Origin: Yimella lutea
GTDB lineage: Bacteria; Actinomycetota; Actinomycetes; Actinomycetales; Dermatophilaceae
Reading direction: 5' to 3'
DNA length: 64,000 nucleotides
NCBI RefSeq assembly: GCF_006715095.1
Contig: NZ_VFMO01000001.1
Span: 1,488,001-1,552,000, forward strand
Each line of letters opens with the position of its first letter. Position 1 is the stretch's first letter. The notes below the pieces were generated by a model. The model did not search any database and had not been told where the DNA came from. It saw nothing but the letters and a program-made list of their open reading frames with translations. Below, one piece after another: positions 1 through 64,000 of the stretch. The position numbers were made by a program, and so were the translations under genes.

Positions 1-877
1 CAGGACCGCGGATGCCGGCTGCGTCCAAGGCGTTCTTACTGCGCTCGCGCACCTCACGGGACAGCGCGTACTGTTCGCCCGGCACGGTCTTGGCGATGAT
101 CCGTAGCGTCACGACGCCACCGCTGACGGACTCGACACCCGCGACCTGCGGTTCCTCGAGCAACACCTCTTTCCACGGGGATTCGTCGTCGATGGTGCGG
201 GTGACGGTGCGCAGGGTGTCGAGAGCCTTCTCCACCGGCTGGTCGTAGGCGATCGGGATGTCGATGAGTGCGACGGCCCAGCCCTGAGACTTGTTGCCGA
301 TACGGATGATCTCGCCGTTGCGGACGTACCAGACGACACCGGCCGCGTCGCGCAGCCGGGTCACTCGCAGCGTGACCTCCTCGACCGTGCCGATCGCCTC
401 ACCGGTGTCGATCACGTCGCCGACTCCGTACTGGTCCTCCATGATCATGAAGATCCCGGACAGGAAATCCTTCACCAGGCTCTGTGCCCCGAAGCCGAGG
501 GCGACACCACCGATGCCGGCCGAGGTCAGCAGGGGAGCGAGCGGCACGCCCAACTCGGCCATGATCGTCAGCGCGGCGATCGTGAAGATGAGGACTGTCG
601 AGATCGATCGCAACAGTGAACCGACCGTCGCCGCGCGTTGTTTGCGTCGCTCGTTGTCCAGGCCGGTGGCCTGCCGCAGCACCCGCGTCGCGCGTCCGCT
701 CGTGACCCGTTCGGCCGATCGCTGCTCCATCATCGCGATCACCTTGCGGATCGCGCGGTGCACGACCCAGCGCAGGAACAGCGCGATCACGACGATCCCG
801 GCGATCATCAAGGGAGTGCCGAGGAGCCGGTCCCAGATGGTGACCGGCAGTTGGTCGCTCACGGTGAAGTCGGGCAT
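1..877 (-). CDS. MscS-family mechanosensitive channel (3' end beyond window)
   Basis: The reverse strand reads open from an ATG at 877 to the window edge, about 292 residues, with no stop reached. The protein starts MPDFTVSDQLPV and has an N-terminal membrane helix (about residues 17-32), a charged linker, and a second hydrophobic stretch. It then enters the typical MscS pore/beta-domain region, with a glycine/alanine-rich TM3-like segment (SAGIGGVALGFGAQSLVKD) followed by FLSGIFMIMEDQYGVGDVI. Family role: an inner-membrane channel that opens under membrane tension and releases solutes during hypo-osmotic shock. It is divergent from malQ; a GAAACT -10-like hexamer lies seven bases upstream of the ATG and no Shine-Dalgarno sequence is visible, so the mRNA may be leaderless. 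The C terminus is missing because of the window edge, not visible decay. Confidence 0.85.
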   Translation of the reverse strand, partial: MPDFTVSDQLPVTIWDRLLGTPLMIAGIVVIALFLRWVVHRAIRKVIAMMEQRSAERVTSGRATRVLRQATGLDNERRKQRAATVGSLLRSISTVLIFTIAALTIMAELGVPLAPLLTSAGIGGVALGFGAQSLVKDFLSGIFMIMEDQYGVGDVIDTGEAIGTVEEVTLRVTRLRDAAGVVWYVRNGEIIRIGNKSQGWAVALIDIPIAYDQPVEKALDTLRTVTRTIDDESPWKEVLLEEPQVAGVESVSGGVVTLRIIAKTVPGEQYALSREVRERSKNALDAAGIRGP

Positions 878-946
878 GTGGCCAAGTTTCGCAGGAGGGC
901 GAGACAAGGTTCGTCAGGCTCCGCCGGGCGTGCGAAACTTGCGGCC
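878..946. promoter_or_regulatory. Mirror-image divergent promoters of the MscS gene and malQ
   Basis: The 69 bases between the two divergent ATG codons carry an inverted repeat whose arms read TGCGAAACTTG on each outgoing strand (931-941 on plus; mirrored at about 883-893 on minus). In both directions the hexamer GAAACT, preceded by TGC (an extended -10 arrangement), ends exactly seven bases before the ATG. Neither gene has a Shine-Dalgarno sequence. The simplest reading is two near-identical leaderless promoters facing outward; a shared operator is the alternative. Confidence 0.5.
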
Positions 947-3157
947 ATGTCCGACGCCCCGTCCAGCACGCTCATCGACCTCGCCCGCGCCTACGGCGTC
1001 GCCACCGACTACTGGGACTGGAAGGGCAACCACGTCCAGGTGTCCGCCCACACCATCAGCACCGTGCTGAGCGTGTTCGACGTGGACGCATCCGACGAAC
1101 AGTCCGCCCGGGCAGCGCTTGCCCAGCGCGAACTCGAGCCGTGGCGCCGCGTCGTCCCACGTGTGATCGTCCTGCGCGAAGGCTGGACGCCGTGGGTCGC
1201 GTTGCATGCAGCCGACGGGGCGCCCAGCGAGGCAAGGCTGCGGTTGGAGGACGGGCGCACTCGAGAGGTCGCCGTCGTCGAACGGTTCGTCGAACCGCGC
1301 GAGATCGACGGCGAGATGGTCGCCGAGACCACGATCGAACTGCCCGGCGACCTGCCGCTCGGTTATCACGAACTGATCGTGTCGGTCGGACAGAAGCCGG
1401 TGGACGACGCAGCGCCCGCCGCGGAGTCCGTAGCGACGACCGACGGGGCGAAGGCCACACCCCGCCCGACGCAGGAGCACCGCGCGCCGGTGATCGTGAC
1501 GCCGGAGAAGGTCAGCCTGCCGGCCGCGCTGGAGAACGACAGCGTGTGGGGTCTGATGACCCAGCTGTACACCGTGCGTTCCGAGCGTTCGTGGGGCATC
1601 GGCGACGCCGCCGACCTCGCCGAACTCGGTACCTGGGGCGCTCGCCAGGGTGCCGACTTCGCACTGATCAACCCGGTGCACGCCGCCGAACCGGTCGCGA
1701 CGATGGAGCCCTCGCCGTACCTGCCGACCTCGCGCCGCTTCGTCAACCCGATGTACATCCGGGTCGAGGAAGTACCGGAGATCGGTTACCTGTCCGCAGC
1801 CGAACACCAACTCGTGGAGTGGCACAGCGACGACGCCCGCCGGTTGAACAAGCTCGCTCAGCTCGACCGTGACGGCTCCTGGGAGGCCAAGCGGGCCGCC
1901 CTGCGGATGATCTTCCGTACCGAACGCACGCACCGCCGCGCTCGCGAGTTCGAGGAGTTCGTGACCCGCGAGGGCCAGGGCCTCATCGATTTCGCCACCT
2001 GGTCGGCCATCGTCGTCGACCGCGGGTTGCCCTGGGAGACATGGCCGCAGGAGCTACGCGACCCACGCAGCGAGGCCGTTGCTGCCGAGCGGGAACGTCT
2101 GGCCGACGAGGTCGAGTTCCAGTGCTGGTTGCAGTGGATCGTGCAGAGCCAGTTGACCGATGCCCAGCGGGAACTGCGCGCCGCCGGCATGGGTGTCGGC
2201 GTCGTCCACGACCTCGCAGTCGGCGTGCACCCCGGTGGCGCGGACGCCTGGGCGCTCGGAGACGTGCTCGCCCACCAGGTGAGCGTCGGCGCCCCGCCGG
2301 ACGACTACAACCAGATGGGGCAGGACTGGAGCCAGCCGCCGTGGCGCCCGGACCGCCTGGCCGAACTCGGGTACGCGCCGTTCCGCGACATGCTTCGCAC
2401 CGTGCTGCGCATGGCAGGCGGCATCCGCGTCGACCACATCCTCGGACTCTTCCGTCTGTGGTGGGTGCCGCGCGGGGAGTCCCCGAAGAACGGCACCTAC
2501 GTGCGCTACGACCACGAGGCGATGGTCGGCATCCTGGCGCTCGAGGCCCAGCGCGCCGGCGCCGTCGTGATCGGCGAAGACCTCGGCACGGTCGAGGACT
2601 GGGTCCGTGACTACCTGCTGGAGCGCGGCCTGCTCGGCACGTCGATCCTGTGGTTCGAGCGCAAGGACGGCTCCGCTCCGCGTGCCCCCGAGACCTATCG
2701 GTCGCTGTGCCTGGCGAGCGTCACCACGCACGACCTGCCGCCCACCGCCGGGTACCTGCAGGGAGAGCACATCGCGGTGCGTCACGAACTTGGTCTGCTC
2801 ACTCGTCCGTTGGAGGAGGAGATCGCCGAGGACGACGCTCAGCGCGAGGCAGTGCTGTCGGAGTTGCGCGAGCGGGGTCTGCTCAAGGAGAAGGCCGGCA
2901 TCGAGGAGCAGGTCGACGCCCTGCACAAGTACCTCGCATGGGCACCGAGCAAGATGCTCGGAGTCTCGGTGAACGACCTGGTCGGTGACGTGCGCACGAT
3001 CAACCAGCCGGGTACCGACGAGGAGTACCCGAACTGGCGTCTGCCTCTTGCAGACGGCAACCACAAGCTGGTCACGCTGGACGAGGTGATGATCAGTCGT
3101 CGCGCCAAGCGACTGATCCGATGCGTGAACCACCGCGACGCCGAGCCGCAGAACTGA
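947..3157 (+). CDS. malQ: 4-alpha-glucanotransferase (amylomaltase)
   Basis: MalQ transfers alpha-1,4-glucan segments between maltodextrins in cytoplasmic maltose/glycogen metabolism. The 736-residue product has the N-terminal beta-rich extension common in actinobacterial MalQ (about residues 1-190) followed by a GH77 barrel. Visible GH77 signatures include SPYLPTSRRFVNPMYI, GMGVGVVHDLAVGVHPGGAD, a substrate-loop region around PPDDYNQMGQDW, GGIRVDHILGLFRLWWVP (nucleophile Asp region), VIGEDLGTV (acid/base Glu region) and SVTTHDLPPTAGY. The ATG at 947 is preferred over upstream in-frame starts because the protein then begins where the family does and a -10-like GAAACT lies seven bases upstream. 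It stands alone, ended by a strong hairpin shared with pepN. Confidence 0.95.
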   Translation: MSDAPSSTLIDLARAYGVATDYWDWKGNHVQVSAHTISTVLSVFDVDASDEQSARAALAQRELEPWRRVVPRVIVLREGWTPWVALHAADGAPSEARLRLEDGRTREVAVVERFVEPREIDGEMVAETTIELPGDLPLGYHELIVSVGQKPVDDAAPAAESVATTDGAKATPRPTQEHRAPVIVTPEKVSLPAALENDSVWGLMTQLYTVRSERSWGIGDAADLAELGTWGARQGADFALINPVHAAEPVATMEPSPYLPTSRRFVNPMYIRVEEVPEIGYLSAAEHQLVEWHSDDARRLNKLAQLDRDGSWEAKRAALRMIFRTERTHRRAREFEEFVTREGQGLIDFATWSAIVVDRGLPWETWPQELRDPRSEAVAAERERLADEVEFQCWLQWIVQSQLTDAQRELRAAGMGVGVVHDLAVGVHPGGADAWALGDVLAHQVSVGAPPDDYNQMGQDWSQPPWRPDRLAELGYAPFRDMLRTVLRMAGGIRVDHILGLFRLWWVPRGESPKNGTYVRYDHEAMVGILALEAQRAGAVVIGEDLGTVEDWVRDYLLERGLLGTSILWFERKDGSAPRAPETYRSLCLASVTTHDLPPTAGYLQGEHIAVRHELGLLTRPLEEEIAEDDAQREAVLSELRERGLLKEKAGIEEQVDALHKYLAWAPSKMLGVSVNDLVGDVRTINQPGTDEEYPNWRLPLADGNHKLVTLDEVMISRRAKRLIRCVNHRDAEPQN

Positions 3158-3158
3158 C

Positions 3159-3212
3159 CGCACGAAACGCACGGCCCCGCTCCGATCGGAGCGGGGCCGT
3201 GCGTTTCGTGCG
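3159..3212. terminator. Bidirectional terminator between malQ and pepN
   Basis: A perfect 54-base palindrome (27-base arms meeting at 3185/3186) lies just after the malQ stop and just beyond the convergent pepN stop. The arms start CGCACGAAACGC and are very GC-rich at the centre. There is no clear T-tract, but the position between convergent genes makes a two-way terminator the likely role. Confidence 0.85.
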
Positions 3213-3217
3213 ATGGA

Positions 3218-5791
3218 TCAGAGCGTAGCGTCGTATGCCTGCGCGGTGAGGGCCCGCTGGACGTCGTCGCGGTGCTCGGTCACCACACGCACCAGACCGG
3301 CCGGCGCGGACGCGTTCTCGTCCAGCCATTGCTGAGCTGCACCGAGCAGATCCGGCGAGGTCAGCGACACCGGGAACGCCAGGTTGGCGATGCTCTGACC
3401 GATGTGGAACGTTCGGTCTGCCCACATCGAAGTCAGCATGGCGAAGTACTTGTCCGCATAGGGGGCGAGCAGTTGCCGGTCGTGCACCCGCTGCAGACCC
3501 TTGCCGATCGCCTCGATCGTTTGGTTGGGCAGACCCGGAGTCTCGACCAGCTTGCTCCACGCCTCGGCCTTCGCCTCGGGGGTGGGCAGCGCCGCCCGCA
3601 CGAGGGCGGCCCGTTCCTTGCCGCTGGCGGTCGCGTCCTTCTGCTCCTCGGCGGCGATCTCGTCCTCCTGCGCGGCCCCTGCGGCGGCGAGTGACGTGAG
3701 CAACGACCAGCGCAGATCCTGGTCGATCGCCAGGCCCTCGAACGACTCCTGACCCGACAGCAGACCTCGCACCAACGCGACATCGTCCTTGGTGGACGCG
3801 TACGCGGCGAACGCCTCGGTGAGCTGCAACTGGGCGTCCGAACCAGGAGCTGCCTGGGACGCGGCCTCGCGCAACGTGGCGGTGACGTGCGCACGCACCT
3901 CGTCCTGCGCGTCCGGGCTGATGTACAGCTCGGTCAGCTGGCGCAGCACGGTGAGCATCATCCGCAGGATTCCCGAGTGGGTCTCCTTGCCGACGAGCAC
4001 CTGGAGCACCGAGACGAGGTCGCGGCCACGCAGCTGCGCATCACGCGTCATGTCCCACAGGGCACCCAGCACGAGCGCGCGGGGGAGTGAGTCGAACCCT
4101 TCGGGCTGCTCGATCACCGCCGCCATCGACGCGTCGTCCAGGCGGATCTTGGCATAGGCCAGGTCGTCGTCGTTGAGCAGGATCACGCCGGGATGCGTCG
4201 TGCCGACGAGTGCGTCGACGCTCGTGCTCGCGCCGTCCACGTCAACCTCGACGCGGTTGGTACGAACCCACGAATCGCCCTGGCGCTCATAGCAACCCAC
4301 AGCGAGGCGGTGCGGGCGCAGTGTCGGGAGCTCCTCGGTGGCCGTCTGCTCGATGACGAAGGACGAGATCGTGCCGTCGTCGCCCGTCTCCAGCTTCGGA
4401 GTGAGGGTGTTGACGCCCGCGGTCTCCAGCCAGAGCGCCGACCACGCCTTCAGGTCGCGGCCGGAGGCGTCCGCAAGTTCTGTCAGCAGGTCGGGCAGGG
4501 TCGTGTTGCCCCACGCGTACTTGGCGAAATAGGAGCGCAGACCCTGCACGAACCGGTCGCGGCCGACGTACGCGACGAGTTGCTTCAGCACGGACGCACC
4601 CTTGGCGTAGGTGATGCCGTCGAAGTTGGACTCGACGTCCTCGAGGTCGCCGATGTCGGCGACGATCGGGTGGGTGGAGCTCAGCTGGTCCTGGTTGTAG
4701 GCCCAGGTCTTCTCCAAGATCGAGAAGGTCGTCCAGGCCTCGTCCCATTCGGTCGCTTCCGCCTGGCAGACGGTGGACGCCCACTCGGCGAACGACTCGT
4801 TGAGCCACAGGTCGTTCCACCACTTCATGGTGACCAGGTCGCCGAACCACATGTGCGCGAGTTCGTGCAGGATCGTGAGCGCGCGGCGTTCGATCTTCGC
4901 GTCCGAGACCTTCGAACGGAAGATGTAGATCTCGTTGAAGGTCACGCAGCCGGCGTTCTCCATCGCCCCCGCGTTGTATTCGGGGGTGAAGATCTGGTCG
5001 TACTTCTCGAACGGGTACTCGCAGTCGAACTCGTTCTCGAAGAACTCGAATCCGCGTTTGGTGCAGTCGAACACGTTGTCGGAGTCGAGGAACTCGCTCA
5101 ACGACCTGCGGCAGTAGATCGCCAGCGGCACCTCGCCGCGACGGGTCGAGACGCTGTCGCGGACGACGTCGTACGGGCCTGCGACGAGCGCAGTGATGTA
5201 GGACGACATGACCGGGGTGGCCCCGAACGACCAGGTTGCGGTCGGGCGCTCGTTGCCGGAAGGGTCGCGCCAGGTGTGCTCGGCGGGCTGCGGTTCGGGG
5301 GTCGGCTGGTTGGAGACGATCTGCCAATGGGCGGGCGCGGTGACGGTGAAGCGGAACGTGGCCTTGAGGTCGGGCTGATCCCACACGGCGAACATCCGGC
5401 GGCAGTCGGCGACCTCGAACTGGCTGTAGAGGTAGACCTCGTTGTCGACCGGGTCGACGAAACGGTGCAGGCCCTCACCGGTGTTCATGTAGGTGCCGGT
5501 GCCTTCGACCCGCAGCCGGTTCTCGCCGGAGCGCACCGTCAACGCGATGCGCGCACCGTCGTAACTGCCGGCGGCGTCGAGCGATTCGCCGTTGAGTTCG
5601 AGGCCGGTGACGGTGCCGTCGACGAAGTCGATGAAGGTGTCGCCGTCCTGCTCGGCGGTGAAGACCACCTCGGTGACGGATCCGAACGTTTTCTCCTCGC
5701 TCGTCAGATCGAGGGTCACGTCATAGGACGCGACGTCGATCAGTGTCGAGCGGCCCTCGGCCTCGGTACGGGTCAGGTTGGTGGTTGCCAC
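3218..5791 (-). CDS. pepN: Aminopeptidase N (M1 zinc metallopeptidase)
   Basis: PepN removes N-terminal residues from peptides in the cytoplasm. The 857-residue protein has the M1 exopeptidase motif GAMEN (in YNAGAMENAGCV) and the zinc site HELAH at 309-313 with the third ligand Glu332 in NESFAEW, matching HExxH-x18-E. An ERAP1-like C-terminal helical domain follows. Length fits actinobacterial PepN (about 850). The GTG at 5791 is chosen because AAGGAG lies seven bases upstream and the protein then begins ATTNLTRTEA as in relatives; the frame stays open further upstream, but that extension reads as antisense of the next gene. No signal peptide. It is divergent from the DsbA-fold gene. Confidence 0.95.
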   Translation of the reverse strand: MATTNLTRTEAEGRSTLIDVASYDVTLDLTSEEKTFGSVTEVVFTAEQDGDTFIDFVDGTVTGLELNGESLDAAGSYDGARIALTVRSGENRLRVEGTGTYMNTGEGLHRFVDPVDNEVYLYSQFEVADCRRMFAVWDQPDLKATFRFTVTAPAHWQIVSNQPTPEPQPAEHTWRDPSGNERPTATWSFGATPVMSSYITALVAGPYDVVRDSVSTRRGEVPLAIYCRRSLSEFLDSDNVFDCTKRGFEFFENEFDCEYPFEKYDQIFTPEYNAGAMENAGCVTFNEIYIFRSKVSDAKIERRALTILHELAHMWFGDLVTMKWWNDLWLNESFAEWASTVCQAEATEWDEAWTTFSILEKTWAYNQDQLSSTHPIVADIGDLEDVESNFDGITYAKGASVLKQLVAYVGRDRFVQGLRSYFAKYAWGNTTLPDLLTELADASGRDLKAWSALWLETAGVNTLTPKLETGDDGTISSFVIEQTATEELPTLRPHRLAVGCYERQGDSWVRTNRVEVDVDGASTSVDALVGTTHPGVILLNDDDLAYAKIRLDDASMAAVIEQPEGFDSLPRALVLGALWDMTRDAQLRGRDLVSVLQVLVGKETHSGILRMMLTVLRQLTELYISPDAQDEVRAHVTATLREAASQAAPGSDAQLQLTEAFAAYASTKDDVALVRGLLSGQESFEGLAIDQDLRWSLLTSLAAAGAAQEDEIAAEEQKDATASGKERAALVRAALPTPEAKAEAWSKLVETPGLPNQTIEAIGKGLQRVHDRQLLAPYADKYFAMLTSMWADRTFHIGQSIANLAFPVSLTSPDLLGAAQQWLDENASAPAGLVRVVTEHRDDVQRALTAQAYDATL

Positions 5792-5893
5792 CGATGAACT
5801 CCTTCGTGGGGATCCGGACGTGAGCACTTCGTCGGGCGCACGCGGACGACATGCTCCCACGCGGGCGTCCGACGCGTTTGGCAGGATGAGCAC

Positions 5894-6556
5894 GTGACTG
5901 ACACCGACGCCCCGCAGGGCGGCCGAAAGACGGCCGAGATGTTCTTCGATCCGATGTGCCCGTGGGCCTGGATGACCTCCCGCTGGATGATGCAGGTCGA
6001 GCAGGTCCGTGACGTCGACGTCACCTGGTCGGTGATGTCGCTCAGCGTCCTCAACGAGGGCCGCGATCTGCCGCAGAGCTACCGCGAGATGCTCGACCGC
6101 GGGTGGCTGCCGGTGCGAACGGTGATCGCCGCCGAACTCTCGGTGCCGCAGGACGAGCGGAACGACGTCCGTAAGAAGCTGTACGACGCGATGGGTCAGC
6201 GCATCCACCTCGAAGGCCGCGGACGCGACGAGAAGGACCTGCGTCAGGTCTGCGTCGAGGCGCTCGAGGACGCCGGTCTGCCGGCCGATCTGATCGACCG
6301 CGCCGAGAACGTCCCCGGTGACGAGGTCGACCAGGCGTTGCGTGCTTCGCACCAGCGGGCGATCGACCTGGTCGGTGACGAGGTCGGGACGCCGGTCGTG
6401 GCGTTCGAGGGCGTCGCGTTCTTCGGCCCGGTGGTCACCCCGGCACCCAAGGGCGAGGCCGCCGGCAAGCTCTGGGACGGCTGCCTGCTGGTCGCCGGCA
6501 CGCCCGGCTTCTACGAACTCAAGCGCACCCGCGACGCCGACCCCGACTTCAGCTGA
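5894..6556 (+). CDS. DsbA-family thioredoxin-fold protein, Rv2466c-like, with CPWA active site
   Basis: The 220-residue product resembles mycobacterial Rv2466c, a mycothiol-dependent reductase of the DsbA fold. Shared features are an N-terminal FFDPMCPWAWMTSRW segment, VMSLSVLNEGRDLP, and the C-terminal GTPVVAFEGVAFFGPV with the cis-proline loop. The active site here is CPWA at about residues 22-25, so the second cysteine of the CPWC motif is missing. This leaves one redox cysteine and suggests a monothiol (mycothiol-linked) mechanism rather than dithiol oxidation. There is no signal peptide, so it acts in the cytoplasm. The GTG start has a CAGGAT -10-like hexamer six bases upstream. rpiB follows after 16 bases, probably co-transcribed. 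Confidence 0.8.
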   Translation: MTDTDAPQGGRKTAEMFFDPMCPWAWMTSRWMMQVEQVRDVDVTWSVMSLSVLNEGRDLPQSYREMLDRGWLPVRTVIAAELSVPQDERNDVRKKLYDAMGQRIHLEGRGRDEKDLRQVCVEALEDAGLPADLIDRAENVPGDEVDQALRASHQRAIDLVGDEVGTPVVAFEGVAFFGPVVTPAPKGEAAGKLWDGCLLVAGTPGFYELKRTRDADPDFS

Positions 6557-6572
6557 AAGAGAGAGAAGCCTC

Positions 6573-7040
6573 ATGCGAGTTCACATCGGTGGCGACCACG
6601 CCGCCTACGAGATGCAGCGCGGCCTGGTCGAATGGCTGGTCGAGCAGGGCCACGAGGTCGTCGACCACGGTCCGGCGCAGTACGACGAGCATGACAACTA
6701 CCCGGTCTATGTGCTGCGCGCCGCCGAAGGTGTCGCCGCAGACCCGGGATCGTTGGGCATCGTGCTCGGCGGGTCCGGCAACGGCGAGCAGATGGCGGCC
6801 AACAAGGTGAAGGGCATCCGCGCGGCGCTGTGCTACTCGACGGAGTTGGCGCAGCTCGCCCGTGAGCACAACGACGCTCAGATCATCTCGTTGGGTGGAC
6901 GCTTCCATACCCAGGAACAGGCCCAGGCGATGGTGAAAGTGTTCCTCGAGACGCCGTACGCCGGAGTTGCCCGTCATCAGCGGCGCTTGGACATGGTGAC
7001 TGCGTATGAGAACAGTGGAGAGTTGCCCGCCGAGGACTAG
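6573..7040 (+). CDS. rpiB: Ribose-5-phosphate isomerase B
   Basis: RpiB interconverts ribose 5-phosphate and ribulose 5-phosphate in the non-oxidative pentose phosphate pathway. The 155-residue protein begins RVHIGGDHAAYEM and carries GGSGNGEQMAANK. The glutamate in GNGE (Glu72) sits where the E. coli enzyme has its catalytic cysteine region; mycobacterial RpiB likewise uses Glu. It ends RRLDMVTAYE as in relatives. The ATG at 6573 has a purine-rich GAGAGAAG Shine-Dalgarno seven to ten bases upstream. It lies 16 bases behind the DsbA-fold gene in a likely two-gene operon. Confidence 0.93.
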   Translation: MRVHIGGDHAAYEMQRGLVEWLVEQGHEVVDHGPAQYDEHDNYPVYVLRAAEGVAADPGSLGIVLGGSGNGEQMAANKVKGIRAALCYSTELAQLAREHNDAQIISLGGRFHTQEQAQAMVKVFLETPYAGVARHQRRLDMVTAYENSGELPAED

Positions 7041-7169
7041 CCCGACACACCCGCACGGGTGCTTGGCGGGAGGGCAGGGTACGCCCCTCGCGGCTCGATG
7101 GGGGAGAAACGGGTATGGATTTGTCCAACTTCATTTCCCTATACATCGCCGGACGGTTAGCGTTGCGGC

Positions 7170-8300
7170 ATGGGAATCGAGCAATCGCTGTCACCGGGAC
7201 TGTCGTCCCGGCCGATGCGCTGGCTCCTGCGTCGGCAGCGGACGGCGGCACCCACCTTCGACCTGCCACGCTCGGCCTGGATCATCACCGCCGCAATCGT
7301 CACGATCGCGACTTTCCTGGTGTTGTTGTTCGAGGTTCGTCCCGACTACAGCTACGGCCTCTTCCTCCCGCCGGTGCTCGCGAGCGGTCTGATGCTCAGT
7401 GGCCGGCTCATGGGGGTCGCGCTCGCTTATTGCTGTCTGGCGTTCGTCCTGGTCGCCTTCATCCGCACCCCCGACCTCACCGAGCGTGCGGCCACCAGCG
7501 CGATCGCGATCGGCGTGACCGCCGCCATCGTGGCGGCCCTGGACCGCACCTGGACGCGCAGCAGCGGCATCTCCCACCAGGTTGCGGCGACCCTGCTCAC
7601 CGACCTACGCCAGCGGCACGAGGTGCAGACCCACATGCCCGACCTGCCACCGGGCTGGAGTCTCGACAGCGCGGTCATGCCCGCTCACGACGAGGCGTTC
7701 TGCGGCGACGTCGTGGTCGGTTGCGAGGTCAGCGGAGTCTTCAATGCTGCGGTGCTCGACGTGTCGGGCAAGGGCTCGACCGCCGGATCCCGGGCCGTAT
7801 TGCTCGGTGGCGCGGTCTCCGGTCTGCTCGGTGCCCTTGAACCGTCCCGCGTCCTGCCCGCCATCAACGACTACCTGGTCCGTCAGGGCTGGACCGACGG
7901 TTTTGCGACCGCGACCCACGTCGCCGTCGACCTCGCCGACGGTGCCTTCTCGCTCGGTTCGGCCGGGCATCCGGCCGCCGTGCAGTTTCACGCCGGCGCC
8001 GGACGCTGGGAAGCGATGACCACTGAGGCCGGGGTCGTCCTCGGCATCATCGACCACCTCACCGAGCGCGACTACCCCCGGGTGCGCGGACAACTGCTGC
8101 CCGGCGACATCCTGGTGCTGTTCAGTGACGGCGTCGTGGAGCACAAGGACGTCGACATCTCCCAGGGCATCGACCGCATGCTCGGTCATGCGGAGCGCGA
8201 GATCAGTTCCTCGATCGTGGGCTCGGCCAAGCGCATCTGCCAGACCGCCCGGGCCGGCGAGACCGACGACCGCACGGTCGTCGTCCTGCGCCGTAACTGA
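7170..8300 (+). CDS. Membrane-anchored SpoIIE/RsbU-type PP2C phosphatase
   Basis: The 376-residue protein has about four hydrophobic helices in residues 36-125, then a PP2C/SpoIIE phosphatase domain (about 150-375). Visible phosphatase motifs are AFCGDVVVGCE (first metal Asp), VLDVSGKGSTAGSRA (metal-binding DxxGxG), SLGSAGHPAAV, DILVLFSDGVVE and ETDDRTVVVLRR (terminal metal Asp pair). Such enzymes usually dephosphorylate anti-anti-sigma factors, but no sigma, anti-sigma or STAS gene is adjacent, so the target is unknown. Transcription may be leaderless: TAGCGT (7158-7163) lies six bases before the ATG. The 129 bases upstream are less GC-rich than the surroundings and hold no other convincing gene. 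Confidence 0.85.
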   Translation: MGIEQSLSPGLSSRPMRWLLRRQRTAAPTFDLPRSAWIITAAIVTIATFLVLLFEVRPDYSYGLFLPPVLASGLMLSGRLMGVALAYCCLAFVLVAFIRTPDLTERAATSAIAIGVTAAIVAALDRTWTRSSGISHQVAATLLTDLRQRHEVQTHMPDLPPGWSLDSAVMPAHDEAFCGDVVVGCEVSGVFNAAVLDVSGKGSTAGSRAVLLGGAVSGLLGALEPSRVLPAINDYLVRQGWTDGFATATHVAVDLADGAFSLGSAGHPAAVQFHAGAGRWEAMTTEAGVVLGIIDHLTERDYPRVRGQLLPGDILVLFSDGVVEHKDVDISQGIDRMLGHAEREISSSIVGSAKRICQTARAGETDDRTVVVLRRN

Positions 8301-8307
8301 CCCCTCT

Positions 8308-8332
8308 CGCCGACTTCGGCTCGGCGGCTTTT
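8308..8332 (+). terminator. Terminator of the PP2C phosphatase gene
   Basis: A short hairpin with arms CGCCGA and TCGGCG and a seven-base loop is followed by GCTTTT, eight bases after the stop codon. It is a conventional intrinsic terminator shape and lies just outside the IS element. Confidence 0.6.
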
Positions 8333-8449
8333 CAGGCCGTCGATTTCGCCCTCGTATTCGGCAACGCGCGAGTCCACGACAGTTGCGCACGCTATGCCCC
8401 AGTGCGTCAGGCTGTTGTGAGACAGCTGGGTGGGGAAAGGATTTCCCTG

Positions 8450-8938
8450 ATGGTTTCTGATGAGGTGCCGTTTCGTCCGTCGCGTCATGCGGCTTTCACT
8501 GATGAGCAGCGGTGGGCTCTGCTGCTGGAGCATGACCAGTGCCTCGAGCGTGGTGCGAAGGCCGCGTTCCTGCGTAGGGTCGGTGTCACGCCGTTCTCGA
8601 TCAAGAAGTGGTCGATGTGGCGGGACGCTGGCCGGTTGGTCGACCCGGCCACCAAAGAGCCAACGACGGTAGCGAGGCACGTGTTGAAATATGACGAACG
8701 CGTTGAGCTGGAACGGTTGCGGCGTGAGAACCAGCGGTTGCAACAAGAACTGGAGCAATCGCAGTCCGCGGTGGAACTGCTGGGAAAAGCTGCCGCGCTC
8801 TTGGAGGGATTGGCCAAGAGCGCGGGCCCCAACCAGGAGGAACCACCACCCCGCCCGGGGATGCCGGACTGGTTGAGAGACCCCGATACTTCGAGGTTGC
8901 CGCCGATACCGTCACGGCCCTCGGCCATGCCGGAGTGA
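8450..8938 (+). CDS. IS3-family transposase OrfA
   Basis: The 162-residue product has an N-terminal helix-turn-helix region (about residues 15-60, with RRVGVTPFSIKKW) and a leucine-zipper-like coiled coil near residues 80-120 (RVELERLRRENQRLQQELEQ). These serve end-binding and oligomerisation in IS3 elements. The ATG at 8450 follows an AAAGGA Shine-Dalgarno; the frame opens earlier at 8402, but that part lies in the terminal region. The last 50 residues, after the frameshift site at 8782-8788, are proline-rich and lack domain character, as expected if most functional product is made by shifting into orfB. Confidence 0.85.
   Translation: MVSDEVPFRPSRHAAFTDEQRWALLLEHDQCLERGAKAAFLRRVGVTPFSIKKWSMWRDAGRLVDPATKEPTTVARHVLKYDERVELERLRRENQRLQQELEQSQSAVELLGKAAALLEGLAKSAGPNQEEPPPRPGMPDWLRDPDTSRLPPIPSRPSAMPE
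8782..8788 (+). other. Candidate -1 programmed frameshift heptamer of the IS3 element
   Basis: In the orfA frame the codons CTG-GGA-AAA contain the heptamer G-GGA-AAA, a valid X-XXY-YYZ slippery string. Slipping back one base enters the orfB frame, which is open from here to the orfB stop. An OrfAB fusion would join the OrfA coiled coil (ending in ELLGK) to the integrase through about 50 extra residues that include PRYFEVAADTVTALGHAG. No pseudoknot was folded by eye, so the signal is a candidate. Confidence 0.55.
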
Positions 8939-9921
8939 GCATCGTCCAGGGTTGTGCCTGGCTGGGGATCGCTCGGTCGTCCTACTACCGATATCTCAAT
9001 CCGCCCCCACGGATCGGGGTGGTGGTGCCCCACACGGAACGGGCGTACCCCAACCGTGTCACCGCTGCCGAGGCGAAGGCCGTGGTGCAGGCCCTCAACA
9101 CGGTCGAGTTGGCAGGGTTATCGATCCGGCAGGCACACTTCGAACTACTGGATCAGGGCGTGTACCTGTGTTCGTTGCCCTCGATGCACCGCATCATGCG
9201 TCGCGAAGGGCAGTCCAGTGATCGCCGCCGGCACACCGCGCACCGCGGGTACGGTGCACGGTCCACTCCCCGGTTGCACGCCACCGCCCCGGGACAAGTG
9301 TGGTGCTGGGACATCACCAACCTGCCCGGTCCAGGACGGATGAGTTTCAAGCTGTACTCGATGATCGATCTGTACTCGAGGTACGTGGTCGGGTACCGCG
9401 TCGAGCACGTCGAGGACCACCGGTTCACCCAGGAACTGTTCAACAACGCGTTCACCGCCCAGCAGGGCACACCGCAGGTCATCCATGCCGACAACGGTGG
9501 CGTGATGCGAGCCGGGACCGTGCGAGAACTGCTGGCCACGATGCACGTCCACGCCTCGTACTCACGCCCTCGGGTGTCGAACGACAATGCGTTCGCCGAG
9601 GCGTTGTTCAAAACGGTGAAGTACGACCTGGACTACCCCGAAGAGTTCGACTCCTTAGAACACGCGCGGCAGTGGAGTGCCGAGTTCTTCGACCGGTATA
9701 ACACCCGCCACCACCACGCCGGCCTCGCCGGACACACCCCGGCCCGAGTCCACCACGGCACCTGGAGCAGTACCCACGACCAGTGGGCAACCACCAAAGC
9801 CGCCTACGCCGCCAAGCACACCGCCCGGCACCACAAACCGCCGATCACGCACATGCCCCCAGACACCGTCTGGATCAACAAACCCAACACACCCAACCCA
9901 CAGCTGTCCCAAACAGCTTGA
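8935..9921 (+). CDS. IS3-family transposase OrfB (rve integrase core)
   Basis: OrfB is the catalytic DDE half of the transposase. With the GTG at 8935 it is 328 residues, with Asp126 (WCWDIT), Asp186 (VIHADNG) and Glu222 (AEALFKTVKY): spacing D-x59-D-x35-E, the classic DD(35)E pattern. An HTH_21-like segment (SIRQAHFELLDQG) precedes the core, and the tail RYNTRHHHAGL is typical. The GTG overlaps the orfA stop as GTGA, allowing reinitiation, but the frame is open well upstream, so the main product may be an OrfAB frameshift fusion. No inactivating change was seen. Confidence 0.9.
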   Translation: MSIVQGCAWLGIARSSYYRYLNPPPRIGVVVPHTERAYPNRVTAAEAKAVVQALNTVELAGLSIRQAHFELLDQGVYLCSLPSMHRIMRREGQSSDRRRHTAHRGYGARSTPRLHATAPGQVWCWDITNLPGPGRMSFKLYSMIDLYSRYVVGYRVEHVEDHRFTQELFNNAFTAQQGTPQVIHADNGGVMRAGTVRELLATMHVHASYSRPRVSNDNAFAEALFKTVKYDLDYPEEFDSLEHARQWSAEFFDRYNTRHHHAGLAGHTPARVHHGTWSSTHDQWATTKAAYAAKHTARHHKPPITHMPPDTVWINKPNTPNPQLSQTA

Positions 9922-9987
9922 TTCATTCCGTATGACCTGCGCGACCGTCGATAACTCGCGCATCTACTACAGGCGAAGCCCGGACGT

Positions 9988-10060
9988 CGGGGTAGCCGGA
10001 TTCGAACCGGCGGCCTTCCGCTCCCAAAGCGGACGCGCTACCAAGCTGCGCCATACCCCG
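9988..10060 (-). tRNA. tRNA-Pro (anticodon TGG)
   Basis: The reverse strand folds into a 73-base cloverleaf: acceptor CGGGGTA/TACCCCG, D arm GCGC, anticodon stem TCCGC/GCGGA with loop TTTGGGA (anticodon TGG), and T arm GCCGG-TTCGAAT-CCGGC. CCA is not encoded. It starts 27 bases beyond the IS right end and is divergent from tRNA-Gly. Confidence 0.97.
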
Positions 10061-10070
10061 TATCGGTATG

Positions 10071-10113
10071 TCTGCCGACCGGTTTTTGCTGCGGTCGGCA
10101 GAGTAGGTAGGCT
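10071..10113 (+). promoter_or_regulatory. Promoter region between divergent tRNA genes, with an inverted repeat
   Basis: A perfect 10-base inverted repeat (10071-10080 and 10093-10102, arms TCTGCCGACC/GGTCGGCAGA, 12-base loop) lies between tRNA-Pro and tRNA-Gly. It overlaps a candidate tRNA-Gly promoter with -35 TTGCTG (10086-10091), a 16-base spacer and -10 TAGGCT (10108-10113). The repeat could be an operator or a cruciform insulating the two promoters. Confidence 0.45.
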
Positions 10114-10175
10114 AACCCCTCGGTACATCAGACCGGACGTCGGGCCGCCCGACGCGAAGGTCGCCGATGTTCCGT

Positions 10176-10249
10176 GCGGGCGTAGCTCAATGGTAGAGCC
10201 TCAGTCTTCCAAACTGATTACGCGAGTTCGATTCTCGTCGCCCGCTCCA
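10176..10249 (+). tRNA. tRNA-Gly (anticodon TCC), CCA encoded
   Basis: The sequence folds as a cloverleaf with acceptor GCGGGCG/CGCCCGC, D arm GCTC/GAGC, anticodon stem TCAGT/ACTGA with loop CTTCCAA (anticodon TCC), and a T arm with TTCGATT. The mature 3' end is encoded as T-CCA (10246-10249). tig begins only 41 bases downstream with no terminator between them, so tig may be read from the tRNA promoter. Confidence 0.96.
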
Positions 10250-10290
10250 GTAATGAGCGAGACCGTTCCCAACCCTTTGGAGTGCCTGTA

Positions 10291-11664
10291 GTGAAGAGCG
10301 CCGTCGAGACCCTCAACCCGACCCGGGTCAAGCTGACCGTCGAGGTGCCGTTCGAGGAGCTCAAGCCGAGCCTGGACGCCGCGTACACCGCGATCGGCAA
10401 CCAGGTTCAGATCCCCGGCTTCCGCAAGGGCAAGGTGCCGGCCCGGATCATCGAGCAGCGCTTCGGCCGCGGTGCGGTCGTCAGCGAGGCGATCAACGAG
10501 GCCCTGCCGAACTTCTACGCCCAGGCCATCGAGGAGAACGACCTGCAGCCGCTGGGTCAGCCCGAGGTCGACGTGACCGGCGCTCCGACCGAGGGCGACG
10601 ACCCGCTGGTCTTCACCGCCGAGGTCGACGTGCTTCCCGAGTTCGACCTGCCCGACTTGTCGGCCATCAAGGTCGAGGTCGATCCGCTGAAGGTCACCGA
10701 CGAGGACGTCGACGCCGAGGTCGAGGCGCTGCGTGAGCGTTTCGGCACCCTGAAGACCGTCGAGCGCGCCGCCACCAAGGGCGACTTCGTGACGATCGAC
10801 CTCAAGGCGTCCATCGGTGACGAGGAGATCGACAGCGTCGAGGGCATCTCCTACGAGGTCGGTGCGGGCAACATGCTCGAGGGCATGGACGAGGCACTCG
10901 AGGGCCTGAAGGCAGGCGAGTCCAAGGACTTCACCGCGGCGCTGGCCGGTGGCGAGCACGAGGGTCAGGACGCGTCCTGCACCGTGACGCTGCAGGCGGT
11001 CAAGGAGCGCGAGCTGCCCGAACTCGACGACGATTTCGCCCAGATGGCCTCCGAGCACGACACGATGGACGAACTGCGTGAGCAGTTGAGCCAGCAGGCG
11101 GAGAACTCCAAGCGTTTCCAGCAGGGTGTGCAGGCGCGTGACAAGGTGCTGGAGCACCTGCTCGAGAATGTCGAGATCGCGCTGCCGCAGAGCATTATCG
11201 ACGCCGAGGTCAACAACCACCTCGAGGGCGAAGGCCGCATGGACGACGACGAGCACCGCGCGGAGGTCGACGAGTCGACCCGCCGGGCGCTGAAGTCGCA
11301 GATCCTGCTGGACAAGATCGTGGCCCAGGACGACGTCAAGGTCTCCCAGGAGGAACTCATCGAGTACCTCATCATGTCGGCGCAGCAGTACGGCATGGAC
11401 CCGAACACCTTCGCGCAGGCGCTCGACCAGCAGGGCCAGGTGCCGCAGGTGATGTCCGAGGTCGGTCGGCGCAAGGCGCTGGCGTCCGTCCTGGAGAAGG
11501 TCGAGGTTGTCGACACCGACGGCAACACCGTCGACCTGAACCAGGAGATGGAGGTCGAGGACCACTTCGACGGCGAACTCGACGGCAGCGACGAGGACGA
11601 CATCGAGAGCGAGACCGAGACCGCCGATGTTTCGGCCGAGGACGAGGGCACGAAGGACGCCTGA
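10291..11664 (+). CDS. tig: Trigger factor, ribosome-associated chaperone and prolyl isomerase
   Basis: Trigger factor binds nascent chains at the ribosome exit tunnel. The 457-residue protein shows the N-terminal ribosome-binding domain with the signature [12 protein letters not shown] (about residues 44-56), a central FKBP-type PPIase domain (about 160-245, around [17 protein letters not shown]), and a long helical C-terminal domain ending in an acidic tail rich in Glu/Asp. GTG 10291 is preferred to GTG 10282 because GGAG (10279-10282) sits at correct spacing for 10291 and the protein then begins [14 protein letters not shown], as in other actinobacteria. It precedes the clpP genes. Confidence 0.96.
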
Positions 11665-11695
11665 TCAGGCTCCGCACACTGCGCGAACACCGCGT

Positions 11696-11727
11696 GAAGG
11701 CGCACGAGCACCCGCTCGTGCGCCTTC
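11696..11727 (+). terminator. Terminator downstream of tig
   Basis: A perfect 14-base stem (arms GAAGGCGCACGAGC and its complement) with a four-base ACCC loop lies 32 bases after the tig stop. There is no strong T-tract, as is common in high-GC actinobacteria. Confidence 0.8.
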
Positions 11728-11776
11728 GCCGTCCCCGGGGTGGACCGACCGAAGAACGTGCGGCCGGTGGGTCTTG

Positions 11777-11835
11777 CGCTCAGGGCGAACAAGGGTCCGG
11801 GTCGGGACGAAACCGTCGGTGGTGCGCGTTAGGGT
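11777..11835 (+). promoter_or_regulatory. ClgR-like operator and promoter of clpP1-clpP2
   Basis: The site CGCTCAGGGCGAAC (11777-11790) fits the actinobacterial ClgR consensus; its complement reads GTTCGC-N5-GCG. A TAGGGT -10-like hexamer (11830-11835) lies about 40 bases downstream, placing the operator near -50, a position suited to activation. ClgR is known to activate clp genes in Streptomyces and Corynebacterium. No clgR gene is in this window. Confidence 0.6.
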
Positions 11836-11891
11836 CGAGTGGAAGTGGACATCGGTCCCGTAGGAACGAAGAACGAACAGATGGAGTAACG

Positions 11892-12521
11892 ATGACGGAG
11901 CGCAGCAACGCGCCGGTCGGCACGCCGGTCGGCATGGCCACCCAGCCGGTCGCCGGCCTCGACGACCAGATCTACAACCGGCTGCTCAAGGAACGCATCA
12001 TCTTCCTGGGCTCGGACGTTCGCGACGACAACGCGAACGCCATCTGCGCGCAGCTGCTGCTGTTGGCGGCCGAAGACCCGGAGAAGGACATCTGGCTGTA
12101 CATCAACAGCCCCGGTGGTTCGGTGACCGCAGGTATGGCGATCTACGACACGATGAACTGGATTCCCAACGACGTCGCGACCGTGGCGATGGGCCTGGCT
12201 GCCTCCATGGGCCAGTTCCTGCTCTCGGCCGGCACCAAGGGAAAGCGCTACGCCACCCCGCACGCGCGCATCATGATGCACCAACCCTCCGGTGGTATCG
12301 GCGGTACGGCCTCCGACATCCGTACCCAGGCCGAACTGCTGCTGGGCATGAAGAAGGAACTCGCCGAACTCATCGCCGAGCACACCGGCCAGTCGGTCGA
12401 CCAGGTCGAGAAGGACTCCGACCGCGACCGTTGGTTCTCGGCCCGTGAGGCCAAGGAGTACGGCTTCGTCGACCACGTCTTCGAGCGTTCGGTCGACGCC
12501 CCGGGTGAGGTGCAGGCATGA
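11892..12521 (+). CDS. clpP1: ATP-dependent Clp protease proteolytic subunit 1
   Basis: ClpP1 forms mixed tetradecamers with ClpP2 in actinobacteria and degrades proteins fed by ClpX or ClpC. The 209-residue protein has nucleophile Ser105 ([11 protein letters not shown]), His130 ([10 protein letters not shown]) and the catalytic Asp in the SDRDRWFSA segment near 177-179. The [16 protein letters not shown] strand is intact. The ATG at 11892 has GGAG five bases upstream; an open frame further upstream lacks family sequence. Its stop overlaps the clpP2 start as ATGA, so the two subunits are translationally coupled. Confidence 0.95.
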
Positions 12522-13198
12522 GCTACTCGATGAATCGGCTTGGAGCACAGATGAATTCGAACAACCAGGGCGGGCTCTACGTGCCGCCGAGCAACCGCTA
12601 CATCCTTCCGCAGTTCGAGGAGCGCACCTCGTACGGCATGAAGCGGTCCGACCCGTACAACAAGCTGTTCGAGGACCGCATCATCTTCCTCGGCGTGCAG
12701 GTCGACGACGCGTCCGCGGACGACATCATCGCCCAGTTGGTCGTGCTGGAAAGCCAGGACCCCGACCGCGACATCCTCATGTACATCAACAGCCCGGGTG
12801 GTTCGTTCACCGCGCTGACCGCGATCTACGACACGATGCAGTACATCCAGCCGGATGTGCAGACCTTCGTGATCGGTCAGGCCGCCTCGGCTGCCGCCGT
12901 CCTGCTCGGCGCGGGTGCACCGGGCAAGCGGTTCGCACTGCCGAACGCGCGCATCCTGATCCACCAGCCGGCGATGGAGGGCTCGGGCGGTACGGCCTCC
13001 GACCTGGAGATCACCGCCAACGAGATCTTCCGGATGCGTGACTGGCTGGAGCAGACGATCGCCACGCACACCGGCCGTTCCAAGGAGCAGGTCGAGCGTG
13101 ACATCGAACGCGACAAGATCCTGACCGCCGCCGAGGCCAAGGAGTACGGCCTCATCGACGAGGTGCTGGCTTCGCGTAAGGCCTCGCTTCAGCCGTGA
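12518..13198 (+). CDS. clpP2: ATP-dependent Clp protease proteolytic subunit 2
   Basis: This second ClpP subunit (226 residues) has nucleophile Ser124 ([11 protein letters not shown]), His149 ([11 protein letters not shown]) and the Asp-containing [12 protein letters not shown] segment. A longer N-terminal extension than ClpP1 ([16 protein letters not shown]) suggests propeptide processing, as in other ClpP2 proteins. It starts within the clpP1 stop (ATGA). An alternative ATG at 12551 would remove 11 residues. The operon ends in a hairpin at 13227-13259, and clpX follows as a separate unit. Confidence 0.94.
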
Positions 13199-13226
13199 GC
13201 GCCCGGTGATGGTGCGCACGTGAGGT

Positions 13227-13259
13227 GAGGGTCCCGATCCCGGGTGGATCGGGGCCCTC
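13227..13259 (+). terminator. Terminator of the clpP1-clpP2 operon
   Basis: A 14-base stem (arm GAGGGTCCCGATCC, one G-U pair) with a five-base loop begins 29 bases after the clpP2 stop. It separates the clpP operon from clpX. Confidence 0.75.
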
Positions 13260-13339
13260 AGCGTTAAGCCCTCGGCGGACACGAGTGACGCGACGCCCGA
13301 CACCGGGGTTCAATGAAGGTGGATGTCGTAGCCAGCAGG

Positions 13340-13377
13340 TAGCGTCGTCCGAGTCATGCGAACCAAGGACGCATGAC
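13340..13377 (+). promoter_or_regulatory. clpX promoter and 5' leader hairpin
   Basis: TAGCGT (13340-13345) is a candidate -10. Seven bases later an 8-base inverted repeat begins (GTCATGCG at 13353-13360, CGCATGAC at 13370-13377, nine-base loop). If transcription starts near 13352, the hairpin is the very 5' end of the clpX mRNA, where it could affect stability or act as an operator. The remaining leader to the GTG holds only the Shine-Dalgarno. Confidence 0.4.
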
Positions 13378-13402
13378 GAGTCGAGCAGGGAGAAGGAAGC
13401 GC

Positions 13403-14677
<1,275 letters not shown>

Positions 14678-14690
14678 CAGACAACGAAAT

Positions 14691-14722
14691 CGGCCCCCTC
14701 GAGATCCATCTCGAGGGGGCCG
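14691..14722. terminator. Bidirectional terminator between clpX and the siderophore importer
   Basis: A perfect 15-base stem (arm CGGCCCCCTCGAGAT) with a two-base loop lies 13 bases after the clpX stop, followed on the plus strand by ATCTGTTT. It also lies downstream of the convergent ABC ATPase gene, so it can serve both. Confidence 0.85.
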
Positions 14723-14745
14723 ATCTGTTTGGTCGCGTGGCGGAC

Positions 14746-15504
14746 TCACTCGAAGTAGACGGCCACGCGGCGTCCGCGCGCCTCGAGCACCTCGACGTCC
14801 ACCTCGTACACCTCACGCAGCACGTCCGGGTCGATGATGAGTTCGGGGGAGCCCTGCGCGAGCACCCGACCGTCGCGCATCGCGATGATCTGGTCGCAGT
14901 AGGCGGCGGCGATGTTGATGTCGTGCAGCACGACGACGACGGTCTTGCCGAGGTCGTGCACCAGTGAGCGCAGGCGTTGCATCATCGCGACCGCGTGCTT
15001 GATGTCGAGGTTGTTCAGTGGCTCGTCGAGCAGGATGTGCGGGGTGTCCTGCGCGAGCACCATTGCGATGAACGCGCGTTGTCGTTGGCCGCCGGACAGC
15101 TGGTCGAGGTAGCGGTCGCGCAGGTCGACCAGATCGGCGAAACGGATCGCCTCCTCGACGTGGCGGTGGTCCTCGGGGCGCAGGCGTCCCTTGCAGTGCG
15201 GGAAACGTCCGAAGCGGACCAGATCGGCGACGGTCAGCCGCGCGGTGAGGTGGTTTTCCTGCCGCAGGATCGACACGACCTTGCTGATCTCGACGTTGGG
15301 GCTGTGCTGCACGTCGAGCCCGCCGACCAGGGCGCGCCCGTTGGTGGGCTTCAGCAGACGCCCGGTCACCGACAGCAGCGTCGACTTGCCCGCGCCGTTC
15401 GGACCGACGAGCGCCGTCAAGCGACCGTCCGGGATCGACAAGGACGGGACGTCGAGCACGGTGGCCTCGTCGTAGCGGACGGTGAGGTCGTGGAGCTCGA
15501 TCAC
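14746..15504 (-). CDS. Siderophore ABC importer ATPase (FecE/YclP type)
   Basis: The 252-residue cytoplasmic ATPase energises iron-siderophore import. It has Walker A GPNGAGKST, Q-loop ILRQENHL, signature LSGGQRQRA, Walker B ILLDEPLNNLD and H-loop VVVLHDINIA. The GTG at 15504 overlaps the upstream permease stop (GTGA) with GAGGAG nine bases upstream. The gene order (lipoprotein, permease, permease, ATPase) matches the fatBDCE/yclNOPQ layout. It is the last gene of the iron-box-controlled operon. Confidence 0.93.
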   Translation of the reverse strand: MIELHDLTVRYDEATVLDVPSLSIPDGRLTALVGPNGAGKSTLLSVTGRLLKPTNGRALVGGLDVQHSPNVEISKVVSILRQENHLTARLTVADLVRFGRFPHCKGRLRPEDHRHVEEAIRFADLVDLRDRYLDQLSGGQRQRAFIAMVLAQDTPHILLDEPLNNLDIKHAVAMMQRLRSLVHDLGKTVVVVLHDINIAAAYCDQIIAMRDGRVLAQGSPELIIDPDVLREVYEVDVEVLEARGRRVAVYFE

Positions 15505-16529
15505 AGGCGGACTCTCCTCATGAGCAGGTAGATGAAGTAGGCGCCGCCGATCAGATTGATCACGACCGACAGCGGCGCGCCGAAGTTGAGGACACGGCTG
15601 ACCAGCAACTGACCGAACACCGTGGCGCAGATGCCGACCAGCATCGCGCCGAGGATCAACGGACCATGCCCGGGGGAGGCGACGACCTGGCGGGCGACAT
15701 TGGCGACGATCAGGCCGAGGAAGGTCATCGGTCCGACCAGTGCCGTGGAACTGGCGACCAGCACGGTGATCACCGTGAGCGTCAGACCGACGACCAAGCG
15801 GTAGCGCAGGCCGAGGATGATCGCGCGCTCGGTGCCGAGGTTCAGCAGGTCGAGGTACTTCAGCAGTGGAACGCATGCCGCCACAGCCACGGCGGTGAGG
15901 ACTGCTGTCGCCTTCAGCACCGACTCGTCGGCCGTACTGAAGGAGGCGAACATGATGTCCTGCACGGTCAGGAAGTCGGTGGGGGACAGCATCCGGGAGG
16001 CGAAGGACCCCAACGAGGAGAACAACGCGCTGCACACCATCCCGATGAGCACCATCACTACAAGGTTGCGCCCGGAGACATGCAACAGCAGCCCGAAGAT
16101 AACCACGCCGAACAGGCTCAACGCTGCGGCATTCAGAACAGTCGTGGTGACCGGTGACATCCCGACGAGCGTGTCGGTGCCGAGCATCAGCACGATCAGC
16201 GTGCCGAGCAGGACGTACAGCGCATCGAATCCCATCACTCCGGGAGTCAGCAGGGGAGAACCGGCGAGGGTCTGGAAGAGAACGGCCGAGACACCGCACG
16301 AGACGCCGGCGATGACCAGGCTCGCGAGCTGGCGACGGCGCAGGTCCAGCGCGTAGGAACTGGCGCTCGGCAGGTCCCAGAACTGGTAGACCGCGACGGC
16401 GGCAACGGCGACGGCCGCCAGAACCAGGAGTCCGGTGTGGATCCGACGGCGGCGGGCACGCTCGAACTCGGTGACGATCGGCCGGTCGGCAGGTGCGTGA
16501 TCGGCAGGACGCGTGGCGGTCGTGGTCAT
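15501..16529 (-). CDS. Siderophore ABC importer permease, FecCD family (second)
   Basis: This 342-residue integral membrane protein has about nine hydrophobic segments and FecCD family features: GVSCGVSAVLFQTLAGSPL near the second helix, PGVMGFDALY, and the ATPase-contact region GPMTFLGLIVANVAR. It should pair with the other permease to form the channel. It overlaps the neighbours by four bases on each side. It lacks the usual PLADP version of the loop seen in FecCD proteins of the vitamin B12 type, in line with the FatC/YclO branch. Confidence 0.9.
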   Translation of the reverse strand: MTTTATRPADHAPADRPIVTEFERARRRRIHTGLLVLAAVAVAAVAVYQFWDLPSASSYALDLRRRQLASLVIAGVSCGVSAVLFQTLAGSPLLTPGVMGFDALYVLLGTLIVLMLGTDTLVGMSPVTTTVLNAAALSLFGVVIFGLLLHVSGRNLVVMVLIGMVCSALFSSLGSFASRMLSPTDFLTVQDIMFASFSTADESVLKATAVLTAVAVAACVPLLKYLDLLNLGTERAIILGLRYRLVVGLTLTVITVLVASSTALVGPMTFLGLIVANVARQVVASPGHGPLILGAMLVGICATVFGQLLVSRVLNFGAPLSVVINLIGGAYFIYLLMRRVRL

Positions 16530-17539
16530 CGCAGGTCACCTCGCGCAGCCCGCAGGATCAGCACGATGAACACGGCGGCACCGATGATGCCGGCGATGGT
16601 TGCGAACGGCACCTCGTACGGGAAGCGCACCAGGCGTCCGACCAGGTCGCAAGCCACGACGAAACCGGCGCCGGCCAGCGCGGTGATCGGCAGCACGCGT
16701 CGGACGTTGTCGCCGAGCATCATCGAGACGATGTTCGGCACGATCAGGCCGAGGAAGGGGATCGCCCCGACGACGACCACGACGAGCGCGGCCATCATCG
16801 AGACCACCACCAGGCCGATGTACAGGACGCTGCGGTACTTCACACCGAGATTGGTGGCGACGTCCTCACCCATACCGACGACGGTGAAGCGGTCGGCGAA
16901 CAGATAGCCGATCGCGCCGACGGCGAGCACCAGGTAGAGCGGTTCGTAGGTGCCTTCGCGCAGCGACGAACCGGCGCCGGTCGTCCAGAGTTCGAGCATC
17001 TGCAGCAGGTCGGCCTGGTAAGCCAGGTAGGCACCGACCGCGCCGAGGACACCGCCGTACATCATGCCCACGAGCGCGACGGTGAGCGTGTCGGCCCGGC
17101 GCAGGGTCTGCAGCAGAAAGAGAAATCCGATGGTGCCGATGATCGCGGTACCGATCGCAAAACCCATCTGCGCCAGCAGGCCGGCGGACGGGACGAGGAG
17201 CGCGCTGGCGATGACGCCCAGCACGGCGGCCTCGACGGTGCCCGAGGTGCTCGGTGAGACGAAGCGGTTGCCGGTGATTCGCTGCATGATCAGACCCGCG
17301 ACCGCCATGGCGGCACCTGCCAGCAGCAGCGCGACCAATCGAGGGATGCGCGAGACGCGCAGGATTTCCCACTGCGCGGCGTTCGGGCTGAAGACGTCGA
17401 GCGGGCCGACGCCCGCGACGCCGACACCGAGCGACAGTGCGCTCAGGACGACGACCAGGACGCCGGCCACGGACACCGGGGACGGACGCAGCGAACGACC
17501 CTCCCCGGACGCCTTCACTGCGGTGGCCGAAGCGCTCAC
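16526..17539 (-). CDS. Siderophore ABC importer permease, FecCD family (first)
   Basis: The 337-residue protein is a FecCD permease with a short cytoplasmic N terminus (about 20 residues) and about nine to ten membrane helices. Family landmarks include SRIPRLVALLLAGAAMAVAG, LIMQRITGNRFVSPSTSGT and the coupling region VVGAIPFLGLIVPNIV. The GTG start overlaps the lipoprotein stop (GTGA). Together with the other permease it should form the transmembrane pore. Confidence 0.9.
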   Translation of the reverse strand: MSASATAVKASGEGRSLRPSPVSVAGVLVVVLSALSLGVGVAGVGPLDVFSPNAAQWEILRVSRIPRLVALLLAGAAMAVAGLIMQRITGNRFVSPSTSGTVEAAVLGVIASALLVPSAGLLAQMGFAIGTAIIGTIGFLFLLQTLRRADTLTVALVGMMYGGVLGAVGAYLAYQADLLQMLELWTTGAGSSLREGTYEPLYLVLAVGAIGYLFADRFTVVGMGEDVATNLGVKYRSVLYIGLVVVSMMAALVVVVVGAIPFLGLIVPNIVSMMLGDNVRRVLPITALAGAGFVVACDLVGRLVRFPYEVPFATIAGIIGAAVFIVLILRAARGDLR

Positions 17540-18555
17540 AGCACCTTTGTGAGGTCGTTCGCAGCGGCGATGTAGGACAGCGGCGTGTCCGCGGCGAGGT
17601 ACCAGGAGAAGCCGTCGACGGTGGAGATCTTCTTGTTCTTCGCGGCGTCGGTCTTGTTGACCAGCCCGGAGTTCAACACGTCGAGCGCGGGCTTGCCGGA
17701 CTGGCCGATCGCGCGGCTGCGGTCGAGCACCACGATGCGGCTGGGGTTGTACTTCAGGAAGAACTCCTGGTTGATCTCCTCGCCGTGACCGCCGTCCTTC
17801 TTGAACGGTGCGTTCACCGGCTTGAATCCGAACTCGGACCAGACGGCGCTGAAGCGCGAGCCGGGCCCGTACGCGGCGACCTTCCCGCCGGAGACCTGGA
17901 CGAACATCGTCGTGCCGCCGGCCTTGGCGGCCTTGGTCTTGACATCACTGATCGACTTGTCCATCGCGGCGAGGTTCGTCCTGGCCTGCGCGGACTTGCC
18001 CCAGATGGAGGCGAGCGTCTCGTAGCGGTCGGCGACGACCTCCATGCGCTGCTTCGGGTCATCGGTGCGCACGGACATGTCGATCACATTGGGAGTGATC
18101 TTGCTCATTTCCTTCAGCACCTTCGCATTACCCGAACGGCCGCCGATGATGATGAGATCGGGCTCGAGTTCGGCGATGCCCTCATAGTCGGGTTCGAACA
18201 GCGTGCCGACCGTCTTGACCGACTTCAGCGGCGTCAAGTCGGTGGGTAGTTCACCGTTGGGCTTCGGCACGGCGGCGATCGGCACACCGAGCTGGGTCAG
18301 GCTGCGGGCGACGCTCCAGTCGAGGACGACGACCTTGCCGGGGTTCGCGGCGACCTTCACCGCACGCCCCTGAGCGTCCTTGACGGTCACCGGGCCGTTG
18401 GCCTTGCTGGCGGAGGTCGTGGAGTTCTGGCCGGTACCGGCGCCAGCAGCCTCGGTCTTCTTCTCGGCGTCCGCAGAGCCGCAGGCGGTGAGCACCAGGC
18501 CGAGTGCGGCGGTCAGGGCGATGGTGCGGGCTGAGCGTGAAGCGGAGACGAGCAC
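17536..18555 (-). CDS. Siderophore-binding lipoprotein (FatB/CeuE/YclQ type)
   Basis: The 339-residue protein is a surface lipoprotein: the N terminus RTIALTAALGLVLTACGS gives a lipobox with the lipidated Cys near residue 25. A Thr/Ser-rich linker follows, then a class III periplasmic-binding fold (GRAVKVAANPGKVVVLDW, ELEPDLIIIGG, KNKKISTVDGFSWYLA). The substrate is probably a ferric siderophore or heme-like chelate; the exact ligand cannot be read. The GTG at 18555 has AAAGG about ten bases upstream, and overlapping DtxR-type boxes cover the promoter, pointing to derepression in low iron. Confidence 0.92.
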   Translation of the reverse strand: MLVSASRSARTIALTAALGLVLTACGSADAEKKTEAAGAGTGQNSTTSASKANGPVTVKDAQGRAVKVAANPGKVVVLDWSVARSLTQLGVPIAAVPKPNGELPTDLTPLKSVKTVGTLFEPDYEGIAELEPDLIIIGGRSGNAKVLKEMSKITPNVIDMSVRTDDPKQRMEVVADRYETLASIWGKSAQARTNLAAMDKSISDVKTKAAKAGGTTMFVQVSGGKVAAYGPGSRFSAVWSEFGFKPVNAPFKKDGGHGEEINQEFFLKYNPSRIVVLDRSRAIGQSGKPALDVLNSGLVNKTDAAKNKKISTVDGFSWYLAADTPLSYIAAANDLTKVL

Positions 18556-18578
18556 GGTGGAACCTTTCCGAGACTGAA

Positions 18579-18612
18579 TTAGGTGTGCCTAAGGTAACTA
18601 AGGGTCACCTAA
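18579..18612 (-). promoter_or_regulatory. Overlapping DtxR/IdeR iron boxes of the siderophore operon
   Basis: Two overlapping 19-base sites resemble the IdeR/DtxR consensus TTAGGTTAGGCTAACCTAA. The one at 18579-18597 (TTAGGTGTGCCTAAGG...) matches at 14 of 19 positions, and the other, ending at 18612 (...GGGTCACCTAA), at 13 of 19. Both outer ends are perfect TTAGGT/ACCTAA half-sites. They lie 24-57 bases upstream of the lipoprotein start, over its promoter. Iron-loaded DtxR should repress here. Confidence 0.8.
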
Positions 18613-18640
18613 TCGTCAACCCGGGGGTCTACTTGGTCGG

Positions 18641-19168
18641 TCAGTTGGCAGGCCCGTGCGTACGTGCGACGGCGACGAAGGTGGCGGCGATCACGAACAG
18701 TCCGAGCGGCACGAGCCAGCCGGCCGATGGACGCGGTGCGCCGGTGGCGACCAACACCAGGGATGCGCCCGCTGCGACGAGAGCGCTCGCTGTGAGGGTA
18801 CGAGTGACCCAGCGGTTCAGCACCGGTCTCGCGATCGACGTCTGATCTGCGCCGTCGGTCGCCAGCAGGAAGCAGCACTGGAACCCCAGCATGCACAGCG
18901 CCGCGGGCAGGCTCCACCAGGTGTCGGGGGCGAAACCGGCGGAGACCCAGGTCCAGACGGCGGCCAGACCGAGCAGGCCGACGCAGGCGCCGGTGGTCTC
19001 GAAGGCGGTGACCAACGCTGCCACGGCGAGAGTGATCAGGGGTATGGGATCGGGTGCTCCGCCGAACGTGGTGACAGCAGCGAACAGCGCGACGAACATC
19101 CACGCCGTCAGGTGCGCGATGCGGCGATCCCGGTGCATCGACGCCCATCGGGACAGCAGCCGGCTCAT
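18641..19168 (-). CDS. Membrane protein at the end of the MoxR/DUF58 cluster
   Basis: This 175-residue protein has about five or six hydrophobic segments (for example MFVALFAAVTTFGG and LIVTLAVAA-type stretches) separated by short charged loops and ends RTHGPAN. No known family is recognised. Its ATG overlaps the DUF58 stop by four bases (ATGA), making it the last gene of a five-gene coupled operon. It presumably works with the MoxR/DUF58 system at the membrane; any function is inference. Confidence 0.75.
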   Translation of the reverse strand: MSRLLSRWASMHRDRRIAHLTAWMFVALFAAVTTFGGAPDPIPLITLAVAALVTAFETTGACVGLLGLAAVWTWVSAGFAPDTWWSLPAALCMLGFQCCFLLATDGADQTSIARPVLNRWVTRTLTASALVAAGASLVLVATGAPRPSAGWLVPLGLFVIAATFVAVARTHGPAN

Positions 19169-20439
19169 CGGGCAGCCGCCCGCGCGGGAGGTCGCCGAGC
19201 CAGCCGGCGCATGACATCGTCCAGCGTTCCCGGCCCCCGCCACGCGACCACCGGCACTCCGCGACGACGCAGGGCATCGATCTCCATCTGCCGCTCGAGA
19301 AGCCGGATCCTCATGGCGATCAGGTGTCCCGAATCCTGCACTGTGTCGAGTGGTTCGGTCGGCAGAGTGTCGACGACCACGATGGTGAGACCGCGTACTG
19401 CGAGGGTGGCCGCGACGGTCGAGGCGAATGGACCGAGCAGCGGCGACATCATGACGACCGTGGCTCCCGACGGAATGTTCCATCGCAAGCCGGACGCATC
19501 TCGATCACCGAGCCGGCCGGGGTTCACGGCGCTGAGCAGATCGAGCACACGGCGACGGTGCTGCAGACCGAGGGACGGTCGCAGATTCAACGGTCGTTCG
19601 CTGCCCACCACTCGCAGCCCGACCCGGTCACCCTGGCGCAGGAAGAACTCGCTGATGCCCGCTGCCGCCCGCAGGCCGGTGTCGATCGTGGTGCCTCGAG
19701 ACCGGTCACCGAAGTCGACTGAAGCGTCGACCACGAGATGGACTTCGGCGTCCTGTTCGGCGTAGTTGGTGCGACTGTGCAACGTGCCCGTGCGAGCGGT
19801 CAGCGGCCAGTGCACCGAGCGCAGCCGGTCTCCCGGCCGGAACTCGCGCACGTCGGCGAACTCGGTGCCGGAACCGGGACGACTCGAACGGTGCAGGCCG
19901 ACGAGGCCGATCGGATGTGGCACCGGGGTGCGACTGTCGAAAGCCTCGGCACGGGGCAGGGCTCTCGCTTCGAGCGGCGGTAGGTGGAGCGCACCGAAGC
20001 GATAGGCGCCCCACGGTGACGAGAACTGAACGTGGACGCCGCCGACCCACACCGGGCCGGTTCGGCTCGGCCACCAGGTCAGCTCGATCCGGTCGACGTC
20101 CGCCAGGGCCGATGTCACGGATTTGTCCCAGCGCACCCGTGCCGTCCGGTCCGTCTGGACGGTCCACGACTCCGCGCCGTCCAGACCGCGCGCTTCGACG
20201 ATCAACCTGGTGCGCTCGGCTTCGGTCGGGGCCGTCCGTTCCAAACCATGCCGGACCGTGGGTCGGGACCTCGGGCGGGTGGCGATGCACCACGTGCTCA
20301 ACACGACGAAGGGCAGACCAAGGACGAGCAGATCGGCTCGGCGGAACGCGACAGCGGCCGCGAGCAGCACGCCTGCCCACAGGATCAGCTGCAGCAGCAG
20401 AGAACTCGGCACCCAGCGGGTGGGATTGTCCTCAACCAT
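19165..20439 (-). CDS. DUF58 domain protein (vWA-like), MoxR partner
   Basis: The 424-residue protein has two N-terminal membrane helices (about residues 12-50), an Ig-like middle part, and a C-terminal DUF58/vWA region containing EFADVREFRPGDRLRSVHWPLTART and VHLVVDASVDFGD. DUF58 proteins are usually encoded beside MoxR AAA+ ATPases and are thought to act in cofactor insertion or assembly of envelope complexes. The ATG overlaps the MoxR stop by eight bases. The client is unknown. Confidence 0.88.
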   Translation of the reverse strand: MVEDNPTRWVPSSLLLQLILWAGVLLAAAVAFRRADLLVLGLPFVVLSTWCIATRPRSRPTVRHGLERTAPTEAERTRLIVEARGLDGAESWTVQTDRTARVRWDKSVTSALADVDRIELTWWPSRTGPVWVGGVHVQFSSPWGAYRFGALHLPPLEARALPRAEAFDSRTPVPHPIGLVGLHRSSRPGSGTEFADVREFRPGDRLRSVHWPLTARTGTLHSRTNYAEQDAEVHLVVDASVDFGDRSRGTTIDTGLRAAAGISEFFLRQGDRVGLRVVGSERPLNLRPSLGLQHRRRVLDLLSAVNPGRLGDRDASGLRWNIPSGATVVMMSPLLGPFASTVAATLAVRGLTIVVVDTLPTEPLDTVQDSGHLIAMRIRLLERQMEIDALRRRGVPVVAWRGPGTLDDVMRRLARRPPARAAAR

Positions 20440-21418
20440 CGACGCGGGCGGGTGCGACGGTCACCGAAGGCGCCGGAACGCTCGACAGCAATTCGTCGAC
20501 GATGGTCGACGTGGACAGATTCGACATCCACAGCTCCGGGCGCAGATTGATCCGGTGACCGAGTACGGCGGGGGCGATGGCCTTGACGTCGTCCGGGGTG
20601 ACGAAGTCCCGGCCGCGGATCACCGCGATCGCACGCGAAACGAGCATGAGCGCCAATGATCCTCGGGGTGATGCGCCGATGAGGACGTGCTGGTGACTGC
20701 GGGTCGACGAAGCGAGGTTCACGCAGTATGCGCGGACGGTGTCCTCGACGTGAACCTGCTCGACGGACCGTTGCATGGCGAGCAGGCCGGCCGGGTCGGT
20801 GACGGCGTCCAGGACGGTCGCCTCCTGTTGGCGTTCCATCCGCCGGGTGAGGACCCCCAATTCGTCTGCTGCAGAGGGGTATCCGAACGAGACGCGGGTG
20901 AGGAACCGGTCGAGTTGTGCCTCGGGCAGGGGATAGGTGCCCTCGTACTCGACGGGGTTCGCGGTCGCGAGGACGTGGAACGGTTCCGGGAGAGGGAAAG
21001 TGCGTCCCTCGACAGTCACCTGGCGTTCCTGCATCGCCTCCAACAGCGCAGCCTGCGTCTTGGGTGGCGTTCGGTTGATCTCGTCGGCGAGCAACAGTCC
21101 GGTGAAGACGGGGCCGGGTCGGAAGTCGAAGTCGCTTCGGGACTGGTCGAACACGAACGACCCGGTGAGGTCGGACGGCAACAGGTCGGGTGTGAACTGC
21201 GCACGGGTGAAGTCGAGACCCAGCGCCTGGGCCAGGCTGCGGGCGGCAAGAGTCTTGCCGAGTCCGGGGTTGTCCTCGAGCAGCACGTGCCCACCGGCGA
21301 GGACGGTCGCCAGCACGGTTTCCAGCGGACCACGTTTGCCCACGACCACCTCTTCGACCCGGTCCAGGAGGCGGGCGGCAAGATCCGCGGTCTCGGCGAC
21401 GGTGAGGTGCTGGGTCAT
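20432..21418 (-). CDS. MoxR-family AAA+ ATPase
   Basis: This 328-residue AAA+ protein has Walker A DNPGLGKT, Walker B LLADEINRTPPKTQAALLEA, the sensor region ATANPVEYEGTYPLPEAQLDRF with the Arg finger area, and a C-terminal lid domain (VLIGASPRGSLALM). MoxR ATPases act as chaperones with vWA/DUF58 partners. The start is the ATG at 21418, overlapping the stop of the small membrane gene by four bases; an open frame upstream does not carry family sequence. It is the third gene of the coupled cluster. Confidence 0.92.
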   Translation of the reverse strand: MTQHLTVAETADLAARLLDRVEEVVVGKRGPLETVLATVLAGGHVLLEDNPGLGKTLAARSLAQALGLDFTRAQFTPDLLPSDLTGSFVFDQSRSDFDFRPGPVFTGLLLADEINRTPPKTQAALLEAMQERQVTVEGRTFPLPEPFHVLATANPVEYEGTYPLPEAQLDRFLTRVSFGYPSAADELGVLTRRMERQQEATVLDAVTDPAGLLAMQRSVEQVHVEDTVRAYCVNLASSTRSHQHVLIGASPRGSLALMLVSRAIAVIRGRDFVTPDDVKAIAPAVLGHRINLRPELWMSNLSTSTIVDELLSSVPAPSVTVAPARVDG

Positions 21419-21906
21419 AGTTGCTCGATTCGATCGACGATGGCGTTGAGGTCGGCGCGGGTCAGGCGGGGCGGGGGATCGGACTCCAGGTAGGCGCGCA
21501 ACTCCTGGGGGAGTTCCTTCAACGAGACGAACTGTGCCCCGGAGGGATTGATCCGATGCTCCACCACGGTGCGCAGTGACCGTTGAAGGTTTCGATCGGC
21601 GTGCCCGACCCGGTGAGTCTTGGCGGTGACGTCGCAGCAGAGGTTGTGCAGGGTGAACAGGCGACCCTCGTTGCGGGTGGACGGTTCGTAGCTCTCGTCC
21701 CGAGTGTGCAGGTTGTTCGTGATCGACCACCCCTCTCGCACATCGCGGACGTAACCGGTGCAGACGGCGATCACGATGCCGCCCGCGATGAGCGCCGGAA
21801 GGTTCGCCGGGGTGTCGAACACACGCAGCACGGCCCAGAAGCTCGCACCGAACACTGCGCCGATCGCGATGCGCTTGAGCCAACGCCGGAACTCGGGCTC
21901 ATTCAC
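21415..21906 (-). CDS. Small membrane protein of the MoxR cluster
   Basis: The 163-residue product starts with a charged stretch (NEPEFRRWLKRIAIG), then two membrane helices (about residues 14-52), and a cytoplasmic or external C-terminal domain rich in Arg, Asp and Leu with HTRDESYEPSTRNEGRLF. No family is recognised. The GTG at 21906 overlaps the DUF4129 stop by eight bases. It occupies a position where such clusters often carry variable membrane subunits. Confidence 0.7.
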   Translation of the reverse strand: MNEPEFRRWLKRIAIGAVFGASFWAVLRVFDTPANLPALIAGGIVIAVCTGYVRDVREGWSITNNLHTRDESYEPSTRNEGRLFTLHNLCCDVTAKTHRVGHADRNLQRSLRTVVEHRINPSGAQFVSLKELPQELRAYLESDPPPRLTRADLNAIVDRIEQL

Positions 21907-22585
21907 GGGTCCCGACCTCTTCTCGCGCTCCGAGCGAGTGCTGGACTCGGTCCAGGGCGTCCTGCGCAACGAGGCGATGTTCGTCGGTGAGTGGGTGGTC
22001 GGAGAACCGCGCCTCGCGGTAGAGGTCGGCCAGTTCGTCGAGTGCGTCGTCGTCGACATCCAGGTCGGACATCACCCGCTGCATCACATCTGTGGCCGTC
22101 TCGGACGGGTGCGCCTGCAGTCCGAGTGCCGCGACCCCCTCCAGGAGAGCCGTCCAGCACGCGATCACCGCGTTCGAGGGGGTGTCGGTGCGCAGCAGCT
22201 CCCGGCTGCGGCTGACCGTCTCCTCAATCGCCGCTTTGCTGTCCTGCTCCGGCTGCGGAACGGTGCGCTCCCAGCGCAGTCGGAACAATGCACGTACCCC
22301 GAGCAAAAGCAAGCACAACAGCGCGATTGCGGCGGCCACGACGATCGCCTTGATCACCCATTCGGTGAAGGCCAACGGGGTCGAGTCACCGCCACCGGCC
22401 GTCGGCGGTTTCGGGATGTCGGTGCGCGTCGGCGTCTGTCGGGGCTGCCGCTCCGGGCGACTGCCGGTAGGCGTGCCGATGACCGGGTCACCGGTGGAGA
22501 CAACCGCAACAGTGGCCAACCCGAAGACCGCGGAGGCGACCAACACGGGCACCATCCACGGCGCGCGCGCTTCCCGTCGACTCAT
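21899..22585 (-). CDS. DUF4129-like membrane protein, first gene of the MoxR cluster
   Basis: The 228-residue protein has an N-terminal helix (residues 11-30), a Pro/Thr-rich extracellular loop (GSRPERQPRQTPTRTD), a second helix (about 76-100), and a cytoplasmic DUF4129-like domain with AVIACWTALLEGVAALG and ADLYREARFSDHPLT (the typical LYREARFS motif). DUF4129 domains commonly accompany transglutaminase/DUF58/MoxR loci. It opens the coupled operon; the 120 bases upstream hold the valS terminator and no obvious promoter. Confidence 0.82.
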   Translation of the reverse strand: MSRREARAPWMVPVLVASAVFGLATVAVVSTGDPVIGTPTGSRPERQPRQTPTRTDIPKPPTAGGGDSTPLAFTEWVIKAIVVAAAIALLCLLLLGVRALFRLRWERTVPQPEQDSKAAIEETVSRSRELLRTDTPSNAVIACWTALLEGVAALGLQAHPSETATDVMQRVMSDLDVDDDALDELADLYREARFSDHPLTDEHRLVAQDALDRVQHSLGAREEVGTRE

Positions 22586-22659
22586 GCACCGACCCTATGC
22601 GTCACGTCCTACGTTGTCCTGCAACTGGATCCTGGGCCGATCTGCGGGCCTGGAACATG

Positions 22660-22696
22660 AACGCGGACCCCGTCGATGATCAACAGGATCCGCGTT
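22660..22696 (-). terminator. Terminator downstream of valS
   Basis: An inverted repeat with arms AACGCGGA and TCCGCGTT, extended inward by two more pairs after a mismatch, lies just beyond the valS stop on the reverse strand. It separates valS from the DUF4129 operon. Confidence 0.55.
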
Positions 22697-22705
22697 GCAC
22701 GTCGT

Positions 22706-25345
22706 TCAGCTCTGCGCGGGTGTCTTCGGCGGCGGCGGGATCAGTTCTGCGTCGCGCACCTCGAACGTTTCGCCGTCCGCGTACTGCAGCGCGGTGATCT
22801 TGCCCGCCGCGCGCAGGTCGGCCTCGCCCGCACGGACCCGGTCGGTGATCTCGGCCGGCCCGGCGAAGGTCACCGAACTCACCTCGGCACGCATGCCCAT
22901 CTTGGCGTCCGACTTCGCCTTACGGACGCCCGCGAGCGCCTGACCGACGGCGCCGAGCACCGTCGGGTCCCCGTCGGTTCGGAGTTCCTCGAGGCTCGGC
23001 CACGCCTGCCGGTGCACGCTGCCCTCCTGCCACCACGACCAGACTTCCTCGGTCGAGTAAGGCAGGAACGGGGCGAACAGACGAAGCAGCGTTTTCAGCG
23101 TCAGGCGGAGCGTGGCGCGGGCGCTCGCCGCCTCCGCCTCGCCCTGACCGCCGTACGCGCGGTCCTTGACCAACTCGATGTAGTCGTCGCAGAAGGTCCA
23201 GAAGAAGGTCTCGGTGACCTCGAGGCTGCGGGTGTAGTCCCAGGTCTCGAAGCCCTTGGTGGCCTGCTCGACGACCTCGCGCAGGTTCGCGAGCACCGAC
23301 CGGTCGAGTTCGTTGGTGATCGGGGCGTCGTCGGCCACATCGCCCATCGTGAGCGCGAACTTGCTTGCGTTGAGCAGCTTCATCGCCAACCGCCGACCGA
23401 CCTTCATCTGGCTCTCGTCGTAGGCCGCGTCGACGCCGAGGCGTCCGGCGAGCGCCCAGTAACGGACGGCGTCCGCGCTGTGCTGGCGCAGCACCTCCTC
23501 GGGCGTGACCGCGTTGCCCTTCGACTTGCTCATCTTCTTGCGGTCGGGGTCGAGGATCCAGCCGTTGATCGCGGCGCCGGTCCACGGGACCGTGCCGTTC
23601 TCGAAGTGGGCGCGGACGACGGTCGCGAACAGCCAGGTGCGGATGATGTCGTGGCCCTGCGGACGCATGTCCATCGGGAAGATCTTCGCGAAGAGTTCCG
23701 CGTCGTTGCGCTCACCGGCGTTGCTCGCGACCGGCCACCCCGTCGCGATCTGCGGAGAGAGGGACGAGGTCGCCCAGGTGTCCATGATGTCGGGGTCGCC
23801 GACGAATCCGCCTGCCACACCTCGCTGTTCGGCGTCGTACCCGGGCGGGACGTCAGTCTGGGGGTCGACCGGCAAGGTCTCTTCCGCGGCGAGGATCGGG
23901 TGGTCGTAGTCGGTCTCGCCCTCTGCATCGAGCGGGTACCAGACCGGGAACGGCACCCCGAAGAAGCGCTGTCGGCTGATCAACCAGTCGCCGTTGAGCC
24001 CGCTGATCCAGTTGGTGTAGCGGCTGCGCATGAACGCGGGGTGGAAGTCGATCTCCTGGCCACGCGCGATGAGTTCGTCCTGCAACTCCTTGCTGCGTCC
24101 GCCGTTGCGGATGTACCACTGCCGGCTGGTCACGATCTCGAGCGGCTTGTCGCCCTTCTCGAAGAAGTTGGCCTTGCGCTGCGTCTTCACCGGCTCACCG
24201 ATCAGATCGCCGCTCTCGCGCAGGGCGGTGACGACCGCCTCGCGGGCCGAATGCACCGTTTTGGTCGCGAGCTGCTCGACGTAGAGGGATTCTCCGGCGC
24301 CGCCGGTGATCCACTCCGGAGTCTCACCGCTGATACGGCCGTTGCGCGTGATGATCGAACGGATGGGCAGCTGCAGTTCGCGCCACCACATGACGTCGGT
24401 GAGGTCACCGAAGGTGCAGCACATCGCGATGCCCGCGCCTTTGTCCGGCTCCGCCGCCTGGTGGGCGAGCACGGGGATCTCGACACCGAACAACGGGGAG
24501 GTGACGGTGGTGCCGAAGAGGTCCTGGTACCGCTCGTCGTCCGGGTGGGCGATGAGGGCGACGACGGCAGGGATGAGCTCCGGACGGGTCGTCTCGATCT
24601 CGACCGTGCCGCCGTCCGGCTTGTGGAAGCTCACCTTGTGGAACGCGCCGGGGTAGTCGCGTGCTTCCAGCTCGGCCTGGGCGACCGCGGACTGGAAGGT
24701 GACGTCCCAGAGTCCGGGCGCCTCAGCCTGATAGGCCTCGTCGCGTTCGACGTTGCGCAGGAAGGCCTGCTGTGCCACGGCGCGTGAACGGTCGTCGATC
24801 GTGCGATAGGTCTGGCTCCAGTCGATCGACGCGCCGAGAGTGCGGAACATCGACTCGAACGACTTCTCGTCCTCGGCCGTGAGCTCTTCGCACAGCGGGA
24901 TGAAGTTGGCACGGCTGATCGGCACCTGGTCGGCGGCCTTGACCGACTTGCCCTCGGCGCCCTGCAACGGCGGGGTGAAGTTCGGGTCGAAGGCGGCACC
25001 GTGGTCACCGCGCACGCCGTAGTAGTTCTGGACGCGGCGCTCGGTCGGCAGGCCGTTGTCGTCCCAGCCGATCGGGTAGAAGACCTCCTTGCCGAGCATC
25101 CGCTGGTAGCGCGCCATGCAGTCGGTGTGGGTATACCCGAAGACGTGGCCCACGTGCAGGCTGCCGCTCGCCGTCGGCGGGGGTGTGTCGATCGAGAAGA
25201 CCTGCTCACGTGGCAGCGACAGCGCACGCTCGCGGTCGAACGCATACGTTTCCTGCTCCTGCCATACCGCTCCCCACTTGTCCTCCAAGCCGTCGACGGT
25301 GGGCTTGTCGGGGACCCTGGTGGGCGTGGCGTTGGCGTCAGTCAT
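22706..25345 (-). CDS. valS: Valyl-tRNA synthetase
   Basis: ValRS charges tRNA-Val. The 879-residue class I synthetase has the HIGH motif as HVGH (residues 64-67 in SGSLHVGHVFGYTH) and KMSKS near 604-608 (KKMSKSKGN). The CP1 editing domain includes ETTRPELIPAVVALIAHPDD, and DIMDTWATSSL precedes the catalytic half. The anticodon-binding domain follows. It ends shortly after a small conserved domain, without the long C-terminal coiled coil of E. coli-type ValRS, so it looks like the shorter, archaeal-like ValRS variant present in some actinobacteria. It stands alone on the minus strand. Confidence 0.96.
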   Translation of the reverse strand: MTDANATPTRVPDKPTVDGLEDKWGAVWQEQETYAFDRERALSLPREQVFSIDTPPPTASGSLHVGHVFGYTHTDCMARYQRMLGKEVFYPIGWDDNGLPTERRVQNYYGVRGDHGAAFDPNFTPPLQGAEGKSVKAADQVPISRANFIPLCEELTAEDEKSFESMFRTLGASIDWSQTYRTIDDRSRAVAQQAFLRNVERDEAYQAEAPGLWDVTFQSAVAQAELEARDYPGAFHKVSFHKPDGGTVEIETTRPELIPAVVALIAHPDDERYQDLFGTTVTSPLFGVEIPVLAHQAAEPDKGAGIAMCCTFGDLTDVMWWRELQLPIRSIITRNGRISGETPEWITGGAGESLYVEQLATKTVHSAREAVVTALRESGDLIGEPVKTQRKANFFEKGDKPLEIVTSRQWYIRNGGRSKELQDELIARGQEIDFHPAFMRSRYTNWISGLNGDWLISRQRFFGVPFPVWYPLDAEGETDYDHPILAAEETLPVDPQTDVPPGYDAEQRGVAGGFVGDPDIMDTWATSSLSPQIATGWPVASNAGERNDAELFAKIFPMDMRPQGHDIIRTWLFATVVRAHFENGTVPWTGAAINGWILDPDRKKMSKSKGNAVTPEEVLRQHSADAVRYWALAGRLGVDAAYDESQMKVGRRLAMKLLNASKFALTMGDVADDAPITNELDRSVLANLREVVEQATKGFETWDYTRSLEVTETFFWTFCDDYIELVKDRAYGGQGEAEAASARATLRLTLKTLLRLFAPFLPYSTEEVWSWWQEGSVHRQAWPSLEELRTDGDPTVLGAVGQALAGVRKAKSDAKMGMRAEVSSVTFAGPAEITDRVRAGEADLRAAGKITALQYADGETFEVRDAELIPPPPKTPAQS

Positions 25346-25483
25346 GCGGCCTATGTTCCCATCCGCCCGGGGTGCGTTTCACCCGGGTTTCGAGTGCTCG
25401 GCGCCTCGCACCGACCGCCGTGCTCCCTCGTCCATCCCCTTGTACGCCCGCGCTGCGGCGATGCGCTGGTTAGCATGTGGCGC

Positions 25484-26050
25484 ATGAGCATCACCGTGCA
25501 GCGTTTCCTCGACACCTACGCCCCCGACTCGGACGTCGAGGTGCCCGGCCGCGCCTTCCTGGAGTACGCGGCGCAGCACGCGCCGCAGGAACTTGTGGAG
25601 TTGTGGAGCACCCACGGCCTGGGCTTCTACGGCGAACAGCGCATCGCGCTGGTCGACCCGGCCGAGTGGACGCCGGTGCTGCAGCGCTGGCTGGGCAGCG
25701 ACGTCCGCAGCATCCCGTTCGCCGTGACCAGCTTCGGTCACGTCTACCACGTGGAGGGCGACGGCCCGGTGCAGTGCCTCGACCCGCACTTCGTGACCAA
25801 CAACTTCGTCGCGCCCGATGTCGTCGGATTCTTCAACGACCACCTGCCGAGCTCGTCCTCGCACCTGGCCGATCTCGAAGGTCCGCGCGGGGGCGCTCGT
25901 TCGCAGTTCGGTGAACTCGACGAAGGACAGATCTACTGCTTCAACCCGCCGCTCAGCCTCGGCGGGCACGTCGGCCCCGACACCCTGGATCTCGCCGACG
26001 GCATCGCAAAGCTCACCGAGATCCACGAAGGCACCGCAGCCAACCGCTGA
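25484..26050 (+). CDS. GAD-like / DUF1851 domain protein
   Basis: This 188-residue protein begins SITVQRFLDTYAPDSDVEVP and continues with an N-terminal GAD-like domain (LELWSTHGLGFYGEQRI-type pattern, here LVELWSTHGLGFYGEQRI) and a C-terminal DUF1851-like part (FGELDEGQIYCFNPPLSLGG). Such two-domain proteins include immunity proteins of polymorphic or type VI toxins (Tdi1-like), but many are free-standing with unknown roles. No toxin gene lies nearby. ATG 25484 is chosen over 25475 because TAGCAT (25471-25476) is placed seven bases before it, the spacing of other leaderless genes here. Confidence 0.75.
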   Translation: MSITVQRFLDTYAPDSDVEVPGRAFLEYAAQHAPQELVELWSTHGLGFYGEQRIALVDPAEWTPVLQRWLGSDVRSIPFAVTSFGHVYHVEGDGPVQCLDPHFVTNNFVAPDVVGFFNDHLPSSSSHLADLEGPRGGARSQFGELDEGQIYCFNPPLSLGGHVGPDTLDLADGIAKLTEIHEGTAANR

Positions 26051-26057
26051 CCCTCCG

Positions 26058-26104
26058 CGAACCTACTGTTTCGCCGAACCCACTGAGTACACCCAATAGG
26101 TTCG
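26058..26104. repeat. Inverted repeat downstream of the DUF1851 gene
   Basis: CGAACCTA (26058-26065) and TAGGTTCG (26097-26104) form a perfect 8-base inverted repeat around a 31-base interval that repeats the left arm imperfectly in direct orientation (CGAACCTACTG, then CGAACCCACTG). It may be a weak terminator of the DUF1851 gene or an operator. Confidence 0.35.
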
Positions 26105-26132
26105 GCCGGGAAGTAGGACGTTCGCCGGCGGG

Positions 26133-26388
26133 TTGGAGAAGCTGCCCGATGCAGGCGTAGACTGCGCAGCAGAAGCGTCCGAGCCGTCATCAGCGGCGAG
26201 CTTCCGGAAGAACAGAGCGCGAGCTCCCAGTAGACCCGGACGGGACGAGCCCGTCACAGCTCACGAACAAGCGGTCGCAGCATCTGCTGCGGCAAAGCGG
26301 GGTGGTACCGCGGTGCTGCCGGACGATTCCGGCGACGTCGTCCTCGATCGATGACCGAGTTGATGATCACGCGAAAGAGACGCACCCG
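26133..26388 (+). promoter_or_regulatory. Isoleucine T-box riboswitch leader of ileS (ultrashort stem I)
   Basis: The canonical T-box sequence GGGTGGTACCGCGG is at 26300-26313. A candidate promoter (TTGGAG 26133, TAGACT 26158-26163) would start the RNA near 26170. Within it GCCG (26183-26186) and CGGC (26194-26197) pair around a seven-base loop TCATCAG holding ATC (26189-26191), an isoleucine specifier codon in a terminal loop. That is the architecture of the ultrashort stem I T-boxes known from actinobacterial ileS, which act on translation. No T-tract terminator follows, and the weak GAAAGAG ribosome site lies close to the ATG. The 338-base gap before ileS holds only this and the inverted repeat at 26058. 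Confidence 0.85.
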
Positions 26389-29300
26389 ATGGCGTACCCC
26401 AAGGTCGACCTCACCGCCGACTCCGGCGAGTCCACCGGCACCACTGCAGCTACCACGGCCGCCGGTGTCTCCTCGACCCCGAACTTCCCGGCGATCGAGC
26501 AGGCAGTGCTGCGCTACTGGGACGAGGACGGCACCTTCCGGGCGTCCGTCGAGCAGCGGGACGCGGGCGTCGACGGGGCCAACGAGTTCGTCTTCTACGA
26601 CGGTCCGCCCTTCGCCAACGGGCTGCCGCACTACGGCCACCTGCTCACCGGCTACGCCAAGGACGTCGTCCCGCGCTTCCAGACCATGCGTGGCAAGAAG
26701 GTCGAGCGCCGGTTCGGTTGGGACACCCACGGTCTGCCCGCCGAACTCGAGGCGATGCGCCAGCTGGGTCTGAAAACCAAGGACGAGATCCTGGCGATGG
26801 GGGTCGAGAAGTTCAATGCGGCCGCGCGCTCGTCGGTGCTGAAGTACACCGACGAATGGGAGGCCTATGTCAACCGCATGGGCCGCTGGGTCGACTTCGA
26901 GAACGACTACAAGACACTCAATTCCACCTTCATGGAATCGGTGCTGTGGGTGTTCAAGCAATTGCACGACAAGGGCCTGGCCTATGAAGGCTTCCGGGTG
27001 CTGCCGTACTGCTGGAACGACGAGACCCCGCTGTCGAACCACGAACTGCGCATGGACGACGACGTCTACCAGATGCGCCAGGACCCCGCGGTCACTGTGG
27101 GATTCCGTTGCGGCAGCGGTGAACTCGAAGGTGCGTACTTCCTGATCTGGACCACCACGCCGTGGACGCTGCCGAGCAACCTCGCGGTGATGGTGCACCC
27201 CGACATCGACTACGTCGTGGTCGAGTCCGACTTCACCGGTAGCACCGAGCGCTACGTCATCGCCGAGGCGCGGGTGCAGAGCTACGCCAAGGAGTTGTTC
27301 GGCGACGCCAAGGCCGAGTGGGCCGACAAGGTCGTGCGCCGCCTCAAGGGCCGCGACATGTTCGGCGCCACCTACACGCCGCCGTTCTCCTACTACCTCG
27401 GCCACGAGAACTCCTTCCGGGTCGTCGAAGCCGACTTCGTCACCACCACCGACGGAACCGGGCTGGTGCACAGCGCCGGTGCATTCGGCGAGGACGACAT
27501 GATGGTCACCGACCGGGAGGGCATGGCCCCGGTGATCCCGGTCGGGCCCAACGGCGCGTTCACCTACCCGGTGGCGGAGTACGAAGGCATGCAGGTCTTC
27601 GACGCCAACCCGCATGTCATCGACCACCTGCGGGCTGCCACCCGTGGCGACGGCGAGCGTGGCGCGGTCACCGAGGGCACCGTGCTGCTGCGGCGCGAGA
27701 CCTACGACCACAGCTACCCGCACTGCTGGCGTTGCCGTAACCCGCTGATCTACATGGCGGTGTCGTCGTGGTTCGTGTCAGTCACCTCGATCAAGGAGCA
27801 GCTGCTGGCCAATAACCAGCAGATCAACTGGGTGCCCGGCAATGTCAAGGACGGCCAGTTCGGCAAGTGGCTGGAGAACGCCCGCGACTGGTCGATCTCA
27901 CGAAACCGCTTCTGGGGCAGCCCGATTCCGGTGTGGAAGTCGGACAATCCGGAGTACCCGCGGGTCGACGTCTACGGCTCCTTCGCGCAGTTGGAGGCCG
28001 ACTTCGGCACCCTGCCGAAGAACACCGACGGCGAACCCGACCTGCACCGTCCGTTCGTCGATGAGCTCACCCGTCCCAACCCCGACGACCCGACCGGGCG
28101 GTCCACGATGCGCCGGGTGGAAGACGTGCTGGACGTATGGTTCGACTCCGGTTCGATGCCCTACGGCCAGGTGCACTACCCGTTCGAGAACGCCGACTGG
28201 TTCGAGCACCACTACCCGGCCGACTTCATCGTGGAGTACATCGGTCAGACCCGCGGCTGGTTCTACACGCTGCACGTGCTCGCCGGCGCGCTGTTCGACC
28301 GTCCGGCGTTCGAGAACGTCATTTGCCACGGCATCGTGCTCGGCTCCGACGGCCAGAAGATGAGCAAGTCGCTGCGCAACTACCCCGACGTCAACGAGGT
28401 CTTCGACCGCGACGGCGCGGACGCGATGCGCTGGTTCCTGATGTCCAGCCCGATCCTGCGCGGCGGCAACCTGATCGTCTCCGAGGAGGGCATCCGCGGC
28501 GGCGTGCGTCAGGTGATGCTGCCGCTGTGGAGCAGCTGGTACTTCTTCAGCCTGTACGCGAATGCCGCCGGGTACGAGGCGAAGTGGTCAACAGCGTCCA
28601 CCAACGTGCTGGACCGCTACTTGCTCGCCAAGACCCGCGTGCTGGTGCACCAGGTGCAGGACCAGTTGGACGCGTACGACGTCGCGAGTGCGTGTGACTC
28701 GATCGCCGCCTTCGCCGACGTGCTCACCAACTGGTACATCCGTCGTTCCCGTGACCGGTTCTGGTCGGTGGGCAAGGACGCCGACGAAGAGGCCTTCGAC
28801 ACCCTGTACACCGTGCTGGAGACGCTGACCCGCGTCGCCGCGCCGTTGTTGCCGTTCACCGCCGAGCAGGTGTGGCGTGGCCTGACCGGAGGACGTTCGG
28901 TGCACCTGACCGACTGGCCGGTCGCGGACGACCTGCCGGCCGACGACGCACTGGTCACCGCGATGGACCGCGTCCGTGCGGTCTGCTCGACCACCTCGAG
29001 CCTGCGCAAGGCGGAGAACCTACGCGTACGCCTGCCGCTCGGCGGGCTCACCGTCGTGGTGCCCGACCCCGCGGCCATCGAAGGTTTCGCCGCACTGATC
29101 GCGGACGAGGTCAACGTCAAGAAGGTCGACCTGGTCGACCTGGCGGATGCGTCCGAGGAGGACTTCGGTCTCACCCGTCGACTCACCGTCAACGCCCGTG
29201 CGGCCGGACCGCGTTTGGGCAAGGACGTTCAGCTCGCGATCAAAGGCAGCAAGAGCGAGGACTGGTCGGTCGCCGACGACGGCACGGTCACCAGCGGTGG

Positions 29301-29715
29301 TCTGGCCCTCGAAGAGGGCGAATACACGCTCGAAACCGTTGTCTCCCAGGGTGCTTCGCAGGCCAAGGCGCCCGCCATGCTGCCGGGTGGCGGGTTCGTC
29401 GTGCTCGACACAGAGGTCTCCGACGCGCTGCGCTCGGAGGGCATCGCCCGCGACGTCGTCCGCGGCGTCCAGCAGGCCCGTCGCGAGGCCGGCCTCGACG
29501 TCAGCGACCGGATCAGCGTCGCGATCATCGGTGACGAGCCGGTGTGGCAAGCCGTGCTGGAGCACCAGGGCCTGATCATGGGCGAGACCCTCGCCGTCCA
29601 ACTCGGTGCGGCCGGCGGTGACCAGGTGTTGCCGAACGCCACCCCGATGACGCTGTCCGACGGACTGAAGGCGAGTGTCGCGCTGAAGAAGGTCGACTCC
29701 GGAGCCCGGTCGTGA
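26389..29715 (+). CDS. ileS: Isoleucyl-tRNA synthetase (eukaryote-like type)
   Basis: IleRS charges tRNA-Ile and edits valine. The 1,108-residue protein has HIGH as HYGH (81-84, in [16 protein letters not shown]), the editing domain with [15 protein letters not shown], the zinc-type HCWRCRNPL segment, and KMSKS at 657-661 ([12 protein letters not shown]). The HYGH form, [14 protein letters not shown] and the length match the eukaryote-like IleRS2 clade, known in mycobacteria and associated with mupirocin insensitivity. The ATG at 26389 is the first start after the T-box leader that gives the family N terminus. Its stop overlaps the GNAT start (GTGA). Confidence 0.97.
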
Positions 29716-30242
29716 ACCAGGCGCCGGCCGCGGTGATCCGGCAGGCCGGGGGAGAGGACCTGCAGGCGGTCATCGAGGTCGGGCTGCGCACCTGGCCCGC
29801 CACCTACGCGCCCATCGCCGGCAAGGACTACGTCGCGATGGGGCTGTCGAAGTGGTGGACCGACGAGGCGACGATCCCCGCGATCCGAGCCGGACGCGTC
29901 CTGGTCGCCGAGGTGGACGGCGAGATCGTCGGCATGACCTCGTTCGGCCCACTCGACGGACACTTCATGATCTGGAAGCTGTACGTCGTCCCCGAAGCCC
30001 AGGGCGCCGGGCTCGGACACCGCCTGCTCACCGCGGCGATCAATCGCGCGCACAGCGAGGACTACGAGCAGGTCCGTCTGTCCTACCTGGTCGGCAACGA
30101 TCACGCGGCGACGTTCTACGAGCGTCACGGATTCGTGGAGTACGAGCGCGAACACGGCGGTTCCGGCATCCCGGACTCGATCTGGGTGCGGCTGCAACTG
30201 CGCGACCCCAAGATGCGCAACCCCAAGGAGAACGACCGATGA
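29712..30242 (+). CDS. GNAT-family N-acetyltransferase
   Basis: The 176-residue protein has the GNAT fold: [16 protein letters not shown] (strand 1/helix 1), [12 protein letters not shown], the acetyl-CoA-binding motif [19 protein letters not shown] (Q-x-x-G-x-G/A), and [18 protein letters not shown] (motif B). The acceptor is unknown. It begins in the ileS stop (GTGA) and ends in the folC start (ATGA), so it is coupled to both. The position between ileS and folC suggests co-expression rather than a pathway link. Confidence 0.88.
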
Positions 30243-31630
30243 CCCCACGTCCTGACGCCGCCCAACTCGAGGCCGCGCGCAAGCTCGAGGTGCACAAGCG
30301 GATCCGGGAGATCGAAGCCGAGATCCTCGCGCGTACCCCGGAGAACAATCCGGAGCCCTCGCTCGACCGGGTCGCCGAGTGCATGACGTTGATGGGGGAC
30401 CCGCAGCACAACTTCCCGATGATCCATCTGACCGGCACCAATGGCAAGACCACGACGACGCGCATCATCGAGCGGATCCTGCGGGAGATGGGTCTGTCGA
30501 CCGGACGGTTCACCTCACCGCACCTGCACGACATGCGTGAGCGGATCTCCTTGAACGGCATGCCGATCGAACCGCAGCGGTTGATCGACGTCTACGACGA
30601 CGCATTGCCCTTCATCGAGATGGTCGACCAGAAGTCGCAGGCCGCGGGTGGCCCGCGGATGACCTACTTCGAGGTCATGGTCGTGCTCGCCTATGCAGCC
30701 TTCTCGGATGCGCCGGTCGACGTCGCGATCGTCGAGGTCGGCCTGGGGGGAGTGTGGGACGCCACCAACGTCGCCGACGGGAAGGTGTCGGTGATCACCC
30801 CGATCTCCATCGATCACCAGCGCCTGCTCGGCAACACGGTCGAGGACATCGCCACCGAGAAGCGCGGCATCATCAAGCCCGACTCCATCGCGATCGTCGG
30901 ACGCCAACTGCCCGAGGCCGACGAACTCATCCGGGAACGAGCCCAGGAGGTCGACGCCGAGCTCGAACGCGACGGCATCTCCTTCGGCATCACCGAACGC
31001 GAGACCGCGGTCGGCGGTCAGCAGATCACCGTCCAGGGCCTGGCCGGTCAGTACGCCGACCTGTTCCTGCCGCTGTTCGGGGAGCATCAGGCTCACAACG
31101 CAGCCATGGCGATCGCCGCCGTCGAGGCGTTCATCGGCGGCGGGGAACAGCCGCTGGACCGCGACGTGCTGCAGACCGCGCTGGCCGAAGTGAGCTCTCC
31201 GGGACGGCTCGAGATCGTCCGCCGCTCACCCACGATCGTGGTCGACGCCGCGCACAACGGCGGCGGCGTGCTCGCGCTGCGCGAGGCGATGAACGACTCG
31301 TTCACCTTCACCCGGCTCATCGGACTTGTGGCGATCATGGGCGACAAGGACGCCGAATCGATGCTCGAGCAGTTGGAGCCGGTGCTGGACGAGATCGTGG
31401 TGACCCGCAACTCCTCGGCGCGCTCGATGAGCCCGCGCGATCTCGGTGAGCTCGCCACCGAGGTGTTCGGAGCGGACCGGGTGCACGTCGAGCCGCATCT
31501 GGTGGCGGCGATCGACAAGGCCGCGAATCTCGCCGACGAACAGGGCGGTGTCGGCGGTGGCGTACTGGCCACCGGCTCCGTCGTGACGGCCGCCGACGTC
31601 CGCGCTGCACTCGGGGTGACCGACACGTGA
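30239..31630 (+). CDS. folC: Dihydrofolate synthase / folylpolyglutamate synthase
   Basis: FolC adds glutamate to dihydropteroate and extends the polyglutamate tail of folates. The 463-residue protein has the Mur-ligase-type P-loop MIHLTGTNGKTTTTR, the SPHLHDMRERI loop, VEVGLGGVWDATN, SIDHQRLLGNTVEDIA (FolC normally has DH), and the C-terminal VDAAHNGGG and VTGSVVTAA-type segment (LATGSVVTAADVRAAL). The ATG overlaps the GNAT stop. DUF4233 overlaps its stop, the usual actinobacterial partner order. Confidence 0.95.
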   Translation: MTPRPDAAQLEAARKLEVHKRIREIEAEILARTPENNPEPSLDRVAECMTLMGDPQHNFPMIHLTGTNGKTTTTRIIERILREMGLSTGRFTSPHLHDMRERISLNGMPIEPQRLIDVYDDALPFIEMVDQKSQAAGGPRMTYFEVMVVLAYAAFSDAPVDVAIVEVGLGGVWDATNVADGKVSVITPISIDHQRLLGNTVEDIATEKRGIIKPDSIAIVGRQLPEADELIRERAQEVDAELERDGISFGITERETAVGGQQITVQGLAGQYADLFLPLFGEHQAHNAAMAIAAVEAFIGGGEQPLDRDVLQTALAEVSSPGRLEIVRRSPTIVVDAAHNGGGVLALREAMNDSFTFTRLIGLVAIMGDKDAESMLEQLEPVLDEIVVTRNSSARSMSPRDLGELATEVFGADRVHVEPHLVAAIDKAANLADEQGGVGGGVLATGSVVTAADVRAALGVTDT

Positions 31631-32010
31631 GGGACGTCTTCTTCCACGGCGTCGGGGAGAAGATGACGCGGCGCTTCGCCGCCATCGTGATCGGCTCGCA
31701 ATCGCTGGTGGTCTTCTTCGGGGCACTCGTGGCCTACGGCATGGCGAAGGCGCAGGACGATTCCTCGCACACCACCTACCTCGTCGTCGGGTGCGTGCTC
31801 GCCGTGCTGTGCATCGTCGCCGCCGGCGCGATGCGTCGTCCGTGGGGTGTGACGCTCGGATGGGTCATCGAAGTGGCTACCCTGGCAGCGGCATTCATCG
31901 TTCCGATGATGTTCTTCGTCGGTCTGGTCTTCGGTGCTCTGTGGATCACCGCGCTCGTCCAGGGTCGGAAGATGGACCGACTGACCCGTGAATTCTCCGG
32001 AGCTTCGTAG
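31627..32010 (+). CDS. DUF4233 membrane protein
   Basis: This 127-residue protein has four hydrophobic segments (about residues 20-42, 50-70, 78-95, 96-112) and a short basic tail. It matches the small DUF4233 family that follows folC in many actinobacteria; function is not known. The GTG at 31627 overlaps the folC stop, though ATG 31663 (starting [14 protein letters not shown]) would match relatives equally well. uppP begins on the last base of its stop codon. Confidence 0.8.
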
Positions 32011-32849
32011 TGGACTTCTTCCAAGCCATGGTGCTCGGCATCGTGCAGGGACTCACCGAGTTCCTGCCGATCTCGTCGTCGGCGCACCAGTTGATCGTCA
32101 GCCGGTTGTTCTTCGACAACGACGGCGGCGGGGCGGCCTTCACCGCCGTCACACAGCTGGGCACCGAGACGGCCGTGCTCGTCTACTTCTGGCGCGACAT
32201 CGTCCGCATCATCAAGCAGTGGGCCTTGTCGTTGGTCGGCAAGGTGCCAAGGAGCGACCCTGACGCGCGCATGGGTTGGTGGGTCATCATCGGCACCATC
32301 CCGATCAGCGTGCTCGGAGTCCTGCTGAAGGACGTCATCCACGGGCCGGTGCGCAACCTGTGGGTCACCGCGACGATGTTGCTGGTCTTCGCCCTGGTCA
32401 TCGCGGTCGCCGACTCGACCGCGTCGCAGCGCAAGACGCTGGAGAACCTCAACGCGCGTGACGGTGTCATGTTCGGACTGGCCCAAGCGTGCGCGCTGAT
32501 CCCGGGTGTCTCCCGCTCGGGCGGAACGATCGCCGGTGGGCTGTTCATGGGGTACCGCCGCGAGGACGCCGCGCGCTACTCGTTCCTGCTCGCCATCCCG
32601 GCCGTGCTCGCGTCCGGCTTCTTCGAACTCGCCGACATCGCCGGTAAGCCGAACCCGGACGGATGGTGGCCGATCGTCATCGCGACCGTCATCTCCGGAC
32701 TCATCGGGTACGCGGTCATCGCCTGGCTGCTGCGCTACATCTCGACCCACGACTTCAAGGCGTTCGTCTTCTACCGGATCATCCTGGCGATCATCCTGTT
32801 CGTGCTGCTCGGCTTCGGTGTGATCGACAGCGCCCCGCCGGTGGCGTGA
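32010..32849 (+). CDS. uppP: Undecaprenyl-diphosphatase (bacitracin resistance)
   Basis: UppP (BacA) dephosphorylates undecaprenyl pyrophosphate so the cell-wall lipid carrier can recycle; it also gives bacitracin tolerance. The 279-residue membrane protein has both family motifs, [14 protein letters not shown] (active-site region 1) and [15 protein letters not shown] (region 2), with about eight helices. The GTG is at the last base of the DUF4233 stop (TAGTG), with GGAG nine bases upstream. Its place between DUF4233 and ndk is unusual, since ndk normally follows directly. Confidence 0.94.
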
Positions 32850-32875
32850 CGACGCGGTGTCCTAGGCTCTGCACC

Positions 32876-33298
32876 GTGAGCGAGCAGATCGAACGCACCC
32901 TGGTCATCGTCAAGCCCGACGGCTACCGCCGTGGACTCACCGGGGAGGTGCTGCGGCGCATCGAGGCCAAGGGCTACACCCTCGCCTCCCTGCAGGTGAT
33001 GACGCCCGATCGCGAGCGACTGGCTCAGCACTACGCCGAGCACGAAGGCAAGCCGTTCTACGAACCGCTGGTCGACTTCATGAGCAGCGGTCCGGCCACC
33101 TTCGTGGTCGTCGAGGGTCAGCGCTGTATCGAGGGCTTCCGTATCCTTGCCGGAGCGACCGATCCGACGGCCGCGCTTCCCGGCACCATTCGCGGCGACC
33201 TCGGTCGCGATTGGGGCAAGAAGGTGCAGGAGAACATCGTGCACGGTTCGGACTCGCCGGAATCCGCAGAGCGGGAGATCGGCATCTGGTTCGCCTGA
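32876..33298 (+). CDS. ndk: Nucleoside diphosphate kinase
   Basis: Ndk transfers the gamma phosphate between nucleoside triphosphates and diphosphates through a phosphohistidine. The 140-residue protein has TLVIVKPDGYRRGL, the catalytic His123 in NIVHGSDSPESAEREI, and normal family length. The GTG at 32876 has TAGGCT (32863-32868) seven bases upstream and no Shine-Dalgarno, so it probably has its own leaderless promoter even though uppP ends only 26 bases before. A strong palindrome ends the unit. Confidence 0.96.
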   Translation: MSEQIERTLVIVKPDGYRRGLTGEVLRRIEAKGYTLASLQVMTPDRERLAQHYAEHEGKPFYEPLVDFMSSGPATFVVVEGQRCIEGFRILAGATDPTAALPGTIRGDLGRDWGKKVQENIVHGSDSPESAEREIGIWFA

Positions 33299-33310
33299 TC
33301 ACTCTCGGAG

Positions 33311-33356
33311 CAACGCACGGGGCCCGTCACCGATCGGTGACGGGCCCCGTGCGTTG
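33311..33356. terminator. Bidirectional terminator between ndk and the MarR gene
   Basis: A perfect 46-base palindrome (23-base arms meeting at 33333/33334, starting CAACGCACGGGGCCCGTCAC) lies 12 bases after the ndk stop and 17 bases beyond the convergent marR-like stop. It resembles the malQ/pepN terminator in form. Confidence 0.85.
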
Positions 33357-33373
33357 CCCGGACGTGGGTGGGT

Positions 33374-33916
33374 TCAGCCAGCTGCTTGATCGCGGGTGGA
33401 GGACAGGTCGTCCAGCCCGGCGATCGCCTTCTCCAACAGGGTGGCCAACTGCTCGCGCTGCGGCCCGGTGAGGCGGGCCAGCACGTCGGACTCCAGCAGG
33501 TCGCTTTCGCGGATGACCTGTCGGAAGGTCTCCCACCCGGTCGTGGTCAGCGTGACCAGCACCCGCGTGCGGTTGGTGGGGTCGGGGCTGCGCTCGATGA
33601 GCCCGCGCTCGGCCATCTTGTCCAGGCGGTGCGTCATCGACGACGGGGCCACTGCCACCGCCTCGGCGAGATGGGACGGCGTGACGGCGGTGTCGCGCGG
33701 CTGCAGGGCGAGGTTGGACAACACCGACCACTCGCCGCTGGTCAGACCGACCTCGGACAGGCTCACCGCGTACCACTGAGACAGCTTGCGGGTGAGGCCC
33801 TGAACGGCCGTGATCACCCGCTGGACCTGCTCGTTGCCGCCCGCTTCGACGTACGCCGCGACCTCGGCCTCGTACTCCTGACGGACCGACTTACGTCTCG
33901 ATTTGGAAGGACTCAT
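33374..33916 (-). CDS. MarR-family transcriptional regulator
   Basis: The 180-residue protein has a winged helix-turn-helix: LTSGEWSVLSNLALQPRDTAVTPSHLAEAVAVA (helices 1-3), SSMTHRLDKMAERGLIER (recognition helix) and the wing NRTRVLVTLTTTG. A dimerisation helix bundle surrounds it. The ligand and targets are unknown; the adjacent gene is a decayed spermidine-synthase relic, which may once have been divergently regulated. A CACACT -10-like hexamer lies seven bases before the ATG, suggesting a leaderless mRNA. Confidence 0.88.
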   Translation of the reverse strand: MSPSKSRRKSVRQEYEAEVAAYVEAGGNEQVQRVITAVQGLTRKLSQWYAVSLSEVGLTSGEWSVLSNLALQPRDTAVTPSHLAEAVAVAPSSMTHRLDKMAERGLIERSPDPTNRTRVLVTLTTTGWETFRQVIRESDLLESDVLARLTGPQREQLATLLEKAIAGLDDLSSTRDQAAG

Positions 33917-34013
33917 CCCCTCAAGTGTGCCACCGCTGCGGCTCTGCTGCGCACGACGTCCGGCCCACCGGGCGCGATTGTCGGAACCGGGCCAAAAACG
34001 GGGCCCAGCGCGG

Positions 34014-34372
34014 GTGCTGAAGTACCCCGGTGTTCAGCAGGTGACGCCGGTCGACCTCGACCCGGCCGTCGTCCCCCTGGCCAGCGGGCCTACTGGACCA
34101 TCCAGGCCACCTTGCGCAGTGTAGGCCTGAAGACCGCCGCCTATCACGTCGATGTGCCGAGCTTCGGCGACTGGGGATTCCACCTCGCCGCGCGCAGCAC
34201 GCCGCGGGTAGCGGTGCCCGGCGATGCATCTGCGATGAGGTTCGTCGACTCGCGGGTGCTCCTCGCGGCGCAGACCTTCCCGCCCGATCGGGCACAGCTC
34301 ATGATGCCGCCGTCGACCCTGTTGCACCCGGCCATCCTCGACGCGATCAAGGGGTCGTACCGCGGGTACTGA
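34014..34372 (+). pseudogene. Decayed spermidine-synthase-like gene (C-terminal remnant)
   Basis: Two pieces of a membrane-type spermidine synthase family protein survive in different frames. Frame one (34014-34080) encodes VLKYPGVQQVTPVDLDPAVV, the SAM-binding strand of the family. A deletion with frame change near 34085 joins it to the C-terminal end in another frame (about 34090-34372), with AYHVDVPSFGDWGFHLAAR and a normal stop. The N-terminal membrane part and most of the catalytic core are missing, and no start with a ribosome site exists. The 490 bases between the MarR gene and mreB contain nothing else recognisable. Confidence 0.75.
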
Positions 34373-34406
34373 ACGGGCAACCGGCGCAGCCAATTACGAT
34401 CAGTTG

Positions 34407-35435
34407 GTGACCCGCCGACTGCTGCCCACCGGGCGTGACCTAGCAGTCGATCTCGGCACCGCCAACACCGTCGTCTACGCGCGCGGGAGCGGCGTCGTGC
34501 TCGACGAGCCGTCGGTCGTCGCGCTCGAAGTAGGCACCGGACGGCTCATCGCGGCCGGATCCAAGGCCCGCGAGATGCTCGGCCGGACGCCCGGCCACGT
34601 CGACGTGATGAGGCCGCTGCGCGACGGGGTGATCAACGACGCCGACGTCGCCGAACGGATGCTGCGCTACTTCATCGCCCAGGTGCACCCGTCCCGACTG
34701 CTGCGTCCGCGCATGGTGGTGTGCGTGCCGAGCGAGGTCACGGGGGTCGAACGCCGGGCGCTGGAGGATGCGGCCACCCGTGCCGGCGCCCGCCGGGTCT
34801 ACGTGATCGAGGAAGCGATGGCGGCTGCGCTCGGCGCCGAACTCCCGGTCGAAGCGGCCAAGGCGAGCATGGTGCTCGACATCGGCGGCGGCACGACGGA
34901 CGTCGCCGTGATCAGCCTCGGCGGCATCGTCCAGGCCCGCTCGATCCGGGTGGGCGGCGATGAGATCGACGAGGCGATCGTCGCGTTCGTGAAGAACGAG
35001 TACTCGTTGCTGCTGGGGGAGCGCAGCAGCGAGGACATCAAGGTCGAGATCGGATCGGCGTTCCCGCTGCGTGAAGAACGCACCATGCGGGTGCGCGGGC
35101 GCGACCTGGTGAGCGGCCTGCCCAAGACGGTCACGGTCACCTCCCAGGAGGTGCGGCGGGCGATCGACGTGCCGCTGCTGCAGATCTGCGAACTGGTGCG
35201 CGCGACGTTGGACGTCTGCCCGCCCGAACTGGCCGGCGACGTCCTCGATCACGGCATCGTGCTCACCGGCGGCGGGTCACTCCTGCGCGGCATCGACGCG
35301 CGATTGCGCCATGAACTCGGCGTACCGGTGCGCGTGGCCGATGAGCCGCTGCGCTCGGTCGCTCGCGGTGCGGGACGATGTGTCGAGGAGTTCGGCACCC
35401 TGCAGCGAGTGCTGGTAGACAGCAAGCGGTACTGA
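34407..35435 (+). CDS. mreB: Rod-shape-determining protein MreB
   Basis: MreB is an actin-like ATPase that organises lateral-wall synthesis. The 342-residue protein has the phosphate-1 loop AVDLGTANTVVYARG, the phosphate-2 loop SMVLDIGGGTTDVAVISLGG, and the adenosine motif IVLTGGGSLLRGID. GTG 34407 is preferred over TTG 34404: TACGAT (34395-34400) lies six bases upstream, fitting a leaderless start. Residues following match MreB in order and length. The next gene is an aminotransferase, not mreC, which interrupts the usual mreBCD order. Confidence 0.94.
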   Translation: MTRRLLPTGRDLAVDLGTANTVVYARGSGVVLDEPSVVALEVGTGRLIAAGSKAREMLGRTPGHVDVMRPLRDGVINDADVAERMLRYFIAQVHPSRLLRPRMVVCVPSEVTGVERRALEDAATRAGARRVYVIEEAMAAALGAELPVEAAKASMVLDIGGGTTDVAVISLGGIVQARSIRVGGDEIDEAIVAFVKNEYSLLLGERSSEDIKVEIGSAFPLREERTMRVRGRDLVSGLPKTVTVTSQEVRRAIDVPLLQICELVRATLDVCPPELAGDVLDHGIVLTGGGSLLRGIDARLRHELGVPVRVADEPLRSVARGAGRCVEEFGTLQRVLVDSKRY

Positions 35436-35484
35436 CTTCTCCGCCCTCGAATCCACTCGTGTCCTGCAACCCGGAAGGAACCCG

Positions 35485-36813
35485 ATGAGCCCCTCCCGCG
35501 CCTTCGAACTCGACCGCGCCCACGTCTTCCACTCCTGGTCGGCTCAGCGCAAGATCAACCCGATGGTGGTCGACCGCGCCGAGGGCTCCTACCTGTGGGA
35601 CGACGAGGGCAAGCGTTACCTGGACTTCACCTCGCAACTGGTGTTCACCAACATCGGTCACCAGCACCCGAAGGTCGTCAAGGCGATCCAGGACCAGGCG
35701 GCCAAGCTGTGCACCATCGCGCCGGCGCACGCGAACGCCGAGCGTTCCGAGGCTGCTCGCCTGATCGCCGAGATCGCACCCGGTGACATGAACCACACCT
35801 TCTTCACCAATGCCGGCGCGGAGGCGATAGAGCACGCGATCCGGATGGCGCGGCTGCACACCGGACGCATCAAGGTGTTGACCCGCTACCGCAGCTACCA
35901 CGGGGGCACCCAGACCGCCCTCAATGCCACCGGCGACCCGCGCCGGTTCGCCAGCGACTACGGGAACGCCGGCATCGTCCACTTCCGCGGTCCGTTCCTG
36001 TACCGCTCGCAGTTCCACGCCACCACCGAGCAGGAGGAGTGCGAGCGCGCGCTGGCCCACCTGCGCAGCACCGTCGAGTTGGAGGGTCCGTCCACGATCG
36101 CGGCGATCCTGCTGGAGACCATCCCCGGCACCGCCGGCATCATGCCGCCGCCGCCGGGATATCTGCAGGGTGTGCGCGACCTGTGCGACGAGTTCGGCAT
36201 CGTCTACATCGCCGACGAGGTGATGGCCGGTTTCGGCCGCACCGGCAACTGGCTGGCGCTGGACGACCACGGCGTGGAACCCGACCTCATCACGTTCGCC
36301 AAGGGCATCACGTCCGGATACATCCCGCTCGGCGGTGTGATCGTCGGGCCGAAGGTGTTCGAGTCGTTCGCCGAGAAGCCCTATCCGGGTGGCCTGACCT
36401 ACTCCGGACACCCGTTGGCGTGTGCCACCGCTGTCGCCACGATCAACGCGATGCGCGAGGAGGGGATGGTGCAGAACGCCCGCCGCCTGGGCGACGACAT
36501 CATCAGGCCGGCCCTGCAGAAGATGGCGGGCGACCATGCCTGCCTCGGCGATGTACGCGGTGTCGGCGCCTTCTGGGCGCTGGAACTGGTGCGGGACAAG
36601 GAAACTCGCGAACCCCTCGCACCGTACGGCGGATCGAGCCCGGCGATGGACGCGGTCGTCGCCGAGTGCAAGAAGAACGGTCTGCTGCCCTTCGTCAACT
36701 ACAACCGGATCCACGTCGTGCCCGCCCTGAACATCCCCGACGACCAACTGCGGGAGGGGCTAACCATTCTCGACGCCGCTCTCGAGGTCGGGGACGCGCA
36801 GGCTCAAGGCTGA
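35485..36813 (+). CDS. Class III aminotransferase (PLP), inserted in the mre cluster
   Basis: The 442-residue PLP enzyme has class III features: LDFTSQLVFTNIGHQHPKVV, the cofactor-phosphate contact FTNAGAEAIEHAIRMAR, YRSYHGGTQTALN, IADEVMAGFGRTG (Asp binding the pyridine N) and the Schiff-base lysine in TFAKGITSGYIPLGGV. It most resembles omega-amino acid:pyruvate or taurine:pyruvate type aminotransferases; the substrate cannot be read. AAGGAA precedes the ATG. mreC starts two bases after its stop, so it is co-transcribed with the mre genes. Confidence 0.88.
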   Translation: MSPSRAFELDRAHVFHSWSAQRKINPMVVDRAEGSYLWDDEGKRYLDFTSQLVFTNIGHQHPKVVKAIQDQAAKLCTIAPAHANAERSEAARLIAEIAPGDMNHTFFTNAGAEAIEHAIRMARLHTGRIKVLTRYRSYHGGTQTALNATGDPRRFASDYGNAGIVHFRGPFLYRSQFHATTEQEECERALAHLRSTVELEGPSTIAAILLETIPGTAGIMPPPPGYLQGVRDLCDEFGIVYIADEVMAGFGRTGNWLALDDHGVEPDLITFAKGITSGYIPLGGVIVGPKVFESFAEKPYPGGLTYSGHPLACATAVATINAMREEGMVQNARRLGDDIIRPALQKMAGDHACLGDVRGVGAFWALELVRDKETREPLAPYGGSSPAMDAVVAECKKNGLLPFVNYNRIHVVPALNIPDDQLREGLTILDAALEVGDAQAQG

Positions 36814-36814
36814 G

Positions 36815-37648
36815 ATGGCGTTCCGGCCACAGACCCGACGGCGGGTCCTCGCCGTCGGCCTGGCCGGGTGCCTGGCGATCGCCGTCGTCGACCAGGCGGC
36901 GCCCTCGGCGACCGCCCCGCTGCGCCGAGCGGCCGCCGAGATCGTCTCTCCGGTACAGGACGTGTTCACCGGGCACGACGACGAGATCGCGCGGCTCACG
37001 CGCGAACGGGACGAGGCCCGGCGGTCGTCCGCAGACACGAGATCGAACGCTGCCGACCTGGCCGCGTTACGGACGTTGCGCGGATCGGCGGCGGCCGACG
37101 GTCGCACCTTCGTCGCGGCGCAGGTCATCGGGTTCACCCCCGGAGTCACTGTCGGCAGGTTGAAACAGGTCACCATCGATGCCGGGTCGAGCGACGGTGT
37201 CCGGACCAACCTCACGGTGATAGCGGCCGGAGGTCTTGTCGGCCGGGTCGTCTTGGTGAGCACCCGTTCGGCGACCGTTCAACTGCTGACCGACCCGTCC
37301 AGCGTGGTCGGCGTACGGGTGGGGGACGACCGGCTGCTCGCCTCGCTCGCTTCCACCGCCCCCGCAGGACTGCCCGGCCGTGAAGCAGGACTGCTCACGG
37401 TACGGATCGCCGGTCTGACGCCGGCGAAGGTCGGAGACCGGGTCACCACCCTCGGCAGCATCGAGGAGACCCCGTTCGTGCGCGAGGTTCCGGTGGGCAC
37501 GGTGGTCGCCGTGGATCCCGACCGTGGACAGGGCGGCCCGACCGCGGTCGTCCGACCGGCGGTCGACCCGACGCGCCTCGACCTCGTCGGCGTCGTGTTC
37601 CCTGCGGGCAGTGTTCCCGCGCGTCCGGCGATCCGGGGCGGCTCGTGA
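36815..37648 (+). CDS. mreC: Rod-shape-determining protein MreC
   Basis: MreC is a bitopic scaffold linking MreB to the wall-synthesis enzymes. The 277-residue protein has one N-terminal membrane helix (residues 11-30), a coiled coil (about 50-80; DDEIARLTRERDEARR), and the beta-barrel domain with GRLKQVTIDAGSSDGVRTNLTVIAAGGLVGRV and VGDRVTTLGS. It begins one base after the aminotransferase stop and ends in the mreD start (GTGA). Confidence 0.92.
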   Translation: MAFRPQTRRRVLAVGLAGCLAIAVVDQAAPSATAPLRRAAAEIVSPVQDVFTGHDDEIARLTRERDEARRSSADTRSNAADLAALRTLRGSAAADGRTFVAAQVIGFTPGVTVGRLKQVTIDAGSSDGVRTNLTVIAAGGLVGRVVLVSTRSATVQLLTDPSSVVGVRVGDDRLLASLASTAPAGLPGREAGLLTVRIAGLTPAKVGDRVTTLGSIEETPFVREVPVGTVVAVDPDRGQGGPTAVVRPAVDPTRLDLVGVVFPAGSVPARPAIRGGS

Positions 37649-38133
37649 TCCCCAGCCGACTCACCGTCCTGCGGGCGCTGCTGTTGTCGCTCGCCGCGCT
37701 GCTCACCGTCACCGTGCTTCCGTCCGGGGGTGTACCGGCGGATCTGGTGCTCGTCCTCGTCGTCGCAGTGGGCCTGAGTTCCGGCACTCAGGCCGGTGCG
37801 CTGTTCGGCCTCGCGGCCGGGCTGACGGTCGACCTGGTGCCACCGGGTTCGGCACCGCTGGGTCTCACCGCCCTGACCCACGCTGCTGTCGGTGCCGGCT
37901 GTGGGGTGCTTCAGCGCTCGGTGCGTGCCTCGATCCTGGTGCCGATCGTCACCGTGGCGCTCGCGGCCACCGGGATCCAGTTGCTGCGTCTGCTGACCTC
38001 GCTCGCTGCCGGGCAGACGCCGAACCTGACCCATGCATCCGCATTGATCGTCTGTACCGCACTGGCCGGCGCGGTGATCGTGCCACTCGTGATCCGAGCG
38101 GAGTCCTACTTGGTCGCAAGAGGTCTGGCGTGA
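37645..38133 (+). CDS. mreD: Rod-shape-determining protein MreD
   Basis: MreD is a small polytopic protein of the elongation complex. The 162-residue sequence has five or six membrane helices and family features in its middle, GALFGLAAGLTVDLVPPGSAPLGLTAL (split here by a glycine-rich turn). The GTG overlaps the mreC stop, and the stop overlaps the PBP2 start, so all three are coupled. Confidence 0.9.
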   Translation: MIPSRLTVLRALLLSLAALLTVTVLPSGGVPADLVLVLVVAVGLSSGTQAGALFGLAAGLTVDLVPPGSAPLGLTALTHAAVGAGCGVLQRSVRASILVPIVTVALAATGIQLLRLLTSLAAGQTPNLTHASALIVCTALAGAVIVPLVIRAESYLVARGLA

Positions 38134-40175
38134 GGTGGCGTCGCGACTCGATCGAGTATCCGCGTGGCTACCGGGCGAACGTCGCAGCGCCGTACACAGC
38201 CCGCATCTGGGCGATCCTGGTCATCACCGTGCTCGTGCTCGGCGTGCTTGCAGGACGATTGTTCCAGTTGCAGGTGGTCGACGGTCCCGCGATGAAGCAG
38301 GCCGCACAACGGATCAACACGCGCACCGTCGACGCCCCCGCGACCCGCGGCCGCATCCTGGCCGCGGACGGGACACCGCTGGTCACCAATGGTTCCACCT
38401 GGGTGCTCACCATGGACCCGACGACCCTCGCCGAGAGCCGGGACGGTGGGCGCGCGGTCCTCACTCGCGTCCAGCGCCTGATCGGCGGTGACGTCGAGGA
38501 GATGCTCGGGCGCACCAAGGCGTGCGGCACCAAGGACGCCCCGCCGGCACCGGTGTGCTTCTCCGGCAGCCCCGTCGAGCCGATACCCGTGCTGAGCAAC
38601 GTCGACCCCGGGCTGTCGATGACACTGCTCGAGCGTCCGGAGGACTTCCCGGGACTGGCTGTGCGTCAGCAGCAGGTACGCCGGTTCCCGGCACCGTCGG
38701 CAGTGAATGCCGCTCAGGTGGTCGGCTACCTCGGACGCACCAATGCCGCTGACCTGCAACGTGATTCGTCGCTCAACGCCGCCGACCTGCTCGGCCGCAG
38801 CGGACTGGAGTCCAGCTACGACAAGGTGCTGCGCGGCACCTCCGGACGCACCGTGCTGGCTGTCGACGCGCGCGGACTGCCGGTCAGGACGGTCAGCACC
38901 ACCCCGGCCGTCGGTGGCCAGGACGTCCTGACGCACCTTGACGTGCCGGTGCAACGGGCCGCCGAGTCCGCACTCGCCGAGACGATCGGTCGGTTGCGCA
39001 CGGCGAAACGACCGGTGACCGGGGGAGCGGCTGTCGTCCTGGACGCGTCCTCCGGGGCTGTGGTCGCGATGGCCAGCAACCCGACGTACGACCCACTCGT
39101 GTGGACCGGGGGCATCACCGCGGCGGAGTACCGCAAGCTCAGCGATCCGAAGGCACACAATCCGCTGACCAACCGGGTGATCGGAACTCTGCAACCACCG
39201 GCGTCCACGTTCAAGGCGGTCACCATGCCGGCGGCCATCGCGTCCGGCGTCGACCCGAAGGGGCGGTACGAGTGCTCCTCGCAGGTGACGGTCGGCAGCC
39301 GGGTCTTCAAGAACTACGAGTCGGCCGCCTTCGGCGCCATCGACATGCCGGCGGCCCTGCAGGTGTCGTGCGACACGGTGTTCTATCGCTGGGCGTTCGC
39401 CCGTTGGATCTCCGAGGGAGGCCTGAAGGGCGACGTGAGCAAGACCGATCCGTACTCGCAGATGGCGAAGCAGTTCGGCTTCGGCCGACGCACGGGCATC
39501 GACCTGCCCGGTGAAGTGGCGGGCAATGTCCCCAGCCGCGCGTGGAAGCTCGAGCGTTGGAACACCACGAAGGCATCGATGTGTCGCCGGGCCAAGAGCG
39601 GCTACCCCGAGGTCTCTGACACGAAGCAGGCGGAGTACTTCAAGAAGTTGGCACAGGAGAACTGCTCCTACGGTTATCAATGGCAGGCCGGCGACGCGGT
39701 GAACCTCTCGATCGGACAGGGAGACATGCTCGTCTCGCCGCTGCAGCTGGCGGTCGGGTATGCAGCCGTTGCGAACGGCGGCACCATCTGGCAACCGCAA
39801 GTCGCCGCGGCCACACGCACCTCGGACGGTTCTGCCGCCTCACGGATCTCGCCGGTCGCCAACGGGCGGCTCGTGTTGTCGGCCGCCGCTCAGACGGTTC
39901 TCACCGACGGGTTGCGCCGCGTCGTCACCGAACCGACCGGCACCGCGCACCCGGCGTTCGTCGATTTCCCCGACGACTACCCCATCTCGGGCAAGACCGG
40001 CACCGGTGAGGTGTACGGAAAGGACGCCACCGCGTGGTTCGCCTCGTACGGCCCGAAGACCAGGAGCGGCAAGCAGTACGTCGTGGTGGTCATGATCGAA
40101 CAAGGCGGTCTCGCAGCGCGAGCTGCGGTGCCGGCTGCCCGCCAGATCTGGGACGTGTTGCGCACCCGCCCCTGA
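38130..40175 (+). CDS. mrdA: Penicillin-binding protein 2, transpeptidase of the elongation complex
   Basis: This class B PBP cross-links peptidoglycan during lateral growth. The 681-residue protein has an N-terminal anchor helix (about residues 26-46), a pedestal domain (TRGRILAADGTPLV), and a transpeptidase domain with SxxK as S359-TFK362, the second motif S413-C-D415, and K622-T-G624. An SxD rather than SxN second motif is normal for PBP2 enzymes. The GTG overlaps the mreD stop; frames open further upstream are inside mreC/mreD. No rodA follows: the operon ends before the cobalamin riboswitch. Confidence 0.92.
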   Translation: MRWRRDSIEYPRGYRANVAAPYTARIWAILVITVLVLGVLAGRLFQLQVVDGPAMKQAAQRINTRTVDAPATRGRILAADGTPLVTNGSTWVLTMDPTTLAESRDGGRAVLTRVQRLIGGDVEEMLGRTKACGTKDAPPAPVCFSGSPVEPIPVLSNVDPGLSMTLLERPEDFPGLAVRQQQVRRFPAPSAVNAAQVVGYLGRTNAADLQRDSSLNAADLLGRSGLESSYDKVLRGTSGRTVLAVDARGLPVRTVSTTPAVGGQDVLTHLDVPVQRAAESALAETIGRLRTAKRPVTGGAAVVLDASSGAVVAMASNPTYDPLVWTGGITAAEYRKLSDPKAHNPLTNRVIGTLQPPASTFKAVTMPAAIASGVDPKGRYECSSQVTVGSRVFKNYESAAFGAIDMPAALQVSCDTVFYRWAFARWISEGGLKGDVSKTDPYSQMAKQFGFGRRTGIDLPGEVAGNVPSRAWKLERWNTTKASMCRRAKSGYPEVSDTKQAEYFKKLAQENCSYGYQWQAGDAVNLSIGQGDMLVSPLQLAVGYAAVANGGTIWQPQVAAATRTSDGSAASRISPVANGRLVLSAAAQTVLTDGLRRVVTEPTGTAHPAFVDFPDDYPISGKTGTGEVYGKDATAWFASYGPKTRSGKQYVVVVMIEQGGLAARAAVPAARQIWDVLRTRP

Positions 40176-40221
40176 GTTCGCGATGTGCAGGGTGGTTCAT
40201 GGGCTCGGCACGGGCGAGTAG

Positions 40222-40345
40222 AGTGATGCTGCGCATCAGTGGGGGGAAAGCCGGTCCAAGTCCGGCGCTGACCCGCAACCGTAGGTTCCTCGGCAACGAG
40301 GAACGAGCCGGAGCTCCTTAGCCGATGTCAGCTCACATCCCCGTC
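40222..40345 (+). promoter_or_regulatory. Cobalamin riboswitch
   Basis: The stretch contains the conserved cobalamin aptamer core: GGGGGAAAGCCGG, then CCAAGTCCGGCGCTGACCCG with CAACCGT (the B12 box region), followed by GAGCCGGAG and GCCGATGTCA. Downstream, CGCCGA/TCGGCG (around 40363-40380) can form a hairpin in the expression platform, and a GGAAGAAGGA ribosome site precedes the first gene, so control may be translational. The 238 bases between PBP2 and the next gene are almost all riboswitch. It should switch the five-gene B12 uptake operon off when cobalamin is plentiful. Confidence 0.93.
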
Positions 40346-40413
40346 GAGGTCTACGGGCGAGCGCCGAACCTCTTTCGGCGGCCCGCGCCCAGGGCCGTCT
40401 GGAAGAAGGAACC

Positions 40414-41766
40414 ATGACTCTCCTCACCACCGCCCGTGCGGGTTTCGCGGGCACCGCGACCCTTGCCGCATTTGCGCTCGCCATCGCGCCGGCCCACGCC
40501 GCCACCACCCCTGATGACGCCGCGTCCGCCTTCATGGCGGGCCAGCTCGCCGCGAAGGGCAACTACCTGAACGCCGAGTTCGGTGGCGAGAGCTACCCGG
40601 ACTACGGCCTCACGATCGACGCTCTGCTCGGTGTTGCCGGTACCGGCACCGGCACGGCGCAGATCTCCAAGACCGCCGACTGGTTGGTCGCCAACGGCAC
40701 CTCGTACTACGGAGCCGGTTCCGAGGCGTATGCCGGGTCGCTTGCCAAGCAGGTCGTGATGCTGCAGGCCACCGGCCGTCCCTCCGGCGCCCTGCTGACC
40801 AAGCTCAAGAGCATGCAGACCGCCGCGGGTCGTTTCAGCGACAAGTCCGAGTACGGCGATTACTCCAACACGATCGGCCAGTCGTGGGCCTTGATCGCGC
40901 TCAAGCGTTCCGGTGAGGCGGTCCCGACCAAGGCGATCGACTTCCTGGTCGCGCAGCAGTGCGCCGACGGTGGCTTCCGTCTCGAACTCGGCGCAGCGAA
41001 GTGCACCAGTGACTCCGATGTGACCTCGTTCGCCGTGCAGGCTCTCGCGGCCAACGGCCGCACAACCGCGGTGTCGAAGGCCGCCGGCTACCTGGCCACG
41101 CAGCAGGTCGCATCGGGTGGAGTGCGCGGTGGCACCTCGACCGAGAGCCCCAACTCCAACAGCGCCGGACTTGCCGCCGTGGCCTTCACCCTGGCCGGCC
41201 GCACCGACAACGCGGCGAAGGCGAAGGCCTTCGTGAAGACGCTCCAGTTCGGCTGCTCGGCGCCCGCTGCGCTGCGCGGTGCGATCGCCTACGACAAGCC
41301 GGCGTTCGATGCGAAGATCGCCGCCGGCTCCCGCGCGGTGGTCACCGACCAGGAGACGCGCGCGACCCCGCAGGCGATGCTGGCGCTCACCCTCACGCCC
41401 TACGTCCGGACCATTGCGGGCGGCTCCGCCGGTGTCGCGGCACTGGACTGCGGAACGAACCCGACCTCGTCTCCCACGGCTACGGCTTCGCCGAGTTCGA
41501 CCTCGAGCCCGTCGAGCTCGACATCCACCACGACGTCCAGCACGACATCCAGCACGACATCCAGCACGACGACGACCTCGGCCGGTACTGCGACCACGTC
41601 CTCGACCATGTCCTCGACCACGTCGATCGTCACCGGTCCGCCGGTTGTCACCGACGGTCCGACCTCCTCCGACGGTGGAGCGGACCTCGGCGTGCTGGCC
41701 GGCGTCGGCGCGTTCTTCGCAAGCATCGGTGCGGGGGCAGTGGCTCATGGCCGTCGTCGTCGCTGA
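40414..41766 (+). CDS. Secreted alpha/alpha-barrel protein, transcobalamin-like first half of a B12 capture system
   Basis: The 450-residue protein has a signal peptide ending near APAHA-ATTPDD (cleavage after about 29), then a prenyltransferase/squalene-cyclase-type alpha/alpha repeat domain (about 30-345) with repeated motifs such as FLVAQQCADGGFRLELGAA, DVTSFAVQALAANG and YLATQQVASGGVRGG. A Ser/Thr-rich linker (about 348-416) and a C-terminal helix with RRRR anchor it to the membrane. No cyclase catalytic aspartates are evident, so binding is more likely than catalysis. This fold is the N-terminal domain of intrinsic factor and transcobalamin, and the next gene supplies their C-terminal domain type. 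The cobalamin riboswitch supports a B12 role. Confidence 0.8.
   Translation: MTLLTTARAGFAGTATLAAFALAIAPAHAATTPDDAASAFMAGQLAAKGNYLNAEFGGESYPDYGLTIDALLGVAGTGTGTAQISKTADWLVANGTSYYGAGSEAYAGSLAKQVVMLQATGRPSGALLTKLKSMQTAAGRFSDKSEYGDYSNTIGQSWALIALKRSGEAVPTKAIDFLVAQQCADGGFRLELGAAKCTSDSDVTSFAVQALAANGRTTAVSKAAGYLATQQVASGGVRGGTSTESPNSNSAGLAAVAFTLAGRTDNAAKAKAFVKTLQFGCSAPAALRGAIAYDKPAFDAKIAAGSRAVVTDQETRATPQAMLALTLTPYVRTIAGGSAGVAALDCGTNPTSSPTATASPSSTSSPSSSTSTTTSSTTSSTTSSTTTTSAGTATTSSTMSSTTSIVTGPPVVTDGPTSSDGGADLGVLAGVGAFFASIGAGAVAHGRRRR
41529..41570 (+). repeat. 12-base tandem repeat in the Ser/Thr linker
   Basis: Three and a half copies of CACGACRTCCAG occur back to back (41529-41540, 41541-41552, 41553-41564 and a half copy). 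They encode a Thr-Thr-Ser-Ser pattern in the wall-spanning linker. The unit is a multiple of three, so slippage would change linker length without breaking the frame. Confidence 0.85.
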
Positions 41767-42799
41767 TTCCCGTACGCGGGTCTGGGTGCGACTGTTGGCT
41801 GCGTTCACGCTCGCATTCGCTCTCATCGGCGTCGCTCCTGCACATGGGCAGGCAAGCAGCTCGGTGCGGACCGCCGCTGCGAGTTGCTCGGGTGTGACCG
41901 TGGTCGTGCAGTACACCGGGGGAGCCAGCACCCGCTGCGCCCCGGGCTCCTACGGTTCCGCGCTCGATGCATTGCGCGCGGCGGGACACACCCCGCAGCG
42001 GGCGCAACTGCAGCCCGGCTACTTCCTGTGCCGGATCGACGGCAACCCGACCTCCGACCCGTGTATGCGCACTGCTCCGGCCAGCGCCTACTGGGCCTTC
42101 TTCCACGGTCGCGCGGGCTCGGGGTGGACCTACTCCAACACCGGCGTCGCCACGTTCTCGGCTCCGGCCGGCACCTGGATCGGCTTCCGGTTCGGGTCCG
42201 GGGGAGCGCCCTCGGTGGTGCCCTCGGCGCCGAAACCGACCGCCACCCCGACGCAGACTCCGCGACCGAGCACCACGGCGCCGCGGCCGTCGAGCACGTC
42301 GACCAGCAGTTCGACGAGCAGGCCGACGAGCAGGCCGACAAGCACTGCGCCCCGTCCGTCGTCGAACGCGGCACGTCCGACGTCGGGTTCGAAATCGTCG
42401 TCGACCTCGGGCCGGCCGGCGGGAACGCAGCCGAGCTCGACAGCGTCCGGGGCCTCGCCGAAGCAGAGTGCTTCGGCGTCCTCGAGCGCTTCGAAGAGTG
42501 CTGCGGCACAGTCGAATTCACCCAAAGGATCCACGTCGGCGACGGCGAGTTCGAGTGCCGCTGACAAGACGTCCGCGGCCAGTGCGCAGCCGTCATCGGC
42601 TGCCTCGACGCAGGCCCCGGCCACCTCCAGCGTCGATGGCCCGGCGGCGACTGGGCAGCGCACCGAGGTCGCGGCCTCGCAGCGCACGAACTCCGGTGGC
42701 GGCGGCACGAACCTCGGCCTGTTGATCGGCGGTGGTGCCACGGTCGCGCTCGCCGGCCTGGCGGGCGTGCTGGCGCTGCGCCGTCGACCGCAGGAGTGA
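41747..42799 (+). CDS. Secreted DUF4430 protein, transcobalamin-like second half of a B12 capture system
   Basis: The 350-residue protein has its own signal peptide (VWVRLLAAFTLAFALIGVAPAHG), a DUF4430 domain (about 47-151; VTVVVQYTGG, GSALDALRAAGH, YFLCRIDGNPTSDPC, AYWAFFHGRAGSGWTYSNTG, WIGFRFGSGG), a 160-residue Ser/Thr/Pro/Ala linker, and a C-terminal helix with LRRRPQE. DUF4430 is the domain type that closes over the ligand in intrinsic factor/transcobalamin. The ATG at 41747 lies 20 bases inside the preceding gene; GTG 41788 is an alternative. It overlaps the EcfT start by four bases. Confidence 0.82.
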   Translation: MAVVVADSRTRVWVRLLAAFTLAFALIGVAPAHGQASSSVRTAAASCSGVTVVVQYTGGASTRCAPGSYGSALDALRAAGHTPQRAQLQPGYFLCRIDGNPTSDPCMRTAPASAYWAFFHGRAGSGWTYSNTGVATFSAPAGTWIGFRFGSGGAPSVVPSAPKPTATPTQTPRPSTTAPRPSSTSTSSSTSRPTSRPTSTAPRPSSNAARPTSGSKSSSTSGRPAGTQPSSTASGASPKQSASASSSASKSAAAQSNSPKGSTSATASSSAADKTSAASAQPSSAASTQAPATSSVDGPAATGQRTEVAASQRTNSGGGGTNLGLLIGGGATVALAGLAGVLALRRRPQE

Positions 42800-43947
42800 G
42801 CACACCGGGTCGGTCGTCGGCCCAGGCTGCCCGGTTCGTACACCCGGGCGCCTGGTGGCTGTGGGCATGCTGCCTCGCGGCAGCGGTCACCCGCACGACC
42901 AACCCGGTGCTCCTGCTCCTGGCCCTCACCGTCGTCGTCCTCGTCGTGATCGCGCGCCGTCCGGACGCACCGTGGGCGAGATCGTTCACGATGTACGCCT
43001 GGCTGGGACTGTTCGTCATCGTCACCCGCATGGTGCTGTTCGTGCTGATCGGATCCAAGGCCGGCCCGACGATCCTGGTGACCCTGCCGACGGTCGACCT
43101 TCCGTCCTGGGCTGCGGGTATCCAGTTGCTCGGCCCGATCCCGCTGGAAGACCTCATCGCGGCATTGTGTGAAGGCCTGCGCCTGGCGACCATGTTGCTC
43201 TGCTTCGGCGCCGCCAACGCGCTCGCCAACCCGCGGCGTCTGCTGCGCGCGCTGCCCGCTGCCGTCCGGGACATCGGCACCGCGGTCGTCATCGCGCTCA
43301 CCGTCGTCCCGCAACTGGCCGAGAGCGCCAAGCGTGTGGCCCGGGCGCGAGAACTTCGCGGGACCTCGGTCAAGGGGGTGCGTGCCCTGCGCGTGATCGC
43401 GCTCCCGGTCCTGCAGGACACCCTCGACCGTTCGTTGTTGCTGGCTGCCTCGATGGACTCACGCGGGTTCGGCACCCGCCTCTCGGTGAGCCATCGTGAC
43501 CGCCGCCTCATCGGAGTGCTGTCGCTCGGCGGGCTGATGGCGGTGTGTGTCGGGCTCTACGGACTGCTCGACGATCGCGGTGACCAGGCCATCCCGCTGT
43601 GGGCGACGGTCGCGACAGTGGCCGGCCTCGTGCTCGGCGCGCTCGCGGTCTGGTGGGGCGGACGTCGAGTGCCGCGTTCGGTGTACCGGTCGGATCCGTG
43701 GAAGTCCGCCGAGACGATCGTGTCGCTGTGCGGGGTCACCGCTCTGGTCGCGATGATCGTTGCGCTGGAACGAAACCCGCTCGCGACGATCATGCCGCTC
43801 GAGCCGACCCTCGGCACCCCGCTCGTGCCGCTCACTGCGGTGCTCGGGCTGCTCGTGGCGGCGTTGCCGGCCTTCGTCACCCCGCCGCTGCCGCCCAAAC
43901 CCAAGCGGGGACCCCGACAGAACCAGCAGATGCAGGAGATCTCATGA
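42796..43947 (+). CDS. ECF transporter T component (CbiQ/EcfT family)
   Basis: EcfT is the membrane scaffold linking the substrate-binding S component to the ATPases. The 383-residue protein has an N-terminal membrane part (about 20-120), the two coupling-helix motifs RARELRG (about 190) and AASMDSRGFG (about 225), and additional C-terminal helices (about 240-370) beyond the usual EcfT length. The GTG overlaps the DUF4430 stop and the stop overlaps the ATPase start. The extended C terminus is common in actinobacterial EcfT. Confidence 0.9.
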   Translation: MSTPGRSSAQAARFVHPGAWWLWACCLAAAVTRTTNPVLLLLALTVVVLVVIARRPDAPWARSFTMYAWLGLFVIVTRMVLFVLIGSKAGPTILVTLPTVDLPSWAAGIQLLGPIPLEDLIAALCEGLRLATMLLCFGAANALANPRRLLRALPAAVRDIGTAVVIALTVVPQLAESAKRVARARELRGTSVKGVRALRVIALPVLQDTLDRSLLLAASMDSRGFGTRLSVSHRDRRLIGVLSLGGLMAVCVGLYGLLDDRGDQAIPLWATVATVAGLVLGALAVWWGGRRVPRSVYRSDPWKSAETIVSLCGVTALVAMIVALERNPLATIMPLEPTLGTPLVPLTAVLGLLVAALPAFVTPPLPPKPKRGPRQNQQMQEIS

Positions 43948-45572
43948 GCTTCCCGGCGATCGAGTTCGACCGCGTCACCATCACCTACGCCGACGAACCC
44001 ACACCCGCAGTACGCGATGTGAGCATCGAACTGGAGCAAGGTGAACTCGCGGTGCTCGTCGGACGCACCGGGTCGGGCAAGTCGACGCTGCTCGGCGCGA
44101 TCAACGGACTCGTGCCGCACTTCACCGGCGGACTGCTCACCGGGCACGTGCGGGTACACGGACGTGATACCCGCGACCATCTGCCGCGGGAGATGGCCGA
44201 CCTCATCGGGTATGTCGGGCAGGACCCGCTCGCGGGGTTCGTCACCGACACCGTCGAGGAGGAACTCGCCTACGCGATGGAGCAATTCGGCATCCCGCAG
44301 CAGGTGATGCGCAAGCGCGTCGAGGAGACGCTCGACCTGCTCGGCATCGCCGACCTGCGGCATCTGGCGCTGCGTGACCTGTCCGGGGGACAGCAACAAC
44401 GTGTCGCCATCGGCAGCGTGCTGACCCTGCAGCCCCAGGTGCTCGTGCTCGACGAACCGACCTCCGCGCTCGACCCCACCGGAGCCGAGGACGTGCTGGC
44501 GACGATCACCCGGCTGGTGCACGACCTGTCGGTCACGGTTGTCATGGCCGAGCACCGCATCGAGCGCGTGCTGCAGTACGCCGACACGCTCATCCACGTC
44601 ACGCGGGACGGGCTGGTCGAGGTGGGGGAGCCCGCCGAGATCATGCGCACCGCCACGGTCGCGCCGCCCGTCGTCGAACTCGGACGTGACCAGGGCTGGT
44701 CACCCTTGCCGCTGTCGGTGCGGGACGCGCGGCGCAAAGCACGCGGACTGCACACCGAACTCGAACAACACGACGACCTGGAGCCACCCGCGAACCTCAC
44801 CAGCGGTCCGGTCGCCCTGCGTGCCAAGGGAATTCGCGTCACCTACGGCGACTTCACCGCGGTGAACGATGTTGACCTGGAACTGCGTCGAGGCGGCATC
44901 ACCGCACTCATGGGGCGTAACGGGTGCGGCAAGTCCACGCTGATGTGGGCGCTGCAGGGAGCCACCCGTCCGGCGTCCGGCACGGTGACTGTCGACGCCG
45001 ACGGAACGTGGGTCGAACCGTCCAAGATCGCTGTGCCGCAACGCCGCTCGCGTGTCGGGTTGGTGCCGCAGAGTGCGAGTGACCTGCTCTATCTCGACAC
45101 GGTCTGCGCTGAGTGCACTCAGGCGGACGCCGAGAGCGACGCACCGTCGGGCACCTGCGAGCGCCTGCTGCGCGAGATGGTGCCCGACATCGTCCTCGAC
45201 CGGCACCCGCGCGACCTTTCCGAAGGTCAGCGCCTGGCTCTCGTGCTCGCCGTCCAATTGACCGCCCGACCCTCGGTCGTGCTGCTGGACGAACCCACGC
45301 GCGGCCTCGACTACGCCGCCAAGGCGGCCCTGCGCGCGACGCTGCGGACGTGCGCCGATCGTGGCCAGGCCGTACTCGTGTCCAGCCACGATGTCGAGTT
45401 CATCGCCGAAACGGCCGACGACGTGATCTTCATGGCCGATGGCGACGTGGTCGCGTCCGGAACGACCTCGGACGTACTGCTCGGCTCGCCTGCGTTCGCG
45501 CCTCAGATGGCCAAGATCCTGGCGCCGTTGCCGTTGCTGACCGTCGACCAGGTCAGGCGCGCGCGCTCATGA
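43944..45572 (+). CDS. ECF transporter fused double ATPase (EcfA-EcfA')
   Basis: The 542-residue protein is two ABC ATPase domains in one chain. The first (about 5-250) has Walker A GRTGSGKST, signature LSGGQQQRV, Walker B LVLDEPTSALD and switch His in MAEHRIERV. The second (about 305-530) has GRNGCGKST, LSEGQRLAL, VVLLDEPTRGLD and SSHDVEF. Fusion makes the EcfA/EcfA' heterodimer intramolecular. It overlaps the T component and S component genes by four bases each. Confidence 0.93.
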   Translation: MSFPAIEFDRVTITYADEPTPAVRDVSIELEQGELAVLVGRTGSGKSTLLGAINGLVPHFTGGLLTGHVRVHGRDTRDHLPREMADLIGYVGQDPLAGFVTDTVEEELAYAMEQFGIPQQVMRKRVEETLDLLGIADLRHLALRDLSGGQQQRVAIGSVLTLQPQVLVLDEPTSALDPTGAEDVLATITRLVHDLSVTVVMAEHRIERVLQYADTLIHVTRDGLVEVGEPAEIMRTATVAPPVVELGRDQGWSPLPLSVRDARRKARGLHTELEQHDDLEPPANLTSGPVALRAKGIRVTYGDFTAVNDVDLELRRGGITALMGRNGCGKSTLMWALQGATRPASGTVTVDADGTWVEPSKIAVPQRRSRVGLVPQSASDLLYLDTVCAECTQADAESDAPSGTCERLLREMVPDIVLDRHPRDLSEGQRLALVLAVQLTARPSVVLLDEPTRGLDYAAKAALRATLRTCADRGQAVLVSSHDVEFIAETADDVIFMADGDVVASGTTSDVLLGSPAFAPQMAKILAPLPLLTVDQVRRARS

Positions 45573-46393
45573 CGGCCACCACCACGCATGTACCCAGCGG
45601 TCGGGCGAAGGCGATCCCGTTGCGTCCGCGCTCCGCGCTCGCGATCGCGCTGGTCAGCATCGTGGGCGTGATCGGGTTCGCGTGGCCGTTGTTCATCACG
45701 GCCGACTCGACGCTCGCCTCGCACACCAATGATGCTCCGTTGCTGTTCGCACTGATGCTCCCGCTCCTGCTGGCGGTCGTGTTGTCGGAGGTGAGCGAGG
45801 GCGGCATCGACTCCAAAGCGATCGCGATGCTCGGTGTGCTGTCGGCCGTCGACGCGATGATGCGGCCGCTCGGCGCCGGCACCGGGGGCATCGAGGTGAT
45901 GTTCTTCCTGCTGGTGCTGTCCGGACGGGTCTTCGGCGCCGGCTTCGGCTTCGTCCTCGGATGTACGAGCATGTTCGCCTCGGCGATCCTCACCGCGGGC
46001 ATCGGTCCCTGGCTGCCCTTCCAGATGCTAGGGGCGGGGTGGATCGCGCTCGGCGCCGGTCTGCTGCCACCGCTGCGCGGACGGGCGGAGATCTTCATGC
46101 TGATCGGCTACGGAATCATCTCCAGCCTGCTGTACGGCTGGATCCTGAACTTCTATTTCTGGCCCCTCGGCACGACCGGGGAGCCCGCGATCTCGGTCGT
46201 TCCCGGTGGTCCGCTGCTGACCAACCTCAAGCACTTCCTGGCGTTCAACCTGGCCACGTCCCTCGGCTGGGACCTCGGCCGCGCGATCACCACGTCCGTC
46301 CTGATCGCCATCACCGGACGTCCGATCCTGCTCACCCTGCGTCGCGCGTCCCGCAAGGCAGCATTCGGTCGACCGACGAGCCTCGCCGATTAG
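45569..46393 (+). CDS. ECF transporter S component, predicted cobalamin-specific
   Basis: The 274-residue protein has six or seven membrane helices and a basic C-terminal tail, as in long actinobacterial S components. Motifs include GGIDSKAIAMLGVLSAVDAMMRPLGAGTGGIE and FGAGFGFVLGCTSMFASAIL. It resembles the CbrT group predicted for cobalamin. The specificity assignment rests on the upstream cobalamin riboswitch and the transcobalamin-like partners rather than on a proven residue signature. It is the last gene of the operon; rpsO follows after 122 bases. Confidence 0.85.
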   Translation: MTATTTHVPSGRAKAIPLRPRSALAIALVSIVGVIGFAWPLFITADSTLASHTNDAPLLFALMLPLLLAVVLSEVSEGGIDSKAIAMLGVLSAVDAMMRPLGAGTGGIEVMFFLLVLSGRVFGAGFGFVLGCTSMFASAILTAGIGPWLPFQMLGAGWIALGAGLLPPLRGRAEIFMLIGYGIISSLLYGWILNFYFWPLGTTGEPAISVVPGGPLLTNLKHFLAFNLATSLGWDLGRAITTSVLIAITGRPILLTLRRASRKAAFGRPTSLAD

Positions 46394-46515
46394 GGCGGGA
46401 CGCCGGGCCGCTGGTACCTTTGGCAATGCCGTCCAACGGCCGCGGATCCAGAGCGCCCTGGTGAACAAGCCCAGGTGCACCGCGCAACAACATGACGAAA
46501 GGTAGTCGCCGCAAC

Positions 46516-46785
46516 ATGCCACTCACCACCGCCCGTAAGGCCGAGATCGTTGCCGAGTACGGCAGCGCCGCAGGCGACACCGGTTCGCCCGAGGTGCAGG
46601 TCGCACTGCTCACCGAGCGCATTCGTGAGCTCACCGAGCACTCGCGCCAGCACCCGCACGACCACCACAGCCGTCGTGGTCTGCTGCTCCTGGTCGGTCA
46701 GCGCAAGCGCATGCTGCGTTACCTCGAGGAGATCGACATCGAGCGTTACCGTTCGCTGATCAAGCGTCTGGGCCTGCGCCGATAA
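46516..46785 (+). CDS. rpsO: 30S ribosomal protein S15 (uS15)
   Basis: uS15 binds the central domain of 16S rRNA. The 89-residue length is exact for the family, with [35 protein letters not shown] and [26 protein letters not shown] 46516 gives the normal N terminus ([11 protein letters not shown]), with AAAGG somewhat far upstream; ATG 46492 would add eight atypical residues. The 122 bases upstream contain TACCTT, a possible -10, but no clear structure. A hairpin separates it from pnp. Confidence 0.96.
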
Positions 46786-46803
46786 TTGAAGACTTGCGTC
46801 ACG

Positions 46804-46831
46804 AGGCGATCCACCTGCGGGTGGATCGCCT
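46804..46831 (+). terminator. Terminator or attenuator between rpsO and pnp
   Basis: A perfect 12-base stem (AGGCGATCCACC and its complement) with loop TGCG starts 19 bases after the rpsO stop and is followed by TTGTC. In many bacteria rpsO and pnp are partly co-transcribed through such a hairpin. Confidence 0.8.
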
Positions 46832-46913
46832 TGTCGCGTAGGAGGGGACCGTCCGCGAGGTAGGACGTACCGAATGCGTCGCCTCACCCGATCCCCTTGA
46901 GAAGAAAGCCCGT

Positions 46914-46936
46914 TCGCACACAACGACGATGTGCGA
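46914..46936 (+). promoter_or_regulatory. Hairpin in the pnp leader
   Basis: TCGCACA (46914-46920) and TGTGCGA (46930-46936) pair around a nine-base loop, 28 bases before the pnp start. In E. coli a leader stem-loop cut by RNase III lets PNPase repress its own mRNA; a similar role here is inference. Confidence 0.35.
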
Positions 46937-46964
46937 CGAGATTGAGAAGAACAGGAGGGCCCAC

Positions 46965-49436
46965 ATGGAGGGTCCAGAAATCACGTTCGCCGAAGCCACC
47001 ATCGACAACGGCAAGTTCGGCACTCGTACGGTCCGGTTCGAGACCGGACGCCTCGCCAAGCAGGCCGGTGGAGCTGTGCTCTGCTACCTGGACGAAGAGA
47101 CCACCTTGCTTGCGACCACTGCGGCCGGCAAGCAACCGAAGGACCAGTTCGACTTCTTCCCGCTGACGGTCGACGTCGAAGAGCGCATGTACGCCGCCGG
47201 CAAGATCCCCGGCAGCTTCTTCCGTCGCGAGGGTCGTCCCTCGACCGACGCGATCCTCACCTGCCGTCTGATCGACCGCCCGCTGCGTCCGGCCTTCGTC
47301 AAGGGTCTGCGCAACGAGGTCCAGGTCGTCATCACGGTGCTGTCGTTGAACCCCGACCATCAGTACGACGTGCTGGCGATCAACGGCGCCTCGGCGTCGA
47401 CCCAGATCTCCGGTCTGCCGTTCTCCGGCCCGATCGGTGCCACCCGCGTCTCGCTGATCGACGGTCAGTGGGTTGCGTTCCCCAACTTCTCCGACATCGA
47501 GCGTTCGACCTTCGACATGGTCGTCGCCGGTCGGGTCGTCGGCGACGACGTCGCGATCATGATGGTCGAGGCCGAGTCGACCGAGTCCACCTGGGACCTG
47601 GTGAAGAACCAGGGTGCTCAGGCGCCGACCGAAGAGGTCGTCGCCCAGGGTCTGGAGGCCGCCAAGGGCTTCATTCGCGTGCTCTGTGAGGCGCAGTCGG
47701 AGCTTGCTTCGAAGGCTGCCAAGGAGGTGCAGGAGTTCCCGCTGTTCCTGGACTACCAGGACGACGCCTACAAGGCTGTCGAGCAGGCCGGCCTCGCCGA
47801 CACCGAAGCTGCGATGCAGATCGGTGACAAGCAGGAGCGCGAGCACCGACTCGACGAGATCAAGGACTCGCTGAAGGCCGACCTGGGCGGCGAAGGCCGT
47901 CCGTTCGAGGGCCGCGACAAGGAGATCTCCGCTGCGTTCCGTTCGCTGCAGAAGAAGCTCGTCCGCGAGCGCATCCTGCGCGACAAGGTGCGCATCGACG
48001 GCCGTGGCCTGAAGGACATCCGTGCGCTCTCGGCCGAGGTCGAGGTGCTCCCGCGCGTTCACGGCTCGGCGATATTCGAGCGCGGCGAGACCCAGATCAT
48101 GGGTGTCACCACGCTGAACATGCTGCGCATGGAGCAGCAGCTCGACACCCTTTCGCCGGTGTCGCGCAAGCGCTACATGCACAACTACAACTTCCCGCCG
48201 TACTCGACCGGTGAGACCGGCCGCGTGGGTTCGCCCAAGCGCCGCGAGATCGGTCACGGCGCCCTGGCCGAGCGTGCGCTCATGCCGGTGCTGCCGACCC
48301 GCGAGGAGTTCCCGTACGCCATCCGTCAGGTCTCCGAGGCGCTCAGCTCCAACGGTTCGACCTCGATGGGCTCGGTCTGCGCGTCCACCCTGTCCCTGCT
48401 GAACGCCGGTGTGCCGCTGCGCGCCCCGGTCGCCGGCATCGCCATGGGTCTGGTTTCCGCGGAGGTCGACGGCGAGGTGCAGTACGCCGCGCTGACCGAC
48501 ATCCTCGGTGCCGAGGACGCCTTCGGTGACATGGACTTCAAGGTCGCCGGTACCAAGGAGTTCGTCACCGCGATCCAGCTCGACACCAAGCTCGACGGCA
48601 TCCCCGCCGACGTGCTCGCCGGTGCGCTGACCCAGGCCCGCGACGCGCGCCTGCACATCCTCGACGTGATGAACGAGGCGATCGACGCTCCCGACGAGAT
48701 GTCGCCGTTCGCTCCGCGCGTCATCGCGGTGAAGGTGCCGGTCGACAAGATCGGTGAGGTCATCGGCCCGAAGGGCAAGATGATCAACCAGATCCAGGAG
48801 GACACCGGCGCCGACATCTCCATCGAGGACGACGGCACCGTCTACATCGGTGCGACCGATGGTCCGTCGGCCGAGGCTGCGCGCGCGGCGATCAACGCGA
48901 TCGCCAACCCGCAGATGCCCGAGGTCGGCGAGCGCTTCCTGGGCACCGTCGTCAAGACGACCACCTTCGGTGCGTTCGTCTCCCTGACGCCGGGCAAGGA
49001 TGGTCTGCTGCACATTTCCGAGGTGCGCAAGCTCGTCGGTGGCAAGCGCATCGACTCGGTGGACGACGTCCTGAAGATCGGCCAGAAGGTCCAGGTCGAG
49101 CTCAAGGAGATCGACCCGCGCGGCAAGCTCTCGCTTGCCGTGGTCGAGGCTGCAGGTTCCTCCGACGACTCGGCCCCGGCCGCTTCGTCCGATGTGCCGG
49201 ACGCCGCCACCGGCCCGGTTGCCGACGCCCCGGCGTCCGATGACCGGTCCGAAGCTCAGGTCGACACCCAGGCCGACGAGGTCAAGGGCGACAACCACGC
49301 CGACGCCGAGGGTTCCTCGGACGAGTCGGGCGATGGTGAGGGCGAGCGTCGCCGTCGCCGTCGTGGTGGTCGCGGACGTGGCCGCAAGAACGACGAGGGT
49401 GACAACAACGAGGGGTCGGACTCCGACTCCGAGTGA
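46965..49436 (+). CDS. pnp: Polyribonucleotide nucleotidyltransferase (PNPase)
   Basis: PNPase degrades RNA 3' to 5' with phosphate and can add tails. The 823-residue protein has two RNase PH domains (the second around [19 protein letters not shown] and [16 protein letters not shown]), a KH domain ([18 protein letters not shown]) and an S1 domain ([20 protein letters not shown]). A roughly 85-residue tail follows, acidic and then strongly basic ([16 protein letters not shown]), then acidic again. It is longer than the E. coli enzyme but typical of actinobacteria. The ATG at 46965 has AGGAGG six bases upstream. Confidence 0.97.
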
Positions 49437-49449
49437 TCCTCACTCCAGG

Positions 49450-49485
49450 CGAAGGCCGTCGATCCGAAAGGGTCGGCGGCCTTCG
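49450..49485 (+). terminator. Terminator downstream of pnp
   Basis: CGAAGGCCG pairs with CGGCCTTCG, extended inward by further pairs including two G-U pairs to a GAAA tetraloop. It begins 14 bases after the pnp stop and lies downstream of the convergent META gene too. Confidence 0.7.
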
Positions 49486-49505
49486 TCGTGCGTGGGCGGT
49501 TGCGG

Positions 49506-49955
49506 TCAGCGGCGGTCGAACACCAGGCGCCAGCCGTCGTCCGTCGTCGCAACCAGGCGTCCGTCCTTGGAGGTCAGGGAGAAGTTTTCCGTGCCCAGCA
49601 ACGCGTTCATTGCCTCGATCGAGGCGCCCTTGCCGGCCTGTGGGTTGAGGCAGGCGACCGTCGCCACCGCGACGGCGTCCGTCGAATAGCGAGCGTCCGC
49701 CGTTTCCACAAGTTTGCCCCTGAACGGTGCACAGCCGTCGCTGCCCTCGATGTTGTTGCCGCTCAGTTGGATTCGCGCGCCGGAGCCGGACGCGTCCTGA
49801 CTGGGAGAGCCGGGTTCGGCGACCGAGGCGAGCGTCCAGGAGCGACCGGTGAGTCCGGCATTCGACTCCGCAGAGGAGGACCACGCGATGGCGGCAGCAA
49901 GGCCGGCTGCGGCGACACCGCCGGCCGCGATGCGCTTGTTCCTCGCTCCCATCAC
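49506..49955 (-). CDS. META-domain (HslJ-like) secreted protein
   Basis: The 149-residue protein has an N-terminal signal or anchor helix (GGVAAAGLAAAIAWSS) and one META domain: LTGRSWTLASVAEPG, LSGNNIEGSDGCAPFRG (the N-x-x-x-x-G-C-x-x-F/Y pattern), VATVACLNPQ and LTSKDGRLVATTDDGWRLVF. META domains occur in envelope or stress-linked proteins of unclear biochemical role. GTG 49955 is preferred, with GACAAT six bases upstream on the coding strand; ATG 49952 is the alternative. Confidence 0.8.
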   Translation of the reverse strand: MMGARNKRIAAGGVAAAGLAAAIAWSSSAESNAGLTGRSWTLASVAEPGSPSQDASGSGARIQLSGNNIEGSDGCAPFRGKLVETADARYSTDAVAVATVACLNPQAGKGASIEAMNALLGTENFSLTSKDGRLVATTDDGWRLVFDRR

Positions 49956-50049
49956 GAAACCATTGTCCCCTACGAGTCGGCCGACAGCCTTTACGAAGTG
50001 CTTACCTGTGTAAATCGGTGGTCAGAAAAATATTCCGGTCACCGATCGG

Positions 50050-50379
50050 GTGCGGATCAGCTACGACTGTGCAGGCTGGGGCGACCGGGCTCGATCGGAT
50101 GCGCGCAAGGCCACGCTGGTCGGCACCCAGGCGGTTCGGATGCAACGGACCGGAGCCATGACGCTCGCCATGGTCACCCTCGACTGCGACTGGACGGCTG
50201 CGTCCGACAAGTACGAGCTCTGGTTCAGCCCTGAGGTCGCCAAGGTGATGAAGGGGTCGACGCAACCCACCCACAGCCTGCGCCGCCCTGCTGTGTTGAT
50301 GCTGCTGCTCGCAGTTCCCGACAGTGGAAAGCCATCGGTGCTCGGTAGTGGGACGAGGTTCCTGCTGCCCCGCGCGTAG
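50050..50379 (+). pseudogene. Uncertain small ORF, possible gene remnant
   Basis: A GTG-started frame of 109 codons (RISYDCAGWGDRARSDARK...ELWFSPEVAKVMKG) keeps GC-rich third positions to about 50260, then loses coding character. No family is recognised and there is no Shine-Dalgarno. The upstream 80 bases include an unusually AT-rich run (GTCAGAAAAATATTCC). It could be a short hypothetical gene or the relic of a longer one. Otherwise the 473 bases between the META gene and the luciferase-like gene hold nothing recognisable. Confidence 0.25.
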
Positions 50380-50428
50380 TCGGGCAGGACCCTGGAACAG
50401 CAACGACCGGCCCGTGGTTGTCGTATCC

Positions 50429-51472
50429 ATGAAGGCTTTCGGTTTCTTGAGTTTCGGCCACTACGGCTTCTCCGGCTACGAAGCCCGCGAGATGTTGCAG
50501 CAGGCCGTGCAGTTGTCGGTCGGTGCCGACGCGATCGGCGTCAACGGCGCGTACTTTCGCGTGCACCACTTCGCCAAGCAGGCGGCGTCCCCGATGCCCC
50601 TGCTGAGCGCCATTGCTGCGCGCACCGACAACATCGAGGTGGGCACCGGCGTCGTCGACATGCGCTACGAGAACCCGCTCTACCTCGCGGAGGAAGCGGC
50701 GGCCCTGGACCTGCTGTCGGACGGCCGGGTGGCGCTGGGCGTGAGTCGTGGGTCACCCGAACCGGCGCTGCGCGGCTGGGAGGCGTTCGGGTACACCGGT
50801 TCCGCCGACCCCCGCGGCGCCGACATCGCGCGTCCGAAGTTCGAACGTTTCATGGACGCCGTACGTGGCGTGCCGGTGGCCGACGCCGACCCGGCCCAGT
50901 TCGGTCCCGGCCAGAAGTTGCGCATCGAACCGCACGCACCGGGGCTGGACCGTCGGATCTGGTGGGGAGCGGGTAGCCGTGACACCGCCGAGTGGGCTGC
51001 GGCACAGGGCGTGAACCTGATGAGTTCCACCCTGCTCACCGAGGCCACCGGCCAGGCGTTCGGTGACCTGCAGGCGGAGCAGATCGATCGCTACCGCACT
51101 GCGTGGAAGGCCGCCGGGCACGACTGGACGCCGAGAGTCTCGGTGAGCCGCAGCGTCTTTCCGTTGATGAACGCGCAGGACCAGATGTACTTCGGTCTGC
51201 GATCGGGCGACAGCGCCGACCAGGTCGGTGTGATCGACGGCTTCCGCTCGACGTTCGGCAAGACCTACGCCGCCGAGCCGGACGTGCTCATCGAACAATT
51301 GCGCGACGACGCGGCGGTGATGTCGGCCGACACCCTGATGTTGACCATCCCGGCTCAGCTGGGCGTCGAGTACAACCTGCACGTGCTGCGTTCGTTCGCC
51401 GAACATGTCGCGCCGGCGCTCGGGTGGAAGCCGAACACCGACGGTCCGGTGCAGGGCGATCCGATCGGCTGA
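50429..51472 (+). CDS. Luciferase-like (LLM-class) flavin-dependent oxidoreductase
   Basis: The 347-residue protein has the bacterial luciferase-like TIM barrel: MKAFGFLSFGHYGFSGYEAR, YFRVHHFAKQAASPMPLLSAIAART, IEVGTGVVDMRYENPLYLAEEAAALDLLS (split by short loops), RVALGVSRGSPEPA and RIWWGAGSRDTAEWAA. These enzymes use FMN or F420; the substrate is unknown. The start at 50429 gives the family N terminus; an open frame upstream lacks family sequence. It stands alone. Confidence 0.9.
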   Translation: MKAFGFLSFGHYGFSGYEAREMLQQAVQLSVGADAIGVNGAYFRVHHFAKQAASPMPLLSAIAARTDNIEVGTGVVDMRYENPLYLAEEAAALDLLSDGRVALGVSRGSPEPALRGWEAFGYTGSADPRGADIARPKFERFMDAVRGVPVADADPAQFGPGQKLRIEPHAPGLDRRIWWGAGSRDTAEWAAAQGVNLMSSTLLTEATGQAFGDLQAEQIDRYRTAWKAAGHDWTPRVSVSRSVFPLMNAQDQMYFGLRSGDSADQVGVIDGFRSTFGKTYAAEPDVLIEQLRDDAAVMSADTLMLTIPAQLGVEYNLHVLRSFAEHVAPALGWKPNTDGPVQGDPIG

Positions 51473-51590
51473 ACGACGCCGGTTCCGGTCGTGATGGCGA
51501 CCGGAACGCTGAACTTCGGGTGTAGAGGCGTGATGGACTCGTCGGTCTCGGACAGCCGTTCCAGGCCCCTTCGAGTGGTGGGATGAGGGC

Positions 51591-53237
51591 ATGGCTTCAT
51601 TGGTTCTTGGTCCCGTCCTGCGCTATGTGGGCGAGACGAACGCGACGATCTTCGTCGAGACCGACGAGCATTGCCGGGTGACCGTTCGCAGCGAGGGGCG
51701 CGAGTGGTCGTGTCAGACCTTCTCCGCGCACGGACACCACTACGCGATCGTGCTCGTCGACGGCCTCGAGCCGGCCAGCATCCAGGACTATTCGGTCGAT
51801 CTCGGCGACCGGCAGGTCTGGCCCGAAGCCGACAGCGAGTTCCCGCCGAGCCGGATCGCAACGCTCGACCCCGCCAAGGACGCGTCCTTCCTGTTCGGTT
51901 CGTGCCGCACCTCGGTGTCGCACGACAAGGAGGGCACCGACCTGCACGGCGTCGACGCGATGCGTTCGTATGCGTACGAGATGCGGCGCAACCCCGACCA
52001 CTGGCCCGACTTCGTTCTCTTCCTCGGTGACCAGTTGTACGCCGACGACACCTCGCCGCAGATGCGCGACTTCATCGAGAAGCGGCGAGGCCTCGACGAC
52101 CCGCCCGGCGAGGAGGTCAAGGACTTCATCGAGTACGCCGAGCTCTACCGCCTCGCCTGGACCGAACCGGCCAACCGGTGGCTGCTGTCCACGCTGTCGA
52201 GCGCGATGATCTTCGACGACCACGACGTCCGTGACGACTGGAACACCTCGGCCGCCTGGCACGAGGAGATGAACAAGAAGCCGTGGTGGCACGAGCGCAT
52301 CGTCGGCGCCCTCGGTTCGTACTGGATCTATCAGCACGCCGGCAACCTCGACCACGAGGCGCTGCAGGACGACAAGATCTGGAAGATCATTGCTGCACAC
52401 CGCGATTCGAGCGAGCTCGACCTCACGGAGGTCGTCGACGCGTTCGGTGAGGAGGTCGACAAGGACCCCACCACGTACCGCTTCTCGTTCACCCGTGACC
52501 TGGGGGAGTCCCGCGTCATCGTGATCGATTCACGGGCGGCGCGCGACCTGCGTCCGGACCACCGGGCGATGCTCGACGCCGACGAACTCGCCTGGCTCGA
52601 CGAGCAGATGCGCGGCGACTGCCAGCACCTGTTCATCGGATCGTCCTTGCCTTTCCTGCTCCCGACCGGAATCCACGACCTGGAGTCGATGAACGAGACC
52701 TGGGCGCAGGGTGACCGTCCTCGCCTGGCGAAGCTCGGTGAGAAGGTGCGGCAGGCCGTCGACCTCGAGCACTGGGCCGCGTTCGAGAAGTCCTTTCGCG
52801 ACGTCTCGCAGATGGTGATGCAGGTGGCGCGCGGCGAGCGCGGCAAGGCGCCCGCCACGATCACCTTCCTGTCCGGCGACGTCCACAACTCCTACGTCAA
52901 CGAGGTCACCAGGACCCGCGAGCCGATCGAGTCCAAGATCGTCCAGGCCGTCTGCTCGCCGATCCGCAACCCGCTGCCGCGCCACGTCCGCATGCTGCAG
53001 GGCACGCTCGCGGGCTGGATGGGCGGCCCGATGCGCTCGCTGGTCAGCAAGTTCCCCAAGGTCAAGAAGCCCGATTTCGACTGGGAGACCACCCACGGTC
53101 CGTGGTTCGACAACAACCTGGCCCGCGTCGAGGTACTCGGTCCGCGGTTGCTGCTCACCTGGGCCCGCGGTGACGTCGAGGGTGACGATTATGACAACCC
53201 GGGGCTCGTCCGCGTCGCAACGGTTCTCATCGATTGA
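51591..53237 (+). CDS. PhoD-like metallophosphatase
   Basis: The 548-residue protein has an N-terminal beta-sandwich (about residues 5-90; VLRYVGETNATIFVETDE) and a PhoD-type metallophosphatase core with FLFGSCRTS, PDFVLFLGDQLYADD, MIFDDHDVRDDWN and TFLSGDVHNSYVNE, giving the metal ligands. It lacks the twin-arginine signal of secreted PhoD, so it probably acts in the cytoplasm on phosphodiesters or an unknown phosphate ester. A weak TGGGAT hexamer lies six bases before the ATG. Confidence 0.88.
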   Translation: MASLVLGPVLRYVGETNATIFVETDEHCRVTVRSEGREWSCQTFSAHGHHYAIVLVDGLEPASIQDYSVDLGDRQVWPEADSEFPPSRIATLDPAKDASFLFGSCRTSVSHDKEGTDLHGVDAMRSYAYEMRRNPDHWPDFVLFLGDQLYADDTSPQMRDFIEKRRGLDDPPGEEVKDFIEYAELYRLAWTEPANRWLLSTLSSAMIFDDHDVRDDWNTSAAWHEEMNKKPWWHERIVGALGSYWIYQHAGNLDHEALQDDKIWKIIAAHRDSSELDLTEVVDAFGEEVDKDPTTYRFSFTRDLGESRVIVIDSRAARDLRPDHRAMLDADELAWLDEQMRGDCQHLFIGSSLPFLLPTGIHDLESMNETWAQGDRPRLAKLGEKVRQAVDLEHWAAFEKSFRDVSQMVMQVARGERGKAPATITFLSGDVHNSYVNEVTRTREPIESKIVQAVCSPIRNPLPRHVRMLQGTLAGWMGGPMRSLVSKFPKVKKPDFDWETTHGPWFDNNLARVEVLGPRLLLTWARGDVEGDDYDNPGLVRVATVLID

Positions 53238-53251
53238 CACCGTCTTGTCGA

Positions 53252-53313
53252 GTGGCCGGGGTATGACCTGGTGGCCGGGATATAGCCCGGCCGGTGGTTC
53301 ATGGCCCGGCCAC
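53252..53313 (+). terminator. Nested inverted repeats between the PhoD-like and methyltransferase genes
   Basis: GTGGCCGGG occurs twice (53252-53260, 53271-53279) and its complement twice (CCCGGCC at 53286-53292 and CCCGGCCAC at 53305-53313). They form an inner hairpin with a six-base ATATAG loop inside an outer stem, or swap partners. A terminator is the simplest role, but two alternative pairings could also act as a switch just before the methyltransferase start. Confidence 0.55.
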
Positions 53314-53330
53314 TCGGCGAAGATGGGGGG

Positions 53331-54281
53331 ATGCATCTGATCGTCACCTGTGCCGTCGGCCTCGAAGACCTCCTGCGCGGCGACCTGCAGCAGGCGGGCG
53401 CCCGAGCGGTCGTCAGCGGCGAGGGTGAATTGACAGTCACCGTGGACGAGATCGATGTGGTCCGCTCGAACCCCATGGTCGACAGGGTGGCCATGTCCTG
53501 GTCGCCCGGAGCGCCGCTGGAGGATGCTGAAAAGCTGTGCCGCGCGGCCGGATTCGACGGCGACGTCGCGTTCCGGGTCCATGAGAAGGACCCCACCGTA
53601 CGGGATGGGATCGTCCGGGCGGTCGGATATCAGACCGGATGGCGCAATGAACCGGGGGACTGGCAGGTCAACCTTGTTCCGGGGACGAATCGAGCCGAGA
53701 TCGGCCCGCTCGCCTGGGCAGCCCGGTTCGGTGCGATGGAGCGTCTTCCCGCGACCACTCCGCCGTCGGTCGCGGCCGGCGTGCTGCGTTTGGCGAAACT
53801 GCAGCCCGCAATGGCGCTGCTCGACCCGTGCGGCGGTGTCGGCACGATCCCCATCGTGGACGCGATCGGACGAGACGGGCGCGGATTGATCGTCGACCTC
53901 AGCCCCGAGTCGATCGCCTTGGCGCGCAAAAATATTCGCACGTTCGGTCTGAAGGACCGGGTGTTCACCGAAGAGGGGGACGCCACCTACCTCGACCTGG
54001 CGGACGCGTCCGTCGATCGGGTCGTCTCCGATGTCCCGTTCGGCAAGCGGATCGGTTCGAACCAGGAGAACGACACGTTGTACCCCGGCCTGGTGCGGGA
54101 ACTGGGTCGAGTACTGACTCAGGACGGGCGGGCGGTGATCATCACCGACGACAAGCGCCGGTTCGCCGATGCCGTTGCTCGTGACCGGTCATTGAAGGTC
54201 GTCAAGGAGACGGCGCTCCGATACAACGGAGTGACCCCGACAGCGTTCTCGCTCACCAGAGTTCGCGCCCGAGGGCGCTGA
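53331..54281 (+). CDS. THUMP/Trm14-like RNA N2-guanine methyltransferase
   Basis: The 316-residue protein has an N-terminal region (HLIVTCAVGLEDLLRGDLQQ) typical of Trm14/THUMP-type proteins and a Rossmann methyltransferase with LLDPCGGVGTIPI (SAM motif I), the catalytic motif IV SDVPFGKRIGS, and VLTQDGRAVIITDD. The family methylates guanine N2 in tRNA or rRNA. ATG 53331 is chosen over 53301: it starts at the family N terminus, and GAAGAT lies six bases before it. The end is seven bases from the convergent DUF6457 stop. Confidence 0.82.
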   Translation: MHLIVTCAVGLEDLLRGDLQQAGARAVVSGEGELTVTVDEIDVVRSNPMVDRVAMSWSPGAPLEDAEKLCRAAGFDGDVAFRVHEKDPTVRDGIVRAVGYQTGWRNEPGDWQVNLVPGTNRAEIGPLAWAARFGAMERLPATTPPSVAAGVLRLAKLQPAMALLDPCGGVGTIPIVDAIGRDGRGLIVDLSPESIALARKNIRTFGLKDRVFTEEGDATYLDLADASVDRVVSDVPFGKRIGSNQENDTLYPGLVRELGRVLTQDGRAVIITDDKRRFADAVARDRSLKVVKETALRYNGVTPTAFSLTRVRARGR

Positions 54282-54288
54282 GATCCGG

Positions 54289-54567
54289 TCAGTCGGATGC
54301 AGGGGGAAGCGTGCCGACGATCTTGTCGGCGATTGCCTTCTGATCCACCGGCCCCCCGGAGGCAGCCGCCAACCCGACGGCGATCCCGAGTGCGTACGAG
54401 CTCACCGGCGCCATTGGCCGCACGAAGCGGTGCGCCACCTCCTTGGTGACGTCAAGCACGAGTCCGGCATCCAGCAGATCCGGGTCGACACCGATCTCGA
54501 CGCACACCGCGCGCAGCCATGCCTGCTGCTCCTTGCGGGTGGGTTCTGCGGGCTTGTCGTCAGTCAT
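54289..54567 (-). CDS. DUF6457-like small protein, MobA partner
   Basis: This 92-residue soluble protein reads TDDKPAEPTRKEQQAWLRAVCVEIGVDPDLLDAGLVLDVTKEVAHRF (shown in parts: WLRAVCVEIGVD, VTKEVAHRFVRP, SSYALGIAVGLAAASGG). It resembles the DUF6457 family, found as a stand-alone gene or fused to MobA in actinobacteria. The ATG lies within the mobA stop (eight-base overlap), so the two are coupled and a role in molybdenum cofactor supply is likely but unproven. Confidence 0.75.
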   Translation of the reverse strand: MTDDKPAEPTRKEQQAWLRAVCVEIGVDPDLLDAGLVLDVTKEVAHRFVRPMAPVSSYALGIAVGLAAASGGPVDQKAIADKIVGTLPPASD

Positions 54568-55153
54568 CGGGATCTCCTTCGATGAAGTAGTCGTTCCAGG
54601 AGGCGACCTGGTCCCAGGTGTCGACGTCCTCGCAGACGCGATTGGGCGCTTCGATCGCGGTGACGTCGATGCCGCCGAAGAGGGCGCGCATCGATTTGTC
54701 GGTGGGATCGTGCAGGGCTGACGCGGCCTGCACGAGCGGCTCGGTGCGGTACACACCTGCGACCCATTGGGTATGCCCGCGGCCGTCGGCCAGCACGCAG
54801 CCATCGCGATCGCGGCCGGCGAGCAACAGCGGCACGGCCTCCCGCGCCAACGGCAGGTCACAGGCGAGCACCAGCGTCCACGGTGCGCGTTCGCCCTCGA
54901 GTTTGCGCAGACCGGTGACCGTTGCGGCAGCCGGTCCGCCGAAGACGGGGTCCTCCCGAATCTGGTGCACGCTCGGCGGCAGGTCGCGAGGCGGGCCGAC
55001 GACGACGACATTGCGTGCGCTGTCGACCGCCTTCAGCACTCCGTCCAGGAGTGGACCGTCACCGACGTCGAGTGTCGCCTTGTCGACCAGGCCGAGCCGT
55101 GACCCACGGCCGCCGGCCAGCACGATCGCGTCGTACGCGTCCGAGTCGAGCAT
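54560..55153 (-). CDS. mobA: Molybdenum cofactor guanylyltransferase
   Basis: MobA attaches GMP to molybdopterin to make the MGD cofactor used by formate dehydrogenases and nitrate reductases. The 197-residue protein has the nucleotidyltransferase signature IVLAGGRGSRLGLVDKATLD and VLACDLPLAREAVPLLL, and EDVDTWDQVA near the C terminus. AAGGGG lies upstream of the ATG. It is followed by the DUF6457 gene. A probable molybdenum-dependent formate dehydrogenase starts at the right end of the window. Confidence 0.88.
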   Translation of the reverse strand: MLDSDAYDAIVLAGGRGSRLGLVDKATLDVGDGPLLDGVLKAVDSARNVVVVGPPRDLPPSVHQIREDPVFGGPAAATVTGLRKLEGERAPWTLVLACDLPLAREAVPLLLAGRDRDGCVLADGRGHTQWVAGVYRTEPLVQAASALHDPTDKSMRALFGGIDVTAIEAPNRVCEDVDTWDQVASWNDYFIEGDPDD

Positions 55154-55225
55154 CCTCGCGTTCCCCTTCGTGTGCGAAGTGGACAGTCTTGCAGAGTCCG
55201 GGGTGTCACCGCCTAGGGTTGCCGG

Positions 55226-55972
55226 GTGACTGAGCGCATCAAGGTGGCAGTGATCGGTGCTTCGGGCCGCATGGGTTCCCAGGCGGTGCGGGCGGTGCAG
55301 GACGCCGTCGACCTCGAACTCGTGGGCACCTTCGACCAGGGCGACGACCTCGGTGACCTCGGCGGAGCCCAGGTTGCTGTGGAGTTGACCGTTCCGTCGG
55401 CGTCAGCTGCGAACATCGCCCATTGCGTCCGTCAGGGAGTCCATGCCGTGGTCGGCACGACCGGCTGGGAGGAGGAGAAGCTCGCCGCGTTGGAGAAGGA
55501 ATTGGTTCAGCAACCGGAGGTCGGCGTCCTCATCGCGCCGAACTTCGCCATTGGCGCGCTGCTGATGATGTCGTTCGCCGAGCAGGCGGCCCGTTTCTAT
55601 GAGTCCGTCGAGGTCGTCGAGACCCATCACCCCGACAAGGTGGACGCGCCGTCCGGCACCGCCGCGCGGACGGCCCGGATCATCGCTGAGGCACGGCGCG
55701 AGGCCGGTCTGGGCGACGTCCCGGACGCCACCGAGCACGACCCGGACGGTGCCCGCGGAGCCGTCGTCGACGGCGTCCCTGTGCACGCGCTGCGTCTGCG
55801 CGGACGCGTGGCGCATCAGGAGGTCGTGTTCGGCGGAGTCGGTGAGGCGCTGACGATCCGGCACGACTCGTTCGACCGGATCAGCTTCATGCCAGGCGTC
55901 CTCACCGGTGTCCGGGAGGTCGGCAAGCACCCGGGTCTGACCGTCGGTCTGGAGAACTTCCTGGGTCTGTGA
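55226..55972 (+). CDS. dapB: 4-hydroxy-tetrahydrodipicolinate reductase
   Basis: DapB makes tetrahydrodipicolinate in lysine/diaminopimelate synthesis. The 248-residue protein has the NAD(P)-binding VAVIGASGRMGSQAV, VGTTGW, APNFAIGALLMM, and the catalytic EVVETHHPDKVDAPSGTA. The GTG at 55226 has TAGGGT (55214-55219) six bases upstream and no Shine-Dalgarno, so it is probably leaderless. It stands alone between mobA (divergent) and the DedA gene. Confidence 0.96.
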   Translation: MTERIKVAVIGASGRMGSQAVRAVQDAVDLELVGTFDQGDDLGDLGGAQVAVELTVPSASAANIAHCVRQGVHAVVGTTGWEEEKLAALEKELVQQPEVGVLIAPNFAIGALLMMSFAEQAARFYESVEVVETHHPDKVDAPSGTAARTARIIAEARREAGLGDVPDATEHDPDGARGAVVDGVPVHALRLRGRVAHQEVVFGGVGEALTIRHDSFDRISFMPGVLTGVREVGKHPGLTVGLENFLGL

Positions 55973-56041
55973 TCCGTCCCGGCCACATGTCGTTCAACTG
56001 GATGTTGCTCGACGTGGTTAGCGTCCACCCATGGGGACACG

Positions 56042-56713
56042 ATGTTCGACGGTCTGCTGAATGCCCTCGGCGATCTCATGGGGTCGCTGTGGATCTACCC
56101 GCTGATCGCCGTCATCTCCCTGGTCGATGCGATCGTGCCCATCTTCCCCAGCGAAGCGCCCTTGATCATGGCCGGTGTGTACGCGGGATCGACGGGCTCA
56201 CCGAACCTGATTCTGATCATGCTCTGCGCGGGCGCCGGGGCGATGGCAGGCGACCACATCGCGTATTCGATCGGTCGGGCCGCAGCCGGCAAGATCGATC
56301 GAATCCCGCAGCACACCCGCCGCGGTAGGGCGATCGCCGGCGCGAAGCGGTTGCTGGAGTCCCGTGGTGGCATGGCCCTGGTCATCGGCCGGTTCATTCC
56401 CTGGGGACGCATCGCCACCACGGTCGTCTTCGGTGCGATGCGTTATCCACAAGTGCGGTTCACCATGTTCGACGCGATCGGGGTGACGGCGTGGGCACTG
56501 CACGGCACGCTGATGGGCTACATCGGCGGCCACGCCTTCGAGCAGGAACCGCTCAAAGGACTCGCGCTCGGCCTCGGTATGGCGATCGCGGTCTCGGCCC
56601 TCATCGAACTGGTCCGCTGGCTCCTCGCTCGGCGACAACGCAGCGGGTCCCCGGTCGAAGCCGAGGACCCGCAACCGACGGGCAACACCGATCGGATCAG
56701 CGCACGAGGATGA
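56042..56713 (+). CDS. DedA-family membrane protein
   Basis: The 223-residue protein has the DedA pattern of membrane helices and re-entrant loops, with IFPSEAPLIMAGVYAG, GDHIAYSIGRAAAG and VIGRFIPWGRIATTVVFGAM containing the family R-F-I-P-x-x-R motif. DedA proteins translocate lipid carriers such as undecaprenyl phosphate or phospholipids. TAGCGT (56019-56024) would start transcription near 56031, leaving an 11-base leader with GGGGA. The 3' end overlaps the convergent lutC by 17 bases. Confidence 0.88.
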   Translation: MFDGLLNALGDLMGSLWIYPLIAVISLVDAIVPIFPSEAPLIMAGVYAGSTGSPNLILIMLCAGAGAMAGDHIAYSIGRAAAGKIDRIPQHTRRGRAIAGAKRLLESRGGMALVIGRFIPWGRIATTVVFGAMRYPQVRFTMFDAIGVTAWALHGTLMGYIGGHAFEQEPLKGLALGLGMAIAVSALIELVRWLLARRQRSGSPVEAEDPQPTGNTDRISARG

Positions 56714-57323
56714 CCTCGAGGTTGCGAGGCCCGTGCACTCCCTCGACCCGGTTCAACTCGATGTCGGAGGTGGCGCTCGGACCGCTGATCCAGGTGAGCG
56801 GACGCCCTGCTTCCACGGACGCTCGCAGCCGGGTGATCGCCTCCGGCACTGAGGTCACCACCTGATCGGCATGCACGACGCAGATGTGCACGTCCGGCAC
56901 CAGCGACAGTGCTCGCCGGGCCTGACCGGCGCAGTGGTCCAGCACGATGGTTCCGGTGACCGCGATGCCGACGCTCGACGTGGTCACCACTGCGGCGATG
57001 TCGTCGAGTGCCGTCGCCGACAGATCATCGTCGACGGTCGTCTCGATGGACGTGGGTGCTACTTCGGGCGGTAGATCCGGCGGGACGACGACCGTGTGGC
57101 AACCGTGTTCGGCCAGCACCGCGTCCACGGCCGCAGCGATGTCGTCGACCGACACCTCACGCACGATCGCCCGGTAGTCGCGCATGTTCTCCACGAACAG
57201 ATCAAGCATGGCCTCGGTCTCCATCGGCTCCGTGACAGGAGCGGGAGCCACCGAAACCGTTGCAGCCGAACCCGTTTGCGTCGACCTGATGCGGCCGAGG
57301 ATCTCTTCGCGTGCGCTGCTCAT
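56697..57323 (-). CDS. lutC: L-lactate utilization protein LutC (LUD domain)
   Basis: LutC is part of the LutABC iron-sulfur L-lactate oxidase. The 208-residue LUD-domain protein has REEILGRIRS at its N terminus, VVTTSSVGIAVTGTIVLDH, VPDVHICVVHADQVV and WISGPSATSDIELNRVEGVHGPRNLEVILV. It starts in the lutB stop (ATGA). It overlaps the convergent dedA-like gene by 17 bases at the 3' end. Confidence 0.93.
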   Translation of the reverse strand: MSSAREEILGRIRSTQTGSAATVSVAPAPVTEPMETEAMLDLFVENMRDYRAIVREVSVDDIAAAVDAVLAEHGCHTVVVPPDLPPEVAPTSIETTVDDDLSATALDDIAAVVTTSSVGIAVTGTIVLDHCAGQARRALSLVPDVHICVVHADQVVTSVPEAITRLRASVEAGRPLTWISGPSATSDIELNRVEGVHGPRNLEVILVR

Positions 57324-58786
57324 GCCTGACCTCCACCGGTACGGTCCCACCACTGCCGGAACGTCTCCTTGGGTGGCACGGGCACGTCGCGAGCGCTGCT
57401 CCACGAGGACGCGGGCCAGGGGAGTGCCCCCAGGGCTGTCCGGCGACCCAACAACTTCCCGCCCAACGTGGATGCCTTCTGTGCCTTCGCCAAGCGGCGG
57501 CTGTCGGCGAACATCCATGCCGCCGCCTGCATCGTCCTGGACTCCACGGAATTGTGCCCACGGTGCTCGTCGACGACCTGCGTGCGCAGTTTCACCAACA
57601 GGCGCGGGATGTCGATGCGCACCGGGCACACCTCGAAACACGCACCGCAGAGGCTGGACGCGTACGGCAACGACTGGTCGATCGCACTCGATGTACCGCG
57701 CAGCTGCGGCGTGAGCACCGCGCCGATGGGTCCGGGGTAGACCGAGCCGTAGGCGTGGCCACCGACGCGTTCGTACACCGGGCAGACGTTGAGGCAGGCC
57801 GAGCAGCGGATGCAGCGCAGCGTCTGCCGTCCGACCTCGTCAGCCAGTACGCGCGTGCGTCCGTTGTCGATCAATACGACGTGCACGTTCTGGGGCCCGT
57901 CACCTTCGGCCGGGCCGGTCCACATCGTCGTGTACGGGTTCATCCGTTCACCGGTCGAGGAGCGCGGGAGCAACTGCATGAACGTGCCGAGGTCCTCCCA
58001 GGTCGGCAGCACCTTCTCGATGCCGACGACGCTGATCAGGGTCTCGGGCAGGGTCAGGCACATGCGTCCGTTGCCCTCGGACTCCAGTACCACGAGTGTG
58101 CCGGTGTCGGCGATCGCGAAGTTCGCTCCGGAGATCGCGACTTTGGCCCGCAGGAACTTCTCCCGCAGGTGCAACCGTGCTGCCTCGGCGAGTTCGCGTG
58201 GAGCGTCGGTCATGTCTTCAGGGGCAGGGCGGCCGACCTTGCCCATCTCCTGGCGGAAGATCTGCCGGATCTCGGCGCGGCCTCGGTGGATTGCCGGCAC
58301 CAGGATGTGCGAAGGACGGTCGTGGCCCAACTGGATGATGAGTTCGGCCAGGTCGGTCTCCCACGCATGGATCCCCGCAGCCTCGAGCGCCTCGTTGAGC
58401 TCGATCTCCTGGGTGGCCATCGACTTCACCTTGACGACCTCGTCGACACCCTCGGCGCGAACCAGGTCGAGCACGATGCGGTTGGCCTCTTCGGCATCAC
58501 GTGCCCAGTGCACGGTCGCACCGCGCTCGGTGAGCTTCTCCTCGAACTGCAGCAAGTAGCTGTCGAGGTTGGCGAGCACCTCGTCCTTCACGTCGGCACC
58601 GTTGAGTCGCAACGCCTCCCACTGAGGCACCTCCTCGACCACGGACGCTCTCTTGGCACGGATCGTGTGCGTGGCGTGTAGCAGGTTGCGCCGCTGCTGG
58701 GTGTTGGCCAGAGCATCCTTGGCCATGGCCGGGAACTTCGGCATCCCGACGAAGGTCGGCGTGGTCTTCGCAAGGGGGGCGCTCAT
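57320..58786 (-). CDS. lutB: L-lactate utilization protein LutB (iron-sulfur, LUD)
   Basis: LutB carries two 4Fe-4S clusters plus a LUD domain and works with LutA and LutC to oxidise lactate to pyruvate. The 488-residue protein has KVKSMATQEIELNEALE and SGANFAIADTGTLVVLESEG in the LUD part, then the cysteine motifs CIRCSACLNVCPVY and CGACFEVCPVRID. ATG 58786 is chosen; the upstream open frame is antisense to lutA. It overlaps lutA and lutC by four bases each. Confidence 0.95.
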   Translation of the reverse strand: MSAPLAKTTPTFVGMPKFPAMAKDALANTQQRRNLLHATHTIRAKRASVVEEVPQWEALRLNGADVKDEVLANLDSYLLQFEEKLTERGATVHWARDAEEANRIVLDLVRAEGVDEVVKVKSMATQEIELNEALEAAGIHAWETDLAELIIQLGHDRPSHILVPAIHRGRAEIRQIFRQEMGKVGRPAPEDMTDAPRELAEAARLHLREKFLRAKVAISGANFAIADTGTLVVLESEGNGRMCLTLPETLISVVGIEKVLPTWEDLGTFMQLLPRSSTGERMNPYTTMWTGPAEGDGPQNVHVVLIDNGRTRVLADEVGRQTLRCIRCSACLNVCPVYERVGGHAYGSVYPGPIGAVLTPQLRGTSSAIDQSLPYASSLCGACFEVCPVRIDIPRLLVKLRTQVVDEHRGHNSVESRTMQAAAWMFADSRRLAKAQKASTLGGKLLGRRTALGALPWPASSWSSARDVPVPPKETFRQWWDRTGGGQA

Positions 58787-59523
58787 AAGACATCTCCGTC
58801 CGTCGAGGCGAGGATCTCGGCCAGGTGCAGGGTGCGGACGCCGGAACGCAGGCGACCGAGCAACCCACCGATATGGGCGAGGCAGGAATTGTCTCCGGCG
58901 ACGACCACTTCGGCCTCGGTGTCGCGGATGCGGCGCACCTTGTCGCTGCCCATCGCCACCGACACGTCGGCGTTCTTCATCGCGAACGTGCCGCCGAAGC
59001 CACAGCACTCGTCGGCAGCGGGTAGTTCGACCAGGTCGATGCCACGAACCTGCCGAAGGAGTTGCAGCGGCTTGTCGCCCACCTTCAGCATGCGCAATGA
59101 GTGGCAGGTCGGGTGGTAGGTGACCCGGTGTGGGAAGTACGCACCGACGTCCGTCACGCCGAGCACGTCGACGAGGAACTCCGAGAGTTCGTAGGTCTTG
59201 GGCGCGACCTTCGCGACACCGTCGGCGAGCGCGGCGTCGCCCGACCGGGCGGCCAGGTCCGCGTACTGCTCACGCACCGAACCGGTGCACGAACCGCTGA
59301 CCGACACGACAGCGTCGTAGCCCTCGAACACGTCGACGAACTTGCGCGCCAACGGAATTGCCTCGTCGGCGTAGCCGGTGTTGGTGAACATCTGGCCGCA
59401 GCAGGTCTGCTTCGAGGGGAACTCGACGTCCACCCCGAGGCGACGGAGCAGGCGCACCGTCGCCTTCGGGGTTTCGGGCCACATGGTGTCGTTGAAACAC
59501 GTTGCGAAAAGTGCGACTCGCAT
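58783..59523 (-). CDS. lutA: L-lactate utilization protein LutA (CCG domain)
   Basis: LutA has two cysteine-rich (CCG) domains that bind an iron-sulfur cluster. The 246-residue protein has ALFATCFNDTMWP, the first CCG site SKQTCCGQMFTNTG, YHPTCHSLRML and the second site ADECCGFGGTFAMKN. The ATG at 59523 shares a base with the lldP stop (TGATG), coupling uptake and oxidation genes. Upstream in-frame ATGs fall inside lldP. Confidence 0.94.
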   Translation of the reverse strand: MRVALFATCFNDTMWPETPKATVRLLRRLGVDVEFPSKQTCCGQMFTNTGYADEAIPLARKFVDVFEGYDAVVSVSGSCTGSVREQYADLAARSGDAALADGVAKVAPKTYELSEFLVDVLGVTDVGAYFPHRVTYHPTCHSLRMLKVGDKPLQLLRQVRGIDLVELPAADECCGFGGTFAMKNADVSVAMGSDKVRRIRDTEAEVVVAGDNSCLAHIGGLLGRLRSGVRTLHLAEILASTDGDVL

Positions 59524-61250
59524 CAGGGCAGCATCCACGACAGGACGGTGGCCTGCAGGCCGACGAGCACGCACATGAGCGCGAGCAGACCGAGCGACCA
59601 GAGCACGACCTTGCGGAAGATGTCCGACTCGCGACCGAGCAGACCCACCGAGGTGGCGGCGATCGTGAGGTTCTGCGGGCTGATCATCTTGCCGACGACA
59701 CCGCCGGAGGAGTTGGCTGCGACCAGCAAGGTCGGGTCGATGCCTGCCTTCTGCCCGGCCGTCTGCTGCAGCGTGGCGAAGAGCGCGTTCGCGCTGGTGT
59801 CGGACCCGGTGACTGCGGTGCCCAACCAGCCCAGGATCGGGGACAGGAAGGCGAAGGCGGTACCGGTGCCGGCGATCCAGGTGCCGATGGTGATCGTCTG
59901 GCCCGACAGGTTCATCACGTACGCCAGCGCCAGCACGGATGCGACGGTGAGGAAGGCGAAGCGCAGCTTGATCGCGCTCTCACCGAACTCCTTGGCCCAC
60001 TTGCCGAGCGACACCTTGTACACCAGCGCCGTGATCAGCGAGCAGATCAGCAGCAGGGTGCCAGGGGAGGAGAGCCACTGGAAGTTGTAGGTCGTGGTGG
60101 ACGACACCTTGCCGGCGGCGTTGACGATCTCGCCGTGCAGACCGGGCCACTCGATCTTCTGGTCCGTGCCGACCAGGAACTCCTTGATGGGTTCGATCAG
60201 CTTGGCTGCGGCGAACACCGCGATGACCAGCAGGTAGGGGAACAGAGCCATTCCGATGCGTCCGGGAGTCAGGTCGCGAGCGCGGACGTCCATGTCGTCC
60301 TTGCTCTCCACTGCGTCGTCCGCGTCGGCGTCATCGGCGAGCGAACCCGATCCGGCCGAACCGGAGCCGACCGAGGCCAGCTCCCGCTTGCGGGCGGCGG
60401 CGAGGTCGGCGAGCGCCTCGTCGCGTCCCTTCGGCTGCCAGAAGCGCAGCATGATGACGGCGGCCGCGAGTGCGACGAGTGCGGCGATGACGTCCGTCAG
60501 TTCCACCGAGATCCAGGTGGCCGAAACCCATTGGGCGACGGCGAACGCGAAGCCGACGACGAGGGCGATCGGCCAGGTCTGCTTCATGCCGCGCTTGCCG
60601 TCGACCAGGGCGACCAGCATGAGCGGGACGAACAGGGCCAGGACCGGCGTCTGGTGGCCGACGTACGCGCCGATCTCGTTGTAGTCGATCTTGGTGAGCG
60701 TGCCAGCGGTTATGATCGGGGTGCCGACGGCGCCGAAGGCGACCGGCGCGGTGTTGGCCAGCAGAGCAACAGCGGCGGCACGCAGCGGCGAGAAGCCGAC
60801 GGCCATCAGCATGACTCCGGTGATCGCGACGGGCGCTCCGAAGCCGGCGAGGGCTTCGAGCATCGCACCGAAACAGAAGGCGATGATGATCGCCTGGATA
60901 CGCGGGTCGTCCGAGACGAGGTGGAAGGATGCGCGCAGGTCGTCGAAGCGGCCGCTCACGACGGTGATCTGGTAGAGCACGATCGCGCAGAAGACGATCC
61001 ACATGATCGGGAAGAGACCGAAGACCGCACCCTCGGACGCGGACAGCAGTGCGAGGTTCACGGGCATCTCGAACGCCAGGACGGCGACGAGGATCGCGAC
61101 GGCCAGCGCCGACAGGCCGGCCCAGTGGGCCTTCCATCGCAGTGCGCCGAGCGTGATGAAAACGGTGAGGAGGGGCAGCAGACCCACCAGTGCGGACAGC
61201 CAGAGGCTGTCGGCCACCGGCGCCAGCGGTGGGGTGAAGGTGCTCGTCAT
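59523..61250 (-). CDS. lldP: L-lactate permease
   Basis: LldP imports lactate with protons. The 575-residue protein has about 13 membrane helices and family motifs SGRFDDLRASF, CFGAMLEALAGFGAPVAITGVML, GAVGTPIITAG and SPILGWLGTAVTGSDTSAN, ending LLVAANSSGGVVGKMISPQNLTIA. A hydrophilic insert (about 280-325, rich in Asp/Ser/Ala) separates two halves. ATG 61250 has GGAAGG upstream. It begins the lldP-lutABC operon, divergent from the FadR-type regulator with an operator between. Confidence 0.95.
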   Translation of the reverse strand: MTSTFTPPLAPVADSLWLSALVGLLPLLTVFITLGALRWKAHWAGLSALAVAILVAVLAFEMPVNLALLSASEGAVFGLFPIMWIVFCAIVLYQITVVSGRFDDLRASFHLVSDDPRIQAIIIAFCFGAMLEALAGFGAPVAITGVMLMAVGFSPLRAAAVALLANTAPVAFGAVGTPIITAGTLTKIDYNEIGAYVGHQTPVLALFVPLMLVALVDGKRGMKQTWPIALVVGFAFAVAQWVSATWISVELTDVIAALVALAAAVIMLRFWQPKGRDEALADLAAARKRELASVGSGSAGSGSLADDADADDAVESKDDMDVRARDLTPGRIGMALFPYLLVIAVFAAAKLIEPIKEFLVGTDQKIEWPGLHGEIVNAAGKVSSTTTYNFQWLSSPGTLLLICSLITALVYKVSLGKWAKEFGESAIKLRFAFLTVASVLALAYVMNLSGQTITIGTWIAGTGTAFAFLSPILGWLGTAVTGSDTSANALFATLQQTAGQKAGIDPTLLVAANSSGGVVGKMISPQNLTIAATSVGLLGRESDIFRKVVLWSLGLLALMCVLVGLQATVLSWMLP

Positions 61251-61276
61251 CGGGGAGCCTTCCGTACGCGACCGTA

Positions 61277-61287
61277 TGGTCAGACCA
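61277..61287. promoter_or_regulatory. FadR/LldR-type operator of the lactate operon
   Basis: TGGTCAGACCA is a perfect palindrome around a central base and matches the T-G-G-T-n-n-n-A-C-C-A pattern bound by LldR/LutR-type GntR regulators. It lies 27 bases upstream of lldP and between lldP and the regulator gene, so it can control the operon and possibly the regulator. Confidence 0.7.
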
Positions 61288-61402
61288 AAGATGTGATGCA
61301 CACCATAGCGGCATCACTTCGGTTACCGGCAAGTCATTTCGCCGCTCTCGCGTGTCGTCGGCGCCTGCCGGCTTGGTCCGGGGCACGGCCTACGCTGCTC
61401 GG

Positions 61403-62125
61403 ATGCCGGAAGATGACGCACGGCCTTCGGGGGCCAAGACATGGGAAGTGGTCGTCGGCTGGGTGGAGGAACGGATCCTCGACGGTCGGCTGGTTCGTGG
61501 ATCGATACTGCCCGCCGAACGCGAGCTAGCCACGCAACTGGGGGTCAGTCGAGCAGCCGTGCGTGAGGGCGTCCGTACCCTGCAGGCCAGCGGGGTGCTG
61601 TGTCCCAACGTCGGCGCGGGCGCGACCGGGGGGACGATGGTTGCCGGCGAACCACACGTGGCGCTGACCCGGATGTTGCGCATGCACGTCGCGCTCGCGA
61701 ACTTTCCTGCCCGCGACGTCACGCAGGTGCGCGTCGTGCTCGAGCGTTTGTCGACCTCACTGGCCTGCGCCCACGCGGACGACGGCGCGCGTGCCCGGAT
61801 GCGCGAGGCGTTGAATGCGATGGACGACGATGAACTGACCCGCAAGGAGTTCAACCGGTTCGACACCGGGTTCCACGTCGCGATCGCGCGTGCCGCGGGC
61901 AACCGGCTGGCCACCGACCTGACCGTGGCGATCCGTGAATCGATGCGGCAGCCGATCATGCGCGGCTTCGACGAAGTGGCCGACTGGCACCTGCTGCGTA
62001 GTCAGTTGCGCAGTCAGCACCACGCGCTCATGTCCGCCATCGACGCGCGGTCCGCCGCCGAGGCAGCCGATCTGGTCGAGCACCACATCTGGTCCGCCTA
62101 CGAGGCGATGCCCCGGCTGCACTGA
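61403..62125 (+). CDS. FadR-subfamily GntR regulator of lactate use
   Basis: The 240-residue protein has an N-terminal winged helix (VEERILDGRLVRGSILPAER, ELATQLGVSRAAVREGVRTLQASGVL) and a C-terminal FCD ligand domain with RFDTGFHVAIARAAGN and LRSQHHALMSAIDARSAAEA (metal/ligand His). Divergent placement next to lldP-lutABC points to an LldR/LutR-like lactate-responsive repressor. ATG 61403 has TACGCT (61391-61396) six bases upstream, fitting leaderless expression. Confidence 0.9.
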   Translation: MPEDDARPSGAKTWEVVVGWVEERILDGRLVRGSILPAERELATQLGVSRAAVREGVRTLQASGVLCPNVGAGATGGTMVAGEPHVALTRMLRMHVALANFPARDVTQVRVVLERLSTSLACAHADDGARARMREALNAMDDDELTRKEFNRFDTGFHVAIARAAGNRLATDLTVAIRESMRQPIMRGFDEVADWHLLRSQLRSQHHALMSAIDARSAAEAADLVEHHIWSAYEAMPRLH

Positions 62126-62137
62126 ACCAGACCGGGC

Positions 62138-62452
62138 CTAGCCCCAGCCGATCGCCCGCAGGATCGCCGCGGTCGCTCCAGCAAGCACGATCACCAGCAG
62201 GAAGGGCGCTCGCAGACACAGTGCGAGGATCGCGACGAGGAGTCCGGCGGCGCGGGCGTCCACGACGGTCGAACCCTGCGGTCCGCCGAATGCCTGCACC
62301 GCGACGAGTGCTGCCAGCAGGGCGATCGGCAGGTACTTCATGATCCGGCTGATCAACGGTCCACCGAGCCAGTCGTGCGGGACGAGATAGCCCAGCAGCT
62401 TGGTGACCAGCGACAGCGCTCCGGCGACCAGCACGATCGCCCACAGACTCAT
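62138..62452 (-). CDS. azlD: AzlD-family branched-chain amino acid exporter subunit
   Basis: AzlD is the small subunit of the AzlCD exporter. The 104-residue protein has three or four helices (WAIVLVAGALSLVTKLLGYL, YLPIALLAALVAVQAFG, AGLLVAILALCLRAPFLLVIV) and a C-terminal ILRAIGWG. Its ATG overlaps the azlC stop (four bases). It ends 12 bases from the convergent lactate regulator. Confidence 0.87.
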   Translation of the reverse strand: MSLWAIVLVAGALSLVTKLLGYLVPHDWLGGPLISRIMKYLPIALLAALVAVQAFGGPQGSTVVDARAAGLLVAILALCLRAPFLLVIVLAGATAAILRAIGWG

Positions 62453-63237
62453 CGGCGGTCGTCCTGTGGGTCGATCGTCTTGTCGAGGTGATGCCCGAGC
62501 CTGGCCTGCAGGTCCTCGTCCACGATCGCCTCGCCGTCGGACCCCTCGGACGCATCCGGCAAGGCACCGGCGACAACTGCAGCGAGTGCAGCGATGAGGA
62601 TCGGCGTCCCCGCCGGTGCGTGTGGCGCCACGATCAGCGCGATCGCTGCCGCGGCCGCGGCGGTGAGCCGCGTCCGCAGCGTCGTCAGTCGCGGCCAGAG
62701 CAGCGCGATGAAGGCGCCTGCCGCTGCGGCGTCCAGACCCCATTTCTTCGGATCGCCGAGTGCGTTGCCGAGCAGAGCGCCGGCGAAGGTCATCAGATTC
62801 CAGAAGACGAAGACCGCAATACCGGTCCACCAGAAGCCGACCCGGGTGCGCTCGCGATCGGGCTGTGCGATCGCGACGGCAGTCGACTCGTCGATCGTCA
62901 GGTGGGCAGCGACCACCGTGCGCCAGCCGCTCACCTGAAGCAGTCGCGAGACCTGCAAGCCGTAGAACGCGTTGCGCAGCCCGAGCAGCGTGCTGGTGGT
63001 GACGGCGGCAACCCCGGTGCCTCCGGACGCGATCACGCCCACGAGCGCGAACTGGGACCCGCCGCTGAACAGCAACAGCGACAGCACCATCGCCTGCCAC
63101 ACATCGAGCCCGGCGGCGACGGCCAGTGCGCCAAAGCTCGTGCCGTACAGGCCGGTGGCAACGCCGATCCAAAGGCCTTGGCGGGCAACGGGTTTCGTAT
63201 CTGCGGTGAGGTGGGGTCGAAGCGGCCTAATGCTCAT
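62449..63237 (-). CDS. azlC: AzlC-family branched-chain amino acid exporter
   Basis: AzlC is the large subunit of the exporter. The 262-residue protein has six or seven helices, with WIGVATGLYGTSFGALAVAAGLDVWQAMV (read in parts), LLLFSGGSQFALVGVIASGG, LLGLRNAFYGLQVSRLL and LTIDESTAVAIAQ, all family landmarks. A hydrophilic C-terminal tail (QARLGHHLDKTIDPQDDRR) is present. It starts inside the GNAT gene's stop region (11-base overlap) and overlaps azlD by four bases. Confidence 0.9.
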   Translation of the reverse strand: MSIRPLRPHLTADTKPVARQGLWIGVATGLYGTSFGALAVAAGLDVWQAMVLSLLLFSGGSQFALVGVIASGGTGVAAVTTSTLLGLRNAFYGLQVSRLLQVSGWRTVVAAHLTIDESTAVAIAQPDRERTRVGFWWTGIAVFVFWNLMTFAGALLGNALGDPKKWGLDAAAAGAFIALLWPRLTTLRTRLTAAAAAAIALIVAPHAPAGTPILIAALAAVVAGALPDASEGSDGEAIVDEDLQARLGHHLDKTIDPQDDRR

Positions 63238-63793
63238 GGTCGTGCGCTTGCTCCTCGAGCGGCGCCGAGGAATCGGTGTGCAGTTCGATCTCCCGGACGG
63301 TGTCGCCCGCGGACGTCACGATGCGGTCGGCGTATCCACCGGACACCACGAAACCCGCGGTCGCGAGGAAACGGACAAGAGGCGTGTCGCGCTCCATGAT
63401 CCGGACGCGGACGTAGCTGCGGTCGTTGGCGGCGAGAGTGTCCATCGCGGCGTTGAGCAGCCGGGACCCGTGACCCTTTCCGCGGTGATCGGGGTGCACG
63501 CCTCCGGCCAGGATCTCCGCTTCACCCTCGTGCGCGCCGTCCCGCATGACGGGCCCGACCGCCACGAACCCGACGATCGTGTCGAGTTCGGTGGCGACCA
63601 ACAGTCGGTGGACCGGCGATGGGGGAGCAGCGAGCGAGGAGCGCCACGCCTGCTCGAACTCGGCCGCCTCGAAGGCTTGGAGGGTCTCCGGTTCGACGAC
63701 GTCGGCGAGTGCCCGTCGCCAGACCTGCGCCTGCACCTCCCCGACCGCGGGGAGATCGTCGGTCCGTGCCGTTCGCACACTCGCATCGCTCAC
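63227..63793 (-). CDS. GNAT-family N-acetyltransferase, first gene of the azlCD unit
   Basis: The 188-residue protein has the GNAT fold: VRTARTDDLPAVGEVQAQVW, LLVATELDTIVGFVAVG, the acetyl-CoA loop GGVHPDHRGKGHGSRLLNAAMD, and LVRFLATAGFVVSG. GTG 63793 is preferred over an upstream in-frame start (63841) because GAGAAT lies seven bases before it and the family N terminus begins there. The tail is rich in Glu and His. The acceptor is unknown. Confidence 0.86.
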   Translation of the reverse strand: MSDASVRTARTDDLPAVGEVQAQVWRRALADVVEPETLQAFEAAEFEQAWRSSLAAPPSPVHRLLVATELDTIVGFVAVGPVMRDGAHEGEAEILAGGVHPDHRGKGHGSRLLNAAMDTLAANDRSYVRVRIMERDTPLVRFLATAGFVVSGGYADRIVTSAGDTVREIELHTDSSAPLEEQAHDHEH

Positions 63794-63873
63794 CCGACCG
63801 ATTCTCGCAGCCAGGATGGGATAGTCGCGCGCTGGTCCCACGACCTTGCACCGACGTGATTAAAGTGTCTGGC

Positions 63874-64000
63874 ATGGCGTCGTGGAGTCCCCTGGAGTGG
63901 CCGGTCGTCCGGCAGGCGCGTTCGGGCGACCTGTTCGGTCGTGGCCCGGCCGCCACCTCGCCCACCACCCGATCATTGCAGCCCCGCACCGCGACCGCCG
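63874..64000 (+). CDS. Probable formate dehydrogenase alpha subunit (5' end only)
   Basis: Only 42 codons are in the window. The segment LEWPVVRQARSGDLFGRGPA and the following TSPTTRSLQPRTATA resemble the N terminus of actinobacterial molybdenum/NAD-type formate dehydrogenases, where an ADRVVQSVCPYCAVGC cluster-binding segment comes next (not visible here). TAAAGT (63861-63866) lies seven bases before the ATG, fitting a leaderless start. mobA about 8.7 kb away would be relevant. Whether the protein is complete, or uses selenocysteine, cannot be judged. Confidence 0.5.
   Translation, partial: MASWSPLEWPVVRQARSGDLFGRGPAATSPTTRSLQPRTATA

Follow-up and report, generated by a model that had tools for sequence, protein, structure and literature searches.

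A putative cobalamin-controlled operon of Yimella lutea predicted to encode a tethered two-chain corrinoid-capture pair and an ECF importer

A 64,000-nucleotide stretch of Yimella lutea contig NZ_VFMO01000001.1 (the window) was analysed around five consecutive genes, here P1 to P5. They probably form a cobalamin-controlled operon for corrinoid uptake, in which P1 and P2 would capture the ligand as two chains and P3 to P5 would import it; a probability of roughly 0.68 was assigned to this explanation as a whole. The operon seems to encode intrinsic-factor-like halves as two tethered proteins, making it a testable cousin of the animal B12 carriers.

Operon organization

The following features were assigned, all on the plus strand.

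40228..40317, +, compact cobalamin riboswitch aptamer, operon leader (Rfam RF00174 and covariance model of relatives)
40414..41766, +, P1, predicted secreted, tail-anchored alpha/alpha-toroid protein, SCO2321-like
41747..42799, +, P2, predicted secreted, tail-anchored protein with transcobalamin-type beta domain (modelled part 41849-42226)
42796..43947, +, P3, EcfT-like transmembrane subunit (Pfam CbiQ)
43944..45572, +, P4, predicted fused EcfA-EcfA' ATPase (Pfam ABC_tran)
45569..46393, +, P5, predicted ECF S component (family matches of its alignment)

The five overlapping genes described in the initial annotation are present; by their open reading frame coordinates in the window they overlap by 20, 4, 4 and 4 nt. 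Related loci were taken as the best 80 of at least 484 confirmed S-component stretches. Gene order was counted in the 60 loci having EcfT and more than 2.5 kb upstream, and the beta domain lies directly before EcfT in 58 of these. Because of this conserved order and the placement of the riboswitch, a chance arrangement is unlikely.

Riboswitch

The Rfam RF00174 match at 40250-40313 scored 25.2 bits (E 1.3e-4), below the gathering score of 31.5 bits, which was reached by 7/13 same-subtype sites (8 loci). With a covariance model built from 13 relatives, the window being left out, the site scored 79.5 bits (E 1.5e-15), and the conserved core and helices of RF00174 were found in it. The claim of a cobalamin riboswitch heading the operon is thus upheld by the window-free model and not by the Rfam threshold. 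Across the 14 riboswitch sequences, consensus base pairs were preserved in 99.0% of cells and 39 columns were invariant; part of this invariance is a selection effect, because 13 of the sequences were chosen with a pattern fixing some of the core. Single-strand folding of the leader (40228-40416) was only moderately better than that of shuffles (z -1.87).

Riboswitch counts were obtained with the covariance model, not with hand-written patterns. The first such pattern performed poorly (1/73 loci, the window's own site being missed); the second matched 15/57 loci, plus 9 sites elsewhere in 917 kb, and 13 of its 15 matches served as model seeds, L060 and L073 being omitted. Following removal of 7 loci without an EcfT match and 14 starting too near a contig edge, 59 of the 80 loci were testable. 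The riboswitch precedes the operon in 56 of them: 13/13 that built the model and 43/46 outside model building, two of the latter scoring low (28.0 bits, and 32.5 bits at a site truncated by the end of its contig). All 73 locus matches of at least 50 bits sit upstream of a toroid, beta-domain or EcfT gene, 54 ahead of the operon's first gene and 19 ahead of further toroid or beta-domain genes. Some cobalamin riboswitch match was found in 50/50 genomes, 48 above the cut-off among the matches listed. The operon is apparently controlled by vitamin B12.

Tethered chains P1 and P2

Signal peptides, Ser/Thr linkers and C-terminal anchors had been described for both proteins, and all were found. Each has a hydrophobic N-terminus, a linker (as cut by us, 65 aa with 72% Ser+Thr in P1 and 150 aa with 44% in P2) and, at the C-terminus, a hydrophobic segment with Arg after it. 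Since the L[AP]xTG motif is absent from both, these anchors appear to be membrane tails.

The beta domain was aligned as A1 (window and 58/60 relatives). Fold comparison of the structure predicted for 41849-42226 returned the transcobalamin fold, and P2 is accordingly a predicted transcobalamin-type beta-domain protein. Its annotation as DUF4430 held at fold level and failed by sequence: P2 has no Pfam family match, and PF14478 was matched by 1/59 sequences of the beta-domain alignment (E 0.15). As a search handle, DUF4430 gave zero matches in the host's own genome and was replaced by the fold comparison. NCBIfam NF040672 (SCO2322 family) matched P2 at 0.0045, under the curated cut-off. Searching the beta-domain profile against solved sequences yielded, among the best 60 of 69 matches, only antibody chains, judged chance (top E 0.012); transcobalamin was not among these 60.

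For the toroid, alignment A2 comprised the window and 38/68 non-redundant relatives, those omitted being mostly tandem-toroid copies. P1 matched SCO2321_fam (NF053823) at 3.7e-22, under the curated cut-off. The Prenyltrans toroid family matched the P1 domain at 0.0067 and was found in 31/39 aligned sequences; PF01122 was matched by 8/39 (best 0.0081) and not by P1. In a direct sequence search against solved chains, neither P1 nor P2 had a match at E ≤ 1.

A second structure was predicted for the fused relative L072, picked for depth, with alignment A5 (24 rows, 8 fused and 16 toroid-only). Two other alignments were discarded, A4 because toroid-only rows ran into the beta domain and A6 because 14-22 residues per toroid-only row did so. 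The L072 model contains an alpha/alpha barrel, and P1, aligned to L072 over 294 residues, is predicted through this relative to have one too. The barrel claimed for P1 thus stands by way of the L072 model, not as a transcobalamin-specific one. Among the best 50 fold matches, the L072 barrel is common to many unrelated enzymes; transcobalamin is not in these best 50, which is not evidence against a relation. On the model, the P1 toroid is not specifically transcobalamin-like. As to domain order, L072 runs from beta domain to toroid, the reverse of transcobalamin, and L011 has the animal order, alpha-beta on one chain.

ECF importer

Pfam CbiQ matched P3 at 27.7 bits (cut-off 25), and ABC_tran matched P4 in two stretches (178.5 bits); NCBIfam ECF_ATPase_2 also matched P4, at 4.8e-87, under its cut-off. 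P5 alone had no Pfam family match. Alignment A3 (window and all 38 relatives) was compared with ECF S-component families, and PF12822 was matched by 24/39 members, PF07155 by 21/39 and TIGR04518 by 35/39, the window P5 itself reaching only 0.13 with the last. These family matches agree with the earlier assignment of EcfT, a fused EcfA-EcfA' and an S component, and show that one operon encodes all the predicted parts, both EcfA domains included. We take P3 to P5 to be a group I-type ECF transporter, served by a module of its own. A profile of the 39 S components, compared with a set of solved sequences that may or may not include CbrT, matched only one 30-residue peptide (E 3.5). The host genome carries a corrin synthesis cluster. 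A separate CbiM-type S component lies within the cob cluster of this genome, and a cobalt-importer reading of P3 to P5 was rejected on this ground.

Arrangements among relatives

A toroid was found somewhere in 52/60 loci and was missing from the stretch read in 8/60. One-chain toroid/beta fusions in both orders were found as 8 open frames in the 80 loci and 3 in 30 further loci, and these natural fusions argue that the two domains work together. Relatives show split, alpha-beta, beta-alpha and double-toroid arrangements; the two-chain form is one among several in the toroid/beta family.

In the window's class, the S component was found in 209/394 sampled genomes. Uncorrected for kinship, it accompanied 139/144 toroid-positive and 130/136 beta-positive genomes, against 209/394 overall; 43 of the 209 S-component genomes show neither domain.

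Comparison with known systems

The predicted pair resembles animal transcobalamin, intrinsic factor and haptocorrin in its beta-domain fold, its alpha/alpha-barrel partner and the presumed B12 ligand. It differs from them in that P1 and P2 are separate tail-anchored chains, in that neither reaches the PF01122 and PF14478 cut-offs, and in that the closest fold matches of the modelled barrel lie elsewhere than in the transcobalamin alpha domain; the animal layout, with alpha followed by beta in a single protein, was not found in the window, which has two genes. P1 resembles NF053823 and P2 NF040672; both lie under the curated cut-offs, and the family names give no function.

The B12-scavenging idea is not new in kind. 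The excerpted text of Burroughs et al. 2007 (PMC1796856) predicts it for surface proteins with toroid and beta-grasp domains in CbiO/CbiQ operons, and also predicts surface complexes combining two or more of these proteins; the clade is placed in low-GC Gram-positives and planctomycetes and, more rarely, in euryarchaea. The window operon shares the secreted toroid and beta-grasp domains and the CbiO-like ATPase and CbiQ-like permease. Unlike the systems in that text, it belongs to a divergent branch in Actinobacteria, encodes the two halves as separate chains, is headed by a compact cobalamin riboswitch and sits in a host that has a corrin synthesis cluster.

ECF-CbrT of Lactobacillus delbrueckii is likewise an ECF importer, with cobalamin demonstrated as substrate; the cluster given in the text excerpted from PMC5997447, nrdJ-cbrS-cbrT-pduO, names no surface capture protein, unlike the window operon with its putative capture pair. 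In the set of solved sequences searched, the window-family S component had no sequence match to a solved S component. In acI Actinobacteria a cobalamin riboswitch also precedes an ECF module, a proposed cobalamin transporter; capture proteins go unmentioned in the excerpt (PMC5301498), and the acI strains lack a B12 pathway, unlike the present host. P1/P2-type proteins are likewise unmentioned in the excerpts of PMC3766115, PMC2667541 and PMC4350170. No account of the actinobacterial toroid/beta pair was present among the literature matches listed, which cover few subscription journals; one may exist elsewhere.

Proposed mechanism and alternatives

When cobalamin is scarce, the operon would be expressed. 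The P2 beta domain, on a flexible stalk outside the membrane, would be first to bind the corrinoid; the P1 barrel would then shut on it, and the two chains would in this way be brought together by their ligand. Once loaded, the pair would concentrate B12 at the membrane and pass it on to the S component, with import powered by EcfT/EcfAA' at the expense of ATP. According to the excerpted text of PMC5599065, the human transcobalamin beta and alpha domains (the latter with CD320), made separately, co-elute only with cobalamin; by this precedent for assembly driven by the ligand, a two-chain design can suffice mechanically. Of the split clamp feeding an ECF importer that the initial annotation proposed, the riboswitch, the beta fold, a barrel partner, separate tethered chains and the importer were found, the fold-level parts as predictions.

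P2 alone might catch corrinoids for the importer, P1 being an accessory (a spacer, a weaker second binder or a conditional partner) and no two-chain clamp being formed. Of the two elements, the beta domain varies less (58/60 before EcfT, the toroid missing in 8/60), the most favourable interface of the rat transcobalamin ligand is with the beta domain (excerpt of PMC11107200), and the human beta domain was crystallised by itself with cyanocobalamin (excerpt of PMC5599065). The toroid is nevertheless fused to the beta domain repeatedly and in either order, and additional toroid genes close to the operon carry their own copy of this riboswitch; for these reasons the same selection seems to act on the toroid, and we consider a lone P2 catcher unlikely. 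Less probable still is that the importer suffices by itself, with P1 and P2 used to store or sense B12 or to withhold it from neighbours: ECF-CbrT does take up cobalamin in proteoliposomes with no extracellular binder (excerpt of PMC5997447), 43/209 S-component genomes have neither domain and further toroid and beta-domain genes occur outside the operon, but the genes overlap tightly and the beta domain is near-constant before EcfT, making this a distant prospect.

The physiological ligand of the clamp might not be complete cobalamin but a different corrinoid, for example cobinamide or another cobamide, taken up for salvage. Given its corrin synthesis cluster, the host may use the importer in this way, and cobinamide is both carried by ECF-CbrT and bound by the human beta domain (excerpts of PMC5997447 and PMC5599065). 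The cobalamin-type riboswitch suggests instead that cobalamin is the controlled end product, which does not define the imported form; this version is rated improbable.

Class II terpene cyclases use a catalytic DxDD motif. That P1 is an extracellular enzyme with a terpene-cyclase barrel, and not a ligand-binding half, is hardly credible: DxDD is missing in 39/39 toroid sequences (32/39 have DxD lacking the final Asp), and the reading was set aside on this ground. The signal peptides and cobalamin-type riboswitch control also speak against it, and the barrel fold recurs in a wide range of unrelated enzymes.

Implications

ECF importers are described as capturing substrate with membrane proteins (excerpt of PMC2667541). 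Capture by P1 and P2 ahead of P3 to P5, if true, would change the view of low-level B12 acquisition in a large bacterial group through a riboswitch-controlled extracellular pair, and would suggest a function for two NCBIfam families named only by locus tag. It would also allow ideas on how the vertebrate B12 carriers arose to be tested on natural split and fused versions. More tentatively, and at somewhat less than even odds, the pair would be a two-component, ligand-assembled B12 receptor: the toroid and beta chains, each on its own flexible membrane stalk, would come together only once bridged by a corrinoid and would then dock on the S component, giving an ECF importer its own extracellular clamp, widespread in the window's class. 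On this reading, the domain shuffling among relatives would preserve intermediates of the sort that could have led to single-chain carriers such as intrinsic factor.

Operon and encoded proteins

The Y. lutea genome consists of one contig of 3.53 Mb, of which the window covers positions 1488001-1552000. Among the matches listed, the nearest named relatives at the operon locus were Actinobacteria. The features of the operon are listed below; judging from the translations, its upstream neighbour resembles a penicillin-binding-protein gene and its downstream neighbours resemble an rpsO/pnp pair.

Features of the operon (window positions)
40228-40317, + strand: compact cobalamin riboswitch (Rfam RF00174 match at 40250-40313)
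40414-41766, + strand: P1, toroid (alpha/alpha-barrel) gene, overlapping P2
41747-42799, + strand: P2, beta-domain gene, overlapping P1 and P3
42796-43947, + strand: P3, EcfT-like (Pfam CbiQ, 27.7 bits, cut-off 25)
43944-45572, + strand: P4, fused EcfA-EcfA' (Pfam ABC_tran, two stretches)
45569-46393, + strand: P5, S component, by aligned-family matches

The initial annotation had proposed an operon of five overlapping genes, and P1 to P5 were indeed all found on the + strand with successive frames overlapping. The architecture proposed for P1 and P2 was likewise recovered: each begins with a hydrophobic segment, continues through a Ser/Thr-rich linker and carries a C-terminal hydrophobic stretch with basic residues after it. 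A sortase motif was absent from both C-termini. Among the open frames of relative loci L008-L087, as first labelled, a membrane tail plus L[AP]xTG ended 21 of 71 toroid frames versus 2 of 91 beta frames; some relatives may thus be sortase-anchored, unlike P1 and P2. The assignment of P3 to P5 to an ECF transporter agreed with the CbiQ match, the two ABC_tran stretches and the P5 family matches. By itself P5 gave no family match above noise, and its aligned family matched PF12822 in 24 of 39 members (best 1.8e-12), PF07155 in 21/39 and TIGR04518 in 35/39.

Compact cobalamin riboswitch

The proposed cobalamin riboswitch scored 25.2 bits with RF00174, below the gathering score of 31.5 (E 1.3e-4 for a 401-base search), and was recovered at 79.5 bits (E 1.5e-15) using a covariance model built without the window. 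The other model, R1, was built from 14 leaders including the window; these share 39 invariant columns, an invariance partly imposed by the pattern used to select the seed leaders. Pairing was kept in 99.0% of cells of the 14-sequence alignment, from which the structure was itself derived; 11 of 15 pairs were invariant and three changed on both sides, all within one helix. The alignment outscored all 500 shuffles in paired cells, in doubly changed cells and in covariation score; it did not do so in the number of doubly changed pairs (68/500) or of pair types (115/500).

At E ≤ 0.1, R1 detected 88 sites across the window and 80 relative loci (the best 80 of at least 484 S-component stretches). 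The runner-up inside the window (51186-51263, − strand; 21.2 bits with R1, 21.4 with the model lacking the window) is probably due to chance. Elsewhere in the genome, the next best sites (41.5 and 35.8) both coincided with Rfam cobalamin riboswitches. Following an Rfam scan of eight loci, 7 of 13 R1 sites of at least 50 bits passed the threshold as cobalamin riboswitches and 6 fell below; RF00174 under-scores this compact subtype, in the window and in relatives.

Of 73 R1 locus sites of at least 50 bits, 54 lay within 900 bases before the first detected gene of the operon, the other 19 lay 135-342 bases ahead of further toroid/beta domains, and none was found elsewhere. Thirteen model-building loci carry the riboswitch by construction. 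Among 46 testable loci not used in building, it preceded the operon in 43, two of these being weak (32.5 bits, cut by a contig end, and 28.0 bits); it was not found before the operon in L066, L070 and L083, and the second toroid gene of L066 does carry one. Satellite toroid/beta genes with their own compact riboswitch suggest interchangeable capture modules. Such near-operon genes were observed at L017 14671-15870, L018 8912-10085, L024 8930-10106, L035 8806-10130, L080 8890-10004 and L082 8929-9626.

Gene order and domain fusions

Gene order was compared in the 60 loci, from the same best 80, that contain EcfT with over 2.5 kb of upstream sequence. A beta domain was located at most 1.8 kb before EcfT in 58 (five being partial matches of 39-50 bits) and a toroid was present in 52. 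The exact order riboswitch-toroid-beta-EcfT-EcfAA'-S was found in eight other loci.

Both domains also occur on one chain, as a toroid-beta fusion with a 3-residue gap in L011 and as beta-toroid fusions in L010, L016, L043, L044, L059, L072, L092, L110 and L111. A further toroid-beta frame, in L048 (2764-5223), has an apparent internal hydrophobic anchor and an apparent second signal sequence between the two domains, as if two entire tail-anchored genes had been joined. Of the indirect evidence for joint action of toroid and beta domain, these one-chain forms are the strongest. Two full toroids within one frame were found in 18 loci. In six loci the second part of the toroid profile came first (L060 3503-4477, L062 3604-4518, L064 868-1773, L067 3644-4588, L073 3016-3942, L076 797-1741), which looks like circular permutation or a shifted register of barrel repeats; beta matches there were partial.

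Distribution in the class

A single shared set of 394 genomes from the class was searched, and only a few candidates were scored in each, so that counts are lower bounds: at least 209 genomes had the S component (E ≤ 1e-20), at least 136 had the beta domain (E ≤ 1e-5) and at least 144 had the toroid (E ≤ 1e-10). The S component was also present in 130 of the 136 genomes with a beta domain and in 139 of the 144 with a toroid. At least one domain was found in 166 of the 209 S-component genomes, both in 103 and neither in 43, versus a toroid or beta domain in 9 of 185 genomes without S component. Because the sampled genomes are related, the Fisher values, although very small, cannot be read as if the events were independent. 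The fused L072 query alone matched in 113/394 genomes. In a congener (G305), two S-component matches, three toroid matches and two beta-domain matches were observed (C1:853592-860121, C1:2049028-2056884), and the operon seems duplicated.

Proposed mechanism and relation to known scavengers

In the mechanism considered most likely, P2 would bind the corrinoid, P1 would then close on it, and the loaded pair would, as we infer, deliver it to the S component. When the beta and alpha parts of human transcobalamin (the latter with CD320) were produced as separate proteins, they eluted together only if cobalamin was present; that study cites the same behaviour for intrinsic factor (PMC5599065). By analogy with these separate halves, a split two-chain clamp is physically reasonable.

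B12 scavenging by bacterial toroid and beta-grasp proteins alongside Cbi-type transporters has been in print since 2007 (Burroughs et al., PMC1796856); the hosts given there for this clade are low-GC Gram-positives and planctomycetes, with euryarchaea less frequent. As far as the literature was searched, a divergent actinobacterial branch missed by Pfam, the split two-chain form, and compact cobalamin riboswitch control of the operon and its satellite copies are new.

Host B12 metabolism

Whereas Burroughs et al. reported that carriers of such proteins usually lack key B12 enzymes (PMC1796856), Y. lutea has a corrin cluster at 503-522 kb, with CobN, CobBC, CbiE/T, CobI/J and CbiM matches over their cut-offs, a cobaltochelatase match just under its cut-off, and three Rfam-passing cobalamin riboswitches nearby. 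B12 users were also detected, MetH and a mutase C-domain being over cut-off and an IcmF match, on a truncated fragment, below it. A B12-binding domain with a CarH-like match under the family cut-off was observed at G000:C1:598317-598592 (L121, own genome). Given this corrin cluster and these B12 users, B12 capture in Y. lutea probably serves as a supplement or for salvage.
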